A stretch of 64,000 nt of DNA, taken from Massilia atriviolacea (GTDB lineage: Bacteria; Pseudomonadota; Gammaproteobacteria; Burkholderiales; Burkholderiaceae_D). Shown here piece after piece: positions 1 to 64,000 of the stretch. The stretch spans positions 62,001 through 126,000 of the forward strand of contig NZ_RXLQ01000006.1 in assembly GCF_003953935.1 (NCBI RefSeq), given 5' to 3'. Within the stretch, counting starts at the first letter, position 1, and each line of letters opens with the position of its first letter. Made by a program: the position numbers and the translations under genes. The notes beneath the pieces are model-generated. The model made no database searches. It was given only the letters and a program-made list of their open reading frames with translations, and had not been told where the DNA came from.

Positions 1-93
1 AAAATCGGCCAGCACGCCATCGACGCCATCCATGCTGGTGCCCGACATCATGCCGATGTAGAGGGTCGAATGCAGGGGGGAGGCTGTGCTCAT
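1..93 (-). CDS. anmK: anhydro-N-acetylmuramic acid kinase, N-terminal fragment
   Basis: Only the first 31 codons are in the window, read on the minus strand from the ATG at 93; the gene continues past base 1. The visible peptide contains LYIGMMSGTSMDGVD, the N-terminal nucleotide-binding signature of AnmK, the kinase that recycles anhydro-MurNAc from cell-wall turnover. It lies downstream of the M23 peptidase on the same strand, so both neighbours act on peptidoglycan. A strong hairpin terminator separates them, so they are probably separate transcription units. Identity rests on this short motif alone but the motif is distinctive. Confidence 0.85.
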   Translation of the reverse strand, partial: MSTASPLHSTLYIGMMSGTSMDGVDGVLADF

Positions 94-121
94 GTCGTTT
101 CCAATTCAATCATGACGGACG

Positions 122-165
122 AAAAAAAGGGCAGGAGCCGGGATCGACGATCCGGGTCCTGCCCT
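122..165 (-). terminator. intrinsic terminator of the M23 peptidase gene
   Basis: A nearly perfect GC-rich stem (outer arms GGGCAGGA / TCCTGCCC, inner arms CCGGGATC / GATCCGG around a GAC loop) is followed on the minus strand by a run of seven T (A at 122-128 on the plus strand). It begins about 22 bases after the stop of the M23 peptidase gene. Confidence 0.9.
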
Positions 166-187
166 CGGTATGGTACGCGCTGGACTG

Positions 188-1552
188 TCAGCGCGCCATG
201 GTCGAGCCGCTGGTGGGACGCAGCAGGGCGAAGCGGTGCGACATGTCGCCCGCGGCGATCTGGAAGCGTGCGCGTTCGGCCGACGTCATCGGGGCCTGGG
301 CCAGCACCTTGATCGACATCGGATCGACAGCCTGGTTGTTGACGCGGAATTCGTAGTGCAGGTGGGCGCCGGTCGACCAGCCGGTCGAGCCGACATAGCC
401 GATCACGTCACCCTGGCTGACCTTGCTGCCCTTGCGGATGCCTGGCGCGAAGCGGCTCATGTGGGCGTAGGCCGTGGTGTAGTTGGCCCAGTGCTTGATG
501 GTGACAAAGTTGCCGTAGCCGCCCTGTACGCCGGCGAAGTCGATCACGCCGTCGCCGGAAGCGCGGATCGGGGTGCCGTTGGCGGCCGCGAAGTCGACGC
601 CCTTGTGGGCTTTCCAGGCGCCGGAAATCGGATGCGAGCGCATCGAGAAACCGGAGGAAATACGGGAGAATTCGAGTGGGGATTTGAGGAAGGCTTTTTT
701 GAGGGCTTTGCCGTCGAAGGTGTAGTAGCCACCTTGCTTGCTGACCGGGTCTTCGTACCAGACCGACTGGTAGGTCACGCCGCGGTTGACGAATTCGCCT
801 GCCAGGATGCGGCCCGAGCGCACCATTTCGCCGTCTTGCCAGAACGTTTCGTAGACCACGTTGAAGCGGTCGCCGCGTTTCAGGTCGGAACGGAAGTCGA
901 TACTGGTGGAGAACATCTCGATGATCTGGGCGACGATCGCGTCGGGCAGCTTGCCGCCGTCGGTGGTGGCGTCGGTCGCCGAGTAGAGGGAGTTGGTGAT
1001 TTCGCGGGCCCGCATTTCAACCCGGCGTTCCAGCTTGGCCGGTGCTTCCACGGCAGCGAACTTGTCGCCGGTGCGGGTGATCGAAATCTGCTTGACCGGG
1101 GTGTCGCGGCCGTCGACGACGGTGGCGCGCAACCATTGCAGTTCGCCGTTCTCGCCCGTCTGCGCCTGGACCCGCTTGCCGGTCTTGAGCTGCATCACGG
1201 CTTTGGCGACCTTGTCGGACTTGATGAATTCGACTGCTGCCGCATCGTCCACGCCCAGGCGCGTGAGCAGGGCGGCGAGCGTATCGCCCGGCCGTACCTT
1301 CTCTTCGTGCACGAATTGCTGGTCGTCATTCTGCAGCGCCGTGATCTGGTCGGCCAGGTTCGGCAGTTCCAGATTCTGTGCGATCGATTTGACCGGCAGG
1401 TCGGACGCATCGGGAGCCAGGGGCGCAACGCCCGCGGCACCGAATGCGCACACTGTCAGGAAGAGGGCGCCAGCGCTGATAATGCGCTGCTTTCGCGTCG
1501 TTCCCAGCAGGCCGGTCAAGCGTTTGCCTGTGAATTTGTTTGTAGGGTCCAT
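188..1552 (-). CDS. M23 family murein endopeptidase, membrane-anchored
   Basis: A 454-residue periplasmic peptidoglycan hydrolase. A basic N-terminus is followed by one hydrophobic segment (about residues 22-42, anchor or signal), then a LysM/OapA-like region with GDTLAALLTRLG, and a C-terminal LytM/M23 zinc peptidase domain. Zinc-site motifs HKGVDFAA (about residue 316) and HLHYEF (about residue 398) are intact, so it should be catalytically active, probably cleaving peptide crosslinks (MepM/NlpD-like group). An ATG ten codons upstream at 1582 is an alternative start; neither has a clear ribosome binding site, and I prefer MDPTNKF because it directly precedes the basic region. It is divergent from tyrS. 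Confidence 0.85.
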   Translation of the reverse strand: MDPTNKFTGKRLTGLLGTTRKQRIISAGALFLTVCAFGAAGVAPLAPDASDLPVKSIAQNLELPNLADQITALQNDDQQFVHEEKVRPGDTLAALLTRLGVDDAAAVEFIKSDKVAKAVMQLKTGKRVQAQTGENGELQWLRATVVDGRDTPVKQISITRTGDKFAAVEAPAKLERRVEMRAREITNSLYSATDATTDGGKLPDAIVAQIIEMFSTSIDFRSDLKRGDRFNVVYETFWQDGEMVRSGRILAGEFVNRGVTYQSVWYEDPVSKQGGYYTFDGKALKKAFLKSPLEFSRISSGFSMRSHPISGAWKAHKGVDFAAANGTPIRASGDGVIDFAGVQGGYGNFVTIKHWANYTTAYAHMSRFAPGIRKGSKVSQGDVIGYVGSTGWSTGAHLHYEFRVNNQAVDPMSIKVLAQAPMTSAERARFQIAAGDMSHRFALLRPTSGSTMAR

Positions 1553-1582
1553 GCAATCAGTTAAAATTTGCCGCTTGAACAT

Positions 1583-1724
1583 TCGCGTTGAGCACTGAAC
1601 TATTTCTTGTTATTGTTTTGTTTAGTTTTCATTGGGCAAGATTAATCGGATCGAGCAGTATATCAAACTTTTGAATCTTCCCAACAATTTCGACACTTCG
1701 CTACAGATTTATTACAAAGCACCT
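1583..1724. promoter_or_regulatory. divergent promoter region between the M23 peptidase gene and tyrS
   Basis: About 140 bases, conspicuously AT-rich compared with the flanks (T-runs at 1600-1630, A/T stretches at 1660-1720). It must carry the promoters for the leftward peptidase gene and rightward tyrS. The open frame can be extended upstream of tyrS through this region, but its base composition is non-coding. Confidence 0.5.
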
Positions 1725-2990
1725 ATGACAACTCCTGCCACTTCCAAGCCTGCCGCCCCTGCGCAAGGTACACCTGTTTTGCCGCTGACGGACTCCGTGC
1801 TGGAAGCGTTGGCCATCACCAAGCGCGGCGTCGACGAGCTGCTGATCGAGAGCGAGTTCGCGCAAAAGCTGGCCCGCTCCGAGCAGACCGGCACGCCGCT
1901 GCGCATCAAGCTGGGCCTCGACCCGACCGCGCCCGACCTGCACCTGGGCCACACCGTGGTGCTGAACAAGATGCGCCAGCTGCAAGACCTCGGCCATCAA
2001 GTCATCTTCCTGATCGGCGACTTTACCTCCATGATCGGCGATCCCTCGGGCCGCAACGTCACGCGTCCGCCGCTGACCCGCGAGCAGATCGAAGAAAACG
2101 CGATGACCTACTTCAAGCAGGCCTCGCTGGTGCTCGACCCGTCGCGCACCGAAATCCGCTACAACTCCGAGTGGTGCGACCCGCTCGGCGCGCGCGGCAT
2201 GATCCAGCTGTCCTCGCGCTATACCGTGGCCCGCATGATGGAGCGCGACGACTTCACCAAGCGCTTCAAGAGTGGGACACCGATATCGATCCACGAGTTC
2301 CTCTATCCTTTGATGCAGGGTTACGATTCGGTCGCCTTGAAGGCCGACCTGGAGCTCGGTGGTACCGACCAGAAATTCAACCTGCTGGTCGGGCGCGAGT
2401 TGCAGAAGGATTACGGCCAGGAACAGCAGTGCATCCTGACCATGCCGCTGCTCGAAGGGCTCGACGGCGTGGACAAGATGTCCAAGTCGAAAAACAACTA
2501 TATCGGCATCACCGAACCGGCCAACACCATGTTCGCCAAGCTGATGAGCATTTCGGACGTGATGATGTGGCGTTATTTCGAGCTGCTGTCCTTCCGTTCG
2601 ATCGCCGATATCGCCGCCCTCAAGGCCGAGATCGACGGCGGGCGCAATCCGCGCGATGCAAAAGTAGCTCTTGGGCAAGAAATCGTGACGCGTTTCCACT
2701 CGGCACAGGCGGCCGACGATGCGCTGGCCGACTTCGTCAACCGTTCCGCCGGCGGCATTCCCGACGATGCGCCTGAAATGACCGTCGATGGCGCGCCGAT
2801 GGGCATCGCCCACCTGCTCAAGAAGACGGGCCTGTGCGCGTCGACCGGCGAGGCGATGCGCATGGTCGAGCAGGGCGGCGTGCGCATCGACAGCAATGTC
2901 GTCAGCGACAAGGCGCTCAAGATCGAGGCCGGCACGTTTGTCCTGCAGGTCGGCAAGCGCAAATTCCTGCGCGTGACCTTCAGCGCATGA
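1725..2990 (+). CDS. tyrS: tyrosine--tRNA ligase
   Basis: A class I aminoacyl-tRNA synthetase of about 421 residues that charges tRNA-Tyr. The HIGH-type motif appears as HLGH and the second signature as KMSKSKNN, which places it with the TyrZ-like subgroup rather than the KFGKT form of E. coli TyrS. A C-terminal S4 RNA-binding domain is present (about the last 65 residues, [14 protein letters not shown] region). I chose the ATG at 1725 over an open frame extending to 1632, because the extra 31 codons are AT-rich and lie in the divergent promoter region. The stop overlaps the dtd start by four bases (ATGA), so the two are translationally coupled. Confidence 0.96.
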
Positions 2991-3433
2991 TCGCCCTGCT
3001 GCAAAGGGTCAGCCACGCCAGCGTGGCGGTCGACGGCGCCACCATCGGCGCCATCGACGCCGGCTTGCTGGTATTGTTGTGCGCCGAAAAGGGCGACAGC
3101 GAGAAGGAGGGCGATGCCCTGCTGGCCAAATTGCTGGGCTATCGCGTTTTCAGCGACGAGGCCGGCAAGATGAACCGCAGCGTGACCGACATCCACGGCG
3201 GCCTGTTGCTGGTGCCCCAGTTCACCCTGGCGGCCGACACCAAATCGGGCACGCGGCCCTCGTTCACCCCGGCTGCCAGCCCGGAAGATGGCTTGCGCCT
3301 GTTCGACCATGTGGTGCGCCAGGCCCGTGCGCGCCACCCCGTGGTCGAGACCGGCCAGTTCGGCGCCGACATGAAAGTGTCGCTGACGAATGACGGTCCG
3401 GTCACTTTCTGGCTGCAAGTGAACCCGAAATGA
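2987..3433 (+). CDS. dtd: D-aminoacyl-tRNA deacylase
   Basis: A 148-residue protein of the usual Dtd length that hydrolyses D-Tyr and other D-aminoacyl or misacylated Gly-tRNAs. It is a natural partner of tyrS, with which it overlaps by four bases. The C-terminal TNDGPVTFW motif is intact. The active-site strand normally read as SQFTL appears here as PQFTLAADT, a Ser-to-Pro change at the first position. The start ATG at 2987 follows from the overlap and from conservation of [13 protein letters not shown]. Confidence 0.95.
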
Positions 3434-3481
3434 AACTAAGCAGGCCGTTTGTGGTCAATATCATCAGTACAGGAGCTTGCG

Positions 3482-4147
3482 ATGAGACTCTGGAGTGATT
3501 CCTTTACCGATGGCGGCCTGATTCCCGCCGAATGCGCCTTTGCCGCGATCGATCCGGACACGCACACCCGCTTGTCCAGCAACCGCAACCCGCACCTGGC
3601 CTGGGACGACGTGCCGACCGGCACCCAGTCGCTGATCCTGTTTTGTTACGATATCGACGCGCCCACGGTCGGCGACAACGTCAATAAAGAGGGCGCCGTG
3701 GTGGCGGAAGCCTTGCCGCGCGCCGATTTCTATCACTGGACCCTGGTCGATATTCCGGTCGCCATGCGTTCGCTTGCCGAAGGCAAGTTCTCGGAACTGG
3801 TCACGCCGCACGGCAAGCCGGGTCCGCTGGTCCCGTTCACCATCAAAAATGGCACCGAACATCAATTGCGCCAGGGTGTAAACGATTACACCAGCTGGTT
3901 CCTGGGCGATCCGGACATGGCGGGCGAGTATTACGGCTACGATGGCCCATGTCCGCCGTGGAACGACCTGCGCGTGCACACCTATCTGTTCTGCATCTAC
4001 GCGCTCGACATTCCGCGCCTGGCGCTCGAAGGCCGCTTCACCGGCCCCGAGGCGCGCCTGGCCATTCGCGGGCACATCCTCGACGAAGCGCAGATGGTCG
4101 GCGTGTACTCGCTCAATCCCGCGCTGGCTGCCACCCTGGTCCCTTAA
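3482..4147 (+). CDS. YbhB/YbcL (PEBP) family protein
   Basis: A 221-residue member of the phosphatidylethanolamine-binding / Raf-kinase-inhibitor-like fold. Recognisable features are the N-terminal LWSDSFTDGG, NPHLAWDDVPTGTQSL, the HWTLVDIP strand and the YYGYDGPCPPWNDLRVHTY segment that forms the ligand pocket. Bacterial members have no firmly established substrate. The start at 3482 is set by AGGAG at 3471-3475. It lies 48 bases after dtd and may be co-transcribed. Confidence 0.88.
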   Translation: MRLWSDSFTDGGLIPAECAFAAIDPDTHTRLSSNRNPHLAWDDVPTGTQSLILFCYDIDAPTVGDNVNKEGAVVAEALPRADFYHWTLVDIPVAMRSLAEGKFSELVTPHGKPGPLVPFTIKNGTEHQLRQGVNDYTSWFLGDPDMAGEYYGYDGPCPPWNDLRVHTYLFCIYALDIPRLALEGRFTGPEARLAIRGHILDEAQMVGVYSLNPALAATLVP

Positions 4148-4197
4148 CCTCATTAAAGCATCCTTTCCGGTCCGGGCACGGCGTGTCCGGCGTGCCC

Positions 4198-4860
4198 ATG
4201 TCCCCGACCAATATCATCCTCATCCGCCACGGCGAAACTGCCTGGAACGCCGAACGCCGCCTCCAGGGCCATATCGACATCGCCCTCAACGCCGAAGGCT
4301 TGCGCCAGGCTGCGGCGACGGCCGACGCCCTGGCGGGCGAGCGGATCGACGTCATCGTCTCGAGCGACTTGCAGCGTGCCGCCCACACGGCCGACGCCGT
4401 GGCCAGGACGCGCTCCGTGCCGCCGCTGCACGCTACAGTCCAGCGCGACCCCTTGCTGCGCGAACGCTGCTTCGGCGGCTTCGAAGGCTTGCTGTACGCC
4501 GAGATCGAACAGCGTTTCCCGGCCGAGTTCGCAGCCTGGCAGGCGCGCGAAATCGATGCGCCGATGCCGTCCGGGGCCCGGGCGGCCGAAACGTTCCGCC
4601 AGTTTTACCAGCGCGTGGTGCCGGCCATCATCGCCTGGGGCCAGGCCCATCCCGGCCGCACCCTGGCCCTGGTGGCCCACGGCGGCGTGCTCGAATGCGC
4701 CTACCGCGCCGCGCTCGGCCTGTCGCTGGAAACACCGCGCGACTTTCCTGTGCTTAACGCCAGCATCAACCGCTTCCGCCTGGATGACGGCAAGCTGGGC
4801 CTGGTCAGCTGGGGCGAAGTCGGCCACCTGCATCCGAAGGTGCTCGACGAGCTCAGTTAA
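4198..4860 (+). CDS. histidine phosphatase family protein (phosphoglycerate mutase-like)
   Basis: A 220-residue protein with the RHGE catalytic motif (LIRHGETAWN near residue 11), DIALNAEGLRQA, the SSDLQRAAHTA element and the second catalytic histidine in LVAHGGVLE. This is the branch annotated as GpmB/CobC-like phosphatases; the true substrate cannot be told from sequence. The ATG at 4198 gives a normal family length; a much longer open frame upstream runs antiparallel to conserved PEBP coding sequence and is rejected. Confidence 0.88.
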   Translation: MSPTNIILIRHGETAWNAERRLQGHIDIALNAEGLRQAAATADALAGERIDVIVSSDLQRAAHTADAVARTRSVPPLHATVQRDPLLRERCFGGFEGLLYAEIEQRFPAEFAAWQAREIDAPMPSGARAAETFRQFYQRVVPAIIAWGQAHPGRTLALVAHGGVLECAYRAALGLSLETPRDFPVLNASINRFRLDDGKLGLVSWGEVGHLHPKVLDELS

Positions 4861-4988
4861 GGCTTGTCAAGCGTGCCCGATCCGTTTTTTGTGGCGGCGC
4901 CGTGCTGTCAAATGAAAAATAGTGCTTATTAATTGAGCAGCACTTCGGGTAAAATAGAGGGTTCCCGCAAACTCAGAGCGTCCCATCC

Positions 4989-6014
4989 GTGCAAATTGGT
5001 CCTTACTTGCTGCGCAATAATGTTTTCGTTGCTCCCATGGCGGGCGTGACGGATCGTCCTTTCCGACAACTGTGCAAGCAGCTGGGCGCCGGCTATGCGG
5101 TCTCCGAAATGGCAGCCTCGAATCCGCGCCTGTGGGCCACCGAAAAGAGTTCGCGCCGCACCGACCACGACGGCGAAATGGAGCCGAAGGCGGTCCAGAT
5201 CGCCGGCGCCGACCCGCAGGACCTGGCCGACTGCGCCAAGTTCAACGTCGACCGCGGCGCCCAGATCATCGATATCAATATGGGTTGCCCGGTCAAGAAG
5301 GTGTGCAACAGCTGGTGCGGCTCGGCCCTGCTGCAGCACGAAGACCTGGTCGAACAGATCCTGCACGCGGTGGTGCGCGCGGTGGACGTGCCGGTCACCC
5401 TGAAATTCCGTACCGGCTGGAACCGCGAGAACAAGAACGCCCTGCGCATCGCCCGCATCGCCGAACAGGCCGGCATCCGGATGCTGACCCTGCACGGCCG
5501 CACCCGGGCCGACGGCTATACCGGCGACGCCGAGTACGAGACCATTGCCGCCGTCAAGGCCTCGGTCGCCATTCCGGTGGTCGCCAACGGCGACATCACC
5601 ACCCCCGAAAAAGCCAGGCATGTGCTGGCCGTCACCGGGGCGGACGCGGTCATGATCGGGCGCGCGGCCCAGGGCCGGCCGTGGATCTGCCGCGAGGTCG
5701 ACCATTACCTGCGCACCGGCCTGCACCTGCCGGCGCCGGCCGTGGAAGAAGTGCGCGCGCTGATGAACGAACACTTGCAGGCGCACTACGCCTTCTACGG
5801 CGAATTTTTGGGCGTGCGCACGGCGCGCAAGCACATCGGCTGGTATGTACGCGACCTGATCGGCGGCGAAAAATTCCGCCAGCAAATGAACCTGCTCGAA
5901 TCGACGGAGGCGCAGTTGCGCGCGGTCGATGCGTTTTTTGAAACGCAACATATTCATGGCGAACGGTTACAATACCGGCCCGCGGGCGTTGCTCAAGTAG
6001 CATTGGCAGCCTGA
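4989..6014 (+). CDS. dusB: tRNA-dihydrouridine synthase B
   Basis: A 341-residue FMN enzyme that reduces uridines in the tRNA D-loop. The N-terminal APMAGVTDRPFR, the INMGCPVKKVC segment with the catalytic Cys in NSWCGSALL, and the ANGDI and MIGRAAQGRPW phosphate-binding motifs are all present. The start is a GTG at 4989, the only start consistent with the conserved IGPYLLRNNVFVAPMAG. It heads the dusB-fis-purH arrangement, conserved in many beta- and gammaproteobacteria, where fis is expressed from the dusB promoter. Confidence 0.96.
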   Translation: MQIGPYLLRNNVFVAPMAGVTDRPFRQLCKQLGAGYAVSEMAASNPRLWATEKSSRRTDHDGEMEPKAVQIAGADPQDLADCAKFNVDRGAQIIDINMGCPVKKVCNSWCGSALLQHEDLVEQILHAVVRAVDVPVTLKFRTGWNRENKNALRIARIAEQAGIRMLTLHGRTRADGYTGDAEYETIAAVKASVAIPVVANGDITTPEKARHVLAVTGADAVMIGRAAQGRPWICREVDHYLRTGLHLPAPAVEEVRALMNEHLQAHYAFYGEFLGVRTARKHIGWYVRDLIGGEKFRQQMNLLESTEAQLRAVDAFFETQHIHGERLQYRPAGVAQVALAA

Positions 6015-6106
6015 CACGGCACAGCTAGCAAGAAGAACTACCGGAACGACCGCTGCCTGCAGAGCCGCGGCGAAACATTTAATCCGCAGAAAAGCACCAA
6101 CATCAT

Positions 6107-6340
6107 ATGAGCAAAGAAAGTATCCAGGAAGTTGTCCAGAAAAGTCTTGAGGAATATTTCAACGACCTGGGCGAGCAACAGGCATCGAACATCTACGACA
6201 TGGTGGTCCTCACCGTCGAAAAGCCGATCCTCGAAGTCGTCATGACGCGAGCGGAAGGCAACCAGTCGCACGCGGCCCAGATGCTGGGCATCAACCGTAA
6301 TACCTTGCGGAAGAAATTGCAGGAACACGGACTGCTGTAA
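6107..6340 (+). CDS. fis: Fis family DNA-binding nucleoid protein
   Basis: A 77-residue protein with the C-terminal helix-turn-helix of Fis (GNQSHAAQMLGINRNTLRKKL). Betaproteobacterial Fis is shorter at the N-terminus than the 98-residue E. coli protein, and this length fits. It acts as a nucleoid-associated regulator of rRNA and growth-phase genes. It follows dusB by 92 bases, in the classical position. Confidence 0.95.
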   Translation: MSKESIQEVVQKSLEEYFNDLGEQQASNIYDMVVLTVEKPILEVVMTRAEGNQSHAAQMLGINRNTLRKKLQEHGLL

Positions 6341-6360
6341 TCCGTCTTATTAGCACACAC

Positions 6361-6449
6361 TGAGTGGCCGTGCTATCGAGCGCGAGCCCATCGCGCCCGA
6401 GGGGTGCGCCAGTGCAAACACCGAATACTCCACAACCAGGCCACTCACC
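6361..6449 (+). promoter_or_regulatory. structured leader upstream of purH
   Basis: TGAGTGGCC at 6361-6369 is perfectly complementary to GGCCACTCA at 6439-6447, which ends two bases before the purH ATG. Inside lies a second perfect hairpin, GCGCGA (6380-6385) / TCGCGC (6391-6396) with a five-base loop. If transcribed, the outer stem would cover the bases where the purH ribosome binding site must be, which suggests a cis-acting RNA control element. The structure is seen in sequence; the function is inferred. Confidence 0.4.
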
Positions 6450-8021
<1,572 letters not shown>

Positions 8022-8043
8022 TTTCGGCGGGGTGCGCAAGTTT

Positions 8044-8073
8044 GGTATACCGAAGTTTCTCCGGCGGTATACC
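8044..8073 (+). promoter_or_regulatory. paired GGTATACC palindromes before ruvC
   Basis: Two identical eight-base palindromes GGTATACC lie at 8044-8051 and 8066-8073, centres 22 bases apart (two helical turns). The second ends nine bases before the ruvC ATG. Each also resembles a -10 element (TATACC), so the region may be a promoter with an adjacent dyad or a repressor site. It does not match the LexA box consensus CTGT-N8-ACAG. Confidence 0.35.
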
Positions 8074-8081
8074 ATTCGTCC

Positions 8082-8618
8082 ATGATTATTCTTGGCATTG
8101 ACCCGGGCCTGCGCACCACAGGCTTCGGGCTTATCGAAAAGCACGGCAACAAGCTGCGCTACATCGCGTCCGGCACCATCAAGACGGTGTCGGAAGGCGA
8201 GCTCCCCGGCCGTCTGAAGATCATCCTCAACGGGATCGCCGAGATCGTCCGCACCTACCAGCCCGATTGCGCGGCGGTGGAAAAAGTCTTCGTCAACGTC
8301 AATCCCCAATCGACCTTGCTGCTCGGGCAGGCGCGCGGCGCCGCCATTACGGCCCTGGTCGGCGCCGACCTGTCGGTGGCCGAGTACACCGCCTTGCAGG
8401 TCAAGCAAGCCGTCACCGGGCACGGCAAGGCGGCCAAGGAACAGGTGCAGGACATGGTGGCGCGCCTGCTGGTGCTGCCCGGCCTGCCCGGGACCGATGC
8501 CGCCGATGCGCTCGGCGTGGCCATCTGCCACGCCAACAGTATCGACGCGCTGGCGCTGATCGGCGCGCTGGCGCCCTCGCTTTCCGGCCTGCGCATGAAG
8601 CGCGGCCGTCTCGTTTAA
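8082..8618 (+). CDS. ruvC: crossover junction endodeoxyribonuclease RuvC
   Basis: A 178-residue Holliday-junction resolvase with the catalytic acidic residues in place: Asp in [13 protein letters not shown], Glu in [10 protein letters not shown], and the C-terminal [12 protein letters not shown] with two aspartates. It starts the ruvC-ruvA-ruvB recombination and repair cluster on the plus strand. The start ATG is fixed by the conserved N-terminus. Confidence 0.97.
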
Positions 8619-8638
8619 CCTCGCTTGAAGGTCTTCCC

Positions 8639-9217
8639 ATGATCGGACGTATTTCCGGAACTTTGCTCGAAAAAAATCCGCCGCAGTTGCTGGTCGATTG
8701 CAACGGCGTCGGCTATGAAATCGATGTGCCGATGAGTACCTATTACGACTTGCCGGCGCTCGGCGCGCAAGTCACCCTGTTCACGCACCAGGCGATCCGC
8801 GAAGATGCGCACCTGCTGTTCGGCTTCGGCAATGCGGCCGAGCGCGCGGTGTTTCGCCAGTTGATCAAGATCACCGGCGTGGGGGCGCGCACGGCGCTGT
8901 CTATCCTGTCCGGGATGACCGTCAACGACCTGGCGCAGGCCGTCACCTTGCAGGAAGCGGGGCGCCTGGTGAAGGTGCCGGGCATCGGCAAGAAGACGGC
9001 CGAACGCTTGCTGCTGGAACTGAAGGGCAAGCTCGGCGCCGACCTCGGCGCGGCGGGCGGCGTGGTGCAGCACGATGCGCAGTCGGATATGTTGAATGCG
9101 CTGCTGGCCTTGGGGTATTCTGACAAGGAAGCCACTGCCGCGCTGCGCAATATGCCGGCCGGCAGCACCGTTTCGGACGGCATCAAGTTTGCGCTCAAGG
9201 CGCTGTCCAAGGGCTGA
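8639..9217 (+). CDS. ruvA: Holliday junction branch migration protein RuvA
   Basis: A 192-residue DNA-binding subunit of the RuvAB branch-migration motor. The N-terminal OB fold ([15 protein letters not shown]), the helix-hairpin-helix motifs ([14 protein letters not shown] and [20 protein letters not shown]) and the C-terminal RuvB-interacting domain ([12 protein letters not shown]) are all present. It begins 21 bases after ruvC and is probably co-transcribed. Confidence 0.97.
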
Positions 9218-9240
9218 TGCTGTTAGGTTAACCGAGCTCC

Positions 9241-9290
9241 GTCATTCCTGCCATTGGCAGAAATGACTTCCCGCGAAGGCGGGAATCCAA
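9241..9290. repeat. short intergenic inverted repeat between ruvA and ruvB
   Basis: The ruvA-ruvB spacer contains GTCATT at 9241 and a compact hairpin CCCGC-GAAG-GCGGG around 9270-9283, followed by AATCC. This resembles dispersed intergenic elements with a CCCGCGAAGGCGGGAATCC core that recur in many betaproteobacterial genomes. It could also act as a transcript-processing hairpin inside the ruv operon. Only one copy is visible here. Confidence 0.45.
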
Positions 9291-9364
9291 GGCATCTCTG
9301 TTAAGCGACGGCGCCTGACATGTTCGCAGTTGCGGAAATCACTTATCTACACGAAGGTTTATTC

Positions 9365-10429
<1,065 letters not shown>

Positions 10430-10438
10430 GGTGCATCC

Positions 10439-10897
10439 TTAGCGGCGGTTGCGCCGGTCGCTCCTCGGCGGGATATACAGCAGCTCGTCGTTCTCGCGCT
10501 TCTTTTTCTTGCGCGACCAGTCGCAGCAGTCGGCGCCGCAGCTGAGGACGTCGCAGACCTTGCCGGCGCCCTTGAACGACAGGTCGCACGGGCATTCCCC
10601 CGGTGCGTCGCAGGGCAGGTCGCAAAAGCCTGCCTGGTGCCGGCCGACCACGCGGCGCGGCGCACTCGATCGTTCCGCTTCCGGCCGGTAGCGGCGATAG
10701 GCGACCCCGCATTTGTCCAGGCGCCGTTTCAGGACGCCGAGCCCGTTCCACACGCCGAAGCGGCGAATGGCGCGGGCGCCGAGGTGGGAGCAGCTGGCAT
10801 TGTCCGTGTAGGCGCAATAGGCGCAGCGAAAGCCTTTGTAGGGCGACAAGTGGCGCTGGTAGAAACCGATGGCCGACAGCGCGAGTGTTTTCATCAT
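10439..10897 (-). CDS. YidD-like membrane insertion factor with Cys-rich C-terminal extension
   Basis: A 152-residue protein whose first 70 residues match the YidD family (GFYQRHLSPYKGFRCAYCAYT, then ASCSHLGARAIRRFGVWNGLGVLKRRLDKC). YidD is thought to assist YidC-dependent insertion of inner-membrane proteins. Typical YidD is 70-100 residues; here a further stretch of about 80 residues carries clustered cysteines (FCDLPC, ECPC, VCDVLSCGADCC) and ends in a very basic tail. The start is the double ATG at 10894-10897. A longer upstream frame to 11041 is rejected because it runs through the YnfA promoter region. Confidence 0.75.
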   Translation of the reverse strand: MMKTLALSAIGFYQRHLSPYKGFRCAYCAYTDNASCSHLGARAIRRFGVWNGLGVLKRRLDKCGVAYRRYRPEAERSSAPRRVVGRHQAGFCDLPCDAPGECPCDLSFKGAGKVCDVLSCGADCCDWSRKKKKRENDELLYIPPRSDRRNRR

Positions 10898-11031
10898 GGT
10901 GCGGTGTTCACCGTCTTGCAACGGCGCCTGTTTGATTGCCAAGAAGAACAATTGAGGACGAGTATGGCCGTTGGATACTTCCAGAACAAGCAGGTATTTA
11001 CGAGGTTTAGCTACCGTAAACCAGGAGAGAT

Positions 11032-11364
11032 ATGGATGCAATCCTGAAACTGACCGTCCTCTTCTTCGTGACCGCGCTGGCGGAAATCGCCGGCTGCTAT
11101 CTGCCGTGGCTGGTGCTCAGGCAGGGAAAGACCGCCTGGCTGCTGATGCCGGCAGCGCTGTCGCTGGCACTGTTTGCGTGGCTGCTCACGCTGCACCCGG
11201 CGGCGGCGGGGCGCACCTACGCCGCTTATGGCGGGGCTTACATCTGCGTCGCGCTGCTGTGGCTGCGCTATGTCGATGGCGTCACGCTGACGCCTTACGA
11301 TTATGCGGGCGCGGGGCTGGCGCTGTCCGGCATGGCGATCATCGCCCTGCAGCCGGCACCGTAG
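11032..11364 (+). CDS. YnfA family (UPF0060) small membrane protein
   Basis: A 110-residue protein with four hydrophobic helices, typical of the YnfA/UPF0060 family. Characteristic segments are [16 protein letters not shown] near the N-terminus and [21 protein letters not shown] in helix 3. Family members are annotated as SMR-like transporters, with limited direct evidence. An AGGAGAG ribosome binding site just upstream supports the ATG at 11032. Confidence 0.9.
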
Positions 11365-11472
11365 GCGCCGGCGTCATGCCGCGCGCGCGCTTGCCGATGT
11401 CCACGATGGGCTCCGGGCGCTCGAGGAAGTGGATGAACCGATGGCCGATATCGTCGGCATTCGAGCCGGGGT

Positions 11473-11673
11473 TCATGTCGGTTGCGCCGGATCGTTGGCC
11501 TCCGGCAGCACACTGTCCTTGCGCTTGCGCCCGAAGAAACGCTTCCACGCCGAGAGTTCGAAAAACATGCCGAGCAGTGCAAAGCCGGCCGCGTATTCTA
11601 TCGACGGCATGTAAAAGTACAGCGCCAGGGCCAATGCGAAGCAGACCGTTGCCGTGAGATGAGGATTTTTCAT
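11473..11673 (-). CDS. small hypothetical membrane protein
   Basis: A 66-residue protein with two hydrophobic segments (about residues 6-21 and 27-41) and a polar, charged C-terminus (SAWKRFFGRKRKDS). I do not recognise a named family. The ATG at 11673 gives a plausible short membrane protein; the upstream extension of the open frame has no coding character. It is the last gene of a short leftward pair with the membrane protein at 11739-12158. Confidence 0.55.
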   Translation of the reverse strand: MKNPHLTATVCFALALALYFYMPSIEYAAGFALLGMFFELSAWKRFFGRKRKDSVLPEANDPAQPT

Positions 11674-11738
11674 GACACCAATGTCGAGCGTTGTGGACTG
11701 CGCAGTATGCGCCGCAAACACGGCGCGATCAAGCCGGC

Positions 11739-12158
11739 TCACCTCCTCGATGCGGCTTCGTCGTGCCGCTCGCGCCAGCGTGCCGGCCGATAAGCGGGAT
11801 TGCGCCTGGCCGGCCACACGAAAGACGTGAACATGAATACCGACACGCACATCAGCGGCAGCATCACGCCCAGCACGGCCGGCTCCGGATACAGCCAGAT
11901 CATCGCGCCGCCCGCCACCAGCTGGAACAGCGCGATCGCCACCGCCATCGCGCGCCGCCAGGCAGAACGCACGATGCGATAACCGGCCACCGCAAAGAAA
12001 AAGTAGCCGCTGGCAAACGCCAGGATCCCCGCGCCCATCACGGCCAGGGTGGCATCCCCCGCAAACGGGTGTAGCTGCGCTGGCGGCAGCAAGGTGAGCG
12101 AGGTGGCGAACAAGGCCGCCAGGCCCGCCAGGAAGGCGAGCGCCTGTACAAGTTTCAT
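11739..12158 (-). CDS. hypothetical four-helix membrane protein
   Basis: A 139-residue protein with four hydrophobic helices (about residues 5-22, 38-58, 70-88 and 93-114) and a basic, polar C-terminal tail. No conserved motif allows a functional name. It is transcribed leftward with the small membrane protein downstream and is divergent from the YaiI-family gene, with about 165 bases between them. Confidence 0.6.
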   Translation of the reverse strand: MKLVQALAFLAGLAALFATSLTLLPPAQLHPFAGDATLAVMGAGILAFASGYFFFAVAGYRIVRSAWRRAMAVAIALFQLVAGGAMIWLYPEPAVLGVMLPLMCVSVFMFTSFVWPARRNPAYRPARWRERHDEAASRR

Positions 12159-12325
12159 CCGGACTCCGCGTGATGCAACGGACGAATGTCCGGCAAGGTT
12201 TCAGAATGGCAGGAATTGCCAAGCATGTATGAAACTTGTCGAAAGATAACACATGATGCATCGCGCTGCCAGCGGCGGCGCTATACTGTGCGCCCGTCCC
12301 ACCATCCGCTGAGAAAGAACCGAAC

Positions 12326-12784
12326 ATGATGCAAATATGGGTCGATGCCGATGCCTGCCCGGCCGTGATCAAGGAGATCCTGTACCGCGTGGCCGAGCGC
12401 CTGCAACTGAACGTGACCCTGGTCGCCAACCAGCTGATGCGGGTGCCGCCGTCGCGCTTCGTGCGCGCAGTGCAGGTGCCGTCCGGGGCCGATGTCGCCG
12501 ATGCCGAAATCGTGCGCCTGCTCAATCCCGGCGACCTGGTGGTGACAGGCGATATTCCGCTGGCCGCCGACGTGCTGCTCAAGGGCGGATTCGCGCTCAA
12601 TCCGCGCGGCGAGTTCTACACCGACGACAACATCGCCCAGATGCTCACCATGCGCAAGTTCATGGACGAATTGCGCGGCAGCGGGGTCGACACCGGCGGG
12701 CCCGCGCCCTTCGGCCAGGCCGACCGCCAGAACTTCGCCAACCAGCTCGACCGCCATCTGGCGCGCCACGCCAAACGGCCGTGA
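12326..12784 (+). CDS. YaiI/YqxD family (UPF0178) protein
   Basis: A 152-residue protein matching UPF0178: the N-terminal [16 protein letters not shown] with conserved aspartates, [13 protein letters not shown], and the C-terminal [12 protein letters not shown]. The fold is PIN/NYN-nuclease-like and the conserved acidic residues are retained, but no reaction is established for the family. The start at 12326 could shift by one codon because the gene begins ATGATG. Confidence 0.9.
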
Positions 12785-12979
12785 ACGGGATGCCCGCCGA
12801 TGGCCGGGCTTGCTTGACGGTATTGCAGGAGGCGCGCAGCAGGGCGCCATGCATCCCCGCCTTGTCGAACTTGCGTCGAGCGCCAACAAGATCTCCGGGC
12901 GCCTCGCCGCCCTCGACCGCGATGTCCGGCGTGGCGTTCGCAGCCGCCGGGCCGATCGACTAGCCAGTCGACATGCGCA

Positions 12980-13747
12980 TCACCGTGGTGCGCGTTTCAT
13001 TGCGATCGCTTCCCCGAGAGAATGCGTGCCGGGTGCATACAGCGCCAGCCCCGCGCCGGCAATGGACACGGTCACCGCAGCGGCCAGGAAGGCCTTGCCG
13101 GTACGCCGGATCGCCGGCTCGATCCAGTGTGCGCGGTCGAGCCCGCGCAGGCGACGGTACAGGCTGGCCGAGAGCAGCCCGTCGACCAGCAGCTCGGCGA
13201 ACAACAGCGGCGCCGAGGATACCAGCGAGAACATCATGAAGACGGCCGCGCCCAGGGCGACGCACATGCCCGCGAGCAGCGCCAGCGGAATGAGCAGATC
13301 GTCGGCGCCGTCGGCCGCATCGAGCGCCTGGCCGACGCCGCTGTCGGCCGCGCTGTCGATGAGCCCGCCGTCGGATGGCTCCCAGTCGCCGCTGGCGCCG
13401 CCGCCATCGAAGCCGCCGCCCTTGCCGCTGAACGATGCGTCGGCATCGTCCCTGGACGGGTTCAGGTCGAGCGAGATATCGCCTTCGCCGCGCCAGCGCA
13501 GCCACAGCCAGAGCAGGAACAGGAAGACCAGATAGGCCACGGCGATCGATGCAGGATAACGCAGCCACATCGCGTGCAGCCCCGCGTGCAGCAGCAGGAA
13601 CGAGGCCAGCAAGCCCGCCGCGCCGGTCAGCGTGACCAGCAGCAGCATCTGCAAGCGCGGATAGCTGTCGCGTTCGAGCCTGCTTCGGGCGCGGGCGATG
13701 GCGCGCTCGCGCTGCGATACCACAGGACGTCGTCTCATGCGCGTCAT
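12980..13747 (-). CDS. hypothetical multi-helix membrane protein
   Basis: A 255-residue protein with a basic N-terminus, two helices (about residues 33-54 and 61-84), a Gly/Asp/Ser-rich soluble loop (about 88-148) and further helices at about 151-190 and 217-237. I recognise no family. The loop (GGGFDGGGASGDWEPSDGG) is low complexity and is probably a flexible linker. It lies 14 bases downstream of the VOC gene on the same strand and may be co-transcribed. Confidence 0.55.
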   Translation of the reverse strand: MTRMRRRPVVSQRERAIARARSRLERDSYPRLQMLLLVTLTGAAGLLASFLLLHAGLHAMWLRYPASIAVAYLVFLFLLWLWLRWRGEGDISLDLNPSRDDADASFSGKGGGFDGGGASGDWEPSDGGLIDSAADSGVGQALDAADGADDLLIPLALLAGMCVALGAAVFMMFSLVSSAPLLFAELLVDGLLSASLYRRLRGLDRAHWIEPAIRRTGKAFLAAAVTVSIAGAGLALYAPGTHSLGEAIAMKRAPR

Positions 13748-13761
13748 GGCGGTGCCGTGCG

Positions 13762-14133
13762 TCAGGCCTCAGGCTGGTGGCACACCGCCTCGATATTGTG
13801 GCCATCGGGCCCGATGACGAAGGCGCCGTAATAATCCGGATGGTAGTGCGCGCGGATGCCCGGTGCGCCGTTGTCCTTCGCCCCGGCTTCCAGCGCGGCA
13901 GCGTAGAACTGGCGCACCTGTTCGCGGCTGTCGGCGACAAAGGCCACATGCATCTGGCCAGACGCCGGGCCGCCCTGGCCGAACCAGAATTCCGGCTTGC
14001 CGTGCTTGCCCAGCCCGGCCCAGCCTTTGACTTCGGTGATCAGGGAAATGCCGAGCGGCGCCAGCGCCTTGCCGAAAAACGTTTTGCTCTCTTCGTAGTT
14101 ACTTACTGCAAAGCCAAGATGGTCGATGATCAT
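13762..14133 (-). CDS. VOC family protein (glyoxalase-like)
   Basis: A 123-residue vicinal-oxygen-chelate fold protein: MIIDHLGFAVSNYEESKTFF at the start, HVAFVADSREQVRQFYAAAL in the middle and GPDGHNIEAVCH at the C-terminus. Conserved metal-site positions are visible as His in IDHLGF, His in MHVAF and Glu in NIEAVC. Substrate is unknown; annotations in this subgroup range from glyoxalase to antibiotic-binding protein. Confidence 0.85.
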   Translation of the reverse strand: MIIDHLGFAVSNYEESKTFFGKALAPLGISLITEVKGWAGLGKHGKPEFWFGQGGPASGQMHVAFVADSREQVRQFYAAALEAGAKDNGAPGIRAHYHPDYYGAFVIGPDGHNIEAVCHQPEA

Positions 14134-14169
14134 GTCGGGTCCGATCGTGCGTTAACGGGATAAACAAGC

Positions 14170-14188
14170 TGCCATGTACTTCATGGCA
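14170..14188 (-). terminator. possible weak terminator downstream of the DUF2147 gene
   Basis: A seven-base stem TGCCATG / CATGGCA (14170-14176 and 14182-14188) is followed on the minus strand by GCTTGTTTAT. It lies between the stop of the DUF2147 gene and the start of the VOC gene. The stem is only moderately GC-rich and the T-run is short. Confidence 0.3.
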
Positions 14189-14276
14189 ACTTTGTATCCT
14201 GAATAATATCAGAGGAGAGCTTGGCGATCAGCAATAATCTGGATCGCCGCCGCGCAGGATGCGCGGGTGAAGCGGC

Positions 14277-14726
14277 TTACTCTTCGCGCACCCAGACCTG
14301 GGAGCGTCCGAACACGGGCATGCCGACATAGCCGCGCACATTGAGTTTCTTGCCGCCTTCGACGACTTTCAGTTTGCTCTTGTAGACCTTGCCGTTGTCC
14401 GGATCGAGGATCTGGCCGCCCGTGTATTCGTCGCCTTCTTTTTTCAGGCCGCTCATGAAGGTCATGCCGAGGATCGGCTGGTCCTTGTTGACGCCTTCGC
14501 ATTTATTGCATTTGGGATTTTGCTCGCTGCCTTCGGGACGGAACAATTTTTCCAGCTTGCCCTGGATTTCGCCGTTGTTCTCGCTGATGCGGATCAGCGC
14601 CTTCGGCTTGCCGGTCACGTCGTCGATGTTTTTCCACAGGCCGACCGGGGACGCTGCGTCCTGCGCCATGGCCGGCGCCATGGCCAGCATGGCGGCGATC
14701 AGGGTGGCTGTTGTAAGTGCTTTCAT
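14277..14726 (-). CDS. exported DUF2147 family protein
   Basis: A 149-residue protein with a cleavable signal peptide (MKALTTATLIAAMLAMAPAMA) followed by a DUF2147 domain: SPVGLWKNIDDVTGKPKALI, CNKCEGVNKDQPILGM and LNVRGYVGMPVFGRSQVWVR. DUF2147 proteins are small periplasmic beta-barrel-like proteins of unknown role. The CNKC pair is conserved in the family. The start is the ATG at 14726, right before the signal peptide. Confidence 0.88.
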   Translation of the reverse strand: MKALTTATLIAAMLAMAPAMAQDAASPVGLWKNIDDVTGKPKALIRISENNGEIQGKLEKLFRPEGSEQNPKCNKCEGVNKDQPILGMTFMSGLKKEGDEYTGGQILDPDNGKVYKSKLKVVEGGKKLNVRGYVGMPVFGRSQVWVREE

Positions 14727-14949
14727 GGTGTCTCCAGTATTGTTAGTGTGTCTAGCGTTGCTAGTGTAGCAAACTGGATGCGGTATTTGGGCGTGGATAC
14801 GGCGCGCTGCGACCTGACAGTTGAGAGGGGCAACAGCGGTGGGGAAGAAAACTGCGGGAGAGGCCGGCAAGCGGCAGGCGATAAGGGCGCGCTACCGCAG
14901 GCTATTCCCGGCTGACGTCGGCGCGCTGGCCGACGTCGGCATGCGCCGC

Positions 14950-15864
14950 TTAAGGCGCGACGAGGATCTTGACGATTTCGTAGGTGCTGCCTGACATGAT
15001 GGCGCCCTGGGCGTTGAGCGTATGGGAGCGCACGGTACCGAAACCACTTGCCAGCCACGAGACGTCTGTTTCGCCATTTTTTCCTGTTGGAGACGACAGC
15101 TTGCAGGTGTTCTTGAAAGTGTATCCAGCCACTGTTACCGTTTCAAAACCGTTAAATGTGAATTCATCGGTTTCCGAACTGACCGTCGAGGTATTTTCCG
15201 GGGAGTATGTTCGGGTAGCGGTGTAATGATTGATGACTGTCTGGCCCGGCACAAGGTCCAGGTTCATTTTGGCATCGGCCGAATTCACTTCTTTAAAGCT
15301 GTAGACGCCGCGATCGGTGTAGTCCACCATCCCGGGAAAATAGGCAAAGTTACCTTCTACGTGACGATAGACAACGCCAAACAAGGTGCCGTCAGTGCGC
15401 ATTTCCGTCACGCCGAATGTTGGCTTGCCTTCAAAGATCTCCCTTGAGACTGTCTGCGTGGCGCCGTAGGTATCGATGAACTTCACGCCGGCCGTCAGCG
15501 TGAAGCATGCCGCCACCGTTGGTGCGGCCGTGGTTGTTGGAGCCGGAGCGGGGGCTGGAGCAGGGGCTGGAGCAGGAGCCGGAGCGGGGGCTGGGGCAGG
15601 GGCCGGAGCGGGGACCGGAGCAGGGGCCGGGGCGGGCGCTGGCACGGGCACGGGGGTTGGCGTCGGCGCCGTTGCTGGCGATACCGGCGCTGGCGCAGGC
15701 AGCGGCGCCGCGACCGCAGGTTCCGGCGTCGTGACCGGCGCCGGCACCACGACCACAGGCGCAGCCGGCGCCATGGCCGGTGCGGTATTGTTATCGGACG
15801 AACCGCCGCCGCAACCGGCGATCAGGACGCTGGACAGGGCGATGGCATAAGCTGATTGTTTCAT
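14950..15864 (-). CDS. lipoprotein with long Pro-Ala repeat linker
   Basis: A 304-residue predicted lipoprotein: the lipobox LIAGC puts the lipidated Cys near residue 18, followed by GGGSSDNN. Residues about 30-110 are an almost pure Pro-Ala/Val repeat that would form a stiff extended spacer. The C-terminal domain (about 115-304) has two Cys, is beta-rich in appearance and matches no family I know. It probably displays the domain away from the outer membrane. Confidence 0.7.
   Translation of the reverse strand: MKQSAYAIALSSVLIAGCGGGSSDNNTAPAMAPAAPVVVVPAPVTTPEPAVAAPLPAPAPVSPATAPTPTPVPVPAPAPAPAPVPAPAPAPAPAPAPAPAPAPAPAPAPTTTAAPTVAACFTLTAGVKFIDTYGATQTVSREIFEGKPTFGVTEMRTDGTLFGVVYRHVEGNFAYFPGMVDYTDRGVYSFKEVNSADAKMNLDLVPGQTVINHYTATRTYSPENTSTVSSETDEFTFNGFETVTVAGYTFKNTCKLSSPTGKNGETDVSWLASGFGTVRSHTLNAQGAIMSGSTYEIVKILVAP
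15540..15665. repeat. low-complexity hexamer repeat encoding Pro-Ala
   Basis: Tandem GGAGCN/GGGGCN units encode the (PA)n linker of the lipoprotein on the minus strand. Runs of six-base units can change copy number by slippage, altering linker length in frame. The repeat is visible directly; variation is inferred. Confidence 0.8.
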
Positions 15865-16300
15865 GGTATTCCTCTTTCAAAAAATCGTCGTACTTGCGCC
15901 GGCCAATGGCAATCCATCACGGCCATGCCGCGGGACCGGCAAGTTGTTTGTCTGCGTGCCGGCGTGAACCGGTGAGTGATGTTGTTATGCGCGCTGGGAA
16001 CGCCAGCCCTGTGCATGCGCACGGAACCGGGTAGCAGAGGGGCAGTCGACGGCAGGCGTCGATCGACGGGAACAAATCAGGGACATCGCAGGTGTTAACC
16101 GGAAAACCAATAGCGGGACTGGATCCGGCTCACCAAAGAGCGATAGTATAAAGAAACTTTAAGTTCTTTTCAGAAAAGAATTGTTAAATGTTAACTTTAT
16201 AAGACAGTGCGTATTTTCAACTTGACATTTTTTAATGTAAGTACAGCGCGCTTCTGTTTCCTGCGGAAAGCAGAAGCGCGCAGCACCAACGCGCGACGGC
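15865..16300. other. intergenic region between the lipoprotein gene and valS
   Basis: No convincing gene in about 435 bases. The first half is ordinary GC-rich sequence. The stretch 16140-16245 is strongly AT-rich and likely carries the promoter of the leftward lipoprotein gene or some other transcript. It ends in a perfect 11-base inverted repeat just downstream of valS. Confidence 0.5.
16246..16281 (-). terminator. inverted repeat after valS, likely transcript terminator
   Basis: GCGCGCTTCTG (16246-16256) pairs perfectly with CAGAAGCGCGC (16271-16281) across a 14-base loop. It lies 20 bases after the valS stop. The sequence following it on the minus strand is AT-rich but has no clean T-run, so it may be a stabilising 3' hairpin rather than a strong intrinsic terminator. 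Confidence 0.5.
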
Positions 16301-19111
16301 TTAGGCCGGCGGCAGCTTGGCCAGCTGCTCGCGCAGCTTTTCGATGGTGGCCGAGAACGCCACCAGGCGCTCTTTTTCCTGCGCCACCACCGCCTCGGGC
16401 GCGCGCGCCACGAAGCTTTCGTTGCCCAGCTTGCCGTTGACCTTGGCGATTTCCCCTTCGATGCGGGCGATTTCCTTCGACATGCGCTCGCGCTCGGCGG
16501 CGACGTCGATTTCCACTTTCAGCATCAGCTTGGTCGCGCCTACCACCGCCACCGCCGCCGGCGATTCCGGCAAGGTGTCGACGATGTTCACTTCCGACAG
16601 CTTGCCCAGCGTCTGCACGTAGGCCGCATAGCTTTCCAGGCGCGCCCGGTCGGCAGCGTCCGCCGCTTCGACGATCAGCGGCACGCGCATCGATTCCGGC
16701 AGCTTCATTTCGCCGCGCAGGGTGCGGGTGCCGTCGGTCAGCGCCTTGAGCTGGCCCATCCACTCTTCCGCGCGCTCGTCGATGAGCGCAGGATTGGCTT
16801 CCGGATACGGCTGCACCATGATCGAATCGCCGGCCGGATTGAGCTGTTTGCCGGCCAGCGGGGCGACGGTCTGCCACAGCGTTTCGGTCACGAACGGGAT
16901 GATCGGATGCGCCAGGCGCAGGATCACTTCCAGCACGCGCAGCAGGGTGTTGCGGGTGGCGCGCTGCTGGCCTTCGTTGCCGTGCTGGATCTGGACCTTG
17001 GCCATTTCCAGGTACCAGTCGCAGTAGTCGTACCAGACGAACTTGTGGATGGCCGAGGCGATGTTATCGAAGCGGTAGTCGGCGAAGCCCTTGGCCACTT
17101 CCATCTCGGCGCGCTGCATGGTCGACAGGATCCAGCGGTCGCCCTGCGACAGGTCGGCATCGGCCGGCACGCCGCAATCCTTGCCCTCGGTGTTCATCAG
17201 CACGAAGCGGGTGGCGTTCCACAGCTTGTTGTTGAAGTTGCGGTAGCCTTCTGCGCGGCCCAGGTCGAAGTTGATGTTGCGGCCCAGCGAAGCGTAGCTG
17301 GCCATGGTGAAGCGCACCGCGTCGGTGCCGTAGGCCGCGATCCCTGCCGGGAATTCCTTGCGCGTGGCCTTGGCGATCTTTTCGGCGTCGCGCGGATTCA
17401 TCAGGCCGGTGGTGCGCTTCTCGACCAGCGCGTCGACGTCGATGCCGTCGATCAGGTCGATCGGGTCGAGCGTGTTGCCCTTCGATTTGGACATCTTCTG
17501 CCCGCTCGAATCGCGCACCAGGCCGTGCACGTACACGGTCTCGAACGGCACCTTGCCGGTGAAGTGCGCGGTCATCATGACCATGCGCGCCACCCAGAAG
17601 AAGATGATGTCGAAACCGGTCACCAGCACCGACGACGGCAGGAAGGTCTTGATGTCGACCGTCTCGTCCGGCCAGCCCATGGTGGAGAAGGGCACCAGCG
17701 CCGACGAGAACCAGGTATCGAGCACGTCGTCGTCGCGCCGCAGCGGCGCCGTCACGCCGGCCGCCAGCGCCTTGGCCCTGGCTTCTTCCTCGGTCTTGGC
17801 CACAAAAATGTTACCGGCATCGTCGTACCACGCCGGAATCTGGTGGCCCCACCACAGCTGGCGCGAGATGCACCAGTCCTGGATGTTGTTGAGCCACTGG
17901 TTGTAGGTGGTGTTCCAGTTCTCGGGCACGAACTTGATCTCGCCGCTGGCGACCTTGTCGAGCGCCACTTCGGCGATCGACTTACCGGGGAAGAAGGTGC
18001 CTTCCGGGGCCGGCTTGGTCATCGCCACGAACCACTGGTCGGTCAGCATCGGCTCGATGACGACGCCGGTGCGGTCGCCGCGCGGCACCATCAGCTTGTG
18101 CGGCTTGACTTCCTGCAGCAGGCCTTGCGCATCGAGGTCGGCCACGATCTTCTTGCGCGCCACGAAGCGGTCCAGGCCACGGTAGGCCTGCGGCGCTTCG
18201 TCGTTCATTTTGGCGTCGAGCGTCATCACGCAGATCATCGGCAGCTTGTGGCGCTGGCCGACGGCGTAGTCGTTCAGGTCGTGCGCCGGGGTGATCTTCA
18301 CGCAGCCGGTGCCGAAGGCCTTGTCGACGTAGTCGTCGGCGATGATCGGGATCTCGCGTTCGGTCAGCGGCAGCTTGAGCATCTTGCCGACCAGCGCCTG
18401 GTAGCGCTCGTCGGTCGGATCGACCGCCACGGCGACGTCGCCGAGCAGCGTTTCAGGACGGGTGGTGGCCACCGTCAGGTGGCCGCTGCCGTCCGCGAAC
18501 GGATAGCGGATGTACCACATCGAGCCGTCTTCTTCTTCCGACACCACTTCCAGGTCCGACACGGCGGTGCCCAGCTTCGGGTCCCAGTTCACCAGGCGCT
18601 TGCCGCGGTAGATCAGGCCCTGCTCGAACAGGCGCACGAAGACGTCGGTGACGACCTTCGAGCGCGGCTCGTCCATGGTGAAGTATTCGCGCGACCAGTC
18701 GGGCGAGGTGCCCATGCGGCGCATCTGGCCGGTGATGATGTTGCCCGACTTTTCTTTCCATTCCCAGACTTTTGCGACGAATTTCTCGCGGCCGAGGTCA
18801 TGGCGCGAGACTTTCTGCGCGTCGAGCTGGCGCTCCACCACGATCTGGGTGGCGATGCCGGCATGGTCGGTGCCCGGAACCCAGGCGGTGTTATGGCCGC
18901 GCATGCGGTAGTAGCGGGTCAGGCCATCCATGATGGTCTGGTTGAAGGCATGGCCCATGTGCAGGGTGCCGGTGACGTTGGGCGGGGGCAGCTGGATGCA
19001 AAACGACGGCTTGTCGGCGTCGGTGGTCGCGGCGAAGTAGCCGCGTTTTTCCCACTCCGCGCGCCAGTAACGTTCAATATCGGCGGGCTCGAAAGATTTG
19101 TCTAATTCCAT
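16301..19111 (-). CDS. valS: valine--tRNA ligase
   Basis: A class I synthetase of 936 residues that charges tRNA-Val and edits Thr. Signatures: [18 protein letters not shown] (HIGH), [15 protein letters not shown] (KMSKS), the editing-domain segment [15 protein letters not shown], and the C-terminal coiled-coil tRNA-binding arm ([15 protein letters not shown] and onward). The start [16 protein letters not shown] at 19111 matches the usual N-terminus; the open frame extends 41 codons further without conservation. Confidence 0.97.
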
Positions 19112-19178
19112 GGTTTGTCGTGTATTTTTGCGAAAACGTTCATTATAGAGGAGGACGGGGCGCAGCCGGGACGGGCGT

Positions 19179-19784
19179 TTACTGGCCGGCGGCGCGCTGG
19201 CGCAGCGCTTCCAGCGTCTTGGGCATGCTGCCACGGCTCATGCTGTCGACGATCCAGCCCAGTCCCATCGGCACCGGGCCCGGATCGGTGTACACCATGT
19301 ACTTGACCACGGTCCTGTTTTTGTCCCCCGTGTGGGGGACCAGCAGCCAGTAGCCGGTGGTGTCGGCGATCGCTTGCTCGGCCGCCACGCCCGGCCAGGG
19401 CAGCATCTTCCAGCTGAGCTGGCACTGCGCGGCGGACAGCTTCGGCTCCATGCGCAGGCGGTACTTTTTCACCTTCCCGAGCGGCAGCTTGAGCGTCATG
19501 TCGACCTGGGTCGCGTCGTCCCTGCGCACCACCGCCACCTTGTCCACATTGGGCATGAAGGCGGGGTAGGACGGGTAATCCTGGATCATCGCGCACAGCT
19601 TCGGTAGCGGCGCGTTGATGATGGTGGCGGCCATGAAGGCCTTGCCGGGCTGGCCGGCCTTGCCGACATCGGCCAGGTCGACCGAGGTGTCGCTCAGCCT
19701 GGCGCTGTCGATGCCGGTGTCGGCGAATGCGCCGGGGCAGGCGGAGGCGCAAAACAGGGTTGCGGCAAATACGAGTCTGGTCAT
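19179..19784 (-). CDS. exported START/SRPBCC-like domain protein
   Basis: A 201-residue protein with a signal peptide ([21 protein letters not shown]) and a helix-grip (SRPBCC/START-like) domain: [27 protein letters not shown] at the start and [23 protein letters not shown] near the end. Such proteins bind lipids or hydrophobic ligands; the periplasmic ligand is unknown. It follows the glycosyltransferase gene by about 20 bases on the same strand, and valS lies downstream, so it may be part of an envelope-lipid operon. Confidence 0.7.
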
Positions 19785-19803
19785 GGTGGGTTTTTCGGTG
19801 TGG

Positions 19804-20946
19804 TCAATCGGATGGCGTGCGGGCCGGCTTGCCCAGCACATGGTCGAGGGCATCCCGGGCCGCATTGGCCCGGCCCAGGGCGCGCGCGCGCGCGCTCATC
19901 GCCGCCAGCTGGCCGGGATGGGCCAGCAGCTGCGCGATGCGGTATTCCAGCGTCGGGCCGTCGACCGCCTTCAGGGCCACGCCCTGTTCGAGCAGGTAGT
20001 CGGCGTTGCGTTCCTCCTGCCCGGGAATCGGCGAATTGACGATCATCGGCAAGCCCATCGCCAGGCATTCCGAACTTGTCAGCCCGCCCGGCTTGGTCAC
20101 GACCAGGTCGGCGCACGCCATCAGGCGTTCCACCTGGCTGGTGAAGCCCTGGGCCAGCAGGCGTCCCGGAAAGCGCGCCTCCAGTACCTTGAGCGCGGCC
20201 AGGGCCTTGGCGTTCTTGCCGGCCAGGACGATCAGCTGGAAAGTGCCTTCCAGCGACAGCAGGCGCTCGGCCACCGTCTCCAGGCTGCCCAGGCCCGCGC
20301 CGCCGCCCATCAGCAGGAAGGTGGTGGTGGCCGGGTCGAGGCCGAACTCGCGCGCGCAGGTGGCGCGGTCGAGCGCCTGGCCGAAGGCCGGCATGATCGG
20401 AATGCCGGTGACGTGGATGCGTTCGGGCGCAATGCCGCAGCGGCGCATGCGGTAGGCCACTTCCTCGTTGCCGGCAAAGTAGCCGGCCATGTTCTCGTGC
20501 ACCCACATGCGGTGCAGGTCGAAGTCGGTCACCTGCACCCACACCGGGGTGGTGAAGCCGCGTTTGCGGATCGCGCGCGCCAGGATTTCGGCCGGCAGGA
20601 AGTGGGTGCAGACGATGGCGTCCGGCTGCGCCTCCTCGATCGCTTGCATCAGCGCGCGCGTGTTGAGGCGTTCGAGGCCGCGCCGCAGTTGCTGCATGGT
20701 GCTGTCGGGGCGCGCATCGTTGCTGGCCTGGTACAGGTAGCCCCACAGCGCCGGCGCCTTGTTCACCAGCTTCAGATAGAACTCGGTATACATCTTGCGA
20801 AAGGCGTAAGGGACGTAGTCCATCACGTCCAGGTGGGTGGCCTCGACGCCGCCCGGCGCCGCGCCGGCGGCGGCGCGAATCGCTTCGGCCGCGCGCATAT
20901 GGCCGGCGCCGGCGGAAACGCTTAACAACAGGATCTTCTTGCTCAT
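19804..20946 (-). CDS. MGDG synthase-like GT28 glycosyltransferase
   Basis: A 380-residue glycosyltransferase of the MurG/UgtP/MGDG-synthase group. The N-terminal domain starts KILLLSVSAGAGHMRAAEAI, the acceptor-side GAGH motif. The C-terminal GT28 domain has GGGAGLGSLETVAERLL and the sugar-nucleotide motif KPGGLTSSECLAMGLPMI. The family transfers a hexose from a UDP-sugar to diacylglycerol at the inner membrane; the exact sugar is not predictable here. The start MSKKILLLS at 20946 is preferred over a 24-codon upstream extension. It is adjacent to the START-like lipid-binding protein. Confidence 0.8.
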   Translation of the reverse strand: MSKKILLLSVSAGAGHMRAAEAIRAAAGAAPGGVEATHLDVMDYVPYAFRKMYTEFYLKLVNKAPALWGYLYQASNDARPDSTMQQLRRGLERLNTRALMQAIEEAQPDAIVCTHFLPAEILARAIRKRGFTTPVWVQVTDFDLHRMWVHENMAGYFAGNEEVAYRMRRCGIAPERIHVTGIPIMPAFGQALDRATCAREFGLDPATTTFLLMGGGAGLGSLETVAERLLSLEGTFQLIVLAGKNAKALAALKVLEARFPGRLLAQGFTSQVERLMACADLVVTKPGGLTSSECLAMGLPMIVNSPIPGQEERNADYLLEQGVALKAVDGPTLEYRIAQLLAHPGQLAAMSARARALGRANAARDALDHVLGKPARTPSD

Positions 20947-21032
20947 ACGTGCCTGGAATGGAAAGGGGCGCCACGCGCTCCGGATCGACGAAAGTCTGCC
21001 AGCGTACCATTTTCGCAAGGTCCCGCGTCAGA

Positions 21033-22553
21033 TCAATTCCCGCAACCGAGCAGGTTGATGCGCTCGTAGGCGGCTTTTGCCTGCACCAGGCCGTAGCCGT
21101 ACTTGTGATCGCGGCCCGCCGCACCCAGGTCCAGCGCGCTCTTGCCGAGCGAGCTGCGGATCTGGGCGCCGCCGCAGGCCGGGAAGTAGCTCCACACCAG
21201 CGCCGCCACCGCCGACACATGCGGCGTCGCCATCGAGGTGCCGTTGAAGTAGGCGTAGCTGGCCGGCCTGAGCGCCACCGTGGCGTGCTGGCCCAGCTGG
21301 GTTTTGAGCTGCGCGCCCTCGGTGTCCGATGCCGATACGGAGGCAATCAGGGTCGCCGTGCCGACCGTGCCGCTGAACCCTCCGGCGACGTTGTTGTACA
21401 CCACCGCGCCCACGCCGCCGCTGTTCTGGCAGTTGGCGACCTTGGTGGCGAAATCGATGGTGCCGCGCGCGATCAGGCATACCTTGCCCGAGACGGCGGC
21501 ATCGCGCTTGTCGCCCAGGCCGAAGTCGGCCAGCGGCGCGCTGGCGCTCTTCACCGGCGAGCCTTCCATCGCCCCTGGCGCATACACGGTCGCGCCCACC
21601 GTCAGCGCCGGCGCGGCGCCGCTGTTCATCGGCACGGTGGAAAGCACGCCGACGCCGGGAGCGGCGATTTCGACCTTGCTGTTGTACTGCGAGAAGCTGG
21701 CCCAGGCCTTGTTCTCGTCGAGCGCGCCGACCATCATCACGCTGGCATAGCCGGCCGGGTAGGACACTGCCGTGTTGCCGTCGTTGCCGGCGGCGGCGAT
21801 GCTCAGGACGCCTTTGGCGGCCAGCGCATCGAAGGCGCGCTGCTCGGTCCTGCTGGCGCGCGCGCCGCCGAGCGACATGCTGATCACGTTCGCGCCGGCG
21901 CTGCCGCACTTGTTGGCGGCGCTGGCCAGGGTCGAGGAATAGGCCCAGCCATCCGCGCCGAACACCTTCACGATGTGCAGTTTCACCTGCCGGTTGGGCG
22001 CAACGCCGACCACGCCGGTGCCGCTGTTGTTGACGGCGGCGATAGTGCCCGCCACGTGCGTGCCGTGGTGGTTCTCGTCCGTGTACCAGTTGCCGGTGCC
22101 GGCATCGTAGTCGCCGCTGGCGCTGTTGGCGGCCAGGTCTTCGTGCGCGCGCTCGTAGCCGGAATCGATGATGCACACCTTGCGGTTGGCGGCGTTCGCA
22201 TCCGGCAGCAGGTCGGCCTGCACCAGCGCGATCCCGTACGGCACCAGCTGGCCGGCGGCGTAGGGCGTGCCGGTCGACGCCGAGGCCAGGGCCAAGGCTC
22301 GGCGCAGCACGTCTTCCTCGATGTACGCCACGTCCGGATTGCGCAGCAGGCCGTTCAGGGCCTGGGGCGGCAGCTCGGCCGCCAGCGCATCCATGCCGTC
22401 GATCTCGTGCTTGACGGCGCCATGCGCGTTGGCGACCGCCGCCTTCACGCTGGCCGCCGTGCCGGGTTTGAAGGCGACGATCACGCGGCTGGTGCCGGCG
22501 GCGGCCTGCGCCGCAATGCCGATGCCGATGGCGATGATGGACAGTTTCATCAT
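21033..22553 (-). CDS. secreted S8 family serine peptidase with PA domain
   Basis: A subtilase of 506 residues: signal peptide (to about residue 20), I9-type inhibitor propeptide (RVIVAFKPG to DVAYIEED), then the catalytic domain. Catalytic residues are visible as Asp in CIIDSGYERAHEDL, His in HHGTHVAGT and Ser in NGTSMATPHVSA. A protease-associated (PA) insert (SGKVCLIARGTIDFATKV to GAVVYNNV) sits between the His and Ser blocks. The length and layout fit extracellular broad-specificity proteases. The start is the ATG pair at 22550-22553. Confidence 0.92.
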   Translation of the reverse strand: MMKLSIIAIGIGIAAQAAAGTSRVIVAFKPGTAASVKAAVANAHGAVKHEIDGMDALAAELPPQALNGLLRNPDVAYIEEDVLRRALALASASTGTPYAAGQLVPYGIALVQADLLPDANAANRKVCIIDSGYERAHEDLAANSASGDYDAGTGNWYTDENHHGTHVAGTIAAVNNSGTGVVGVAPNRQVKLHIVKVFGADGWAYSSTLASAANKCGSAGANVISMSLGGARASRTEQRAFDALAAKGVLSIAAAGNDGNTAVSYPAGYASVMMVGALDENKAWASFSQYNSKVEIAAPGVGVLSTVPMNSGAAPALTVGATVYAPGAMEGSPVKSASAPLADFGLGDKRDAAVSGKVCLIARGTIDFATKVANCQNSGGVGAVVYNNVAGGFSGTVGTATLIASVSASDTEGAQLKTQLGQHATVALRPASYAYFNGTSMATPHVSAVAALVWSYFPACGGAQIRSSLGKSALDLGAAGRDHKYGYGLVQAKAAYERINLLGCGN

Positions 22554-22680
22554 GGGGATTCTCCTGGAGGCGGGTTGGCGGGCGGACGGCCCGGGTGGTC
22601 CAGTGTCCCATTCGCACACCGGAAGGTATTGTCATGGATCATCGTGGCGAAAAAGCCATGGCGGCGCGCCGATCAGGCGG

Positions 22681-22686
22681 TATAAT
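22681..22686 (+). promoter_or_regulatory. -10 promoter element of the thiamine operon
   Basis: A perfect TATAAT lies about 25 bases before the conserved part of the TPP riboswitch, at the right place to start the thiC leader transcript. No good -35 box is seen at the usual spacing. Confidence 0.55.
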
Positions 22687-22708
22687 TGCGCTCGCTGCCG
22701 CAAGGCGG

Positions 22709-22802
22709 CACACGCTAGGGGTCCTGCAAATCGCACAGCGAGGCGCGGGTGAGAAACACCCTCTGAACCTGATCTGGATAATGCCAGCGAAGGGAAGCCA
22801 GT
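22709..22802 (+). promoter_or_regulatory. TPP riboswitch (thi box)
   Basis: The stretch contains the conserved aptamer landmarks: GGGGTCCTGC at 22718, the CGGGTGAGA pyrimidine-sensor segment at 22745-22753, and CTGAACCTGATCTGG followed by AATGCCAGCGAAGGGAAG up to 22797. It precedes thiC by about 80 bases. In proteobacteria this aptamer represses thiC by masking the ribosome binding site or terminating transcription when thiamine pyrophosphate is bound. Confidence 0.97.
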
Positions 22803-22804
22803 GA

Positions 22805-25044
<2,240 letters not shown>

Positions 25045-25060
25045 CATGAAGGAACCATCC

Positions 25061-25858
25061 ATGAACATGAACGACAACAATCACGGCCTGCTGACCATCG
25101 CGGGCAAGACCTACAATTCGCGCCTGCTGGTCGGCAGCGGCAAGTACCGCGACCTGGCGCAGACGCGCGAGGCGACCGATGCCGCGCAGGCGGAAATCAT
25201 CACCGTGGCGATCCGCCGCGTGAACATCGGCCAGGACCGCAACGCGCCCAACCTGCTGGACGTGCTGCCGCCCGACCGGTACACCATCCTGCCCAACACG
25301 GCCGGCTGCTACAACGCCAGGGATGCGGTGTACACCCTGCAAATGGCGCGCGAACTGCTGGACGGGCGCAAGCTGGTCAAGCTCGAAGTGCTGGGCGACG
25401 AAAAGACCCTGTTCCCGCACATGCCCGAAACGCTGATCGCGGCCGAAGCGCTGGTCAAGGACGGCTTCGACGTCATGGTCTACTGCAGCGACGACCCGAT
25501 CCAGGCGCGCCTGCTGGAAGACATCGGCTGCGTGGCGGTGATGCCGCTGGCCTCCCTGATCGGCTCCGGCATGGGCATCCTCAATCCCTGGAACCTGTCC
25601 CTGATCGTCGAGCAGGCCAGGGTGCCGGTGCTGGTCGACGCCGGCGTCGGCACCGCCTCGGATGCGGCGATCGCGATGGAACTCGGTTGCGACGGCGTGT
25701 TGATGAACAGCGCCATCGCCGGCGCGCGCGACCCGGTGCGCATGGCCGGCGCCATGCGCCTGGCGGTGCAGGCCGGGCGCGAAGCCTACCTGGCGGGGCG
25801 CATGCCCAAGCGCTTCGCCGCCGTGCCGTCCTCCCCCGTGACGGGCAAAGTCGCGTGA
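25061..25858 (+). CDS. thiG: thiazole synthase ThiG
   Basis: A 265-residue TIM-barrel protein that assembles the thiazole phosphate from DXP, dehydroglycine and ThiS-thiocarboxylate. Visible signatures are [13 protein letters not shown], the catalytic-lysine strand [14 protein letters not shown], and the phosphate-binding [11 protein letters not shown]. An AAGGA ribosome binding site supports the start at 25061; ATGs at 25046 and 25067 are alternatives. It uses DXP, the product of the dxs gene present at 55206. Confidence 0.95.
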
Positions 25859-26616
25859 CAGGGACAAGTGCGCCGATCCAGCCGACGGTGCTGGTGTTCG
25901 CCGGCCTCGATCCCTCGGGCGGGGCCGGCATCGCGGCCGACCTGACCGCGATCGCGGCCCAGGGCGTGCATGCGCTGCCGGTCGTCACCGCGCTGACGGT
26001 GCAGGACCAGAACCGCGTGTACGAGGTGGTTCCGGTCGATTGCGCCCTGCTGGCGCGCCAGGCGCAGGCGCTGATCGACAGCGTCAAGATCGGCGCCGTC
26101 AAACTCGGCATCCCCGGCAACCGCGCCAATGCCGAGGCGATTGCCGCGCTGATCGTGCAACTGCGCCGGCGTTATCCGCAACTGCCGGTGGTGCTCGACC
26201 CTGTGCTGGCCAGCGGCCATGGCGATGCGCTGGCGCGCGGCGACGCGCTGGCGGCCCTCCAACCCCTGCTGGCCGCAGCCACGCTGGTGCTGCCGAACCT
26301 GCGCGAAGCGCAAGCCCTCGGCCAGCTAGCCTGCCCGCACGTGCTGGTCACCGGCGGCCATGGCGAGGGCCCGGAGGTGGTCAACCGCTGGCGCAGCCCC
26401 GGGCACGGGCAGGAGTGGCGCTGGCCGCGCCTGGCCGGCCAATTCCATGGCAGCGGCTGCACCCTGGCGGCGGCGATTGCGGCCCGCCTGGCGCTGGGCG
26501 AATCGATGGCCGACGCCCTCGAACGCGGCCAGTCCTTTACCCATCAAACCCTGGCGCAATCGTTCGCGATCGGCGCCGGGCAACGCATTCCACAGCGCTT
26601 CCCTTCCTTACTATGA
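25855..26616 (+). CDS. thiD: hydroxymethylpyrimidine (phosphomethylpyrimidine) kinase
   Basis: A 253-residue ribokinase-fold kinase that phosphorylates HMP-phosphate. Motifs: [41 protein letters not shown] and the anion-hole/catalytic region [14 protein letters not shown]. The start is a GTG overlapping the thiG stop by four bases. Position in the operon supports ThiD over other ribokinase-family members. Confidence 0.92.
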
Positions 26617-27296
26617 CATCGACAGCCACACTCCCCATGCGCGGACTTTACCTGGTCACCCCCAACTGGGACGATACCGATCGCCTGCTCCATTGCACCC
26701 GCGCCGCCCTCGACGGCGGGGTGGCGCTGGTCCAGTACCGCCACAAGGACGCCAGCCCGGAACTGCGCCGCCAGCAGGGCGCGGCCTTGCTGGCCTTGTG
26801 CCGCCGCTACGGGCGTCCGCTGGTGATCAACGATCATCTGGACCTGTGCCTGACGCTGGGCGCCGACGGCGTGCACGTGGGCGGCACGGACGCTTGCGTG
26901 GCGCAGGTGCGGGCCGCCCTCGGACCGGACAAGATCGTCGGCGCGTCCTGCTACGGCGACCTGGCGCTGGCGCGCGCGGCCGAACGCGATGGCGCCACCT
27001 ATGCGGCCTTCGGCGGCTTTTATCCCTCGCCGGTCAAGCGCTACAGCTTCACCACCGCGCCCGACATCCTGCTCGAAGCGCGCAGCCAGGTGCGGCTGCC
27101 GCTGGTGGTCATCGGCGGCATGACGCCCGACAACGCCGTGCCGCTGGTCGAGCGCGGCGCCGACATGGTGGCCGCGATTACGTCGGTCTATGCCAGCCCC
27201 GATCCGGCCGCCAGCGCGCGCCAGTTCGATGCCTTGTTCGGCGCGCATCGGAAATCGTACACGAACGCGTGCGCGAACGTGAACGGGGCCGTATAA
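26613..27296 (+). CDS. thiE: thiamine phosphate synthase
   Basis: A 227-residue TIM-barrel enzyme that joins HMP-pyrophosphate to thiazole phosphate. Signatures: LVQYRHKDAS, PLVINDHLDLCLTLGADGVHVGG, GASCYGD, YAAFGGFYPSPVK and PLVVIGGMTPDN. It overlaps thiD by four bases (ATGA) and ends the operon. The final residues lie over the promoter of the next gene. Confidence 0.94.
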   Translation: MTSTATLPMRGLYLVTPNWDDTDRLLHCTRAALDGGVALVQYRHKDASPELRRQQGAALLALCRRYGRPLVINDHLDLCLTLGADGVHVGGTDACVAQVRAALGPDKIVGASCYGDLALARAAERDGATYAAFGGFYPSPVKRYSFTTAPDILLEARSQVRLPLVVIGGMTPDNAVPLVERGADMVAAITSVYASPDPAASARQFDALFGAHRKSYTNACANVNGAV

Positions 27297-27297
27297 T
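27292..27297 (+). promoter_or_regulatory. -10 element for the ANTAR regulator gene, overlapping the thiE stop
   Basis: A perfect TATAAT spans the thiE stop codon and lies about 35 bases before the GTG start of the response regulator gene. This suggests the regulator is transcribed separately from the thi operon. The -35 region is not recognisable. Confidence 0.45.
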
Positions 27298-27332
27298 CTT
27301 TTTACACTCGTTCACAGCGTAAAAGGACTTCC

Positions 27333-27968
27333 GTGCCAAATTCCGCCCCAGTCGCGAAACGCCGCATCCTCATCGTCGACGACGATCCGCTGCTCCTGCA
27401 GTTTCTCAATGAAGTCATCGGCCATGCCGGTTACGACACAGTGACCGCCTCGTCCGGCGAAGAAGCGCTGCAGCAGATCGCCGAGGGCGAACCGGACCTG
27501 GCCCTGCTCGACATCACCATGCCCGGCATGAGCGGGCTGGAACTGGCGCACCATCTGAAGACCCACACCACGGTGCCGTTCATGTTCCTGTCGGCAATTG
27601 GCGACAGCGAATCGAGCAAGCAGGCCGCCGCCTACGGCGCGCTCGGCTACCTGGTCAAGCCGGTCGACGCCGAGCGCCTGATGCCGGCCTTCGAAGCGGG
27701 CCTGGCGCGCGCCGACGACATCCGCCAGCTGCGCCGCACCGAACTGAACCTCAACGCGGCGCTGGCCGCCGGGCGCGAGACCAGCCTGGCCGTTGGCTTG
27801 CTGATGGGCAAATTCCAGACCGACCGCAACACCGCCTTCGAAGTGCTGCGCGACCATGCGCGGTCCAGCCGGCGCAAGATCAACGAAGTGGCTGATCAGC
27901 TGCTTGCTGCGGAAGAAACCTTGAACAGTTTGCATGCCGGTTTCGCACATCGTCTCAAAGCCAAGTGA
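27333..27968 (+). CDS. response regulator with receiver and ANTAR RNA-binding domains
   Basis: A 211-residue protein. The receiver domain (about 10-125) has the acidic pair in ILIVDDDPLL, the phosphoacceptor Asp in LALLDITMPG and Lys in YLVKPVD. The C-terminal ANTAR domain (about 138-200) shows SLAVGLLMGKF, AFEVLRDHARSSRRKINEVADQLL. ANTAR proteins bind paired hairpins in nascent RNA to prevent termination, often for nitrogen-utilisation genes. No kinase lies next to it. Start GTG at 27333 with AAAAGGA upstream. Confidence 0.9.
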   Translation: MPNSAPVAKRRILIVDDDPLLLQFLNEVIGHAGYDTVTASSGEEALQQIAEGEPDLALLDITMPGMSGLELAHHLKTHTTVPFMFLSAIGDSESSKQAAAYGALGYLVKPVDAERLMPAFEAGLARADDIRQLRRTELNLNAALAAGRETSLAVGLLMGKFQTDRNTAFEVLRDHARSSRRKINEVADQLLAAEETLNSLHAGFAHRLKAK

Positions 27969-28046
27969 TTGCGCATGAAGGCGTTGCGCTTTGCGCACGC
28001 TTTCAGATAAAAATTTCTCGTGCACTATTCCCGTACGGAAAAACTT

Positions 28047-28055
28047 TGCTACACT
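28047..28055 (+). promoter_or_regulatory. extended -10 promoter in the spacer before the second receiver gene
   Basis: TGCTACACT fits the extended -10 pattern TGn-TAnnnT. It lies in the roughly 300-base spacer between the ANTAR regulator and the receiver-domain gene at 28268, implying a leader of about 200 bases. Confidence 0.4.
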
Positions 28056-28267
28056 AAACATCGTGAATGGCATTCGTTCACACCGTTTCTTGCGTGATGG
28101 AGCCCTGACCCGCTCGCGTCCGCCCATTTCAGCGCCGCCTTCCCCCTGCGGCCGATAGCATGTTTCGGCCCAGCTCCGCCGATTGTTCCCCCGCCGTTGC
28201 CGCACTGCCGCACTTGCGTGCCGCGCTGTCGGGATATCGATCGAACCGGTTCAGAAAGGAAGTCGTC

Positions 28268-28858
28268 ATGAAAGCGACCGCACATTACAAGCTCTGTGTT
28301 TCCGCCGCTCCCGCCCAGATTGTCGCCAAAGAGCGCCGTACCCTGTTTTCCCACACGCCGAGGCGCTGGCCGGTCGGCGCGGCCTTCAGCGGTGGCGCCG
28401 CCGACGCCCCGCGCCTGACCGCGCCCATGATGGACGCGGCGCTGGTGCTGGCGACCCGCGCGCAGGCCGCCGAGGCGGGCCAGGGCGCCGGCGGCGCCCG
28501 CCCCACGCCGCGCGTGCTGCACATCGACAGCGACGAAAAGACCGCCCAGGTGCTCTCCACCCTCCTGATGCCCGAAGCGAACGTGACCCACGTGGCCACC
28601 ATCGCCGAAGCGCGCCGCGTGCTCGCCAGCGAACTGTTTTCGCTGGTGGTGCTCGACCCCGGCCTGTCCGACGGCGACGGCCGCGCGCTCATGCCCGAGC
28701 TCCTGACCACGCCCCTGCTGGTGTATTCGGCGCGCATGCCCGACGCGCGCGACCCGGTGCGCGCCTTCCTGCCCAAGCCATGGACCTCGCCGCGCCAGCT
28801 GTGGAGCACCATTTCGTCCATGCTCGGCATCGCCCAGTGCATGACGGCGGGGGACTAG
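28268..28858 (+). CDS. receiver-domain protein with unusual N-terminal extension
   Basis: A 196-residue protein. The first 75 residues or so are not recognisable; the rest is a receiver domain with the acidic residue in VLHIDSDEKT, a phosphoacceptor Asp in LVVLDPGLSDGDG and a Lys in FLPKPW. No output domain follows. The start at 28268 has AGAAAGGA just upstream. It is followed two bases later by another single-domain receiver, so the two are probably co-translated and may work together. Confidence 0.7.
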   Translation: MKATAHYKLCVSAAPAQIVAKERRTLFSHTPRRWPVGAAFSGGAADAPRLTAPMMDAALVLATRAQAAEAGQGAGGARPTPRVLHIDSDEKTAQVLSTLLMPEANVTHVATIAEARRVLASELFSLVVLDPGLSDGDGRALMPELLTTPLLVYSARMPDARDPVRAFLPKPWTSPRQLWSTISSMLGIAQCMTAGD

Positions 28859-28860
28859 CC

Positions 28861-29271
28861 GTGGACGCCAACCTCAACCACGGCCTGAAGTCGATCCTGT
28901 ACGTCGAGGACGACCTGCATGTGCGCACCACGGCCAAGCTGGTGCTGGAAGTGATCGGCAAGTTCGAGGTGCGCGACTGCGGTTCGGGGCGCGAAGCGCT
29001 GCTGGCCGCGATGCATTTCAAGCCCGACCTGATTTTGCTGGACGTGATGATGCCCGAACTGGACGGCCTCGCGACCCTCTCCATGCTGCGCCGCATGCCG
29101 CACCTGGCCGACACGCCGGCCCTGTTCGTGACCGGCCTGACGGCGCAGGCGGACATCGCGCGCTATGCCGAAGCGGGCGCCATCGGCGTCATTCCCAAGC
29201 CCCTGATGCCGCTGCGCCTGACCGGGCAGCTGCATACCCTGTGGGAGCAGCGCGCGCCTGCCGTCGCCTGA
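28861..29271 (+). CDS. single-domain response regulator (CheY-like)
   Basis: A 136-residue protein consisting only of a receiver domain: acidic pair in ILYVEDDLHVRT, phosphoacceptor Asp in LILLDVMMPELDG, Thr in LFVTGLT and Lys in VIPKPLMP. It starts with GTG two bases after the preceding receiver gene. Without an output domain it probably acts through protein contacts or a phosphorelay. No histidine kinase is nearby. Confidence 0.85.
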   Translation: MDANLNHGLKSILYVEDDLHVRTTAKLVLEVIGKFEVRDCGSGREALLAAMHFKPDLILLDVMMPELDGLATLSMLRRMPHLADTPALFVTGLTAQADIARYAEAGAIGVIPKPLMPLRLTGQLHTLWEQRAPAVA

Positions 29272-29299
29272 CGCGGAATAGGCAAGCTTGTTCCCGGCT

Positions 29300-29308
29300 T
29301 GATATGAT
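29300..29308 (+). promoter_or_regulatory. extended -10 promoter of the formaldehyde dehydrogenase gene
   Basis: TGATATGAT matches an extended -10 element (TGn-TATGAT) and lies about 54 bases before the ATG at 29362. Confidence 0.45.
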
Positions 29309-29361
29309 GGCGGCACTGCGCCCTTGCGGCGCAATCCGATCATCTGAGGGACAGGAGCAAC

Positions 29362-30468
<1,107 letters not shown>

Positions 30469-30497
30469 GCCGAACCGGCCGCGCCGCTGGCCGTCGA

Positions 30498-31007
30498 TCA
30501 GCCATTGAATCTGGCGGCCAGGCGCGGTAGCCTGGCGTCGACGGCGTCTTCGTCCCAGCTCTCGCCGTGCGGGCCATCCTGGAACGCAAACAGATGGCGC
30601 GGGAATGCGTCGCCCGGGCGGCCGGTTTTTTCTTCCCATACCTGGCTGGGCAGGTACAGGATGCCCTCGACCTGGCATTCGCCGTCGGCTTCGCCGACCA
30701 CATCGGCCAGGCTGTCGGCATCGCGCAGCGCCGCTTCGAACACCTGTTCGCCTTTGCCGATCAGCCAAGCCGTGAAATCCATGAAGCCATCATCCGAGCA
30801 ACCGCCGCCGATGATATAGGCCGCCGCCCACAGATCCCAATGGTAGGCGCGATTGACCTGCTCGACCATCAGGCGGTCGAACGCCACGATCTGGTCCGGG
30901 TCGAGTTCCGCCAGCATGGCGCCGAGCGTGTCGATCTGTGCGTCAGGATCGTTGTCGGCAGCCAGGCGCGATGCGTCGATCAGTTTCCAGAATTCCTTCT
31001 TTTCCAT
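30498..31007 (-). CDS. DUF4240 family protein
   Basis: A 169-residue acidic, soluble protein resembling DUF4240: EFWKLIDASRLAADNDPDAQIDTL near the N-terminus, IVAFDRLMVEQVNRAYHWDLWAAAYIIGGGCSDDGFMDFTAWLIGKG in pieces across the centre. The family has no known function and often occurs as a lone gene. An in-frame TTG four codons upstream is possible, but GGGAG sits just before the ATG at 31007. It is convergent with frmA. Confidence 0.7.
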   Translation of the reverse strand: MEKKEFWKLIDASRLAADNDPDAQIDTLGAMLAELDPDQIVAFDRLMVEQVNRAYHWDLWAAAYIIGGGCSDDGFMDFTAWLIGKGEQVFEAALRDADSLADVVGEADGECQVEGILYLPSQVWEEKTGRPGDAFPRHLFAFQDGPHGESWDEDAVDARLPRLAARFNG

Positions 31008-31233
31008 GTTGTCTCCCAAGTGAAATGTATGCCACTCGGCATTCTATCGGACCTGCCAGCGTCCTTGGAAAGGAGTCGGAATTGGGCCCGCTCGGGCGCA
31101 ATGCCCGGTTTGGGCGCGATCAACAGCCGCGCTTGTACGCAGACCTATATTGAACTTCCCGGGGTGTCGTTAGTCCGTATCCAAACAGCAAGAGCACCCC
31201 CTGTTGCAGTGCGTCGTTTTGTGGAGGTTTCAA

Positions 31234-31677
31234 ATGGATCCCAAAGTATTCCAGAGCCTGGTCGAGAAGGCCCAAGCCGATCCCGCCTTTTTCCATCAGT
31301 TGATTTTTACCCCGGAAACCGTCATCGCCCAGGTGAGCGACCTTGACCGCCAGGCCAAGGGTTCGCTGGTGGGCCTGGACCCGGCAGCCCTGATCGCCAC
31401 TGCCGTGGGCATCTTGCAGCGCTGCGGCAATACCTGTTCCAGCAGCTGCGACAACACCTGCGGCGGCAGCTGCGGCTACACCACCAACCTGACCGCCGAA
31501 GTGGCGGTGTCCACGCCCGCCGTCACCTATTTCTCGCGCCTGAACAGCGCCTTGCAACGCTGCGGCAACACCTGCTCGAGCAGCTGCGACAACACCTGCG
31601 GCGAAAGCTGCGGCTACACCACCAACTTCACCGACATGGGCCCCGTGATCGCCAATCCGGCCGCCTGGAACCGCTAA
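31234..31677 (+). CDS. RiPP precursor peptide A with duplicated Cys-rich core
   Basis: A 147-residue putative lanthipeptide precursor. Residues 1-60 form a leader (FQSLVEKAQADPAFFHQLI, LDRQAKGSLVGLDP) that looks like Nif11/nitrile-hydratase-type leaders. Two core blocks follow, each of 25 residues: residues 61-85 and 107-131, differing at a single residue (Gly versus Glu). In each block Cys falls at exactly every fourth residue (64, 68, 72, 76, 80 and 110, 114, 118, 122, 126), and every Cys but the first is preceded by Ser or Thr. GTGGAGG just upstream supports the ATG at 31234. Precursor B and the modifying enzyme lie immediately downstream. A metal-binding role is the alternative reading. 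Confidence 0.8.
   Translation: MDPKVFQSLVEKAQADPAFFHQLIFTPETVIAQVSDLDRQAKGSLVGLDPAALIATAVGILQRCGNTCSSSCDNTCGGSCGYTTNLTAEVAVSTPAVTYFSRLNSALQRCGNTCSSSCDNTCGESCGYTTNFTDMGPVIANPAAWNR
31414..31488 (+). repeat. core block 1 of precursor A
   Basis: A 75-base unit encoding LQRC followed by four xx[S/T]C modules and GYTTN. It is repeated at 31552-31626 with mostly synonymous differences, which suggests selection on the peptide rather than a very recent DNA copy. Confidence 0.9.
31552..31626 (+). repeat. core block 2 of precursor A
   Basis: The second 75-base unit, 138 bases after the first (centre to centre), in the same reading frame. It encodes the same peptide with one Gly-to-Glu change. The 21-residue segment between blocks (LTAEVAVSTPAVTYFSRLNSA) lacks Cys and could be a spacer or internal cleavage region. 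Confidence 0.9.
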
Positions 31678-31750
31678 GCGGCGCTGCGACGCGCCAGGCA
31701 GCGGCGGCGCGTCGTTTTCGGCCTTGCCGCTGTCGACAAAGGAGTCCGCC

Positions 31751-32137
31751 ATGGACCGAACGACTTTCGCCCGCCTGGTCGCCGACCTGCGCGGCAATGC
31801 GCAACTGTTTCACACCTTCCTGGCCGATCCGGCCGCCGCGCTGGCCACGCTGGCCTACCTCGACGAGGCGACGCGGCGCACCATGCGCGCCATCGATCCG
31901 CAGACCTTCCTCGCCGACGCCGCCGCGCTGTTGGGGCGCGAGCGCGCGCTGCGGGCCTGCGGCCCCGAATACACCTGTTCCTGCACCTCCTACACCTGCG
32001 CCGGCGTCACCTGCGGCGGCTCGACCTGCGACGTCACCTGCACCGAGTTCAGTTGCGGTAATACCTGCGGCGACAGCTGCGGCTTCACCACCAATATCGG
32101 ATCGCGCTTCTTCACCTGGAAACGAGCCACCCCATGA
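31751..32137 (+). CDS. RiPP precursor peptide B, Cys/Thr-rich core
   Basis: A 128-residue putative precursor. The leader (residues 1-66) shares its pattern with precursor A (FxxLV, FHxxxxxP, LDxxxxxxxxxxDP). The core has ten Cys at residues 70, 76, 78, 83, 88, 93, 97, 102, 106 and 110, all but the first preceded by Ser or Thr, and ends CGFTTN like the A blocks (CGYTTN). AGGAG lies seven bases before the ATG at 31751; a TTG nine codons upstream is rejected. The stop overlaps the synthetase start by four bases, so the two are translationally coupled. Confidence 0.82.
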   Translation: MDRTTFARLVADLRGNAQLFHTFLADPAAALATLAYLDEATRRTMRAIDPQTFLADAAALLGRERALRACGPEYTCSCTSYTCAGVTCGGSTCDVTCTEFSCGNTCGDSCGFTTNIGSRFFTWKRATP

Positions 32138-34800
32138 ACCCATCCCCCGAGAGCGCACTTCCCGCTACGTCCTATCACGATCGTCTGCAGCGCCTCGGCC
32201 TGGCGCCTGAGAGCAGCGGCGTGTGGCTCAAGGTCGGCCGCACCGGCAGCGTGCAAGGCTGGAAGCTGCACGTCTCGAGCGTGCCGGCCGAAGCGCACGC
32301 CCTGCTCGACGCCATCGTTCCCGTCCTGCGCGCCGCCAAGGTCCCCTTCAAGATCGCCAGGGACGCCACCATCCTCGGGCTGCTCAACGAAGGCAACCTG
32401 GGCGCCACCCAGGTCGGCAAATTCTGCACCATCTACCCGCCCGACGACAGCGCCGCCAGGGCGCTCGCCGCGCAGCTGGTGCAAGCCACGCAGGGCTTCA
32501 ACGGCCCGGCGATCACGTCCGACATGGCGCTCGGCCAGCTGGTGTATGCGCGCTACGGCGGCTTTAACACGATCGTCGAGCGCGACCTGCTCGGCCAGCA
32601 CCACCTGTACATCCGCGACGGCGCCGGCCAGCTGGTCGCCGACGCCTACACCCAGCCCTTCGTGGCGCCGTCCTTCGCCGCCTGCCCGTTCGACAGCGCG
32701 CCAGCGCCAGCGCCCAGGACCGGCGGCCCCGCCACCTTCGGTCCCGGCTACGTGCTGGTCGACGTCATCAGGCATCACGCCAAAGGCAATGTGTACCTGG
32801 CGATCCTGGCGCGCTCGCAGGACAGCGTGGCCGCGCGGGTCATCAAGGAAGGGCGCAAGCACTGCCTGTCCGACATCCACGGGCGCGACATCCGGGTGCG
32901 CCTGCAGCGCCAGGGCGCGCTCCATGCGCAGCTGGCCTCGGTGGCGCCGGTGCCCGCTTGCGATCCGTACTTCGAAGTCGACGGCGACGGCTACCTGCCG
33001 ATGGCCTACCTGGCCGGCGCCGACCTGGAAAGCGTGGTGCAGGCGACCCTGCAACGCGGCCCCTGGAGCGCGGCCGCCCGCGCCGGCCAGCTGCGCCTGC
33101 TGGACGCCCTGCGCCAGCTGGTCGACGCCGTCCAGCGCCTGCACGGCGCCGGTGTCGTGCACCGCGACCTGAGCGTATCGAACGTCTGGCTGGGAGACGA
33201 CGGCCGGACCTGGCTGCTCGACCTCGAAATCGCCCAGCACGTGGGCGACCCCGGTCCCGTGTTCGGCAAGGGCACGCCGGGCTTCATGGCGCCGGAACAG
33301 GAAGCCGGCGCCGCGCCCACCTTCGCCCAGGACATCCATGCGGTGGCGGCGCTGATCCTGTTCGCGCTGACCGGCCTCGATCCGCGCCGCACCCTGTTCG
33401 CGCGCGGCGAGTCGCGCGTGCGCAATGTGCGCCATCTGGCCGCCTCGGCGCCCGAGGCCCTGCTCGAGCTGGTGCTGGCCGGGGTCGACGACGATCCGCT
33501 GGCGCGGCCCACGCTGGAGGCCATCGGGCGCCAGCTGGCGGAGTACGCAGCGAGCCTGCGCGCCGGGGCGGCGCCTGTGGCGAGTGCGGCGCCGGCGCAG
33601 GACATCGATGTTGCCGCCTGCGCCCACGGCGCGGGACTCGGCCTGCTGCGCCACACCTTCCGCGATCCGCAATCGGGGCTGTGGCTGTCGGCCGCCGTGT
33701 CGCATGCGGGGGGCGGGCAGGAGCAAGCCTCTTCGTACGAACTGCGGCGCGGCGCCAATCGCGGCGTGGCGGGCGTGGTGTATGCGCTGGCGCGCCTGGC
33801 GCGCGCCGGTATCGCCATCGACGCTGCCGCGCCGGCGGTGAACCGGGCCGTGGACTGGCTGCTGTCGGACGCCGTCACGCCCGACCACGGCATGCCCGGC
33901 CTGCACTTCGGCGACGCCGGCGTGGCGGTCGGCATCGCCGAAGCCGTGCAGGCCGGACTGGTGCCGGCCACGCCGCGCATCGCCGGCTTCATGGCGCGCG
34001 TGTCCGGCGCGCCGATCGCCTGGCCCGATCTCACGCACGGCGCGGCGGGGCAGGGCCTGGCCGCCTTGATGTGCGCCGCCAGTCTGGGCACGGATGCGCC
34101 GCTGGCCATGGCGCAGCGCTGCGCGCGCTACCTGGTTGACACCCAGGCGGCGGACGGCTCCTGGGTCATGCCCGAGGGCGTGCCCGGCATGTCGGGCGAG
34201 ACCCTGAGCGGCTTTGCCCACGGCGTGGCCGGCATGGTGTTCTTCCTCCTGGAGCATGGCGCCCGCTGCGGCGACGACAACAGCCGCGCCAGCGCCGCGC
34301 GCGGCCTGCGCTGGCTGGAAGAGCATGCGCTGGCGGCCGATGCCACGGCGGCGGTCGAATGGCGCTACAGCGACCGCCAGGGCGCCGTGTGGCACTGGTG
34401 GTGCCACGGCGCGCCCGGCATCGCGCTGACCTTCCTGCGCGCCTGGCGCCATACGCAGGACCCGGCAATGGCGCTGCTGGCGCGGCGCGCGCTGGACGCC
34501 ATCGATCCCCATCTGCGCGCGCCCAACCTGACCGTCTGCCATGGGCTTGCGGGAATCGGCGAGATCTTGCTGGAGGCGGCGCAAACGCTGGGCGAACCGG
34601 CCTGGCGCGACAAGGCGGCCACGCTCGCTTGCACCATCGTGCATCTGGGGCACCGCTGCGCCGACGGCAGCCTGGTATGGCTGGCGGAAGACCCGGTCGC
34701 GCCGACCGCCGACCTGATGGTCGGGATGGGCGGCATCGCCCACTTCCTGGCGCGCCTGGGCGAGGGCGGCGGGGGCCTGGGCTTTCCGCTGCTGCCCTAG
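32134..34800 (+). CDS. lanthipeptide synthetase, lyase-kinase-cyclase type (LanKC/LanL-like)
   Basis: An 888-residue three-domain enzyme predicted to phosphorylate Ser/Thr of the precursors, eliminate phosphate and cyclise Cys onto the dehydro residues. Domain 1 (about 35-185) is an OspF/SpvC-like lyase with GWKLHVSS (Lys44, His46), PFKIARD, GKFCTIYP and YARYGGF. Domain 2 (about 205-470) is a protein kinase with VVHRDLSVSNVWL (343-353), DLE in place of DFG at 363, and GTPGFMAPEQ. Domain 3 (about 495-880) is LanC-like with GFAHGVAG (His696), WWCHGAPG (Cys757) and VCHGLAG (Cys802-His803). The intact zinc ligands resemble class IV LanL more than classical class III enzymes. No transporter or leader protease gene is adjacent. 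Confidence 0.9.
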   Translation: MNPSPESALPATSYHDRLQRLGLAPESSGVWLKVGRTGSVQGWKLHVSSVPAEAHALLDAIVPVLRAAKVPFKIARDATILGLLNEGNLGATQVGKFCTIYPPDDSAARALAAQLVQATQGFNGPAITSDMALGQLVYARYGGFNTIVERDLLGQHHLYIRDGAGQLVADAYTQPFVAPSFAACPFDSAPAPAPRTGGPATFGPGYVLVDVIRHHAKGNVYLAILARSQDSVAARVIKEGRKHCLSDIHGRDIRVRLQRQGALHAQLASVAPVPACDPYFEVDGDGYLPMAYLAGADLESVVQATLQRGPWSAAARAGQLRLLDALRQLVDAVQRLHGAGVVHRDLSVSNVWLGDDGRTWLLDLEIAQHVGDPGPVFGKGTPGFMAPEQEAGAAPTFAQDIHAVAALILFALTGLDPRRTLFARGESRVRNVRHLAASAPEALLELVLAGVDDDPLARPTLEAIGRQLAEYAASLRAGAAPVASAAPAQDIDVAACAHGAGLGLLRHTFRDPQSGLWLSAAVSHAGGGQEQASSYELRRGANRGVAGVVYALARLARAGIAIDAAAPAVNRAVDWLLSDAVTPDHGMPGLHFGDAGVAVGIAEAVQAGLVPATPRIAGFMARVSGAPIAWPDLTHGAAGQGLAALMCAASLGTDAPLAMAQRCARYLVDTQAADGSWVMPEGVPGMSGETLSGFAHGVAGMVFFLLEHGARCGDDNSRASAARGLRWLEEHALAADATAAVEWRYSDRQGAVWHWWCHGAPGIALTFLRAWRHTQDPAMALLARRALDAIDPHLRAPNLTVCHGLAGIGEILLEAAQTLGEPAWRDKAATLACTIVHLGHRCADGSLVWLAEDPVAPTADLMVGMGGIAHFLARLGEGGGGLGFPLLP

Positions 34801-34969
34801 CCGTTCGCGCGCCGGCGCGGCCAGCGCCGGCGTGCGCCGCTGCGCGCGCCAGGCGCGCATTCGCGCCACCTGTTCCCCAAAATCGACCGCCCATCGCCCG
34901 CCGCTGGAGCAGGCTCCCCCATCTGTCTACAGTCATGCTCACCCAGGCCGCGCCAGCGGCTGCCGGGAA

Positions 34970-35015
34970 GTAGAAAAATAGTTCTAGACAAAATTATCTA
35001 GATATTTTATTCTAC
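34970..35015 (+). promoter_or_regulatory. large imperfect palindrome upstream of the first M56 peptidase gene
   Basis: Arms of 19 bases (34970-34988 and 34997-35015) match at 15 positions; the inner part is TCTAGA on both sides and the outer part GTAGAA/TTCTAC. The whole stretch is very AT-rich inside GC-rich flanks. It lies about 45 bases before the ATG at 35059, as expected of a repressor operator over a promoter. It differs from the BlaI-type twin operator at 37563-37604. Confidence 0.5.
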
Positions 35016-35058
35016 ATTCACCCTATGACGGAGAGACCATGCAAGCAGGAAACCACCC

Positions 35059-37008
35059 ATGAACGACATGCTCGCCGTCATCGTCCCCAGCCTGGGCTGG
35101 GCGCTGCTCGATTTTGTCTGGCAGGGCGCGCTGATCGGCTGCCTGGCCGCGATCGCCATGGGATTGCTGCGCGCTGCGCGGCCCCAGGTGCGCTACGCCG
35201 TCGCTTGCGGCGCGCTGCTGTTGTGCGCCGCCTTGCCGCTGGCCGGGACCGTGCAGCGCGTGCTCGCAGCGCAGGCGGCGTCGACCACGATGCTGCCCTT
35301 GCGCGCGATCGCCCTGCCGGGCGGCGCCGGGGACGCGCCGGCACTGGCCGTGCAGCTCGCCACCTGGGAGCCGGTGCTGCAACAGCGCCTGCCGCTGCTG
35401 ATGCTGTTCTGGAGCTGCGGCGCCGGCCTGCTGGCGCTGCGCCTGATGCTCGGCCTGGCCTGGGTGCGGCGCCGCAGCCAGCCGGGCCGCTATGTGCGGC
35501 ACTCCGCCTGGCAGGCGCGCGTGGACCGGCTGGCGCTGCGCTTCGGCGTGGCCCGCCGTGTCGCGCTGGGGCTGGTGGACGACTTGCCCAGCCCGGTCAC
35601 GGCCGGCTGGTGGCGTCCGCTGATCCTGGTGCCGGCCTCGCTGGCGACCGGCATGCCGCCCGATTTGCTGGAAGCGCTGCTGGCGCACGAAATGGCGCAC
35701 ATCAAGCGCTGCGATTACCTGGTCAACCTGATACAAAGCGCGATCGACATCGTGTTGTTCTATCACCCGGCGGTGTGGTGGCTGTCGCACCGGGTGCGGA
35801 TCGAACGCGAACAGATTGCGGATGATCTAGCAGCAAGCATGCTCGGCGAACCGCGGCGTCTGGCGCTTGCATTATCCGAACTGGACCGGTTCCAGTTCTC
35901 CACACCTCAACTCGCCCACGGGGCTCACGGAGGAAATCTTATGTCCCGCATCAAACGCCTGGTCCGCCCGGATACCGAACCACTGAACTGGAAGATGGCA
36001 TTGCCGATCCTCGGCTTGTCGGCCGCCTGCGCCGCCTTCTACGCCAACGCCCAGACAGTCCCTTTAGCGCCCGCCAAGGCGGTGCGCGCCGACAGCCCGG
36101 CGGCGGTACCGCCTGCGCCGCCCGCACCGCCGGCGCCGCCCGCACCGCCGGCGCCGCCCGCCTTGCGCGTTGCCGCAGCCGCTCCCGCCGCGCCACCGGC
36201 GCCGCCCGCTCCCCCCGCGCCGCCCGCGCCGCCGCCTCTTCCGGTGAGCATCAGCAAAGGCCCCGGCGAGATGGCGTATGCGCTGGTGCAGGGCCGCGAA
36301 CGCAAGGGCATGCTCAGCGGCGACAGCCGCGACTTCGACGAGATCGCCGCCGCCAAGCACACGGTCGACGGCGATTTCCTGTGGTTCCGCCAGGGCGGCA
36401 AGGCCTACCTTGTGCAGGACCCGGCCCTGATCGCGAAAGCGACCGAAGCCTACGCGCCGCTCAAGCGCCTCGGCGAGCAGATGGACGTGCATGGCAAGGA
36501 GATGGAAAAGCACGGCAAGGTGGTCGAGCAGCTGGGCCGCGAGATGGAGCGCAAGGCCGGCGCCAGCCAGCCCGGACACGCCGAAACGAAGCGCATTTCC
36601 GGCCTGGTCGCCGCGCTGGCGCAGCAGCAGGGGCGCCTGCAGCGCGAGATCGTGCAGCTGGAGCGCCAGATCGACGACGCCGGCGGCCCTGCGCGTGCGC
36701 AGTTGTCGGCCAAGCGCGACCAGCTCAACGTGAAACTGAGCGACATCGAACGCCAGCTCGACGTGCAGCACGCGCATCTCGAACGCCAGCATGGCGCGAT
36801 GGAACATGCGCGCGCGCCGATGGAGGCGATCAGCGAGCGGATGAAGGAAGCCGGCAAGCCGATGGACGCGCTGGGCAAGAAAATGAACGTGCTGGGACGC
36901 GAGATGGACCAGCAAGGCAAGGTGGTCGAGCGGGTGATGCGCGACGTCCTGCGCGACGCCGTCGCGCGCGGCCTGGCGCGGCCGGTGCCGGGCCAGCGCG
37001 CCGGCTGA
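35059..37008 (+). CDS. BlaR1-like M56 metallopeptidase with Pro-rich linker and coiled coil
   Basis: A 649-residue inner-membrane protein. N-terminal transmembrane helices (about residues 10-40, 50-70, 110-130) surround an M56 zinc peptidase domain with HEMAHIKRCDYLVN (HExxH near 211) and a later EQIADD. A further helix near 315-330 is followed by a PPAPPAPP-rich linker (about 345-394) and a long Glu/Lys/Gln-rich coiled coil (about 440-640) with repeated Met-x-x-xGK motifs. Sensor domains of classical BlaR1 (penicillin-binding fold) are absent. No blaI gene is directly beside it; the nearest is at 37621. Confidence 0.8.
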   Translation: MNDMLAVIVPSLGWALLDFVWQGALIGCLAAIAMGLLRAARPQVRYAVACGALLLCAALPLAGTVQRVLAAQAASTTMLPLRAIALPGGAGDAPALAVQLATWEPVLQQRLPLLMLFWSCGAGLLALRLMLGLAWVRRRSQPGRYVRHSAWQARVDRLALRFGVARRVALGLVDDLPSPVTAGWWRPLILVPASLATGMPPDLLEALLAHEMAHIKRCDYLVNLIQSAIDIVLFYHPAVWWLSHRVRIEREQIADDLAASMLGEPRRLALALSELDRFQFSTPQLAHGAHGGNLMSRIKRLVRPDTEPLNWKMALPILGLSAACAAFYANAQTVPLAPAKAVRADSPAAVPPAPPAPPAPPAPPAPPALRVAAAAPAAPPAPPAPPAPPAPPPLPVSISKGPGEMAYALVQGRERKGMLSGDSRDFDEIAAAKHTVDGDFLWFRQGGKAYLVQDPALIAKATEAYAPLKRLGEQMDVHGKEMEKHGKVVEQLGREMERKAGASQPGHAETKRISGLVAALAQQQGRLQREIVQLERQIDDAGGPARAQLSAKRDQLNVKLSDIERQLDVQHAHLERQHGAMEHARAPMEAISERMKEAGKPMDALGKKMNVLGREMDQQGKVVERVMRDVLRDAVARGLARPVPGQRAG

Positions 37009-37115
37009 TGCTGTTTACGTTAACTTAATTGCATGTCGATTGTGCAATGATTTAGAATCGTGCTTCCGGCCGGTGCCGGAAGCGTTACCACTATCGACAC
37101 TCTGTTAAGGAAACC

Positions 37116-37526
37116 ATGAACCAAGCGCTACGCGCGGCCTGCGCCGCGGCTGCCATGCTGTGCACCGCCCAATCGCACGCCGCTGCGGTCGACATCAAGG
37201 GCCGCTGGGTCATCGACCTGCCGCCCATGATCGAGCAGGCCAGGGCCATGAAAGGCGGCGACAGGGAAATCGCCCAGCTCGAACGCACCTTCAAGGATGG
37301 GGTGATGGCGATCGACGCCGCAACCCTCAAGCTGTCGGTCGGCGGCATCAAGGGCGAGCCGCTCAGCTATCCCTACAAGCTGGTCGCCGCCGATCCCAGG
37401 AAACCCCACTGCGTCAACCTGTCGGTGGCAGCCTTGCCGAAGCCGCTGTCGCTGTGCATCGACGATGGCGTGCTGTCGGTCAACGATCCGACCAGCGCCC
37501 TGGTCTCAAAGTACCGTCGCGAGTAA
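37116..37526 (+). CDS. hypothetical exported protein
   Basis: A 136-residue protein with a signal peptide (MNQALRAACAAAAMLCTAQSHA) and a small mature domain of about 113 residues (DIKGRWVIDLPPMIEQ; TLKLSVGGIKGEPLSYPYKL). It contains two mature-part Cys (HCVNLS, LCIDDG) that could form a disulfide. No family recognised. It lies between the two M56 systems on the same strand. Confidence 0.6.
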   Translation: MNQALRAACAAAAMLCTAQSHAAAVDIKGRWVIDLPPMIEQARAMKGGDREIAQLERTFKDGVMAIDAATLKLSVGGIKGEPLSYPYKLVAADPRKPHCVNLSVAALPKPLSLCIDDGVLSVNDPTSALVSKYRRE

Positions 37527-37562
37527 TCCGGCAAGCCCGATCGAGAAGGGCTTGACCTTTGC

Positions 37563-37604
37563 GATTACGCGTGTAATCATTCGCCATCGATTACACGCGT
37601 AATT
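37563..37604 (+). promoter_or_regulatory. twin BlaI-type operator before the blaI-like gene
   Basis: GATTACGCGTGTAATC (37563-37578) and its reverse complement form GATTACACGCGTAATT (37589-37604) face each other, centres 26 bases apart. Each is itself a near-dyad with GATTAC and GTAATC ends, containing the TTAC/GTAA half-sites typical of BlaI/MecI/CopY repressors. The second ends 16 bases before the repressor ATG, fitting autoregulation. Confidence 0.7.
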
Positions 37605-37620
37605 AATAAGGGAGTGGTGC

Positions 37621-38007
37621 ATGGAACAACAAGCGGCAGGGATCAGCGACGCCGAGTCGAAGGTCATGGAAGTACTGTGGCAGGGCAGTGGGGCGATGCC
37701 GGCCGACGACATCGTGGCAGCGCTCGTGAGTGGCCATGAGTGGCAGGAAGCGACCATCAAGTCGCTGCTCAACCGGCTGCTCAACAAGGGTGCGATCAGC
37801 GCGCGGAAAGAAGGCCGCCGCTATCTGTACACGGCCGTGCTCAAGCGCGAGCAGTGGCTCACCAGCGAAAGCAAGGGCATGCTCGACCGCCTGTTCGGCG
37901 GGCGCATCGCGCCGCTGGTGGCGCATTTCGGCAAGCACCGCAAACTGAGCAAGACCGACATCGCCGAACTCAAACGCCTGATTGGAGAGCTCGACGATGA
38001 TGCATAG
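37621..38007 (+). CDS. BlaI/MecI/CopY family transcriptional repressor
   Basis: A 128-residue winged-helix repressor: ISDAESKVMEVLWQGSGAMPADDIVAAL, then WQEATIKSLLNRLLNKGAI and RRYLYTAVLKREQW, matching the Penicillinase_R domain. Such repressors are inactivated by proteolysis triggered through the partner M56 membrane protein. GGGAG lies just before the ATG. It overlaps the downstream M56 gene by 11 bases, so the pair is an operon, and the twin operator upstream suggests autoregulation. Confidence 0.92.
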   Translation: MEQQAAGISDAESKVMEVLWQGSGAMPADDIVAALVSGHEWQEATIKSLLNRLLNKGAISARKEGRRYLYTAVLKREQWLTSESKGMLDRLFGGRIAPLVAHFGKHRKLSKTDIAELKRLIGELDDDA

Positions 38008-39268
38008 CCTGCCCGCACTGCTGCTGCGCCTGACCGTTGCCGCCAGTGTGGCGCTTGCCGTCGTGCTGCTGGTGCGGCGCCCGCTGCGCCAGCGCGTCGA
38101 CGCCGGCCTGGCTTACCAGGCCTGGCTGATCGTCCCGCTGGCGCTGGCCGCCGCCGCCGCGCAGCCGCTGTTTGCCGCGCCGCTGAAGGCCATGGTGCTG
38201 CTGCCGGCGCTGGGCCGCGCGCCCGCCGCGCAAGGCGCCGTCACCGCCACGGCCGCCGCCCGGGATGCAGGCGGCGCGCTGCTGCTGGCCTGGGCCTGCG
38301 GTGCGCTGGCGACACTGATCCTGTTCTGCCTGAGCCATCGCGCCTTCGTACGCAGCCTGGGCACATTGACAATGCGCGGCGGCCTCGCCTACGCCGAGCA
38401 TGCCGGCAGCGGCCCGGCCCTGCTCGGCCTGTGGCGCCCGCGGATCGTCGTGCCGCCCGATTTCGACCAGCGCTACAGCGCCGCCGAACAGGCGCTGATC
38501 GTCGCCCACGAACAGGTCCACGCGCAGCGCGCCGATGCGGTTGCCAATATCTTGCTGGCACTGATGCAGTGCGTGTTCTGGTTCAATCCCCTCGTGCACC
38601 TGGCCGCGCCGCGCTTTCGCTTCGACCAGGAGCTGGCCTGCGACGCGGAGGTAATGCGGCGCCATCCGGCGCAGCGCCGCAGCTATGCCGGCGCGATGAT
38701 GAAAACCCAGGCCGGCGTGAGCCTCACGCCGTCCGTCTGCCACTGGCAATCCTGCCACCCACTCAAGGAGCGCATCATGCATCTGCAACAAACCCCGTCA
38801 TCCCCGTCGCGCCGCCGCACCGGCCGCATTCTGGTGCTGGCTCTGGCCGCCGCCACCGGCTTCGCCGCCCTGGCGGCGCGCGCCCAGGCCGACGCCGTGC
38901 CTACCGCTGTGCCTACCGCCGTGCCTACCGCTGTGCCTGCCACCACCTACGCCGTCGCCATGCGCATCGATATGGGGACGGGCAAGGCGCCGCACACGAT
39001 GCAGGTGCGCACGCCGGGGAATTTTTCGGTCAGGGTGGGCGAGGGCGACAGCGTCTGGAGCGGCGAATTCACGATGACGCCGGCCGGTCCCGAACAACTG
39101 TTCGTGCGCAGTAAAATCAGCCAGAACGGCAAGCTGGTTGGCGAGCCCGGCATCCTGACGCGCCTGGGCGCCGGCAGCGGCATCAAGATTGCCGGGACCA
39201 GCGGCGCGCCCGGTCTGGCGCTTGAGTTGACAGTGACGCAAGAGAACAAGACCGCCCCGGACGCCTGA
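37997..39268 (+). CDS. BlaR1-like M56 family metallopeptidase
   Basis: A 423-residue inner-membrane zinc peptidase with N-terminal helices, VVPPDFDQRYSAAEQALIVAHEQVHAQ in pieces (HExxH at about 171) and FDQELACDAEVM carrying the third ligand. After a further helix near residues 278-295 comes a short VPTA-type repeat and a periplasmic domain of about 110 residues of unknown fold, without a penicillin-binding motif. It presumably senses an envelope signal and leads to cleavage of the BlaI-like repressor. Starts ATGATG at 37997. Confidence 0.85.
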   Translation: MMHSLPALLLRLTVAASVALAVVLLVRRPLRQRVDAGLAYQAWLIVPLALAAAAAQPLFAAPLKAMVLLPALGRAPAAQGAVTATAAARDAGGALLLAWACGALATLILFCLSHRAFVRSLGTLTMRGGLAYAEHAGSGPALLGLWRPRIVVPPDFDQRYSAAEQALIVAHEQVHAQRADAVANILLALMQCVFWFNPLVHLAAPRFRFDQELACDAEVMRRHPAQRRSYAGAMMKTQAGVSLTPSVCHWQSCHPLKERIMHLQQTPSSPSRRRTGRILVLALAAATGFAALAARAQADAVPTAVPTAVPTAVPATTYAVAMRIDMGTGKAPHTMQVRTPGNFSVRVGEGDSVWSGEFTMTPAGPEQLFVRSKISQNGKLVGEPGILTRLGAGSGIKIAGTSGAPGLALELTVTQENKTAPDA

Positions 39269-39317
39269 CAGGCCCGTTCGCCAGCGAAAGCGCCGCCGTC
39301 CGATGGCGGCGCGCCGG

Positions 39318-39323
39318 TATAAT
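39318..39323 (+). promoter_or_regulatory. -10 element immediately before uvrD
   Basis: A perfect TATAAT ends six bases before the uvrD ATG at 39330. Transcription would start at or next to the A of the start codon, giving a leaderless or nearly leaderless mRNA. No ribosome binding site is seen before the ATG. Confidence 0.5.
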
Positions 39324-39329
39324 CACGGT

Positions 39330-41639
39330 ATGCAAAATCTCCTCCATAACCTCAATCCCGAACAACTCGCCGCCGTCACCCTGCCGCCGCAGAGCGCCCT
39401 GATTCTCGCGGGCGCCGGCTCCGGCAAGACGCGCGTGCTGACCACCCGCATCGCCTGGCTGATCCAGACCGGCCAGGTGTCGCCGGCCGGGATCATGGCG
39501 GTGACGTTTACCAACAAGGCCGCCAAGGAAATGCTGACCCGCCTCTCGGCCATGCTGCCGGTGAGTACGCGCGGCATGTGGATCGGCACCTTCCACGGCC
39601 TGTGCAACCGCTTCCTGCGCACCCATTACCGCGACGCCGCGCTGCCGCAAACCTTCCAGATCCTCGATTCCCAGGATCAGTTGTCGATGATTAAACGTTT
39701 GCTGAAAGCGAACAATATCGACGACGAAAAGTATCCGGCCAAGAATCTGATGTATTTCATCAACAACGCCAAGGACCAGGGCTTGCGCGCCAACCGGGTC
39801 GAGGCGCACGACCCGATCGAACGCAAGATGGTCGAGTTGTACGAGCTGTACGACAACCAGTGCCAGCGCGAAGGCGTTGTCGATTTTGCCGAACTGCTGC
39901 TGCGCGCCTACGAACTGCTGCAACGCAACCAGCCGCTGCGCGAGCACTACCAGGCGCGCTTCAAGCACATCCTGGTCGACGAGTTCCAGGATACCAACGA
40001 CCTGCAATACAACCTGCTCAAGCTGCTGGCGGGGCAGGGCCAGCAAGTGGCCGGCGCGCTGTTCGCCGTGGGTGACGACGACCAGAGCATTTATGCCTTC
40101 CGCGGCGCCAACGTCGGCAACATGAGCGCTTTCGAGCGCGAATTCCGGGTCCAGAACCTCATCAAGCTCGAGCAGAACTACCGCTCGCACGGCCACATCC
40201 TCGACAGCGCCAACCACCTGATCGCCAACAACAGCAACCGCCTCGGCAAGAACCTGCGCACCGACGCCGGCCATGGCGAGCCGGTGCGCATCTACGAAGC
40301 CTCGTCCGACCTGGAAGAAGCGCAGTGGATCATCGAAGAAGCCAAGAGCCTGATGGCCGAGGGCGCGCTGCGCAGCGAAATCGCGATCCTGTACCGCTCG
40401 AATGCGCAGTCGCGCGTGATCGAGCACGCCCTGTTCGCGGCCGGCCTGCCGTACACCGTCTACGGCGGCCAGCGCTACTTCCAGCGCGCCGAGGTCAAGC
40501 ACGCGATCGCCTACCTGCAGCTGATGGACAATCCGCACAACGATTCGGCCTTCCTGCGGGTGGTGAACTTCCCCACGCGCGGCATCGGCATGCGCTCGAT
40601 CGAGGCGCTGCAGATGGCCGCCGAACAGCATGGCATTTCGCTGTACGCGGCGGTGCCTTACGTGGCGGGCAAGGCCGGTTCCTCGCTGGGCGGTTTCGTC
40701 AAGTTGATCGAAGGCGCCCGCTTCGAGACCCAGCAGCTGGCGCTGCCCGAGATGGTGCGCGTGGTGCTGGAAGCGAGCGGCCTGCTGCAGCACTACCAGA
40801 ACGAAAAAGAAGGCGCCGACCGCATCGAGAACCTGGAGCAGATGGTCAATGCGGCTACCCAGTTCGTGCAGGAAGAGGGCTTCGGCCAGGGCGCGCCGGC
40901 CTACCTCGGTCCCAAGACCCACGCCAGCGTGGGCGAACTGCTGGTCGAGGGCGACGGCGTCGAGGTCATCGAGGCCGACACGCCGCTCAACATCGTCATG
41001 TCGCCGCTGTCGGCGTTCCTCTCGCACGCCTCGCTCGAAGCGGGCGACGCCCAGGCCCAGGCCGGGCAGGATGCGCTGCAGCTGATGACGGTGCACTCGG
41101 CCAAGGGCCTGGAATTCGACGCGGTCTTCATCACCGGCCTGGAAGAAGGCCTGTTCCCGCACGAGAGCAGCTCGCGCGAGATGGATGGCGTCGACGAAGA
41201 ACGGCGCCTGATGTACGTGGCCATCACGCGCGCCAGGAAGCGCCTGTACATGAGTTTTACGCAGACGCGCATGCTGCACGGCCAGACCCGCTACAACATG
41301 AAATCGCGCTTCTTCGACGAGCTGCCCGAGGAGGCGCTCAAGTGGCTGTCGCCGCGCGTGCAGTCGCACTGGTTCGGGAACAAAAAATCGGCCTGGGACG
41401 ACGCCAAGTTCACGGGCGGTTCGGACAACAGGATCGCCCAGCAGATCGCGCAGAAAGCGGCCAGCAACGGCCCCGGATGGCGCATCGGCGAATCGGTGGC
41501 GCATGCCAAGTTCGGCGAAGGGGTGATCGTCAATATCGAAGGCGGCGGCAGCAATGCGCGCGCCCAGATCAACTTCGGCAAGGCCGGCATGAAGGTGCTC
41601 GACCTGTCGGTGGCCAAGCTGGAACGGGTCGGGCGCTGA
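39330..41639 (+). CDS. uvrD: UvrD-type DNA helicase II
   Basis: A superfamily 1A 3'-5' helicase of 769 residues used in mismatch and nucleotide-excision repair. Helicase motifs are in order: LILAGAGSGKTRVLTTR (I), VTFTNKAAKEM (Ia), LVDEFQDTN (II), VGDDDQSIYAFRGA (III), LEQNYRS (IV), LMTVHSAKGLEFD (V) and YVAITRARKRL (VI). The C-terminal region (FGEGVIVNIEGGGSNARAQINF) is the RNA-polymerase-binding tudor-like domain of UvrD/PcrA. The start MQNLLHNLNPEQLAAV is conserved. Confidence 0.95.
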   Translation: MQNLLHNLNPEQLAAVTLPPQSALILAGAGSGKTRVLTTRIAWLIQTGQVSPAGIMAVTFTNKAAKEMLTRLSAMLPVSTRGMWIGTFHGLCNRFLRTHYRDAALPQTFQILDSQDQLSMIKRLLKANNIDDEKYPAKNLMYFINNAKDQGLRANRVEAHDPIERKMVELYELYDNQCQREGVVDFAELLLRAYELLQRNQPLREHYQARFKHILVDEFQDTNDLQYNLLKLLAGQGQQVAGALFAVGDDDQSIYAFRGANVGNMSAFEREFRVQNLIKLEQNYRSHGHILDSANHLIANNSNRLGKNLRTDAGHGEPVRIYEASSDLEEAQWIIEEAKSLMAEGALRSEIAILYRSNAQSRVIEHALFAAGLPYTVYGGQRYFQRAEVKHAIAYLQLMDNPHNDSAFLRVVNFPTRGIGMRSIEALQMAAEQHGISLYAAVPYVAGKAGSSLGGFVKLIEGARFETQQLALPEMVRVVLEASGLLQHYQNEKEGADRIENLEQMVNAATQFVQEEGFGQGAPAYLGPKTHASVGELLVEGDGVEVIEADTPLNIVMSPLSAFLSHASLEAGDAQAQAGQDALQLMTVHSAKGLEFDAVFITGLEEGLFPHESSSREMDGVDEERRLMYVAITRARKRLYMSFTQTRMLHGQTRYNMKSRFFDELPEEALKWLSPRVQSHWFGNKKSAWDDAKFTGGSDNRIAQQIAQKAASNGPGWRIGESVAHAKFGEGVIVNIEGGGSNARAQINFGKAGMKVLDLSVAKLERVGR

Positions 41640-41678
41640 GCGTGCGCGGCGGCGCACCGTGCGCCGCCGCCATGCGGC

Positions 41679-42452
41679 TTATTTGAGGGCCGCTTCCTTC
41701 TGCAACAGCGAGGGATCGCCGAAGATCTGGCGGTAGGCGGCAAAGATCGCGCACTGCAGCAGCAGCACGAACTGCAGCATCAGCCACAGGATGGCAATCT
41801 GCCCGCCCTTGCTTTTGCCCAGCACCATCCCCACCACCAGCGAGGCGCCGACGAACATGGCGACCCACGCCATCAGCATCAGCGCGAACGGGCGGATCGC
41901 CCCGAAGATACCGAACACGCTGTAGAAGGTCGCCTTGCCCGGCTTCATCTGCTGCCAGTAGGCCAGTGCCGGCGCGAAGCACATCAGCAGCAGCGCCGCG
42001 CCCTGCAGCAGGCCGGCCAGCAGCACGACCTGCATGTCGGCCGGGCTGATCTGCAATGTCCCGCGCTGGGCCAGCGGCACGCTCATCTGCTTGATGAATT
42101 CCGGCGAGATCATGAACGCCGGAATCAAACCCAGCACGATCGAGATCAGCAGGTAAATCAGGCCCAGCTTGCACAGGCGGGCCAGGGCCGGCGGCCGGAA
42201 GCCGGTCAGCAGCACGCCCGGCGCGACCGGCTGGTCCTGTCCGATCAGGTTACAGGCCTGCATGATCGCCATGCTGAACGAGGGAATCAGCACCATGGTC
42301 AGGATTTGCCCCAGGAAGGGTATCGTGGCCAGGGTCAGGCTCATCAGCAAAGTGGCGAACAGCAGCATCGTGAGGATGGCCGGCTGCTTGCGGAACAGGG
42401 CGAAGCCCTGCTTGATCCAGTGCCATCCGGTGATCGCGGGCAGGCGGCTCAT
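41679..42452 (-). CDS. BPSS1780-type multi-pass membrane protein
   Basis: A 257-residue protein with about six hydrophobic helices. It begins [21 protein letters not shown], typical of the betaproteobacterial BPSS1780 membrane family. Function is unknown. It overlaps the thrB stop by four bases (ATGA) on the minus strand, so it is translationally coupled to thrB, an arrangement common in Burkholderiales. Confidence 0.82.
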
Positions 42453-43408
42453 GCGAACAATCCCGGGGCGGGGGTGGCGATGCGCTCGCGCAGGATGCGC
42501 TCGAAATGGGTCGGGTCGTGCGGAGTCAGCATTTCGGCCGCGCGCGGCAGGTAGAGGTCGTACAGGCGCGAGAGCCAGAAACGCAGGGCGGCGGCGCGCA
42601 GCATCGGCTGCCAGGCGGCCTGCTCGTCGGCCGTGAACGGGCGCAGCGCGTGGTAGGCGTCGAGCAGGGCGCGCACGCGGGCCGGGTCGAGCACGCCGGT
42701 ACCGGTGTCGATGCACCAGTCGTTGACGGTGACGGCCACATCGAACAGCCAGGTGTCGCAGCCGGCGAAATAGAAATCGAAGAAGCCGGTCAGGCGCTCG
42801 CCGACGAACATCACATTATTGCGGAACAGGTCGGCGTGGACCGGACCGCGTTCGAGGCGGTGATAATGGTCGCAGGCCGCAAACGCGGTCTGGAAATGCA
42901 TCTCGGCGCGCAGCAGATGGGCGTTGCGTTGGTCGAGGAAGGGCAGGACCAGCGGCGTGGTGTCGTTCCACCAGTCGAGGCCGCGCAAGTTCGGCTGCCG
43001 CAGCGGAAAATCGCGTCCGGCCAGGTGCATCTTCGCCAGCATCTGCCCGACGGCGGCGCAATGGACCGGCTGCGGCGCCATCTGCGAACTGCCTTCGAGT
43101 TTGCTGACGATGGCGGCCGGCTTGCCGTGCAGGGGCACCACCAGCTCGCCGTCCTGGTCCGGTACCGGGGCCGGCACCAGCACCCCGCGCTCGGCCAGGT
43201 GGCGCATCAGCTGCAGATAGAAGGGCAACTGCGCGAACGTCAGATTCTCGAAAATCGTCAGCACGTACTCGCCGCGTTCCGTATCGATGAAAAAATTACT
43301 GTTTTCGATGCCGGAACTGATCCCTCTGATGGCGATGGCATTTCCTAGTGGAAACTTCTTCAACAACAAAGTCAGGTCATCCAGGGTGACCGCGGTAAAA
43401 ACTGCCAT
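42449..43408 (-). CDS. thrB: homoserine kinase (choline-kinase-like fold)
   Basis: A 319-residue kinase of the APH/choline kinase fold, the Pseudomonas/Burkholderia type of ThrB that phosphorylates homoserine in threonine synthesis. Signatures: [18 protein letters not shown], the catalytic loop [14 protein letters not shown] and the metal-binding [17 protein letters not shown]. It follows the DUF2782-like gene by about 80 bases on the minus strand and overlaps the downstream membrane protein gene. Confidence 0.93.
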
Positions 43409-43486
43409 GTGAAAGCGAAGGGTAAGGTAAGTCGATCGAAATGAGCGCCCGCGCGCGAACGGCAGGGCGCGGGCGGGTGGTGCGGA

Positions 43487-43903
43487 TTACTTGGCTGGCG
43501 CGGGCGGCGGGACCGGTGCGGCTTCGGTCTCGGCGGCGGCTTCGCTGGCGGCTTTTTTCTTCTTGTTCAGGTCGAATTCACCGACCTGCCATTGCGGGCC
43601 GCGCAGGGCGGAGCCGTTGGCATCGAGGCCGGAACTGCCGGCGGCGGGGTTGGTGCCCTTCATCGTATAGCTGCTCTTGCCGGATTTCACTTTCACTTCC
43701 GTGGTGCGGCCGTTTTCGCGTTTTTCGCTGATTTTCGGCTCATTCGCGCGCGGGGTGGCGATGGCGGGGGCGAGGTTGCTGTCGTCGAGGCGTTCGAGCT
43801 TCGGCGGCGCGTCGCTCGGCTTGGATTGCTGGGCGCCGGCGAGGTTCGCCGAAGCGAGCAGTGCCAGGGCCAGGAAAGTACGGAAAGAAGAAGTGCGCAG
43901 CAT
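43487..43903 (-). CDS. exported DUF2782-like protein
   Basis: A 138-residue protein with a signal peptide (to about residue 24, AGA), a short central domain (LERLDDSNLAPAIA; TTEVKVKSGKSSYTMKG) and a Lys/Ala/Pro-rich C-terminus. The ERLDD pattern and location between polA and thrB fit DUF2782 proteins of betaproteobacteria. Function unknown. The ATG at 43903 precedes the signal peptide directly. Confidence 0.7.
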   Translation of the reverse strand: MLRTSSFRTFLALALLASANLAGAQQSKPSDAPPKLERLDDSNLAPAIATPRANEPKISEKRENGRTTEVKVKSGKSSYTMKGTNPAAGSSGLDANGSALRGPQWQVGEFDLNKKKKAASEAAAETEAAPVPPPAPAK

Positions 43904-44367
43904 GATAGGGTCGCCTTTTGAACGTGTAGTCCATTGTAACAAACCGCCGCCCCGCCTGTGGAAACACATCGTACCATCACCAAAATTCCTACCCCTCCCT
44001 TCCTCTCCCCCTACAACCGGGGTCAGAGCTTTAACTTGCAACAATACCGCTGAGATACGGCATATCGGTTCAACACTGCGCTCAATCGGTGTTTTGGCGG
44101 GAAAGCGCCGTCAAAAAGCAGCGCAATCGGTTCAAATCCCGTTCGCACGATGCAAAATGTTGCAAGTTAAAGCTCTGACCCCGGTTTGAAGTTCCAGAAT
44201 GTTGCAAGTTAAAGCTCTGACCCCGGTTGGAAGCTCGGTTTGGCGGGGGGAAGTTGCTGGCCGGAGCTCAGGTCCCGGTTCGGCTTCGGGGCGGACGTGC
44301 TTTCTGCGATAATGGCCGCTACGCTGCCGCGCCCTTTTTGTCGCGGCTCAACCTCATTTTTGGCACT
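43904..44367. other. intergenic region between the DUF2782-like gene and polA
   Basis: About 460 bases without a credible gene. It contains three copies of a REP-like repeat (44015-44228) and, nearer polA, an extended -10-like TGCGATAAT around 44305 that may be the polA promoter. The flanking divergent genes both need promoters here. Confidence 0.6.
44015..44228. repeat. REP-like repeat cluster with inverted and direct copies
   Basis: A 29-base unit beginning AACCGGGGTCAGAGC and ending TTGCAACA occurs forward at 44015-44043 and inverted at 44158-44186 and 44200-44228; the last two form a direct repeat with 42-base period. All copies look identical. The GGGGTCAGAG head is reminiscent of REP/BIME elements mobilised by REP-associated tyrosine transposases. 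No transposase gene is in the window. The 114 bases between the inverted copies could form the interior of a hairpin. Confidence 0.75.
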
Positions 44368-47112
44368 ATGCAAAATACCCTGCTGTTAGTCGACGGTTCC
44401 AGTTATCTGTACCGTGCGTTTCATGCCCTGCCCGATCTGCGCAGCCCGGACGGCCATCCCACCGGCGCCATGCATGGCATGGTCAATATGCTGCGCCGCT
44501 TGCGCCAGGATTATCCGGCCGCCTATATCGCTTGCGTGTTCGATGCCAAGGGCAAGACCTTTCGCGACGATATGTATCCGGAATATAAGGCCACGCGCGC
44601 GTCCATGCCGGACGACCTGCGCCTGCAAATCGAACCGATCCACGAGGTGGTGCGCCACATGGGCTGGCCGATCCTGATGGTCGACGGGGTCGAGGCGGAC
44701 GATGTCATCGGCACGCTCTCGGTCCAGGCCTCCAGCCTGGGCATGAATACCGTCGTCTCCACCGGCGACAAGGACCTGGCGCAGCTGGTCAACGACAAGG
44801 TCACCCTGATCAATACGATGAGCAACGAGAAGCTCGACGAAGCCGGCGTGCTGGCCAAGTTCGGCGTGCCGCCCAAGCGCATCATCGATTACCTGACCCT
44901 GATCGGCGACACCGTCGATAACATCCCGGGCGTGGCCAAGTGCGGCCCCAAGACCGCCCTCAAGTGGCTGGCGCTGCACGACAGCCTCGATGGCGTGATC
45001 GCCAACGCCGCATCCATCGGCGGCGCGGTGGGCGAGAACCTGCGCCAGGCGCTCCCCTGGCTGCCGCAGGGCCGCGCCCTGATCACCGTCAAGACCGATT
45101 GCGACCTGGCCGCGCACATGGTGTCGATCGCCGACACCCTGGTGGCGCAGCCTGAAAACAAGGAGGGCCTGAAAGCCTTCTTCGAGCGCTATGGCTTCAA
45201 GACCTTGCTGCGCGAAGTGCTCCAGCGCGACGACGAGGGCGCCCCGCGCGCGCTGCTCAACTCCCCCGAGGGCGACCTGTTCCCCGGCGCGGTGGTGCCG
45301 GTCATGCGCGGCGAGTACGAGACCGTCGTCACCGAGGAAAGCCTGGAGCGCTGGCTGGCCCTGATCGACAAGGCCGAACTGACCTCGGTCGACACCGAAA
45401 CCACCTCGCTCGATCCGCTCACGGCGCAGATGGTCGGCATTTCGCTGTCGGTCGAAGCGGGCAAGGGCGCCTACATCCCGCTGGCGCACCGCTACGCGGG
45501 CGTACCCGAACAGTTGAACCGCGAGGCGGTCCTGGCGCGCATGAAGCCCTGGCTGGAAGACGCGTCCAGGCCGAAGCTGGGCCAGAACCTCAAGTACGAC
45601 AGCCACATCTTCGCCAACCACGGCGTGACCTTGCGCGGGATCGTGCACGACACCCTGCTCGAATCGTATGTGTTCGAGTCGCACAAGCCGCACGACATGG
45701 ACAGCATGGCCCTGCGCCACCTGGGCTACACCACGATTCCCTTCACCGACGTGTGCGGCAAGGGCGCGGGCCAGATCTGCTTCGACCAGGTCGACCTGGA
45801 GCGCGCGACCGAATACGCGGCCGAGGATTCCGACATCACCCTGCGCCTGCACCAGGCCATGAAGGGCCATGTCGAGAGCGACGAGAAGCTCAATTTCATC
45901 TACCGCCAGATCGAATTGCCCACCTCGGTGGTGCTGCACAAGATCGAGCGCAACGGGGTGCTGATCGATAGCGAGCTGCTGAACCTGCAGTCGGGCGAAC
46001 TCGGTGCGCGCATCATGGAGCTCGAACAGAAAGCCTACGAGCTGGCCGGCGGTCCGTTCAACCTCGGATCGCCCAAGCAGATCGGCGAGATCTTCTTCGG
46101 CAAGCTGCAGCTGCCGGTGGTCAAAAAGACCCCGAGCGGCGCGCCCTCGACCGACGAGGAAGTGCTGCAGAAGCTGGCCGAAGACTATCCGCTGCCGAAA
46201 ATCCTGCTCGACTACCGCGGCATGTCCAAGCTCAAGTCGACCTACACCGACAAGCTGCCCAAGATGGTCAACCGCGAGACCGGCCGCGTGCACACAAATT
46301 ACGCGCAGGCCGTCGCCGTGACCGGGCGCCTCTCGTCCAACGAGCCGAACCTGCAGAACATCCCGGTGCGCACGGCCGAAGGGCGGCGCATCCGCGAAGC
46401 CTTCGTCGCCGGTCCCGGCAACGTGATCGTGTCGGCCGACTATTCGCAGATCGAGCTGCGCATCATGGCCCATATTTCGGAAGACGCGGCCATGCTGCGC
46501 GCCTTTGCCGAGGGCGAGGATATCCACCGCGCCACCGCCGCCGAGATCTTCGGCGTGGCGCCGGCCGAGGTGCAGAGCGAGCAGCGGCGCTACGCCAAGG
46601 TGATCAATTTCGGCCTGATCTACGGCATGAGCGCCTTCGGCCTGGCCGCCAACCTGGGCATCGAACGGGCGGCGGCGCAAAGCTATATCGACAAGTACTT
46701 CGCGCGCTTTTCGGGCGTGCGCCAGTACATGGAAGACACGCGCATGCAGGCCAAGGCGCGCGGCTACGTGGAAACCGTGTTCGGACGGCGCCTCTGGCTG
46801 CCCGAGATCAATTCGCCGAACGGCCCGCGCCGCCAGGGTGCGGAACGGGCCGCGATCAACGCGCCGATGCAGGGCACGGCGGCCGACCTGATCAAGCTGG
46901 CCATGATCGCGGTGCAGGACTGGCTCGAAGCCGACGCCCTGGGCACGCGCATGATCATGCAGGTGCACGACGAACTGGTGCTCGAAGTGCCGCAGGCGGA
47001 ACTGGAGCTGGTCAAGGCCAGGCTGCCGCAGCTGATGGCGGGCGTGGCGGCCCTGAAAGTGCCGCTGCTGGCCGAAGTGGGTATCGGCAAGAACTGGGAA
47101 GAGGCACACTAG
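44368..47112 (+). CDS. polA: DNA polymerase I
   Basis: A 914-residue family A polymerase for repair and Okazaki fragment processing. Domains in order: 5'-3' exonuclease (LLLVDGSSYLYRAFHAL; VEADDVIGTL), 3'-5' exonuclease with intact acidic motif (SVDTETTSLDPLTAQM; GQNLKYDSH), and polymerase with DYSQIELRIMAH, RRYAKVINFGLIYGMSAFG and MQVHDELVLEVP. All three activities should be present. The start MQNTLLLVDGSS at 44368 is conserved; the upstream open frame runs into the repeat cluster. Confidence 0.96.
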   Translation: MQNTLLLVDGSSYLYRAFHALPDLRSPDGHPTGAMHGMVNMLRRLRQDYPAAYIACVFDAKGKTFRDDMYPEYKATRASMPDDLRLQIEPIHEVVRHMGWPILMVDGVEADDVIGTLSVQASSLGMNTVVSTGDKDLAQLVNDKVTLINTMSNEKLDEAGVLAKFGVPPKRIIDYLTLIGDTVDNIPGVAKCGPKTALKWLALHDSLDGVIANAASIGGAVGENLRQALPWLPQGRALITVKTDCDLAAHMVSIADTLVAQPENKEGLKAFFERYGFKTLLREVLQRDDEGAPRALLNSPEGDLFPGAVVPVMRGEYETVVTEESLERWLALIDKAELTSVDTETTSLDPLTAQMVGISLSVEAGKGAYIPLAHRYAGVPEQLNREAVLARMKPWLEDASRPKLGQNLKYDSHIFANHGVTLRGIVHDTLLESYVFESHKPHDMDSMALRHLGYTTIPFTDVCGKGAGQICFDQVDLERATEYAAEDSDITLRLHQAMKGHVESDEKLNFIYRQIELPTSVVLHKIERNGVLIDSELLNLQSGELGARIMELEQKAYELAGGPFNLGSPKQIGEIFFGKLQLPVVKKTPSGAPSTDEEVLQKLAEDYPLPKILLDYRGMSKLKSTYTDKLPKMVNRETGRVHTNYAQAVAVTGRLSSNEPNLQNIPVRTAEGRRIREAFVAGPGNVIVSADYSQIELRIMAHISEDAAMLRAFAEGEDIHRATAAEIFGVAPAEVQSEQRRYAKVINFGLIYGMSAFGLAANLGIERAAAQSYIDKYFARFSGVRQYMEDTRMQAKARGYVETVFGRRLWLPEINSPNGPRRQGAERAAINAPMQGTAADLIKLAMIAVQDWLEADALGTRMIMQVHDELVLEVPQAELELVKARLPQLMAGVAALKVPLLAEVGIGKNWEEAH

Positions 47113-47185
47113 GAGCGGGCGCCATCATCAATCGATCCGGCTACTGAGCGCGAACGCGGCCGATGCCGACGCCGGCTGGTCCGGC

Positions 47186-48181
47186 GTGGCCTTGGCGCCT
47201 GCGCGCAAGAGGGATGCGCGCGACCTGACCGACGGCGCGCCCGCTACGCCCGGTTCGGTCGGCGTGCCGGCCGGGCGCGATGTCCACGCCATCGGCACGT
47301 GTCCGCCAGCCCGATCCGGCCCCATCGGCGCCGGACTGGGCAGCCGATGCCACGGAGCGGTACAATGCCCGGCTTGCGACAGTCGCAAGCGTTGTTCAAG
47401 AGGCTACAAAATCGATCCGACCCTCATTTCCATCCTGCTGGCAACGACCATCGGGGGTGTGCTCAGCATTTCCGCCGCTGCCGTGTTTTCGTTCGCCTTG
47501 CTGTCGAAGATGGTCGAGCGCATGGTCAGCCTGTCGGTCGGGATCATGCTGTCGACCTCGCTCCTGCACGCCTTGCCGGAAGCCTTCAAGTCGGGCGTCG
47601 ACCCGCGCAATCTGTTCGCCACCTTGCTGGCGGGCTTGCTGACATTTTTCATGCTGGAAAAGTTCGCCATCCTGCGCCATTCGCACCATCACGAAGGCGA
47701 TGGCCACCACCATGCCCACGGGCACGACAAGCGCGAGGCGGGCAAGGCCGGCTGGATGATCCTGCTCGGCGACGGCATGCACAACTTTACCGACGGCATC
47801 CTGATCGCCGCCGCCTTCATGGCCAATCCGGAACTGGGCATCGTGACCGGGCTGGCCATCATCGCCCATGAAATCCCGCAGGAAATCGGCGACTTCATCG
47901 TCCTGCTCAATGCCGGCTTTTCGCGCACCCGCGCCTACCTGTTCAACCTGCTGTGCAGCCTCATGGCCGTGGCCGGCGGATTGCTCGGTTATTTCACCCT
48001 GGACAGTGCCAGCGGCTTGATTCCGTATGTGCTGGTGTTCGCTTCCTCGGGCTTTTTGTATATTGCGGTCAGCGATTTAATGCCGCAAATGCAACGCCGC
48101 GCCACCGTGCGCGAATCCATTCCGCAAGTCTTGCTGATCGGCGTGGGCGTGCTGATCGTCCTGTTCCTCACCAACGGCTAA
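47186..48181 (+). CDS. ZIP family metal transporter
   Basis: The membrane part (from about 47411) has eight hydrophobic helices typical of ZIP divalent-metal transporters, a His-rich loop (HSHHHEGDGHHHAHGHD) and the conserved helix 4/5 metal motifs GDGMHNFTDGILIAAAF and IIAHEIPQEIGDF. It imports zinc or related metals. The start is uncertain: the only in-frame GTG (47186) gives about 75 unconserved residues, while a TACAAT promoter-like element at 47361 lies downstream of it. Translation may start near KIDPTLIS at about 47411 from a non-standard codon. Confidence 0.85.
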   Translation: MALAPARKRDARDLTDGAPATPGSVGVPAGRDVHAIGTCPPARSGPIGAGLGSRCHGAVQCPACDSRKRCSRGYKIDPTLISILLATTIGGVLSISAAAVFSFALLSKMVERMVSLSVGIMLSTSLLHALPEAFKSGVDPRNLFATLLAGLLTFFMLEKFAILRHSHHHEGDGHHHAHGHDKREAGKAGWMILLGDGMHNFTDGILIAAAFMANPELGIVTGLAIIAHEIPQEIGDFIVLLNAGFSRTRAYLFNLLCSLMAVAGGLLGYFTLDSASGLIPYVLVFASSGFLYIAVSDLMPQMQRRATVRESIPQVLLIGVGVLIVLFLTNG

Positions 48182-48404
48182 TCGGGCGCGCAGCGGCATC
48201 GATTGCCGCTGGCGCTTCTTTTTATTCCGCTCCGGATATCGAATTTCCTCCTGTTATATCGCTCAGGCCGGAATACGCAGGGCCTTTAGCCCCGCTCAAG
48301 TCCGCGCTATTGTTTAGCCCGCCAGCCTCTTTATACTGAACCCTGATGCAGCAATCCGGTGAATCGAGACCACCTTTTGCCTCGTAGCCAGTTTAGGAGG
48401 ATAT

Positions 48405-48671
48405 ATGGCTGAAATCGTCCTGTTTGAACACGCCAATTATCACGGTGCTCATAAACATTTATTCGGTTCGGAAACGAATCTGAATGCGCCCGATGATAAT
48501 TTTTTCAATGACAAGGTTTCCTCGTTTGTCATCCTGTCTGGCCGCTGGCAGTTCTATCGCGATGCCAATTTCCAGGGGCCGGCCTCGCAGGTTTTCGGCC
48601 CGGGCCGCTATAACTGGGTCGAAGCGGTGAACGTGCCGAACGATTCCATTTCATCGGTCAGGCTGTTGTAA
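48405..48671 (+). CDS. beta/gamma-crystallin family protein, copy 1
   Basis: An 88-residue single-domain protein with two Greek-key motifs: IVLFEHANYHGAHKHLFG and WQFYRDANFQGPASQVFGPG. The calcium-binding signature (N/D)(N/D)xx(S/T)S occurs twice (NDKVSS and NDSISS). No signal peptide. Microbial members bind calcium and have been linked to stress; the function here is unknown. A strong AGGAGG ribosome binding site lies just before the ATG. A paralogue follows 80 bases downstream. Confidence 0.88.
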   Translation: MAEIVLFEHANYHGAHKHLFGSETNLNAPDDNFFNDKVSSFVILSGRWQFYRDANFQGPASQVFGPGRYNWVEAVNVPNDSISSVRLL

Positions 48672-48751
48672 GTGCAATAGCCCGAGCTGGCGGCGAGCGC
48701 CATGGCGCTGTACCGGCCACGTTTGCCGCCCTTATCCGCTAAGGAGGATTT

Positions 48752-49024
48752 ATGGCTGAAGTCGTGTTATACCAACATATCGATTTTCGGGGCCGCGAGA
48801 AACATTTGTACGGTTCGGAACCGAATCTGAATGCGCGCGACGATAATTTTTTCAACGATAAAGTATCGTCATTCGTCGTGGTCTCGGGGCGCTGGAAGTT
48901 TTATCGCGACAGCAATTATCGCGGGCCGGCATCGCGGGTATTCGGGCCGGGACGCTATTCCTGGGTCGAAGCGGTGGATATTCCGAACGATTCCATCTCG
49001 TCGGTGCGCCTGATGTCGGCCTGA
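48752..49024 (+). CDS. beta/gamma-crystallin family protein, copy 2
   Basis: A 90-residue paralogue of the gene at 48405, about 75 percent identical by eye, with the same two Greek-key halves (VVLYQHIDFRGREKHLYG; WKFYRDSNYRGPASRVFGPG) and both calcium motifs (NDKVSS, NDSISS) intact. It also has a strong AGGAGG ribosome binding site. The pair is a tandem duplication, retained with conserved binding residues. Confidence 0.88.
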   Translation: MAEVVLYQHIDFRGREKHLYGSEPNLNARDDNFFNDKVSSFVVVSGRWKFYRDSNYRGPASRVFGPGRYSWVEAVDIPNDSISSVRLMSA

Positions 49025-49141
49025 TCCACGGCCGCATCCATGACAAGCGCGGTAGCCAACAAGATCAAGCGCTTGTCATCAAGCTGTCATATCCGTATGC
49101 GAGGCTGTGCGCATACAATAACAACAAGGAAGAAAGAAAAC

Positions 49142-49918
49142 ATGCTCGGTCATGTCGTCACCCGCATCAACACCTTGCGCGCCGCCCGGGTCGGCCGCCA
49201 CTCGCCATACAAGGCCGCAATGGCCGACCTTCCCGCCACGCTCTACCCCTTCTGGAAACGCACGGCGCAGCACGAATTCAAAGGCATCCCGCAGGATGCC
49301 TTTTTTTTCGCCCGCGCGGCCGAGGGCCTGATGGCGTTTTTCGACTGCGTGCGCGACAGCAGCCTGCCGTGCGCCTTGCCGTCGATGGCGGCCGACTCGG
49401 TGTGGCACGCCTGGATGCGCCTCTCGCCCACGGGCCTGAATGCCTTTTGCCGCCAGCACTTCGGGCGCGTCATCGCGCACGTGGAGGCGCCCGAGATGAG
49501 CGGCGGCATGGGGCGCGCACTAGCCGTCTGCCTGGTGCGCGCGCGCCGCATCGAGCGCATGCCGGCGGCCGGCCCCAACCTGCCGCGCCTGTTCGCCCTG
49601 GACCGCATGCTGGCCATGCCGGGCGCTTGCGGCTACCTGCTGTTCAACGGCCAGGTCGCCTCGCTCGCCCTCGACGAGCGCGGACGCGCGGCGGGCGTGC
49701 CGGCCTGTGTCGAGAGCCTCAGTGCCGAGCAGTTGCTGGCGGCCGGCTTGATCGGCGAGAGCGAATACCGGCCGCACGCGCGCAAGGCGCGCATCAAGGG
49801 CGATCGCGGCACCGGCGGGCGCTACGCGCCTTGCGGCAGCGGCGCCTACGAGGGCGCAAGCGAAGCCGCGTGCGACAGTGCGTGCGGCAGCGGCGGCTGC
49901 GGCGGTGGCGGCGACTGA
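49142..49918 (+). CDS. GRDP-like protein with Cys/Gly-rich tail
   Basis: A 258-residue soluble protein. The segment ADSVWHAWMRLSPTGLNAFC followed by FGRVIAHVE resembles the WHxxI...FC...FG...H pattern of glycine-rich domain-containing proteins. The C-terminus (last 25 residues) is Cys/Gly/Ser-rich: CDSACGSGGCGGGGD. The central part includes a DERGRAAGVPACVESLSAEQLLAAGLI helix-rich stretch. Function unknown. Start MLGHVVTRIN at 49142 has AAGGAAG upstream. Confidence 0.6.
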   Translation: MLGHVVTRINTLRAARVGRHSPYKAAMADLPATLYPFWKRTAQHEFKGIPQDAFFFARAAEGLMAFFDCVRDSSLPCALPSMAADSVWHAWMRLSPTGLNAFCRQHFGRVIAHVEAPEMSGGMGRALAVCLVRARRIERMPAAGPNLPRLFALDRMLAMPGACGYLLFNGQVASLALDERGRAAGVPACVESLSAEQLLAAGLIGESEYRPHARKARIKGDRGTGGRYAPCGSGAYEGASEAACDSACGSGGCGGGGD

Positions 49919-49931
49919 GCCGCCCGCGCCC

Positions 49932-50783
49932 TTATGCTCCCTTCGCCACGGGGCGCGCCGGATCGGCGCACCACTCGCTCCACGAGCCCGGATACAGCGC
50001 GGCGCCCGGCAAGCCGGCCACTTCCAGCGCCAGCAGGTTGTGGCAGGCGGTCACGCCCGAGCCGCACTGCATGATGGCGTCCTGCGGATTGCCCACCAGC
50101 GGCGCCAGTTCGGCCTTCAGCTGCGCCGCCTCCTTGAAGCGCCCGTCCGGCGCCAGGTTATCCTTGAAGAAGTGATTCTTCGCCCCCGGAATATGCCCGC
50201 CCACCGGGTCGATGGTCTCGTTCTCGCCGCGGAAGCGGTCGGCCGCGCGCGCATCGAGCACCACGCGCTTGCCGCCCCCGATATGATCGAGTACGTCGGC
50301 CGCCGACACGGTGGTCACCAGCGCGGCGCGCTCGCCGATCGCGCCGCTGCGGTGCGCCGGGATGTCGGTCGACAGCGCCAGTCCGGCCGCCTGCCAGGCC
50401 GCCAGCCCGCCATCGAGCACGGCCGCCGCCGGATGGCCGACCCAGCGCAGCATCCACCACAGGCGCGCCGCGAACATGCCGCCGTGCGCATCGTAGGCCA
50501 CCACCTGGCTTTCGTCGTCGATGCCCCAGCTGCGCAAGGTGGCGATCAGGTCGGCCTTGAGCGGCAGCGGATGGCGGCCGCGAAACGCGCCGTCGGCCGC
50601 GCGCCTGGCGCCCGACAGCTCGGTTTCGATATCGGCGAACACGGCGTGCGGCAGGTGGCCGGCGGCGTATGCCTCGCGGCCGGCGGACAGGTTCATCAGG
50701 TCATGGCGGCAGTCGACGATGACCCACGATGGGTTGTCGATATGGCCGGCCAGGTCGGCTGCGGAAATCAGTGTCGTGTACAT
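49932..50783 (-). CDS. sseA: 3-mercaptopyruvate sulfurtransferase (SseA-like rhodanese)
   Basis: A 283-residue protein with two rhodanese domains. The active-site loop is MQCGSGVTACH, the CGSGVTA form typical of mercaptopyruvate sulfurtransferases rather than CRKGVT of thiosulfate sulfurtransferases. Other marks: WVIVDCRHDL near the N-terminus and GSWSEWC at the C-terminus. It is the last gene of a tight minus-strand operon after two DMT transporters and a Rieske oxygenase. Confidence 0.92.
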   Translation of the reverse strand: MYTTLISAADLAGHIDNPSWVIVDCRHDLMNLSAGREAYAAGHLPHAVFADIETELSGARRAADGAFRGRHPLPLKADLIATLRSWGIDDESQVVAYDAHGGMFAARLWWMLRWVGHPAAAVLDGGLAAWQAAGLALSTDIPAHRSGAIGERAALVTTVSAADVLDHIGGGKRVVLDARAADRFRGENETIDPVGGHIPGAKNHFFKDNLAPDGRFKEAAQLKAELAPLVGNPQDAIMQCGSGVTACHNLLALEVAGLPGAALYPGSWSEWCADPARPVAKGA

Positions 50784-50791
50784 GGCGTCCT

Positions 50792-51718
50792 TTAAAGTTC
50801 GCTTGCGATGGGATCGGTCTTGCTGACGGCGGCGCCGCGCGGCGTGCTTTGGGTATTGTAAAACGTCGCGGCGATGCCCGACACAAGAATCACCGCCATC
50901 CCCAGCCACACGTACCAGGTAAACCGGTCGCCCCACAACAGCATGCCCCACAGGCTGGAGAACACGATGCCGGTGTACTGCAGGTTGGCCACCACCAGCA
51001 CCTTGCCGATGCGGTAGGCGCGCGTCATGGCGATCTGCGCGAACAGGGCCGACACGCCGATGGCCAGCAGCAGGCCGGCGCCGTGCAGGCTATGCGCGGT
51101 CAATAGCGGCACGCCGGCGGGGCGTCCTTCCAGCAGGGTGCCGGCCAGGCCGGCGACCGCCGTCATGGCCGAAAAATAGAACACCACGCGGAACTCCGGC
51201 TCGCCCAGCTGGCCGAGGCGGCGCACCTGCATGTAGGCCATCGCCGATACCACGCTCGACATCAGGCCGACCAGGCCGCCGACCCACTGGTTGGCCGCGA
51301 TGGCCGGCTGCAGCACCAGGGTCACGCCGACGAAGCTCATGATCACGGCCAGCACCAGCGGCCACTCGACGTGGTCCCTGGCACGCCACCAGCCGGCGCA
51401 GAACAGCCAGGCGGCGATCCAGATCGGCGCCATGTAGTTGAGGGTGACGGCGGTGGCCAGCGGCAGCCTGCCGATCGCGAAAAACCACATCCAGAGCGAC
51501 ACCACGCCGACCACACTGCGCCACAGGTGGCCCTTGACGAACATGGTGCGCAGGCTCAGGCCCTGGTGCCAGACCATGACGAGCAGCATGACGCTGCCGA
51601 TCAGGCCACGGTACATGACGATTTCGGAGGTGGAGTAGGTGCCGGAGGCCAGTTTCACTGCCGCGCCCATGGCGGCGAAGGCGAAGCTGGCGAATAACAT
51701 CCATAAAGCTGCTGCCAT
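50792..51718 (-). CDS. DMT superfamily (EamA) transporter 1
   Basis: A 308-residue protein with ten predicted helices and two EamA repeats; examples are SFAFAAMGAAVKLASGTYSTSEIVMYRG in pieces and VANLQYTGIVFSSLWGMLLW. Substrate not predictable (amino acids, metabolites and nucleotide sugars are known for the superfamily). It is clearly paralogous to the next gene upstream (51726-52631), and lies eight bases before sseA in the same operon. Confidence 0.88.
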   Translation of the reverse strand: MAAALWMLFASFAFAAMGAAVKLASGTYSTSEIVMYRGLIGSVMLLVMVWHQGLSLRTMFVKGHLWRSVVGVVSLWMWFFAIGRLPLATAVTLNYMAPIWIAAWLFCAGWWRARDHVEWPLVLAVIMSFVGVTLVLQPAIAANQWVGGLVGLMSSVVSAMAYMQVRRLGQLGEPEFRVVFYFSAMTAVAGLAGTLLEGRPAGVPLLTAHSLHGAGLLLAIGVSALFAQIAMTRAYRIGKVLVVANLQYTGIVFSSLWGMLLWGDRFTWYVWLGMAVILVSGIAATFYNTQSTPRGAAVSKTDPIASEL

Positions 51719-51725
51719 GGGTTCC

Positions 51726-52631
51726 TCAGGTGTTGGCGCGCGCGGCGGCGGCGCGCTTGTCGGTGACGGTATTGTAGAAGGTGGCGGCCAGGCTGGAGGC
51801 GAGGATCAGCGCCATGCCGAGCCAGACGTGCCAGTCGAACAGGTCGTGCCAGATCAGGATGCCCCACAGGCTGGAAAACACGATGCCGGTGTACTGCAGG
51901 TTGGCCACCACCAGCACCTTGCCGGTGCGCCAGGCGCGCGTGAGCGCCATTTGCGCGAACACGCCGGAGGCGCCGATGAACAGCAGCAGGGCGGCTCCCC
52001 GCAGCGAATGCGCATGCCAGGCGGCGCCGTCGGGCGATCCGCCCGGCAGCAGGCTGCCGGCCGCGCCGGCCGCGATGTTCACCGCCAAAAAGTAAAAGAC
52101 GACGCGGTATTCCGGCTCGCCGGCGCGGCTCAGGCGCCGCACCATGGTGTAGGCCATGGCGGCCAGCATGCCGGACAACAGCGCCATCAGCGCGCCGAAC
52201 CACTGTTGCGCCTCGAAGGCCGGGCGCAGGGCCAGCAGCACGCCGCCGAAACTGACGCCGATGGCGGCCAGCAGGGGCAGGGCGATGCGCTCCTTGCCGC
52301 GCCACCAGGCCAGGCCGATCATCGCCACCGCGGTCCAGATGGGCGACATGTAATTGAGGGTGACGGCGGTGGCCAGCGGCAGCTTGGTGGCCGCGTAGAA
52401 CCACATCCACAGCGAGACCACGCCGATGGCCCCGCGCCACAGGTGTCCGGGCAGGTGGTCCGTGCCCAGCTTGCCGCCCTGCTGGCGGATGAACAAATAC
52501 AGCAGGACGATCCCGACCAGGCCCCGGTAGAACACGATTTCGGCCACCGAATACTCGCTCGAAGCGAGTTTGACGGCCGCGCCCATGAGCGAGAACAGGA
52601 AGCTCGCCAGCAGGATCCAGAGCGCGGCCAC
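51726..52631 (-). CDS. DMT superfamily (EamA) transporter 2
   Basis: A 301-residue paralogue of the neighbouring transporter; both share LASSEYSVAEIVFYRGLVG-type and VVGVVSLWMWF-type segments. Ten hydrophobic helices in two EamA repeats. It starts with GTG at 52631, 11 bases after the Rieske oxygenase stop and is followed seven bases later by transporter 1. The tandem arrangement indicates a duplication within the operon. Confidence 0.88.
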   Translation of the reverse strand: MAALWILLASFLFSLMGAAVKLASSEYSVAEIVFYRGLVGIVLLYLFIRQQGGKLGTDHLPGHLWRGAIGVVSLWMWFYAATKLPLATAVTLNYMSPIWTAVAMIGLAWWRGKERIALPLLAAIGVSFGGVLLALRPAFEAQQWFGALMALLSGMLAAMAYTMVRRLSRAGEPEYRVVFYFLAVNIAAGAAGSLLPGGSPDGAAWHAHSLRGAALLLFIGASGVFAQMALTRAWRTGKVLVVANLQYTGIVFSSLWGILIWHDLFDWHVWLGMALILASSLAATFYNTVTDKRAAAARANT

Positions 52632-52642
52632 GGAGTCGGCGC

Positions 52643-53743
52643 CTACAGCGCCAGGTTACTGCGGTACCACTCGTGGAAGTGCTGCATGCCGTCTTCCATC
52701 GGCGACTGGTAGGGGCCGACCTCGTTGACGCCGCGCGCCAGCAGGATGCGGCGGCCGGCATCCATGCGCATGCCGATTTCGTCGTCTTCCACGCAGGTCT
52801 CGAAGTAGGCGGCGCGTTCGGCCTCGATGAAGTCGCGCTCGAACAGCACGATCTCTTCGGGGTAGTAGAACTCGACCACGTTGCGCGTCTTTTGCGGGCC
52901 GTCCGGCCACAGGGTCGAGACGATCAGCACGTGCGGATACCATTCGACCATGATGTTCGGGTACAGCGTGAACCAGATCGCGCCTTTGTCGGGCGGCACG
53001 CCGCCACGGAACTTGAGCACCTGTTCCTGCCAGCGCTGGTAGATGGGCGAACCGGCCTTGCCCAGGCCGCGGTTCACGCCGACCGTCTGCACGCTGTAAT
53101 CGCGCCCGAACTCCCAGCGCAGGTCGTCGCAGCTGACAAAGCCGCCCAGGCCCGCGTGGAAGGGCTCGACGTGGTAATCCTCCAAGTAGACTTCGATGAA
53201 GGTCTTCCAGTTGTAATTACAGGTCTGCACCTCGACGTGGTCGAACATATAGCCCGAAAAATCGAAGTCCTTCGCCACCGACAGGTCCTTGAGCTTGTCC
53301 ATGACGTTGTAGCCGTTCTGTTCGAACAGCAAGCCGTTCCACTCCTGGAGCGGGGTCTTGGACAGGTTCAGGCACGGCGTTTCGGGGAAGTGCGGCGCAC
53401 CGATCAGCTCACCCTTGAGGTCGTAAGTCCAGCGATGCAGCGGGCAGACGATATTGTTCGCATTGCCGCGCCCGTTGAACATCAGCGCCTGGCGGTGGCG
53501 GCAGACGTTCGACAGGACCTCGATCCCGTTTCCGTTGCGCACCAGCATGCGGCCCTCATTCTCGGAAGCGAGCGTGGCAAAGTCGCCCGTGTCGGGCACC
53601 ATCAGCGTATGGCCGACATAGCGCGGGCCATGCTGGAACAAGTGCTGCATTTCGCGCTGTAACAGCGCTTCATCAAAGTAAGCATCTACCGGAAGCTGCG
53701 CGCACGAACGCGCCAGCTTGGCGTGGGTAGCCAGATCGGACAT
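52643..53743 (-). CDS. Rieske-type aromatic ring-hydroxylating oxygenase, alpha subunit
   Basis: A 366-residue two-domain oxygenase. The Rieske [2Fe-2S] ligands are CRH in SNVCRHRQAL and CPLH in VCPLHRWTY. The catalytic mononuclear-iron site is seen in EVYLEDYHVEPFHAGLG (Asp/His/His). Substrate is unknown. Orphan enzymes of this kind occur next to xseB-ispA-dxs in related genomes as far as I recall. It heads the operon with two DMT transporters and sseA and is divergent from xseB. Confidence 0.88.
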   Translation of the reverse strand: MSDLATHAKLARSCAQLPVDAYFDEALLQREMQHLFQHGPRYVGHTLMVPDTGDFATLASENEGRMLVRNGNGIEVLSNVCRHRQALMFNGRGNANNIVCPLHRWTYDLKGELIGAPHFPETPCLNLSKTPLQEWNGLLFEQNGYNVMDKLKDLSVAKDFDFSGYMFDHVEVQTCNYNWKTFIEVYLEDYHVEPFHAGLGGFVSCDDLRWEFGRDYSVQTVGVNRGLGKAGSPIYQRWQEQVLKFRGGVPPDKGAIWFTLYPNIMVEWYPHVLIVSTLWPDGPQKTRNVVEFYYPEEIVLFERDFIEAERAAYFETCVEDDEIGMRMDAGRRILLARGVNEVGPYQSPMEDGMQHFHEWYRSNLAL

Positions 53744-54057
53744 CCCAACCCCCCATTTATATGTGCATCAGCCAAAGAAGAGAAAGAATCCAAAGACCAG
53801 TATTTTTAAGTGCGGAATACGGTATTTCGGACAGAACCGGCGATTATAGCGCGGAACAGGCCCTACCGTCTCGGTCCGGCGCGGGAATGTGGTGTGGAGG
53901 GCCGTAAATGTTGAAGGAAAAACATGGTTTTCATCGATGCAGCCCCAATACGATAAAATGCCAAATCGCCACCGGTTAGGATGGATTGTTCTAGAATAAG
54001 CGATTAGACTGGCGCGCCGCGCACAAGTTGCGTGCTGCGGACTCACATAAAGTTACT
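53744..54057. promoter_or_regulatory. divergent control region between the Rieske oxygenase gene and xseB
   Basis: About 310 bases between divergent genes with no convincing open frame. Moderately AT-rich stretches lie at 53770-53830 and 53930-54010, where promoters for the leftward oxygenase operon and rightward xseB-ispA-dxs are expected (for example TAGAAT near 53992). No clear operator or riboswitch was recognised. Confidence 0.45.
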
Positions 54058-54318
54058 ATGGCAAAGAAATTATTAGTGGAGCCCGCTGCGGCGCCGGAAT
54101 CGTTCGAACAGGCCATGGCCGAGCTGGCCCAATTGGTGACCCAGATGGAAGCCGGCCAGTTGCCGCTGGAAGCCTCGGTCGCGGCCTATGCGCGCGGTTC
54201 GGAGCTGGTGCGCTACTGCGCCGCCCAGCTCGAAAAAGTCGAGTCCCAGGTCAAGGTACTCGAAGGCGACATGCTCAAGCCCTTCGCGGCCGACGGCGCC
54301 GGCGAGGGCCTGCAATGA
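54058..54318 (+). CDS. xseB: exodeoxyribonuclease VII small subunit
   Basis: An 86-residue helical protein with the family core SFEQAMAELAQLVTQMEAGQLPLE and SVAAYARGSELVRYC. It forms the multi-subunit arm of exonuclease VII with XseA, which is not in the window. It overlaps ispA by four bases (ATGA), in the conserved xseB-ispA-dxs order. Confidence 0.95.
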   Translation: MAKKLLVEPAAAPESFEQAMAELAQLVTQMEAGQLPLEASVAAYARGSELVRYCAAQLEKVESQVKVLEGDMLKPFAADGAGEGLQ

Positions 54319-55205
54319 GCGCCGCCTTCGACGACTGGATGAAAACCGTGCAGGCGCGCGCCGAAGCGGCGCTGGACGCCTTGCTGCCGGCGGCCGATGT
54401 GGTGCCGCACAAGCTGCACGAGGCGATGCGCTACACCGTGCTGGGCGGCGGCAAGCGGGTGCGCCCGCTGCTGGTGTACGCCGCCGGCGCGCTGTTCGGC
54501 GCCGATGCGCAGGCACTGGCGCGCGCCGCCGCCGCGGTCGAAATGATCCACGCTTATTCGCTGGTGCACGACGACATGCCCTGCATGGACGACGACGACC
54601 TGCGCCGGGGCAAACCGACCGTGCACGTGGCCTACGACGAAGCGACCGCGCTGCTGGTGGGCGACGCGCTGCAATCGCAAGCCTTCCTGGTGCTGGCCGA
54701 AGGCATGGACATTCCGGCGCCGCGCCAGGTGGCGATGCTGCGCCTGCTCGCGCACGCGGCCGGCTCGGGCGGCATGTGCGGCGGCCAGGCGATCGATCTC
54801 GACAGCGTCGGCATCAGCCTGACCCTGGAGCAGCTCGAACAGATGCACCAGCTGAAAACCGGCGCCTTGCTGCGCGCCTCGGTGGTGCTGGGCGCGCTGG
54901 CCGGCGCCGATGTCGGGCCGGACCAGATGAAGGCCCTGGACGCCTACGCCAGGGCGATCGGGCTGGCCTTCCAGGTGGTCGACGACGTGCTCGATGCGAC
55001 CGCCGATTCGGCCACCCTCGGCAAGACCGCGGGCAAGGACGCGGCGGCCAACAAGCCGACCTACGTATCGATTTTGGGCCTGGAGCCATCCAGGGTCTTG
55101 GCAGAAAAATTGCGGAGCGATGCGCATGACGCGCTCGCGCCGTTTGGTGAAAAAGCAGATCGGCTGCGCCAGTTGGCGGACCTGATCGTGCAGCGGAAAG
55201 CGTAA
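54315..55205 (+). CDS. ispA: farnesyl diphosphate synthase
   Basis: A 296-residue short-chain prenyl transferase. The first Asp-rich motif is DDMPCMDDDDLRRGKPT and the second is FQVVDDVLDATA; GGKRVRPLLVY carries the IPP-binding residues. It makes farnesyl diphosphate from IPP and DMAPP, feeding quinone and undecaprenyl synthesis. Overlaps xseB by four bases and abuts dxs directly. Confidence 0.95.
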   Translation: MSAAFDDWMKTVQARAEAALDALLPAADVVPHKLHEAMRYTVLGGGKRVRPLLVYAAGALFGADAQALARAAAAVEMIHAYSLVHDDMPCMDDDDLRRGKPTVHVAYDEATALLVGDALQSQAFLVLAEGMDIPAPRQVAMLRLLAHAAGSGGMCGGQAIDLDSVGISLTLEQLEQMHQLKTGALLRASVVLGALAGADVGPDQMKALDAYARAIGLAFQVVDDVLDATADSATLGKTAGKDAAANKPTYVSILGLEPSRVLAEKLRSDAHDALAPFGEKADRLRQLADLIVQRKA

Positions 55206-57074
55206 ATGAACTTGCTAGAGACAATCAACGAACCGGCCGAACTGCGCAAGCTGGCGCGCGCACAACTGACGCCGCTGGCGCACGAGTTGCGCCACTTCCT
55301 GCTCGATTCCGTGTCCAAGACCGGCGGCCACCTGTCGTCCAACCTGGGCACGGTGGAGCTGACGATTGCGCTGCACTACGTGTTCAACACGCCGCACGAC
55401 CGCATCGTCTGGGACGTGGGCCACCAGACCTACTCGCACAAGATCCTCACCGGCCGGCGCGACCAGATGCACAGCCTGCGCCAGCTGAACGGCATTTCCG
55501 GCTTCCCGCGCCGCGACGAAAGCGAATACGACACCTTCGGCACGGCGCACTCGTCGACCTCGATTTCGGCCGCGCTGGGCATGGCGCAGGCGGCCAAGAT
55601 CAAGGGCGAACAGCGGCATGCGATCGCCGTCATCGGCGACGGTTCGATGACCGCCGGGATGGCCTTCGAAGCCCTGAACAACGCCGGCGTCCAGGAAGAC
55701 ATCAACCTGCTGGTGGTCCTGAACGACAACGACATGTCGATCTCGCCGCCGGTCGGCGCCCTGAATCGCTACCTGGCGCGCCTGATGTCGGGCCAGTTCT
55801 ACGCGGCCGCCAAGAACGTCGGCAAGTCGGTGCTGCCCGGCCCCGTGCTGGAACTGGCCAAGCGCTTCGAAGAACACGCCAAGGGCATGGTGGTCCCGGC
55901 CACGATGTTCGAGGAATTCGGCTTTAACTACATCGGCCCGATCGACGGCCACGACCTCGAATCGCTGATTCCGACCCTGGAAAACATCAAGAAGCTCAAG
56001 GGTCCGCAATTCTTGCACGTGGTCACGCGCAAGGGGCAGGGCTACAAGCTGGCCGAAGCCGACCCGGTGCTGTACCACGGGCCGGGCAAGTTCAATCCGA
56101 CCGAGGGCATCCTGCCCGCCAAGGCCGGCAAGACCACCTACACCGAAGTGTTCGGCACCTGGCTGTGCGACATGGCCGCCGCCGATAAACGCCTGGTCGG
56201 CATCACCCCGGCCATGCGCGAAGGCTCGGGCATGGTGCGCTTCGAAGAGCAGTTCCCGGACCGTTACTTCGACGTCGGCATCGCCGAGCAGCATTCGGTC
56301 ACCTTCGCCGGGGGCCTGGCGACCGAGGGCCTGAAACCGGTGGTGGCGATCTACTCGACCTTCTTGCAGCGCGCCTACGACCAGCTGATTCACGACGTGG
56401 CCCTGCAAAACCTGGACGTGCTGTTCGCGCTCGACCGCGCGGGCCTGGTCGGCGCCGACGGCGCCACCCACGCCGGCAACTACGATATCTCCTACCTGCG
56501 CTGCATTCCGAACATGGTCATCATGGCGGCCTCGGACGAAAACGAATGCCGCCAGATGCTCAGCACCGGTTACCAGTACAACGGTCCGGCGGCGGTGCGT
56601 TATCCGCGCGGCGCCGGCATCGGCGCGGCGATCGAAAAGGAGCTGACCACGCTCCCGATCGGCAAGGGCGAGATCAAGCGCAGCGGCAGCGGCGTGGCAA
56701 TCCTGGCCTTCGGCTCGATGGTGGCGCCGAGCGTGGCGGCCGGCACCGAACTGAATGCGACGGTGGCCAATATGCGCTTCGTCAAGCCGCTCGACGTGGA
56801 ACTGCTCAAGCAGATCGCGCAGGAGCACGACTACCTGGTGACGGTGGAAGAGGGCGCCGTCATGGGCGGCGCCGGTTCGGCCGTGGCCGAAGCGCTGGCG
56901 GCGCAAGGCATTCAAAAGCCGCTGCTGATCCTCGGCCTGCCGGACAAATTCATCGACCATGGCGACCCGGCGGCCCTGCTGGCCAGCGTGGGGCTCGACG
57001 CCAAGGGCATCGCCGCCTCGATACGCCAGCGTTTCGGCGCCGCCGAGCCGCGCCTGGTGGTCAACAACATCTGA
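55206..57074 (+). CDS. dxs: 1-deoxy-D-xylulose-5-phosphate synthase
   Basis: A 622-residue thiamine-diphosphate enzyme, first step of the MEP isoprenoid pathway; its product also feeds ThiG. Signatures: [19 protein letters not shown], the ThDP-binding [18 protein letters not shown] to NDNDMSI, and the transketolase-like C-terminal half with [16 protein letters not shown] and [15 protein letters not shown]. The ATG at 55206 follows the ispA stop with no gap. Confidence 0.96.
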
Positions 57075-57159
57075 AGCATGCCGATTGCGCCCCTGGCGCA
57101 ATCGGCTTTTCGCGCTTCAAGTTAATGCGTTTGCCCCTTCTTTATGGCATAGTAGGCCC

Positions 57160-57360
57160 ATGAAAGCGCTTAAAAGCCCCCTTGCCAACGAGCTTCTTGC
57201 CGATCCCAAGGCGCGCGACGAATTGCGCCGCTTTTTGGTGACCAAGCGGTCCAGCGCGGTTTCCGCAGATCAGCCGGCGACCGGACAGTTCCAGATTCGC
57301 CGCGGAACGTCGGAGGCCACCGTGAAAGCCGTCTTCGTCCCGAAGGCCAAAGCCGCCTAG
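57160..57360 (+). CDS. small hypothetical protein
   Basis: A 66-residue basic protein (KALKSPLANELLADPKARDE, then RRFLVTKRSS) with no family I recognise. The ATG at 57160 is chosen because the upstream frame runs through the dxs 3' region. It ends one base before the next gene, suggesting an operon with the membrane protein at 57362. Confidence 0.5.
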   Translation: MKALKSPLANELLADPKARDELRRFLVTKRSSAVSADQPATGQFQIRRGTSEATVKAVFVPKAKAA

Positions 57361-57361
57361 G

Positions 57362-58219
57362 ATGAATATTGCCCTTCCTGCACTCATTGCTTTTCTGCTT
57401 CTTCTTCCCGGTTTTATCTTCCGCACCCGCCTGAAACGGGCGGAACGCACTTCCCTCGATTTTTCTCCGTTCGGCCAGATCGTCGCCGAAGCCGTGCTGT
57501 GGTCGTTCTGCGCGCACCTGGTCTGGCTGGTCTTGTCGGACATCGTTTTCAGCCAGCGTTTCCAGCCCCTGGTGCTGATGAAGCTGCTTTCCTCGGCGCC
57601 ACTCAGCCAGGCCGACGCCACTGTGGCCGTTGCCGCGAATTTCGAATGGATCGCGACCTACTTCGGCAGCCTGTTCATCGCCGCGTTTCTGGTCCCGACC
57701 GTGGCGCGCGCCGCCATTTCGCGCTACCGGCTCGACCGTTCTTCGGCGCCATGGGGTTCGGTATTCCGCTTTCACGACGCCCCGTGGTACTACCTGCTGA
57801 CCGGCGCCGATTTTACCGAGGAGGAGGCGCCGGACTTCATCGTGATCTCCGCAATCGTCGAGATCGCGAAGGAAGCGGTGCTGTATGTGGGCGTGCTGAG
57901 CGAGTTTTTCGTCGACGCCGACGGCCAGCTGGACCGCCTGGTGCTGCAAGGCGTGTCGCGCCGTCCGATCTCTGCCGATAAAAACAGCATCGATGCCGGC
58001 AGCGGCCATGACACCGAGCGCTTTTACGAAGTCGACGGCGATTCCTTCGTGCTGCGCTACAGCGAAACGATCACCCTCAATGTCCAGTATGTGAAGCTGA
58101 GCACCGAGGAGACGGCCGGCGCCGCCGGCGGCAGTCCGGCAGTGTCGTTGCCGGCTGCCGCCGATCGGTCGATTGCTTCCGGTTTTACTGCGTGTTTTTT
58201 TGCCCGTCGATGGGCGTAA
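57362..58219 (+). CDS. hypothetical membrane protein, DUF6338-like
   Basis: A 285-residue protein with N-terminal helices (MNIALPALIAFLLLLPGFIF; a second near residues 39-60; a third near 95-118) and a cytosolic C-terminal domain rich in beta-type sequence (EEEAPDFIVISAIVEIAKEAVLYVGVL in pieces). The LLPGFIF start resembles DUF6338 proteins, but I am not certain. The last 35 bases overlap convergently with the gene at 58185-58658. Confidence 0.5.
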   Translation: MNIALPALIAFLLLLPGFIFRTRLKRAERTSLDFSPFGQIVAEAVLWSFCAHLVWLVLSDIVFSQRFQPLVLMKLLSSAPLSQADATVAVAANFEWIATYFGSLFIAAFLVPTVARAAISRYRLDRSSAPWGSVFRFHDAPWYYLLTGADFTEEEAPDFIVISAIVEIAKEAVLYVGVLSEFFVDADGQLDRLVLQGVSRRPISADKNSIDAGSGHDTERFYEVDGDSFVLRYSETITLNVQYVKLSTEETAGAAGGSPAVSLPAAADRSIASGFTACFFARRWA

Positions 58220-58658
58220 ACCGCACGGCGATGTCGTGGCCCAGCCCGGTCGACCATTCGTCATACATCCCCTCGGTGCGCCAGCGTGACGTGGTCCACG
58301 CGGCGTTCTTACCCTTGCGAATAGCCGCTGCCAGGCCAGCCTGGTCCGCTCCCACGATTTTCTTGCTGATAATGGCAGCCGACGTGAGCAGTGCTGCACG
58401 CGCCTCCTTCGTTTCAGCCGCGTTGTTAACATTCAAAATCAGACTGACGCGCCATAAGCCGCGGCCAGGTGTCTTGCAGATATCGATCATATTGCTGGCG
58501 CAAGCGCCCGTCGACTTGTTGAACGGACGCGAGGGCAACTTCGCCTCGGCGCCCAGGAAGCAGTAGTCGCGCGGGTGGCGTGCCGGCGACATTCCCTGCG
58601 CCGACGAAGCGCTGGCCACGACCGCGCACCAGGCCGTCAAAAGCGTCCGTTTGTTCAT
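58185..58658 (-). CDS. hypothetical exported protein
   Basis: A 157-residue protein with a signal peptide (MNKRTLLTAWCAVVASASSAQG) and a mature region of about 135 residues with four Cys (DYCFLG, GACASNMIDICKT). No family recognised. It is the nearest gene downstream of the McrC-like protein on the minus strand, separated by about 45 bases, but the signal peptide makes a direct role in a cytoplasmic defence system unlikely. Confidence 0.55.
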   Translation of the reverse strand: MNKRTLLTAWCAVVASASSAQGMSPARHPRDYCFLGAEAKLPSRPFNKSTGACASNMIDICKTPGRGLWRVSLILNVNNAAETKEARAALLTSAAIISKKIVGADQAGLAAAIRKGKNAAWTTSRWRTEGMYDEWSTGLGHDIAVRFTPIDGQKNTQ

Positions 58659-58701
58659 GCATTCCTCCCTTTAGTGAGGATACGCGATGAAGTCGCCATG
58701 T

Positions 58702-60261
58702 TCAGAACAGTACCCTCTGCAGAATCGCTCGCAACGGTTCTTGGCCACTGCCGGGCGAGAGGGGCAGCACCCCGACACCATGGTCCACATGAAAGTCAGC
58801 TTGCTCCAGCCAAGCAGCGGTGCTGGCCGCCGGTATCAGCAACAAGGCAAGCTCGGGTGCGCAGCCATGCCAGCGCAGGCAGTCGCGATAAATATGCGCG
58901 GTTTCCATGGCGCTCAATACGCTGGACCTGGCCACGCTGTATTTCGGATCGAAGACAGCGAAGCGTTTGCGTCCATCAATCGTGCAAGTGACGACGATGT
59001 CCGGACGCCGTTCGCTGGAGATGCTGAAAAAAGGAGCGCCGGGTTTTATCTGGTCCATCGCCGGAAAGGTCTTTTGCAGGTATGCCGTCACGGTCGTGCC
59101 GGCCGCGCTGCCGGTGTCCCTGAGCCTGTCCGGCGCGCGGTCCACGCTTCGCTCCCACCTCAGCGACGGAAACATCTGGCGCAGGGTTTGGACCACGCGC
59201 AGGTAGCACCAGCGTTCGTAGATTTCCCAGGTGGGACTGATCGCCAGCGTATCGCCTTCGCGCTCTCCATCGATGCCGGGCCGCAGTATCTGCCACCCGC
59301 GCCGGTAGGCCAGCGCGTAGGGCGGGTGGCCGGCGATCGCCGTCAGGCCGGCAGACGAGACTTGCGCATGGCGCACCGTTGCAAACGGCGTCTCGCGGCA
59401 TTGGCGCCGCAGCGTTCGCTCCAGGTCATCGAGCAAGGCGCGGCGATAGTCCAGTCTCGGCGCTGACGGGGTGCGGAAGGCATTCGCGGATGTATCGGCA
59501 CCGAGGCGCTCCAGGTCGGCACGCACCTTGCGCAGGCGCCGCACCACGCGCAACAGCAAAGCCAGCAAGGTACGGTGGGCCGAGGTATCGAGCTCCTCGC
59601 GCGTCACCGGGACGTCCAGCCGCAAGCGCTCGGGCGGGGCCGCGGCGCCTGTCACCCCGTGCAGGGCGGCCAAGGTGCGCGGAGCGCGCACCAGGGACCG
59701 GGCGCTATGCTGGTCGAGCCGGCGCACTTGATGCGGCGGCACCAACTGCCGATCGCTACGCAACTGCGTCAGGCGATGATGGCGCACGGTCTCGATTGCG
59801 CGCACCAGCAGCGGGCCGAACTTCTTGATGCGGCCATATTCGAGGTAGGGATTGCTGTATTGTCCTGCAGCGCCGATGTGCGCATGCGCCGCCTCGGCGC
59901 CGAACAGGAGCGCTGGGTCGGCCTCCAGCAAGTCGTCGAGGATTTGCGCGAACAGGTCCTGTCCGAGCTTGTGCGGCGCCGGGCTGACATCGAGCCGGAA
60001 CTCGGCCAGGCGCTTGCCGTGGTCGTCGAACAATTCAGCCAGCACGGTGCCGGCGAAGAAACCCGGCTGCCACGTCCATCGGTGCCGATCGATGTCGCGC
60101 ACGCAGTCCATGACAACATCGTCGATGACCAGAACGCATGGCCCCGCGTGTTGCAGATCCAGTACATAGTGGCACCGCTCCCGAAAGCCGGTGCTCGTTT
60201 GCATCGACGGCATCACATCGAATGTGATGCCATCGGCATCGCTACATCGCAGGCGATACAT
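58702..60261 (-). CDS. McrC-like DUF2357 / PD-(D/E)XK nuclease-domain protein
   Basis: A 519-residue protein with an N-terminal DUF2357-like region and a C-terminal nuclease-like domain. The segment RRPDIVVTCTIDGRKRFAVFD followed by PKYSVARS places Asp and D-x-Lys as in PD-(D/E)XK enzymes (D in PDIV, DPK). It follows the AAA+ gene on the minus strand with a four-base gap, so the two form an operon. The layout matches McrB-McrC, GTP-dependent type IV restriction that cuts modified DNA, though the N-terminal part is divergent. Confidence 0.72.
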   Translation of the reverse strand: MYRLRCSDADGITFDVMPSMQTSTGFRERCHYVLDLQHAGPCVLVIDDVVMDCVRDIDRHRWTWQPGFFAGTVLAELFDDHGKRLAEFRLDVSPAPHKLGQDLFAQILDDLLEADPALLFGAEAAHAHIGAAGQYSNPYLEYGRIKKFGPLLVRAIETVRHHRLTQLRSDRQLVPPHQVRRLDQHSARSLVRAPRTLAALHGVTGAAAPPERLRLDVPVTREELDTSAHRTLLALLLRVVRRLRKVRADLERLGADTSANAFRTPSAPRLDYRRALLDDLERTLRRQCRETPFATVRHAQVSSAGLTAIAGHPPYALAYRRGWQILRPGIDGEREGDTLAISPTWEIYERWCYLRVVQTLRQMFPSLRWERSVDRAPDRLRDTGSAAGTTVTAYLQKTFPAMDQIKPGAPFFSISSERRPDIVVTCTIDGRKRFAVFDPKYSVARSSVLSAMETAHIYRDCLRWHGCAPELALLLIPAASTAAWLEQADFHVDHGVGVLPLSPGSGQEPLRAILQRVLF

Positions 60262-60265
60262 CGCG

Positions 60266-62542
60266 CTAGCGCCAGAAACGCGCGCTACCCATGTCGCGCA
60301 GGTCGCCGCACAGCTCCGCCATTTTGGCGGCCGATTCGTTCAATTGCGCGTCGTTGAGCACTGTATGGGTTTTGTCGAAGGCTTGCCGCAGGCGGGTACT
60401 ATCCTCACCCCTGAGCTTGGGAAGGATCTTCGAAAAGACAGCATGGTCGAGCGCGTTTCGGGCATCGATGGCGCCTCCTTTCCTGGCTGCGGCGATATAG
60501 CCGACGATGTCGCCGATCGTGCGCCAGCCGAAATGCAGCCTGACCGGACGCAGGGCAGCGGCCAGGCCGCACAGGACTTCCTGGACCATCTTCACGTCCG
60601 CAGGCGTCGTGCCAAGGCTCGACCAGCCAGGGTAGCTCTCGACATCGATGTCCCAGAACTCCAGAACGGCGGCGCGATCAAGGATCTTGTCGCTCAGGCC
60701 GTGCGTCGTTTCGTCCATGTTGACGGTACCGATGATGACCAGGTTGTCGGGGTAGCGCATCCGTGGCGGCACGCCGCTCACGTCGTCGTCGAGCGCATGC
60801 AGTTCAATATCTCCGCCCGTCTCCATGCCCGACAGCAGCGGCGCCAGGTATTGCTCCGGATGGGAGAGGTTCATCTCGTCGAGCACCACGGTATACGGAC
60901 GCGCGGGGTCGCCGCAGGCACGCAGGAGAAAATCGAGGAAGCCGGTACGTACGTAGGTATCGCTGGCAAGCGGATTGATATAGCCCAGCAGGCTGGCAGG
61001 GTCGTGCCACCCGGGCTGCACGGCGACGGTATGGAGGCCCTGGTCGGGATCGGATGCATCTTTCCACAGAGCCAGCGCATAGTGGCGCGCCAGTAGCGTC
61101 TTGCCGGCGCCGCTCAATCCTGCCAGTACCGCGAAATGGCGGCGTGGATCGCTCCACAAACTTGCGTCGAGTCGCGCGATGAGTGTCGGGGGAAACACCA
61201 CCCCGCGAGGAAACGCGGCTTTGATGGCGTCCACCAGTGGGCGCTCCACGGTTTCGTGATTCGCGGCCCGGTCGCCCGCTGCCTGCGCCGACAGATCGTG
61301 CGCGGTCGCCAGCGCTTCTGGTACCCAATGGATACGATTCGCCCAGAGCCGGCCTTCCTCCGTGAGTGAATACATGCCCTCACGATCCGATTGCAGCAGA
61401 CCGAGCGCATGCTGCCAGTTGATGATCCTCGTCGGCATGTTATCCGTGGTCCAGCCAGGATTTACCGTGCGCAAAAGGGCATGCAGTTGTTTCCATTGCG
61501 CTGGCCCTTGACGCAGCTGATACAGGATGTGATCGAATCCAAGAATGCGGGTGATCAGCCAGTCGGAGACGTCGTCCGGATCCGCAATGTCGTTCTCGAG
61601 CACGGCGTGCCCGCGCAGTGTCGGCATCAACTGGTCACCCGCCGCCTCGAGCACGCCCCATTCGCCGATCAGCGCGTTGACGGTAATGTTGACCGATGGT
61701 GGGGACAGGCGTGGATTGATCGAGCGGATGTGCTCCTTGAAATCTTCCCGCGTGCAACCGTCTTTGGCGAATTCCAGCAAGCTGCGCACGGTAGCGAACC
61801 AGCCGTTAATGATCAGCATGCTGCGGCGGCGCCGGTCGGCGGGCAGGGGGACCAGTTGCGCTTCGCCGGGCAGCTCGTCGGGGTCGCTCTCGGTGGTCGC
61901 ATCGATCTGCTTCGGCAGCCTGCTAAGCAACAGCCATGGCAAGGTCATGCGTTCGACACCGGCACGCTGCGGTGGCGCGGCCACTTCGCCCAGTACGCTG
62001 TCCAGGCGGTCGAGTACCGCCCGGTGCAAGGTGACCGCATGCACGTTCGCTTTTGCGTCGATCCCCATTGCCTTGGCAAGTTCACGCATGGAGTTGGTAA
62101 ATGACAGCGTGACGAATTCGCCGGGCAGCAGCGAGGCAAAGACATTGTAGAGTTTCAGGCGTGGGCGAGTCAGCAGCCTGGACTTGATGTGCGACTCGCA
62201 TTCCTTGAACAGGCTGACCAGATAGGCGGTCCGCTCCGGACCCGGCGGTGGCAGCGGGCCTTCGCGCAGCTTCCACAGCAAGCCGATCAGCTTGTCATCT
62301 GTATGAAGTACATCGACATTGATCGCTCCGCCCCGGCCGAAGCTGGAGATCGCCTGGCTGGACCATAATTTGCGCTGGAACGCCGCCGTCCTGAATTCCT
62401 CGGCCGACGCGGCCGCAACCATGTTCAGATGCTGTTCCACGTCAACCACCCATTGCAGGTGTTTCGGGCTGCGCTTGCGATGATCCTCGGCTTGTTCGCA
62501 ACTGTTTCGAAGAGCTTGGTCAGACGACAATATGGCGTTCAA
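60266..62542 (-). CDS. McrB-like AAA+ ATPase
   Basis: A protein of about 758 residues. The C-terminal AAA+ domain has Walker A GLSGAGKTLLARHYAL, Walker B YTVVLDEMNLSHPEQYLAPLL in pieces, and the McrB-like segment IIGTVNMDETTHGLSDKILDRA. The N-terminal 470 residues are not recognisable and may carry the target-recognition function, with a winged-helix-like part around FDHILYQLRQGPAQWKQLH. I take the TTG at 62542, which has AGGA seven bases upstream; a GTG at 62632 would add 30 residues without a ribosome binding site. Confidence 0.75.
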   Translation of the reverse strand: MNAILSSDQALRNSCEQAEDHRKRSPKHLQWVVDVEQHLNMVAAASAEEFRTAAFQRKLWSSQAISSFGRGGAINVDVLHTDDKLIGLLWKLREGPLPPPGPERTAYLVSLFKECESHIKSRLLTRPRLKLYNVFASLLPGEFVTLSFTNSMRELAKAMGIDAKANVHAVTLHRAVLDRLDSVLGEVAAPPQRAGVERMTLPWLLLSRLPKQIDATTESDPDELPGEAQLVPLPADRRRRSMLIINGWFATVRSLLEFAKDGCTREDFKEHIRSINPRLSPPSVNITVNALIGEWGVLEAAGDQLMPTLRGHAVLENDIADPDDVSDWLITRILGFDHILYQLRQGPAQWKQLHALLRTVNPGWTTDNMPTRIINWQHALGLLQSDREGMYSLTEEGRLWANRIHWVPEALATAHDLSAQAAGDRAANHETVERPLVDAIKAAFPRGVVFPPTLIARLDASLWSDPRRHFAVLAGLSGAGKTLLARHYALALWKDASDPDQGLHTVAVQPGWHDPASLLGYINPLASDTYVRTGFLDFLLRACGDPARPYTVVLDEMNLSHPEQYLAPLLSGMETGGDIELHALDDDVSGVPPRMRYPDNLVIIGTVNMDETTHGLSDKILDRAAVLEFWDIDVESYPGWSSLGTTPADVKMVQEVLCGLAAALRPVRLHFGWRTIGDIVGYIAAARKGGAIDARNALDHAVFSKILPKLRGEDSTRLRQAFDKTHTVLNDAQLNESAAKMAELCGDLRDMGSARFWR

Positions 62543-62650
62543 GGTGATTCCTGAAAAAGGTGGTGGGAGGCGGCCTTGGCGTTGGGGCGTGGACTGGACC
62601 GAATCGGTTTGGCGCCACAGCGTGTCTTGCACGTCCGCTGGTATAAACGT

Positions 62651-62679
62651 TACTATCGCACACTATTTCCCCAGGGGAA
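62651..62679 (-). promoter_or_regulatory. palindrome and extended -10 upstream of the McrB-like gene
   Basis: TTTCCCC (62665-62671) and GGGGAAA (62673-62679) form a perfect seven-base inverted repeat around one A. On the minus strand an extended -10 (TGCGATAGT, bases 62651-62659) follows it directly, so the palindrome overlaps the -35 position, as a repressor site would. The repeat begins about 10 bases after the stop of the UDG gene. Confidence 0.4.
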
Positions 62680-62688
62680 AACTAATTA

Positions 62689-63339
62689 TTACTCAACGCG
62701 AGAAACAGTTACTCTTGCCAAAGGCGGCTGGTATTCGAGCATTGCGTCGATGCGCGCGCGCAGCTCCGGCACCAGCTCCCGCTCGAACCAGGGATTGCGC
62801 TGCAGCCAGGGCGTATTGCGCGGCGACGGGTGGGGCAGGGGGAAATATTGTGGTGCGACCTCGCGCCACGCTTGCACGGTCTCGGTCAATGTCGCCTTGC
62901 GGCGCGCGCCGAGAAAATGGCGCTGGGCGTGCGCGCCGACCAGCAGGGTCAGTTCGATATCGGGCAGCTTGGCCAGCAGGTGCTCCAGCCATAAGTCGGC
63001 GCATTCCGGGCGTGGCGGCAGGTCGCCGCCCTTGCCCCGGCCGGGGTAGCAGTAGCCCATCGGGATAATCGCGAACTGCGTAGCATCGTAGAACGTCTGC
63101 GCATCGACGCCGAGCCATTCGCGCAGGCGCTTGCCGCTGGCGTCGTCCCACGGTATGCCGGAAGCGTGCACACGCGTTCCCGGCGCCTGCCCGACGATCA
63201 GCACGCGCGCGCCTTCACCGACCTGCACGATGGGACGCGGACCTTTGGGCAGATGCGCTTCGCAGGCGCGGCACGCGCGCACGTCGGCCAGCAGGGTGTC
63301 GAGGTCGGGATAGTGCTTGAGGATGGCCGTATCGCTCAT
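62689..63339 (-). CDS. uracil-DNA glycosylase family protein
   Basis: A 216-residue member of the UDG superfamily. The active-site motif 1 reads VLIVGQAPGTRVHASGIPWDD and the late motif PLPHPSPRN is the HPSP form; CRACEAHL near the start may bind an iron-sulfur cluster or zinc with partners. Its exact substrate (uracil, hypoxanthine, other) cannot be read from sequence. It lies directly upstream of the McrB-like gene on the same strand, with a promoter-like palindrome in between. Confidence 0.82.
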   Translation of the reverse strand: MSDTAILKHYPDLDTLLADVRACRACEAHLPKGPRPIVQVGEGARVLIVGQAPGTRVHASGIPWDDASGKRLREWLGVDAQTFYDATQFAIIPMGYCYPGRGKGGDLPPRPECADLWLEHLLAKLPDIELTLLVGAHAQRHFLGARRKATLTETVQAWREVAPQYFPLPHPSPRNTPWLQRNPWFERELVPELRARIDAMLEYQPPLARVTVSRVE

Positions 63340-63531
63340 CGGCGCACAGCGCTCGCTTGGGTGGGATGGATTTTGCTGTGCTTATCCACGAGTGCGCAAA
63401 AAGGATGGCTGGATGGGTAGTTTACGACATCTTAAGATAGCCCCGGCCTGGCGGCGCACGATAGGCGTGACGCAGGCTTCAGAAGCCGCGCCGGCGGATG
63501 CCCGCCGCAGCCGTGCGCTGATGCTTGTCCC

Positions 63532-63894
63532 TTACTTGCGCAGGCGCGCCAGTTCGCCCTTGAGCCAGGCGGCGCTGGCCACCGCCGGCGTGCCGGGGCA
63601 GCGGATCTGGTACGGATCGCCGCTCATGCTGCTGCTCGAGGCGCCGCGTTCGATGAAGCTTTCGGTGGTGGTTACCAGCTTTTTCTTTTCCAGATAATCG
63701 AACTTCTTCTGCAGGTGGGCGCGCGCCTGCCTGGCGTCGTGCCAGCTGCCATTGCGGTTGAACTGGCACTGCGACTTTTCGACGGCGTCGAGCAGGCGCG
63801 CAACTTCGGTACGGGTGGCCTCGGGCGCGGCGGCCGACGCGCTGCCGGCGCTCCAGCATACGGTGGCCAGTGCGGCGATCAGCAGTCTTTTCAT
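63532..63894 (-). CDS. exported DUF5329 family protein
   Basis: A 120-residue protein with a signal peptide (MKRLLIAALATVCWSAGSASA) and a DUF5329 domain: LLDAVEKSQCQFNRNGSWHD, HLQKKFDYLEKKKLVTTTES, and SSSMSGDPYQIRCPG. Function unknown; the two Cys (SQCQF, IRCPG) are typical. It starts five bases after the stop of the cobalamin adenosyltransferase gene on the same strand, implying an operon. Confidence 0.88.
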   Translation of the reverse strand: MKRLLIAALATVCWSAGSASAAAPEATRTEVARLLDAVEKSQCQFNRNGSWHDARQARAHLQKKFDYLEKKKLVTTTESFIERGASSSSMSGDPYQIRCPGTPAVASAAWLKGELARLRK

Positions 63895-63899
63895 GAAGA

Positions 63900-64000
63900 T
63901 TATCCTCGCTTGCGCTCGTGCTGCCACAGCACGTCGCTGCCGCCGGCAAAGCGGTTCAACACGCGCGAGAGCACGAACATCAGGTCCGACAGCCGGTTCA
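63900..64000 (-). CDS. cob(I)yrinic acid a,c-diamide adenosyltransferase, C-terminal fragment
   Basis: The last 32 residues of a minus-strand gene running off the window: NRLSDLMFVLSRVLNRFAGG, then SDVLWQHERKRG and a TAA stop. NRLSDxxFVLxRVLN is the C-terminal hallmark of PduO-type ATP:cobalamin adenosyltransferases, which make adenosylcobalamin. Only the end is visible. Confidence 0.85.
   Translation of the reverse strand, partial: NRLSDLMFVLSRVLNRFAGGSDVLWQHERKRG

What the first reader, a model, noticed from the sequence alone, without database searches (positions are those of the whole stretch)
31234..34800. Compact lanthipeptide-like locus with two ten-cysteine precursors and a lyase-kinase-cyclase
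Two small genes with related leaders and Cys/Ser/Thr-rich C-termini lie directly before a three-domain lanthionine synthetase, and the second precursor overlaps the enzyme by four bases. The core pattern, xx[S/T]C repeated at nearly constant spacing, differs from the SxxSxxC (labionin) pattern I know for class III peptides and from the class IV peptides I can recall. Seen: gene order, motifs, Cys spacing. Known: the lyase-kinase-LanC architecture of LanKC/LanL. Inferred: a multi-ring, polymer-like lanthipeptide.
Basis: partly seen in the sequence, partly recalled or inferred. Interest (0 to 1): 0.88.

Follow-up and report, generated by a model that had tools for sequence, protein, structure and literature searches.

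The report
Class IV-like lanthipeptide locus, cysteine-ladder precursors
A Massilia-like bacterium carries a three-gene unit that most likely makes heavily cross-linked small peptides; the enzyme is of a known type, but I found no description of its combination with these peptides and leaders, and a related gene pair sits on a plasmid of a distant bacterium.

Summary
lanA1 (31234-31677), lanA2 (31751-32137) and lanL (32134-34800) form one unit; each precursor has ten Cys, and lanA2 overlaps lanL by ATGA. The enzyme is lyase-kinase-LanC with an intact LanC zinc triad (C757, C802, H803), so class IV-like (LanL), although it passes neither NCBIfam cut-off. The leaders weakly resemble nitrile-hydratase/Os1348-type (NHLP) leaders.

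The unit is in 6 of 17 genomes of the genus, with a natural empty site in a seventh. A 44%-identical LanL with a lanA1-type precursor lies on a plasmid of Haematobacter massiliensis (Alphaproteobacteria): in its blocks the five Cys and the five Ser/Thr at Cys+3 are identical to Massilia's, the residues between mostly not (3 of 10). Core dN/dS is 0-0.1.

The repeat reads better as C-x-x-[S/T] than [S/T]C: all 135 Cys in 21 blocks have a private Ser/Thr 3-5 residues downstream, 89 one upstream. This suggests, without proving, small rings with Cys on the N-terminal side; one core fits both directions. Ring chemistry, leader removal, export and function are untested. Verdict: new variant of a known kind.

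The parts
30471..34868 (.). island that carries the unit (here with a DUF4240 gene that is missing in two of the six lan loci); flanks are contiguous (319 bp between adhC and the M56 gene) in genome G138, which lacks it
   Evidence: blastn of the empty site against the window, left match ends at 30470, right match starts at 34869; gene order
31223..31227 (+). GGAGG ribosome-binding site of lanA1
   Evidence: sequence
31234..31677 (+). lanA1, precursor with one leader and two nearly identical 5-Cys blocks
   Evidence: found in 6 of 17 genus genomes; relative on the Haematobacter plasmid
31234..31422 (+). lanA1 leader (residues 1-63), weakly NHLP/Os1348-like, predicted helical
31423..31488 (+). 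lanA1 core block 1 (residues 64-85), C-x-x-T C-x-x-S C-x-x-T C-x-x-S C-x-x-T-T-N
   Evidence: invariant in 6 genomes, no nonsynonymous change
31561..31626 (+). lanA1 core block 2 (residues 110-131)
31740..31744 (+). AGGAG ribosome-binding site of lanA2
   Evidence: sequence
31751..32137 (+). lanA2, precursor with one leader and one 10-Cys core
31751..31957 (+). lanA2 leader (residues 1-69)
31958..32095 (+). lanA2 core (residues 70-115), ends CGFTTN like the lanA1 blocks end CGYTTN; holds one SxxSxxC (residues 77-83)
32134..34800 (+). lanL, lyase-kinase-LanC synthetase, class IV-like
32212..32721 (+). phospho-Ser/Thr lyase domain (RamC_N, residues 27-196)
   Evidence: Pfam PF25816 E 1.9e-40
32782..33390 (+). 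kinase domain (residues 217-419); K238, D345, N350, D363 conserved in 16 of 16 aligned enzymes
33760..34758 (+). LanC cyclase domain (residues 543-875)
   Evidence: Pfam PF05147 E 5.1e-27
34402..34404 (+). codon of predicted zinc ligand C757
   Evidence: conserved in 7 of 7 enzymes of this clade, in 0 of 9 class III enzymes of the family
34537..34542 (+). codons of predicted zinc ligands C802 and H803
   Evidence: as above

Best explanation
A compact lanthipeptide unit. The two precursors are recognised through helical NHLP-like leaders; the LanL kinase domain phosphorylates Ser/Thr of the cores, the lyase domain removes phosphate to give Dha/Dhb, and the zinc-containing LanC domain adds the Cys thiols to form (methyl)lanthionines, up to about five per lanA1 block and ten in lanA2. 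Shown here by sequence: gene order, domains, catalytic and zinc-ligand residues, conservation and co-occurrence, the C-x-x-[S/T] ladder. Inferred: that modification happens, its extent, leader recognition, and ring direction. I think rings between each Cys and the Ser/Thr three (to five) residues after it are somewhat more likely (about 0.4) than the usual Ser/Thr-first rings (about 0.35); the rest is mixed or partial cyclisation. I saw no protease or transporter gene of a lanthipeptide type beside the unit, so processing and export, if any, would use other genes (three C39-peptidase proteins exist elsewhere in the genome, but the leaders lack a Gly-Gly end).
For: Domains above Pfam cut-offs. 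NF038150 class IV 538 bits against NF038151 class III 333 bits. Nearest solved structure by sequence 8car, E 1.9e-54, against 9.1e-22 for the best class III enzyme; 8car/8cav are titled as the curvocidin synthetase CuvL. Zinc triad and LanC histidines H635, H696 kept in 7 of 7. Precursor and enzyme in the same 6 of 17 genomes. Haematobacter pair: enzyme 44% identical, leader 27 of 63, Cys 5 of 5 and Cys+3 5 of 5 identical, Cys+1/+2 3 of 10. dN/dS 0.00, 0.05 and 0.10 in the three cores, 0.18 and 0.39 in the leaders, 0.28 in lanL. Leaders: at E up to 1, NF038399 (Os1348/NHLP) matches 10 of 12, best E 9.3e-5, TIGR03793 6 of 12, TIGR04509 4 of 12; 0 of 10 reversed or shuffled decoys match any family; of the 34 PDB matches of the leader model, ranks 1-2 are Os1348 chains and ranks 3-6 nitrile hydratase A chains. 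The only LANC_like match in the genome is this one.
Against: No product, mass or transcript data. The enzyme is below both NCBIfam cut-offs (650 class IV, 575 class III). The NHLP matches are weak (window's lanA1 leader 18.7 bits against a cut-off of 40); the structural matches all have E of 1.9 or worse, with a model of pLDDT 73.8, and many of the 34 are unrelated proteins such as OphA; the profile comparison with NHLP/nitrile hydratase gives 69% probability over 31 columns; the Haematobacter leader alone gives only E 0.038. The LanL structure model is poor (pLDDT 49.4). No linked immunity gene recognised. lanA2 holds one labionin-type SxxSxxC. The direction argument rests on about four related core families; the extra G192 core fits both directions within 3-5 residues and there exceeds shuffles both ways.
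Confidence: 0.78

Rival explanations
1. Same system, but with the usual ring direction: Dha/Dhb on the N-terminal side, each Thr/Ser joined to the Cys about five residues later, giving overlapping rings; the first two Cys of a block stay free or form a disulfide and the final Ser and Thr-Thr stay uncyclised or dehydrated.
For: Usual direction in characterised lanthipeptides (recalled). With partners 3-5 residues upstream 89 of 135 Cys can be paired; with 2-8 upstream 3 of 5, 4 of 5, 8 of 10 and 5 of 5 in four cores. The extra G192 core pairs 5 of 5 at 3-5 upstream, more than shuffles (P 0.0035). 7 of 21 blocks have some Ser/Thr within five residues before the first Cys.
Against: Leaves conserved Cys and Thr without partners: in 0 of 21 blocks does Ser/Thr directly precede the first Cys, the Ser/Thr further upstream are not at fixed positions, and in 21 of 21 Ser/Thr lies at +3 after the last Cys. 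Upstream counts do not exceed shuffles in the B1, B2 and A2 cores (P 0.48-0.69 at 3-5) or the two Haematobacter blocks (P 0.27, 0.58).
Confidence: 0.35
2. The enzyme dehydrates the cores, but most Cys stay free or bind metal or form disulfides; the ladder is a metal- or redox-binding repeat rather than a ring series.
For: C-x-x-x-C repeats are also seen in other Cys-rich peptides (recalled); weak matches to the Cxxx radical-SAM target models TIGR04114 (E 0.6) and TIGR04117 (E 0.41).
Against: Exact T/S identity at Cys+3 across two classes of Proteobacteria, and a LanC domain with an intact zinc triad.
Confidence: 0.1
3. The enzyme is a class III LanKC and the product carries labionin.
For: Same three domains; other members of the family have class III enzymes (9 of 9 tested pass the class III cut-off); lanA2 has one SxxSxxC, kept in 6 of 6 genomes.
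Against: Zinc triad present, absent in all 9 class III relatives aligned; class III score 333 of 575 needed. No SxxSx(2-5)C within the lanA1 blocks of 7 genomes.
Confidence: 0.05

Closest known systems
Class IV lanthipeptide synthetases LanL (CuvL of curvocidin; venezuelin and SgbL systems recalled)
   Same: lyase-kinase-LanC order, LanC zinc ligands, best solved-structure match; that CuvL is class IV is recalled
   Different: below the NCBIfam LanL cut-off; in the CuvL alignment the second zinc motif reads CCG where this has CHG; precursors have 10 Cys and long NHLP-like leaders. PMC7268733 (passages) says the majority of LanKC/LanL are from Actinobacteria and Firmicutes; PMC12328550 (passages) says class IV was found only there; PMC9576775 (section 9) reports a class IV product from Chondromyces with a single ring
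NHLP/Nif11-type RiPP precursors (proteusins, TOMM and LanM substrates)
   Same: weak leader similarity to Os1348 and nitrile hydratase alpha
   Different: PMC2887384 (passages) ties NHLPs to TOMM and LanM enzymes, Gly-Gly ends and hypervariable cores; here the enzyme is a LanL, there is no Gly-Gly, and the cores are nearly invariant
Class III lanthionine synthetases (LanKC) of the same family
   Same: three-domain enzyme
   Different: no zinc ligands, pass the class III cut-off (9 of 9)
Cinnamycin-type lanthipeptides (recalled)
   Same: rings with Cys on the N-terminal side exist there
   Different: LanM enzyme, long rings; here short repeated units, inferred only

Membership tests
class IV lanthipeptide synthetase (LanL) | lyase, kinase and LanC domains in one protein | tested here: met
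   PF25816, PF00069, PF05147 above cut-offs
class IV lanthipeptide synthetase (LanL) | zinc ligands in the LanC domain | tested here: met
   C757, C802, H803 in 7 of 7; 0 of 9 class III enzymes
class IV lanthipeptide synthetase (LanL) | score over the curated LanL cut-off (650 bits) | tested here: not met
   538.4 bits; Haematobacter relative 551.2. The label class IV-like is therefore used
class IV lanthipeptide synthetase (LanL) | forms (methyl)lanthionine in the cognate peptide | not testable with these tools
   needs co-expression and MS
class III (LanKC) | LanC domain without zinc ligands, score over 575 bits | tested here: not met
   ligands present, 332.9 bits
NHLP/Os1348 leader clan | score over a curated clan cut-off | tested here: not met
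   18.7 bits for the window's lanA1 leader against 40 for NF038399
NHLP/Os1348 leader clan | sequence and fold similarity to nitrile hydratase alpha/Os1348 | tested here: inconclusive
   10 of 12 leaders match NF038399 at E up to 1, decoys 0 of 10; Foldseek ranks Os1348 first but E 1.9
NHLP/Os1348 leader clan | Gly-Gly-type cleavage site | tested here: not met
   the 21 blocks are preceded by LQR, LRA, LAG and the like, never GG
Cxxx radical-SAM targets | score over TIGR04114/TIGR04117 cut-offs | tested here: not met
   10.7 of 20 bits and 10.8 of 50 bits

The most novel reading that the evidence does not exclude
A LanL that builds a ladder of consecutive four-residue thioether rings with Cys on the N-terminal side (C-x-x-Dhx, alternating methyllanthionine and lanthionine: T, S, T, S, T), directed by a folded NHLP-type leader: a ring topology and a leader-enzyme pairing that I did not find described for class IV, kept nearly fixed by selection and present in Beta- and Alphaproteobacteria.
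Probability: 0.38. Interest if true: 0.8.

Novelty: new variant of a known kind. Interest (0 to 1): 0.6.

Why it matters
It extends class IV-like enzymes to Beta- and Alphaproteobacteria, joins them to what looks like a leader type known from LanM and YcaO pathways, and offers a small two- or three-gene system with a strictly regular core in which the direction and size choice of a LanC cyclase can be read directly by mass spectrometry. Nearly invariant cores suggest one fixed molecular job rather than a varying antibiotic library.

Tried and rejected
The downstream M56/BlaI genes as part of the unit (leader protease): rejected, because the first M56 gene lies before uvrD in all 5 lan-less loci that I read (5 of the 11 lan-less genus genomes), directly after adhC in G138; the repressor and second M56 gene were seen in one of those 5 and in 3 of the 6 lan loci. 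DUF4240 gene as part of the unit: present in 4 of 6 lan loci; a 49%-identical copy in lan-less G159. Phage or viral origin: the core pattern and the LanL profile gave no confirmed match in viral contigs, the Haematobacter LanL none in phage records. Leader profile in 274 genomes of the class: matches in 2, the own genome and a weak one in G629 (E 0.002, with a stop) that I set aside. LanL family in 398 genomes of the phylum: only the own genome at E 1e-40; the rows listed show at most two candidates scored per genome, so absences are soft. The genome-contig scan returned 34 loci, 4 of them the Massilia LanLs; of the other 30 I examined 6 (L058, L060, L063, L065, L066, L082) by blastp: 5 match only in and around the kinase stretch, L058 gave no match among ORFs of 400 aa or more. 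That scan did not return Haematobacter, so the distribution is probably underestimated. Of 9 weak matches outside the genus I read 7 (L133, L134, L135, L136, L138, L139, L141) and judged them chance: three have 0-2 Cys and three 4-5 scattered Cys; L141 is a short CGLR/CGLS tandem repeat of 5 Cys without a leader, not followed further; L137 and L140 were not read. RNA folding: two stretches like their shuffles, a GC-rich hairpin after lanL with z -1.99 (5 of 200 shuffles as good). The second-look structural library was unavailable. Paper searches; none of the listings names this unit, but the library holds open-licence papers only, and the antiSMASH tables behind PMC10213415 (abstract and passages seen; it reports RiPP clusters in these Massilia, no word beginning lanthi) were not read. 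PMC12350317 (passages) mentions two class IV lanthipeptide clusters from Greenland ice without an organism in what I saw.

In one search the flanks of the typed blocks B1 and B2 were a hand-typed mix of two genomes; one search repeats the pairing counts on exact sequences of all 21 blocks. The shuffle P values were not repeated.
Full report
Where it is. The window is part of a 7.36 Mb genome (G000:C54:62001-126000). The nearest named relatives with the unit are Massilia aquatica, mucilaginosa, rubra and frigida; the taxonomy lists these names also under Mokoshia as synonyms. PMC10213415 (abstract and passages) names these four as Antarctic Massilia. The window's own species and habitat are not known to me.

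What is there. lanA1 (31234-31677, 147 aa), lanA2 (31751-32137, 128 aa) and lanL (32134-34800, 888 aa) lie on one strand, each small gene with a good ribosome-binding site, and lanA2 overlaps lanL by ATGA. lanA1 has one leader and two 22-residue blocks of five Cys each, separated by a 24-residue spacer; lanA2 has one leader and one ten-Cys core that ends like the lanA1 blocks (CGFTTN against CGYTTN). In genome G192 lanA2 is a leader-core-leader-core fusion whose first core is new in sequence.

The enzyme. All three domains pass Pfam cut-offs. It scores 538 bits with the class IV model and 333 with the class III model, below both cut-offs. The next nine best enzymes of the family search (from eight genomes, eight enzymes of other genera and one, L043, a second enzyme of the lan-bearing genome G181) all pass the class III cut-off, and none has the LanC zinc ligands; the six Massilia enzymes and the Haematobacter one all have C757, C802 and H803 (window numbering) as well as both LanC histidines. 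The nearest solved structure is CuvL. I therefore call it class IV-like. The AlphaFold model of the enzyme was poor (pLDDT 49.4) and is not used beyond noting that Foldseek ranks CuvL first.

The leaders. Twelve leaders (six of each kind) were scanned against NCBIfam at E up to 1: 10 match the Os1348/NHLP domain model (best E 9.3e-5), 6 the NHLP leader model, 4 an NHLP-related model; the window's lanA1 leader, the one whose bit scores are shown, stays below the cut-offs. Ten decoys, five reversed and five shuffled, matched nothing. In Pfam the same leaders gave only weak, unrelated matches (best E 0.085). Profile comparison with a small set of NHLP and nitrile-hydratase fragments gave 69% probability over 31 columns. 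The predicted leader is all-helical (pLDDT 73.8); of its 34 Foldseek matches in the PDB the first two are Os1348 chains and the next four nitrile hydratase A chains, all with poor E-values from 1.9 upward, followed by a mixture that includes OphA. Together I take the leader to be a remote NHLP-clan member, at about 0.75. PMC2887384 (passages) describes NHLP leaders with TOMM and LanM enzymes and with hypervariable cores; PMC12455567 (abstract and passages) reports that such leaders are folded and recognised as proteins.

Distribution. Precursor and enzyme are both present in the same 6 of 17 genomes of the genus (6 of the 15 that are at least 90% complete), at the same place between adhC and an M56 peptidase gene (6 of 6, and window). 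In G138 the same neighbours are contiguous with 319 bp between them and no lan genes; the aligned edges put the island at about 30471-34868. Searching 72,556 plasmid records with LanL gave 16 records; the best, plasmid pOT1-4 of Haematobacter massiliensis, has a 41.9%-identical enzyme over 97% of the length, the only one covering 80% or more; the gene before it, annotated as hypothetical, is a lanA1-type precursor, and I saw no lanA2 there. Searching the same plasmids with that precursor returned only this record. The unit or its core therefore occurs in two classes of Proteobacteria, which with its patchy presence suggests horizontal transfer (inference).

The core. Comparing a lanA1 block with the Haematobacter block, the five Cys and the five residues at Cys+3 (T, S, T, S, T) are identical, against 3 of 10 residues at Cys+1 and Cys+2. 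Within the genus dN/dS (sums over all pairs) is 0.00 and 0.05 in the lanA1 blocks, 0.10 in the lanA2 core (5 of 6 genomes; the G192 fusion was left out), 0.18 and 0.39 in the leaders, 0.47 in the spacer, 0.39 in the lanA1 tail, 0.28 in lanL, and 1.56 in the nine-codon lanA2 tail. Over all 21 blocks (14 of lanA1 type, 6 of lanA2, and the extra G192 core; 135 Cys), one-to-one pairing with Ser/Thr 3-5 residues downstream succeeds for 135 of 135 Cys, and 3-5 upstream for 89 of 135; with 3-4 residues the counts are 129 and 35. No block has Ser/Thr directly before its first Cys, 7 of 21 have one within five residues before it at varying positions, and all 21 have one at +3 after the last Cys. Shuffles that keep Cys in place reach the downstream count with P 0.0005-0.0045 at 3-4 and 0.0015-0.0345 at 3-5 in four cores; the upstream count with P above 0.85 at 3-4, and at 3-5 with P 0.48-0.69 in three cores but 0.0035 in the extra G192 core. 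The Haematobacter blocks give P 0.0017 and 0.0020 downstream (3-4), 0.27 and 0.58 upstream (3-5). The blocks are related, so these are about four independent families at most. Because spacing is four, Cys+3 is also the place before the next Cys, so only the block ends tell the two readings apart.

How it most likely works. Kinase, lyase and LanC domains act in turn on Ser/Thr and Cys of the cores; class IV chemistry is established for LanL enzymes (recalled; stated also in the passages of PMC7268733 and PMC12328550). The regular C-x-x-[S/T] unit and the stranded ends under the usual direction lead me to prefer, slightly, rings with Cys on the N-terminal side. This is inference, and mass spectrometry would settle it.

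What is not known. In the neighbourhood that I annotated there is no lanthipeptide-type protease or exporter; three C39-peptidase proteins lie elsewhere in the genome, but the leaders have no Gly-Gly end. The function of the product is unknown. The nearly fixed core argues for a structural or signalling role, or a single target, over a variable antibiotic; this is a guess.

Noticed in passing
window 34985-35014: A palindromic AT-rich stretch before the M56 gene, kept in the empty-site genome; with the BlaI-type repressor gene at 37621-38007 it may be a BlaI/MecI operator.
   Followed up: partly
window 35059-39268: Two BlaR1-type M56 peptidase genes with a penicillinase-type repressor gene between them; three of the six lan loci show neither the repressor nor the second M56 gene at full length.
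   Followed up: partly
L131 9269-9523 (own genome contig C1): A second Os1348-family peptide gene (84 aa, over the family cut-off), without Cys, next to a 1702-aa open frame.
   Followed up: no
L147 4497-4772 and 4902-6473: Salipiger plasmid: a small peptide gene with a Cys/Ser/Thr-rich end just before a 523-aa protein annotated as protein kinase that matches the lyase-kinase part of LanL and is too short to hold a LanC domain.
   Followed up: no
L040 (reverse complement) 8494-8745: A small frame that ends in a Ser/Cys-rich stretch (SSTSSNACCACSTPSECACF...), possibly the precursor of the class III enzyme of genome G282.
   Followed up: no
L038 9501-10253: lanA2 of G192 is a leader-core-leader-core fusion with a sequence-diverged first core that keeps C-x(2,3)-T.
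   Followed up: yes
L004 (G148): Second zinc motif reads CHR instead of CHG; the ligands themselves are kept.
   Followed up: no
L141 (G176): A weak profile match that is a short CGLR/CGLS tandem repeat of five Cys in an open frame without a leader; judged chance.
   Followed up: partly
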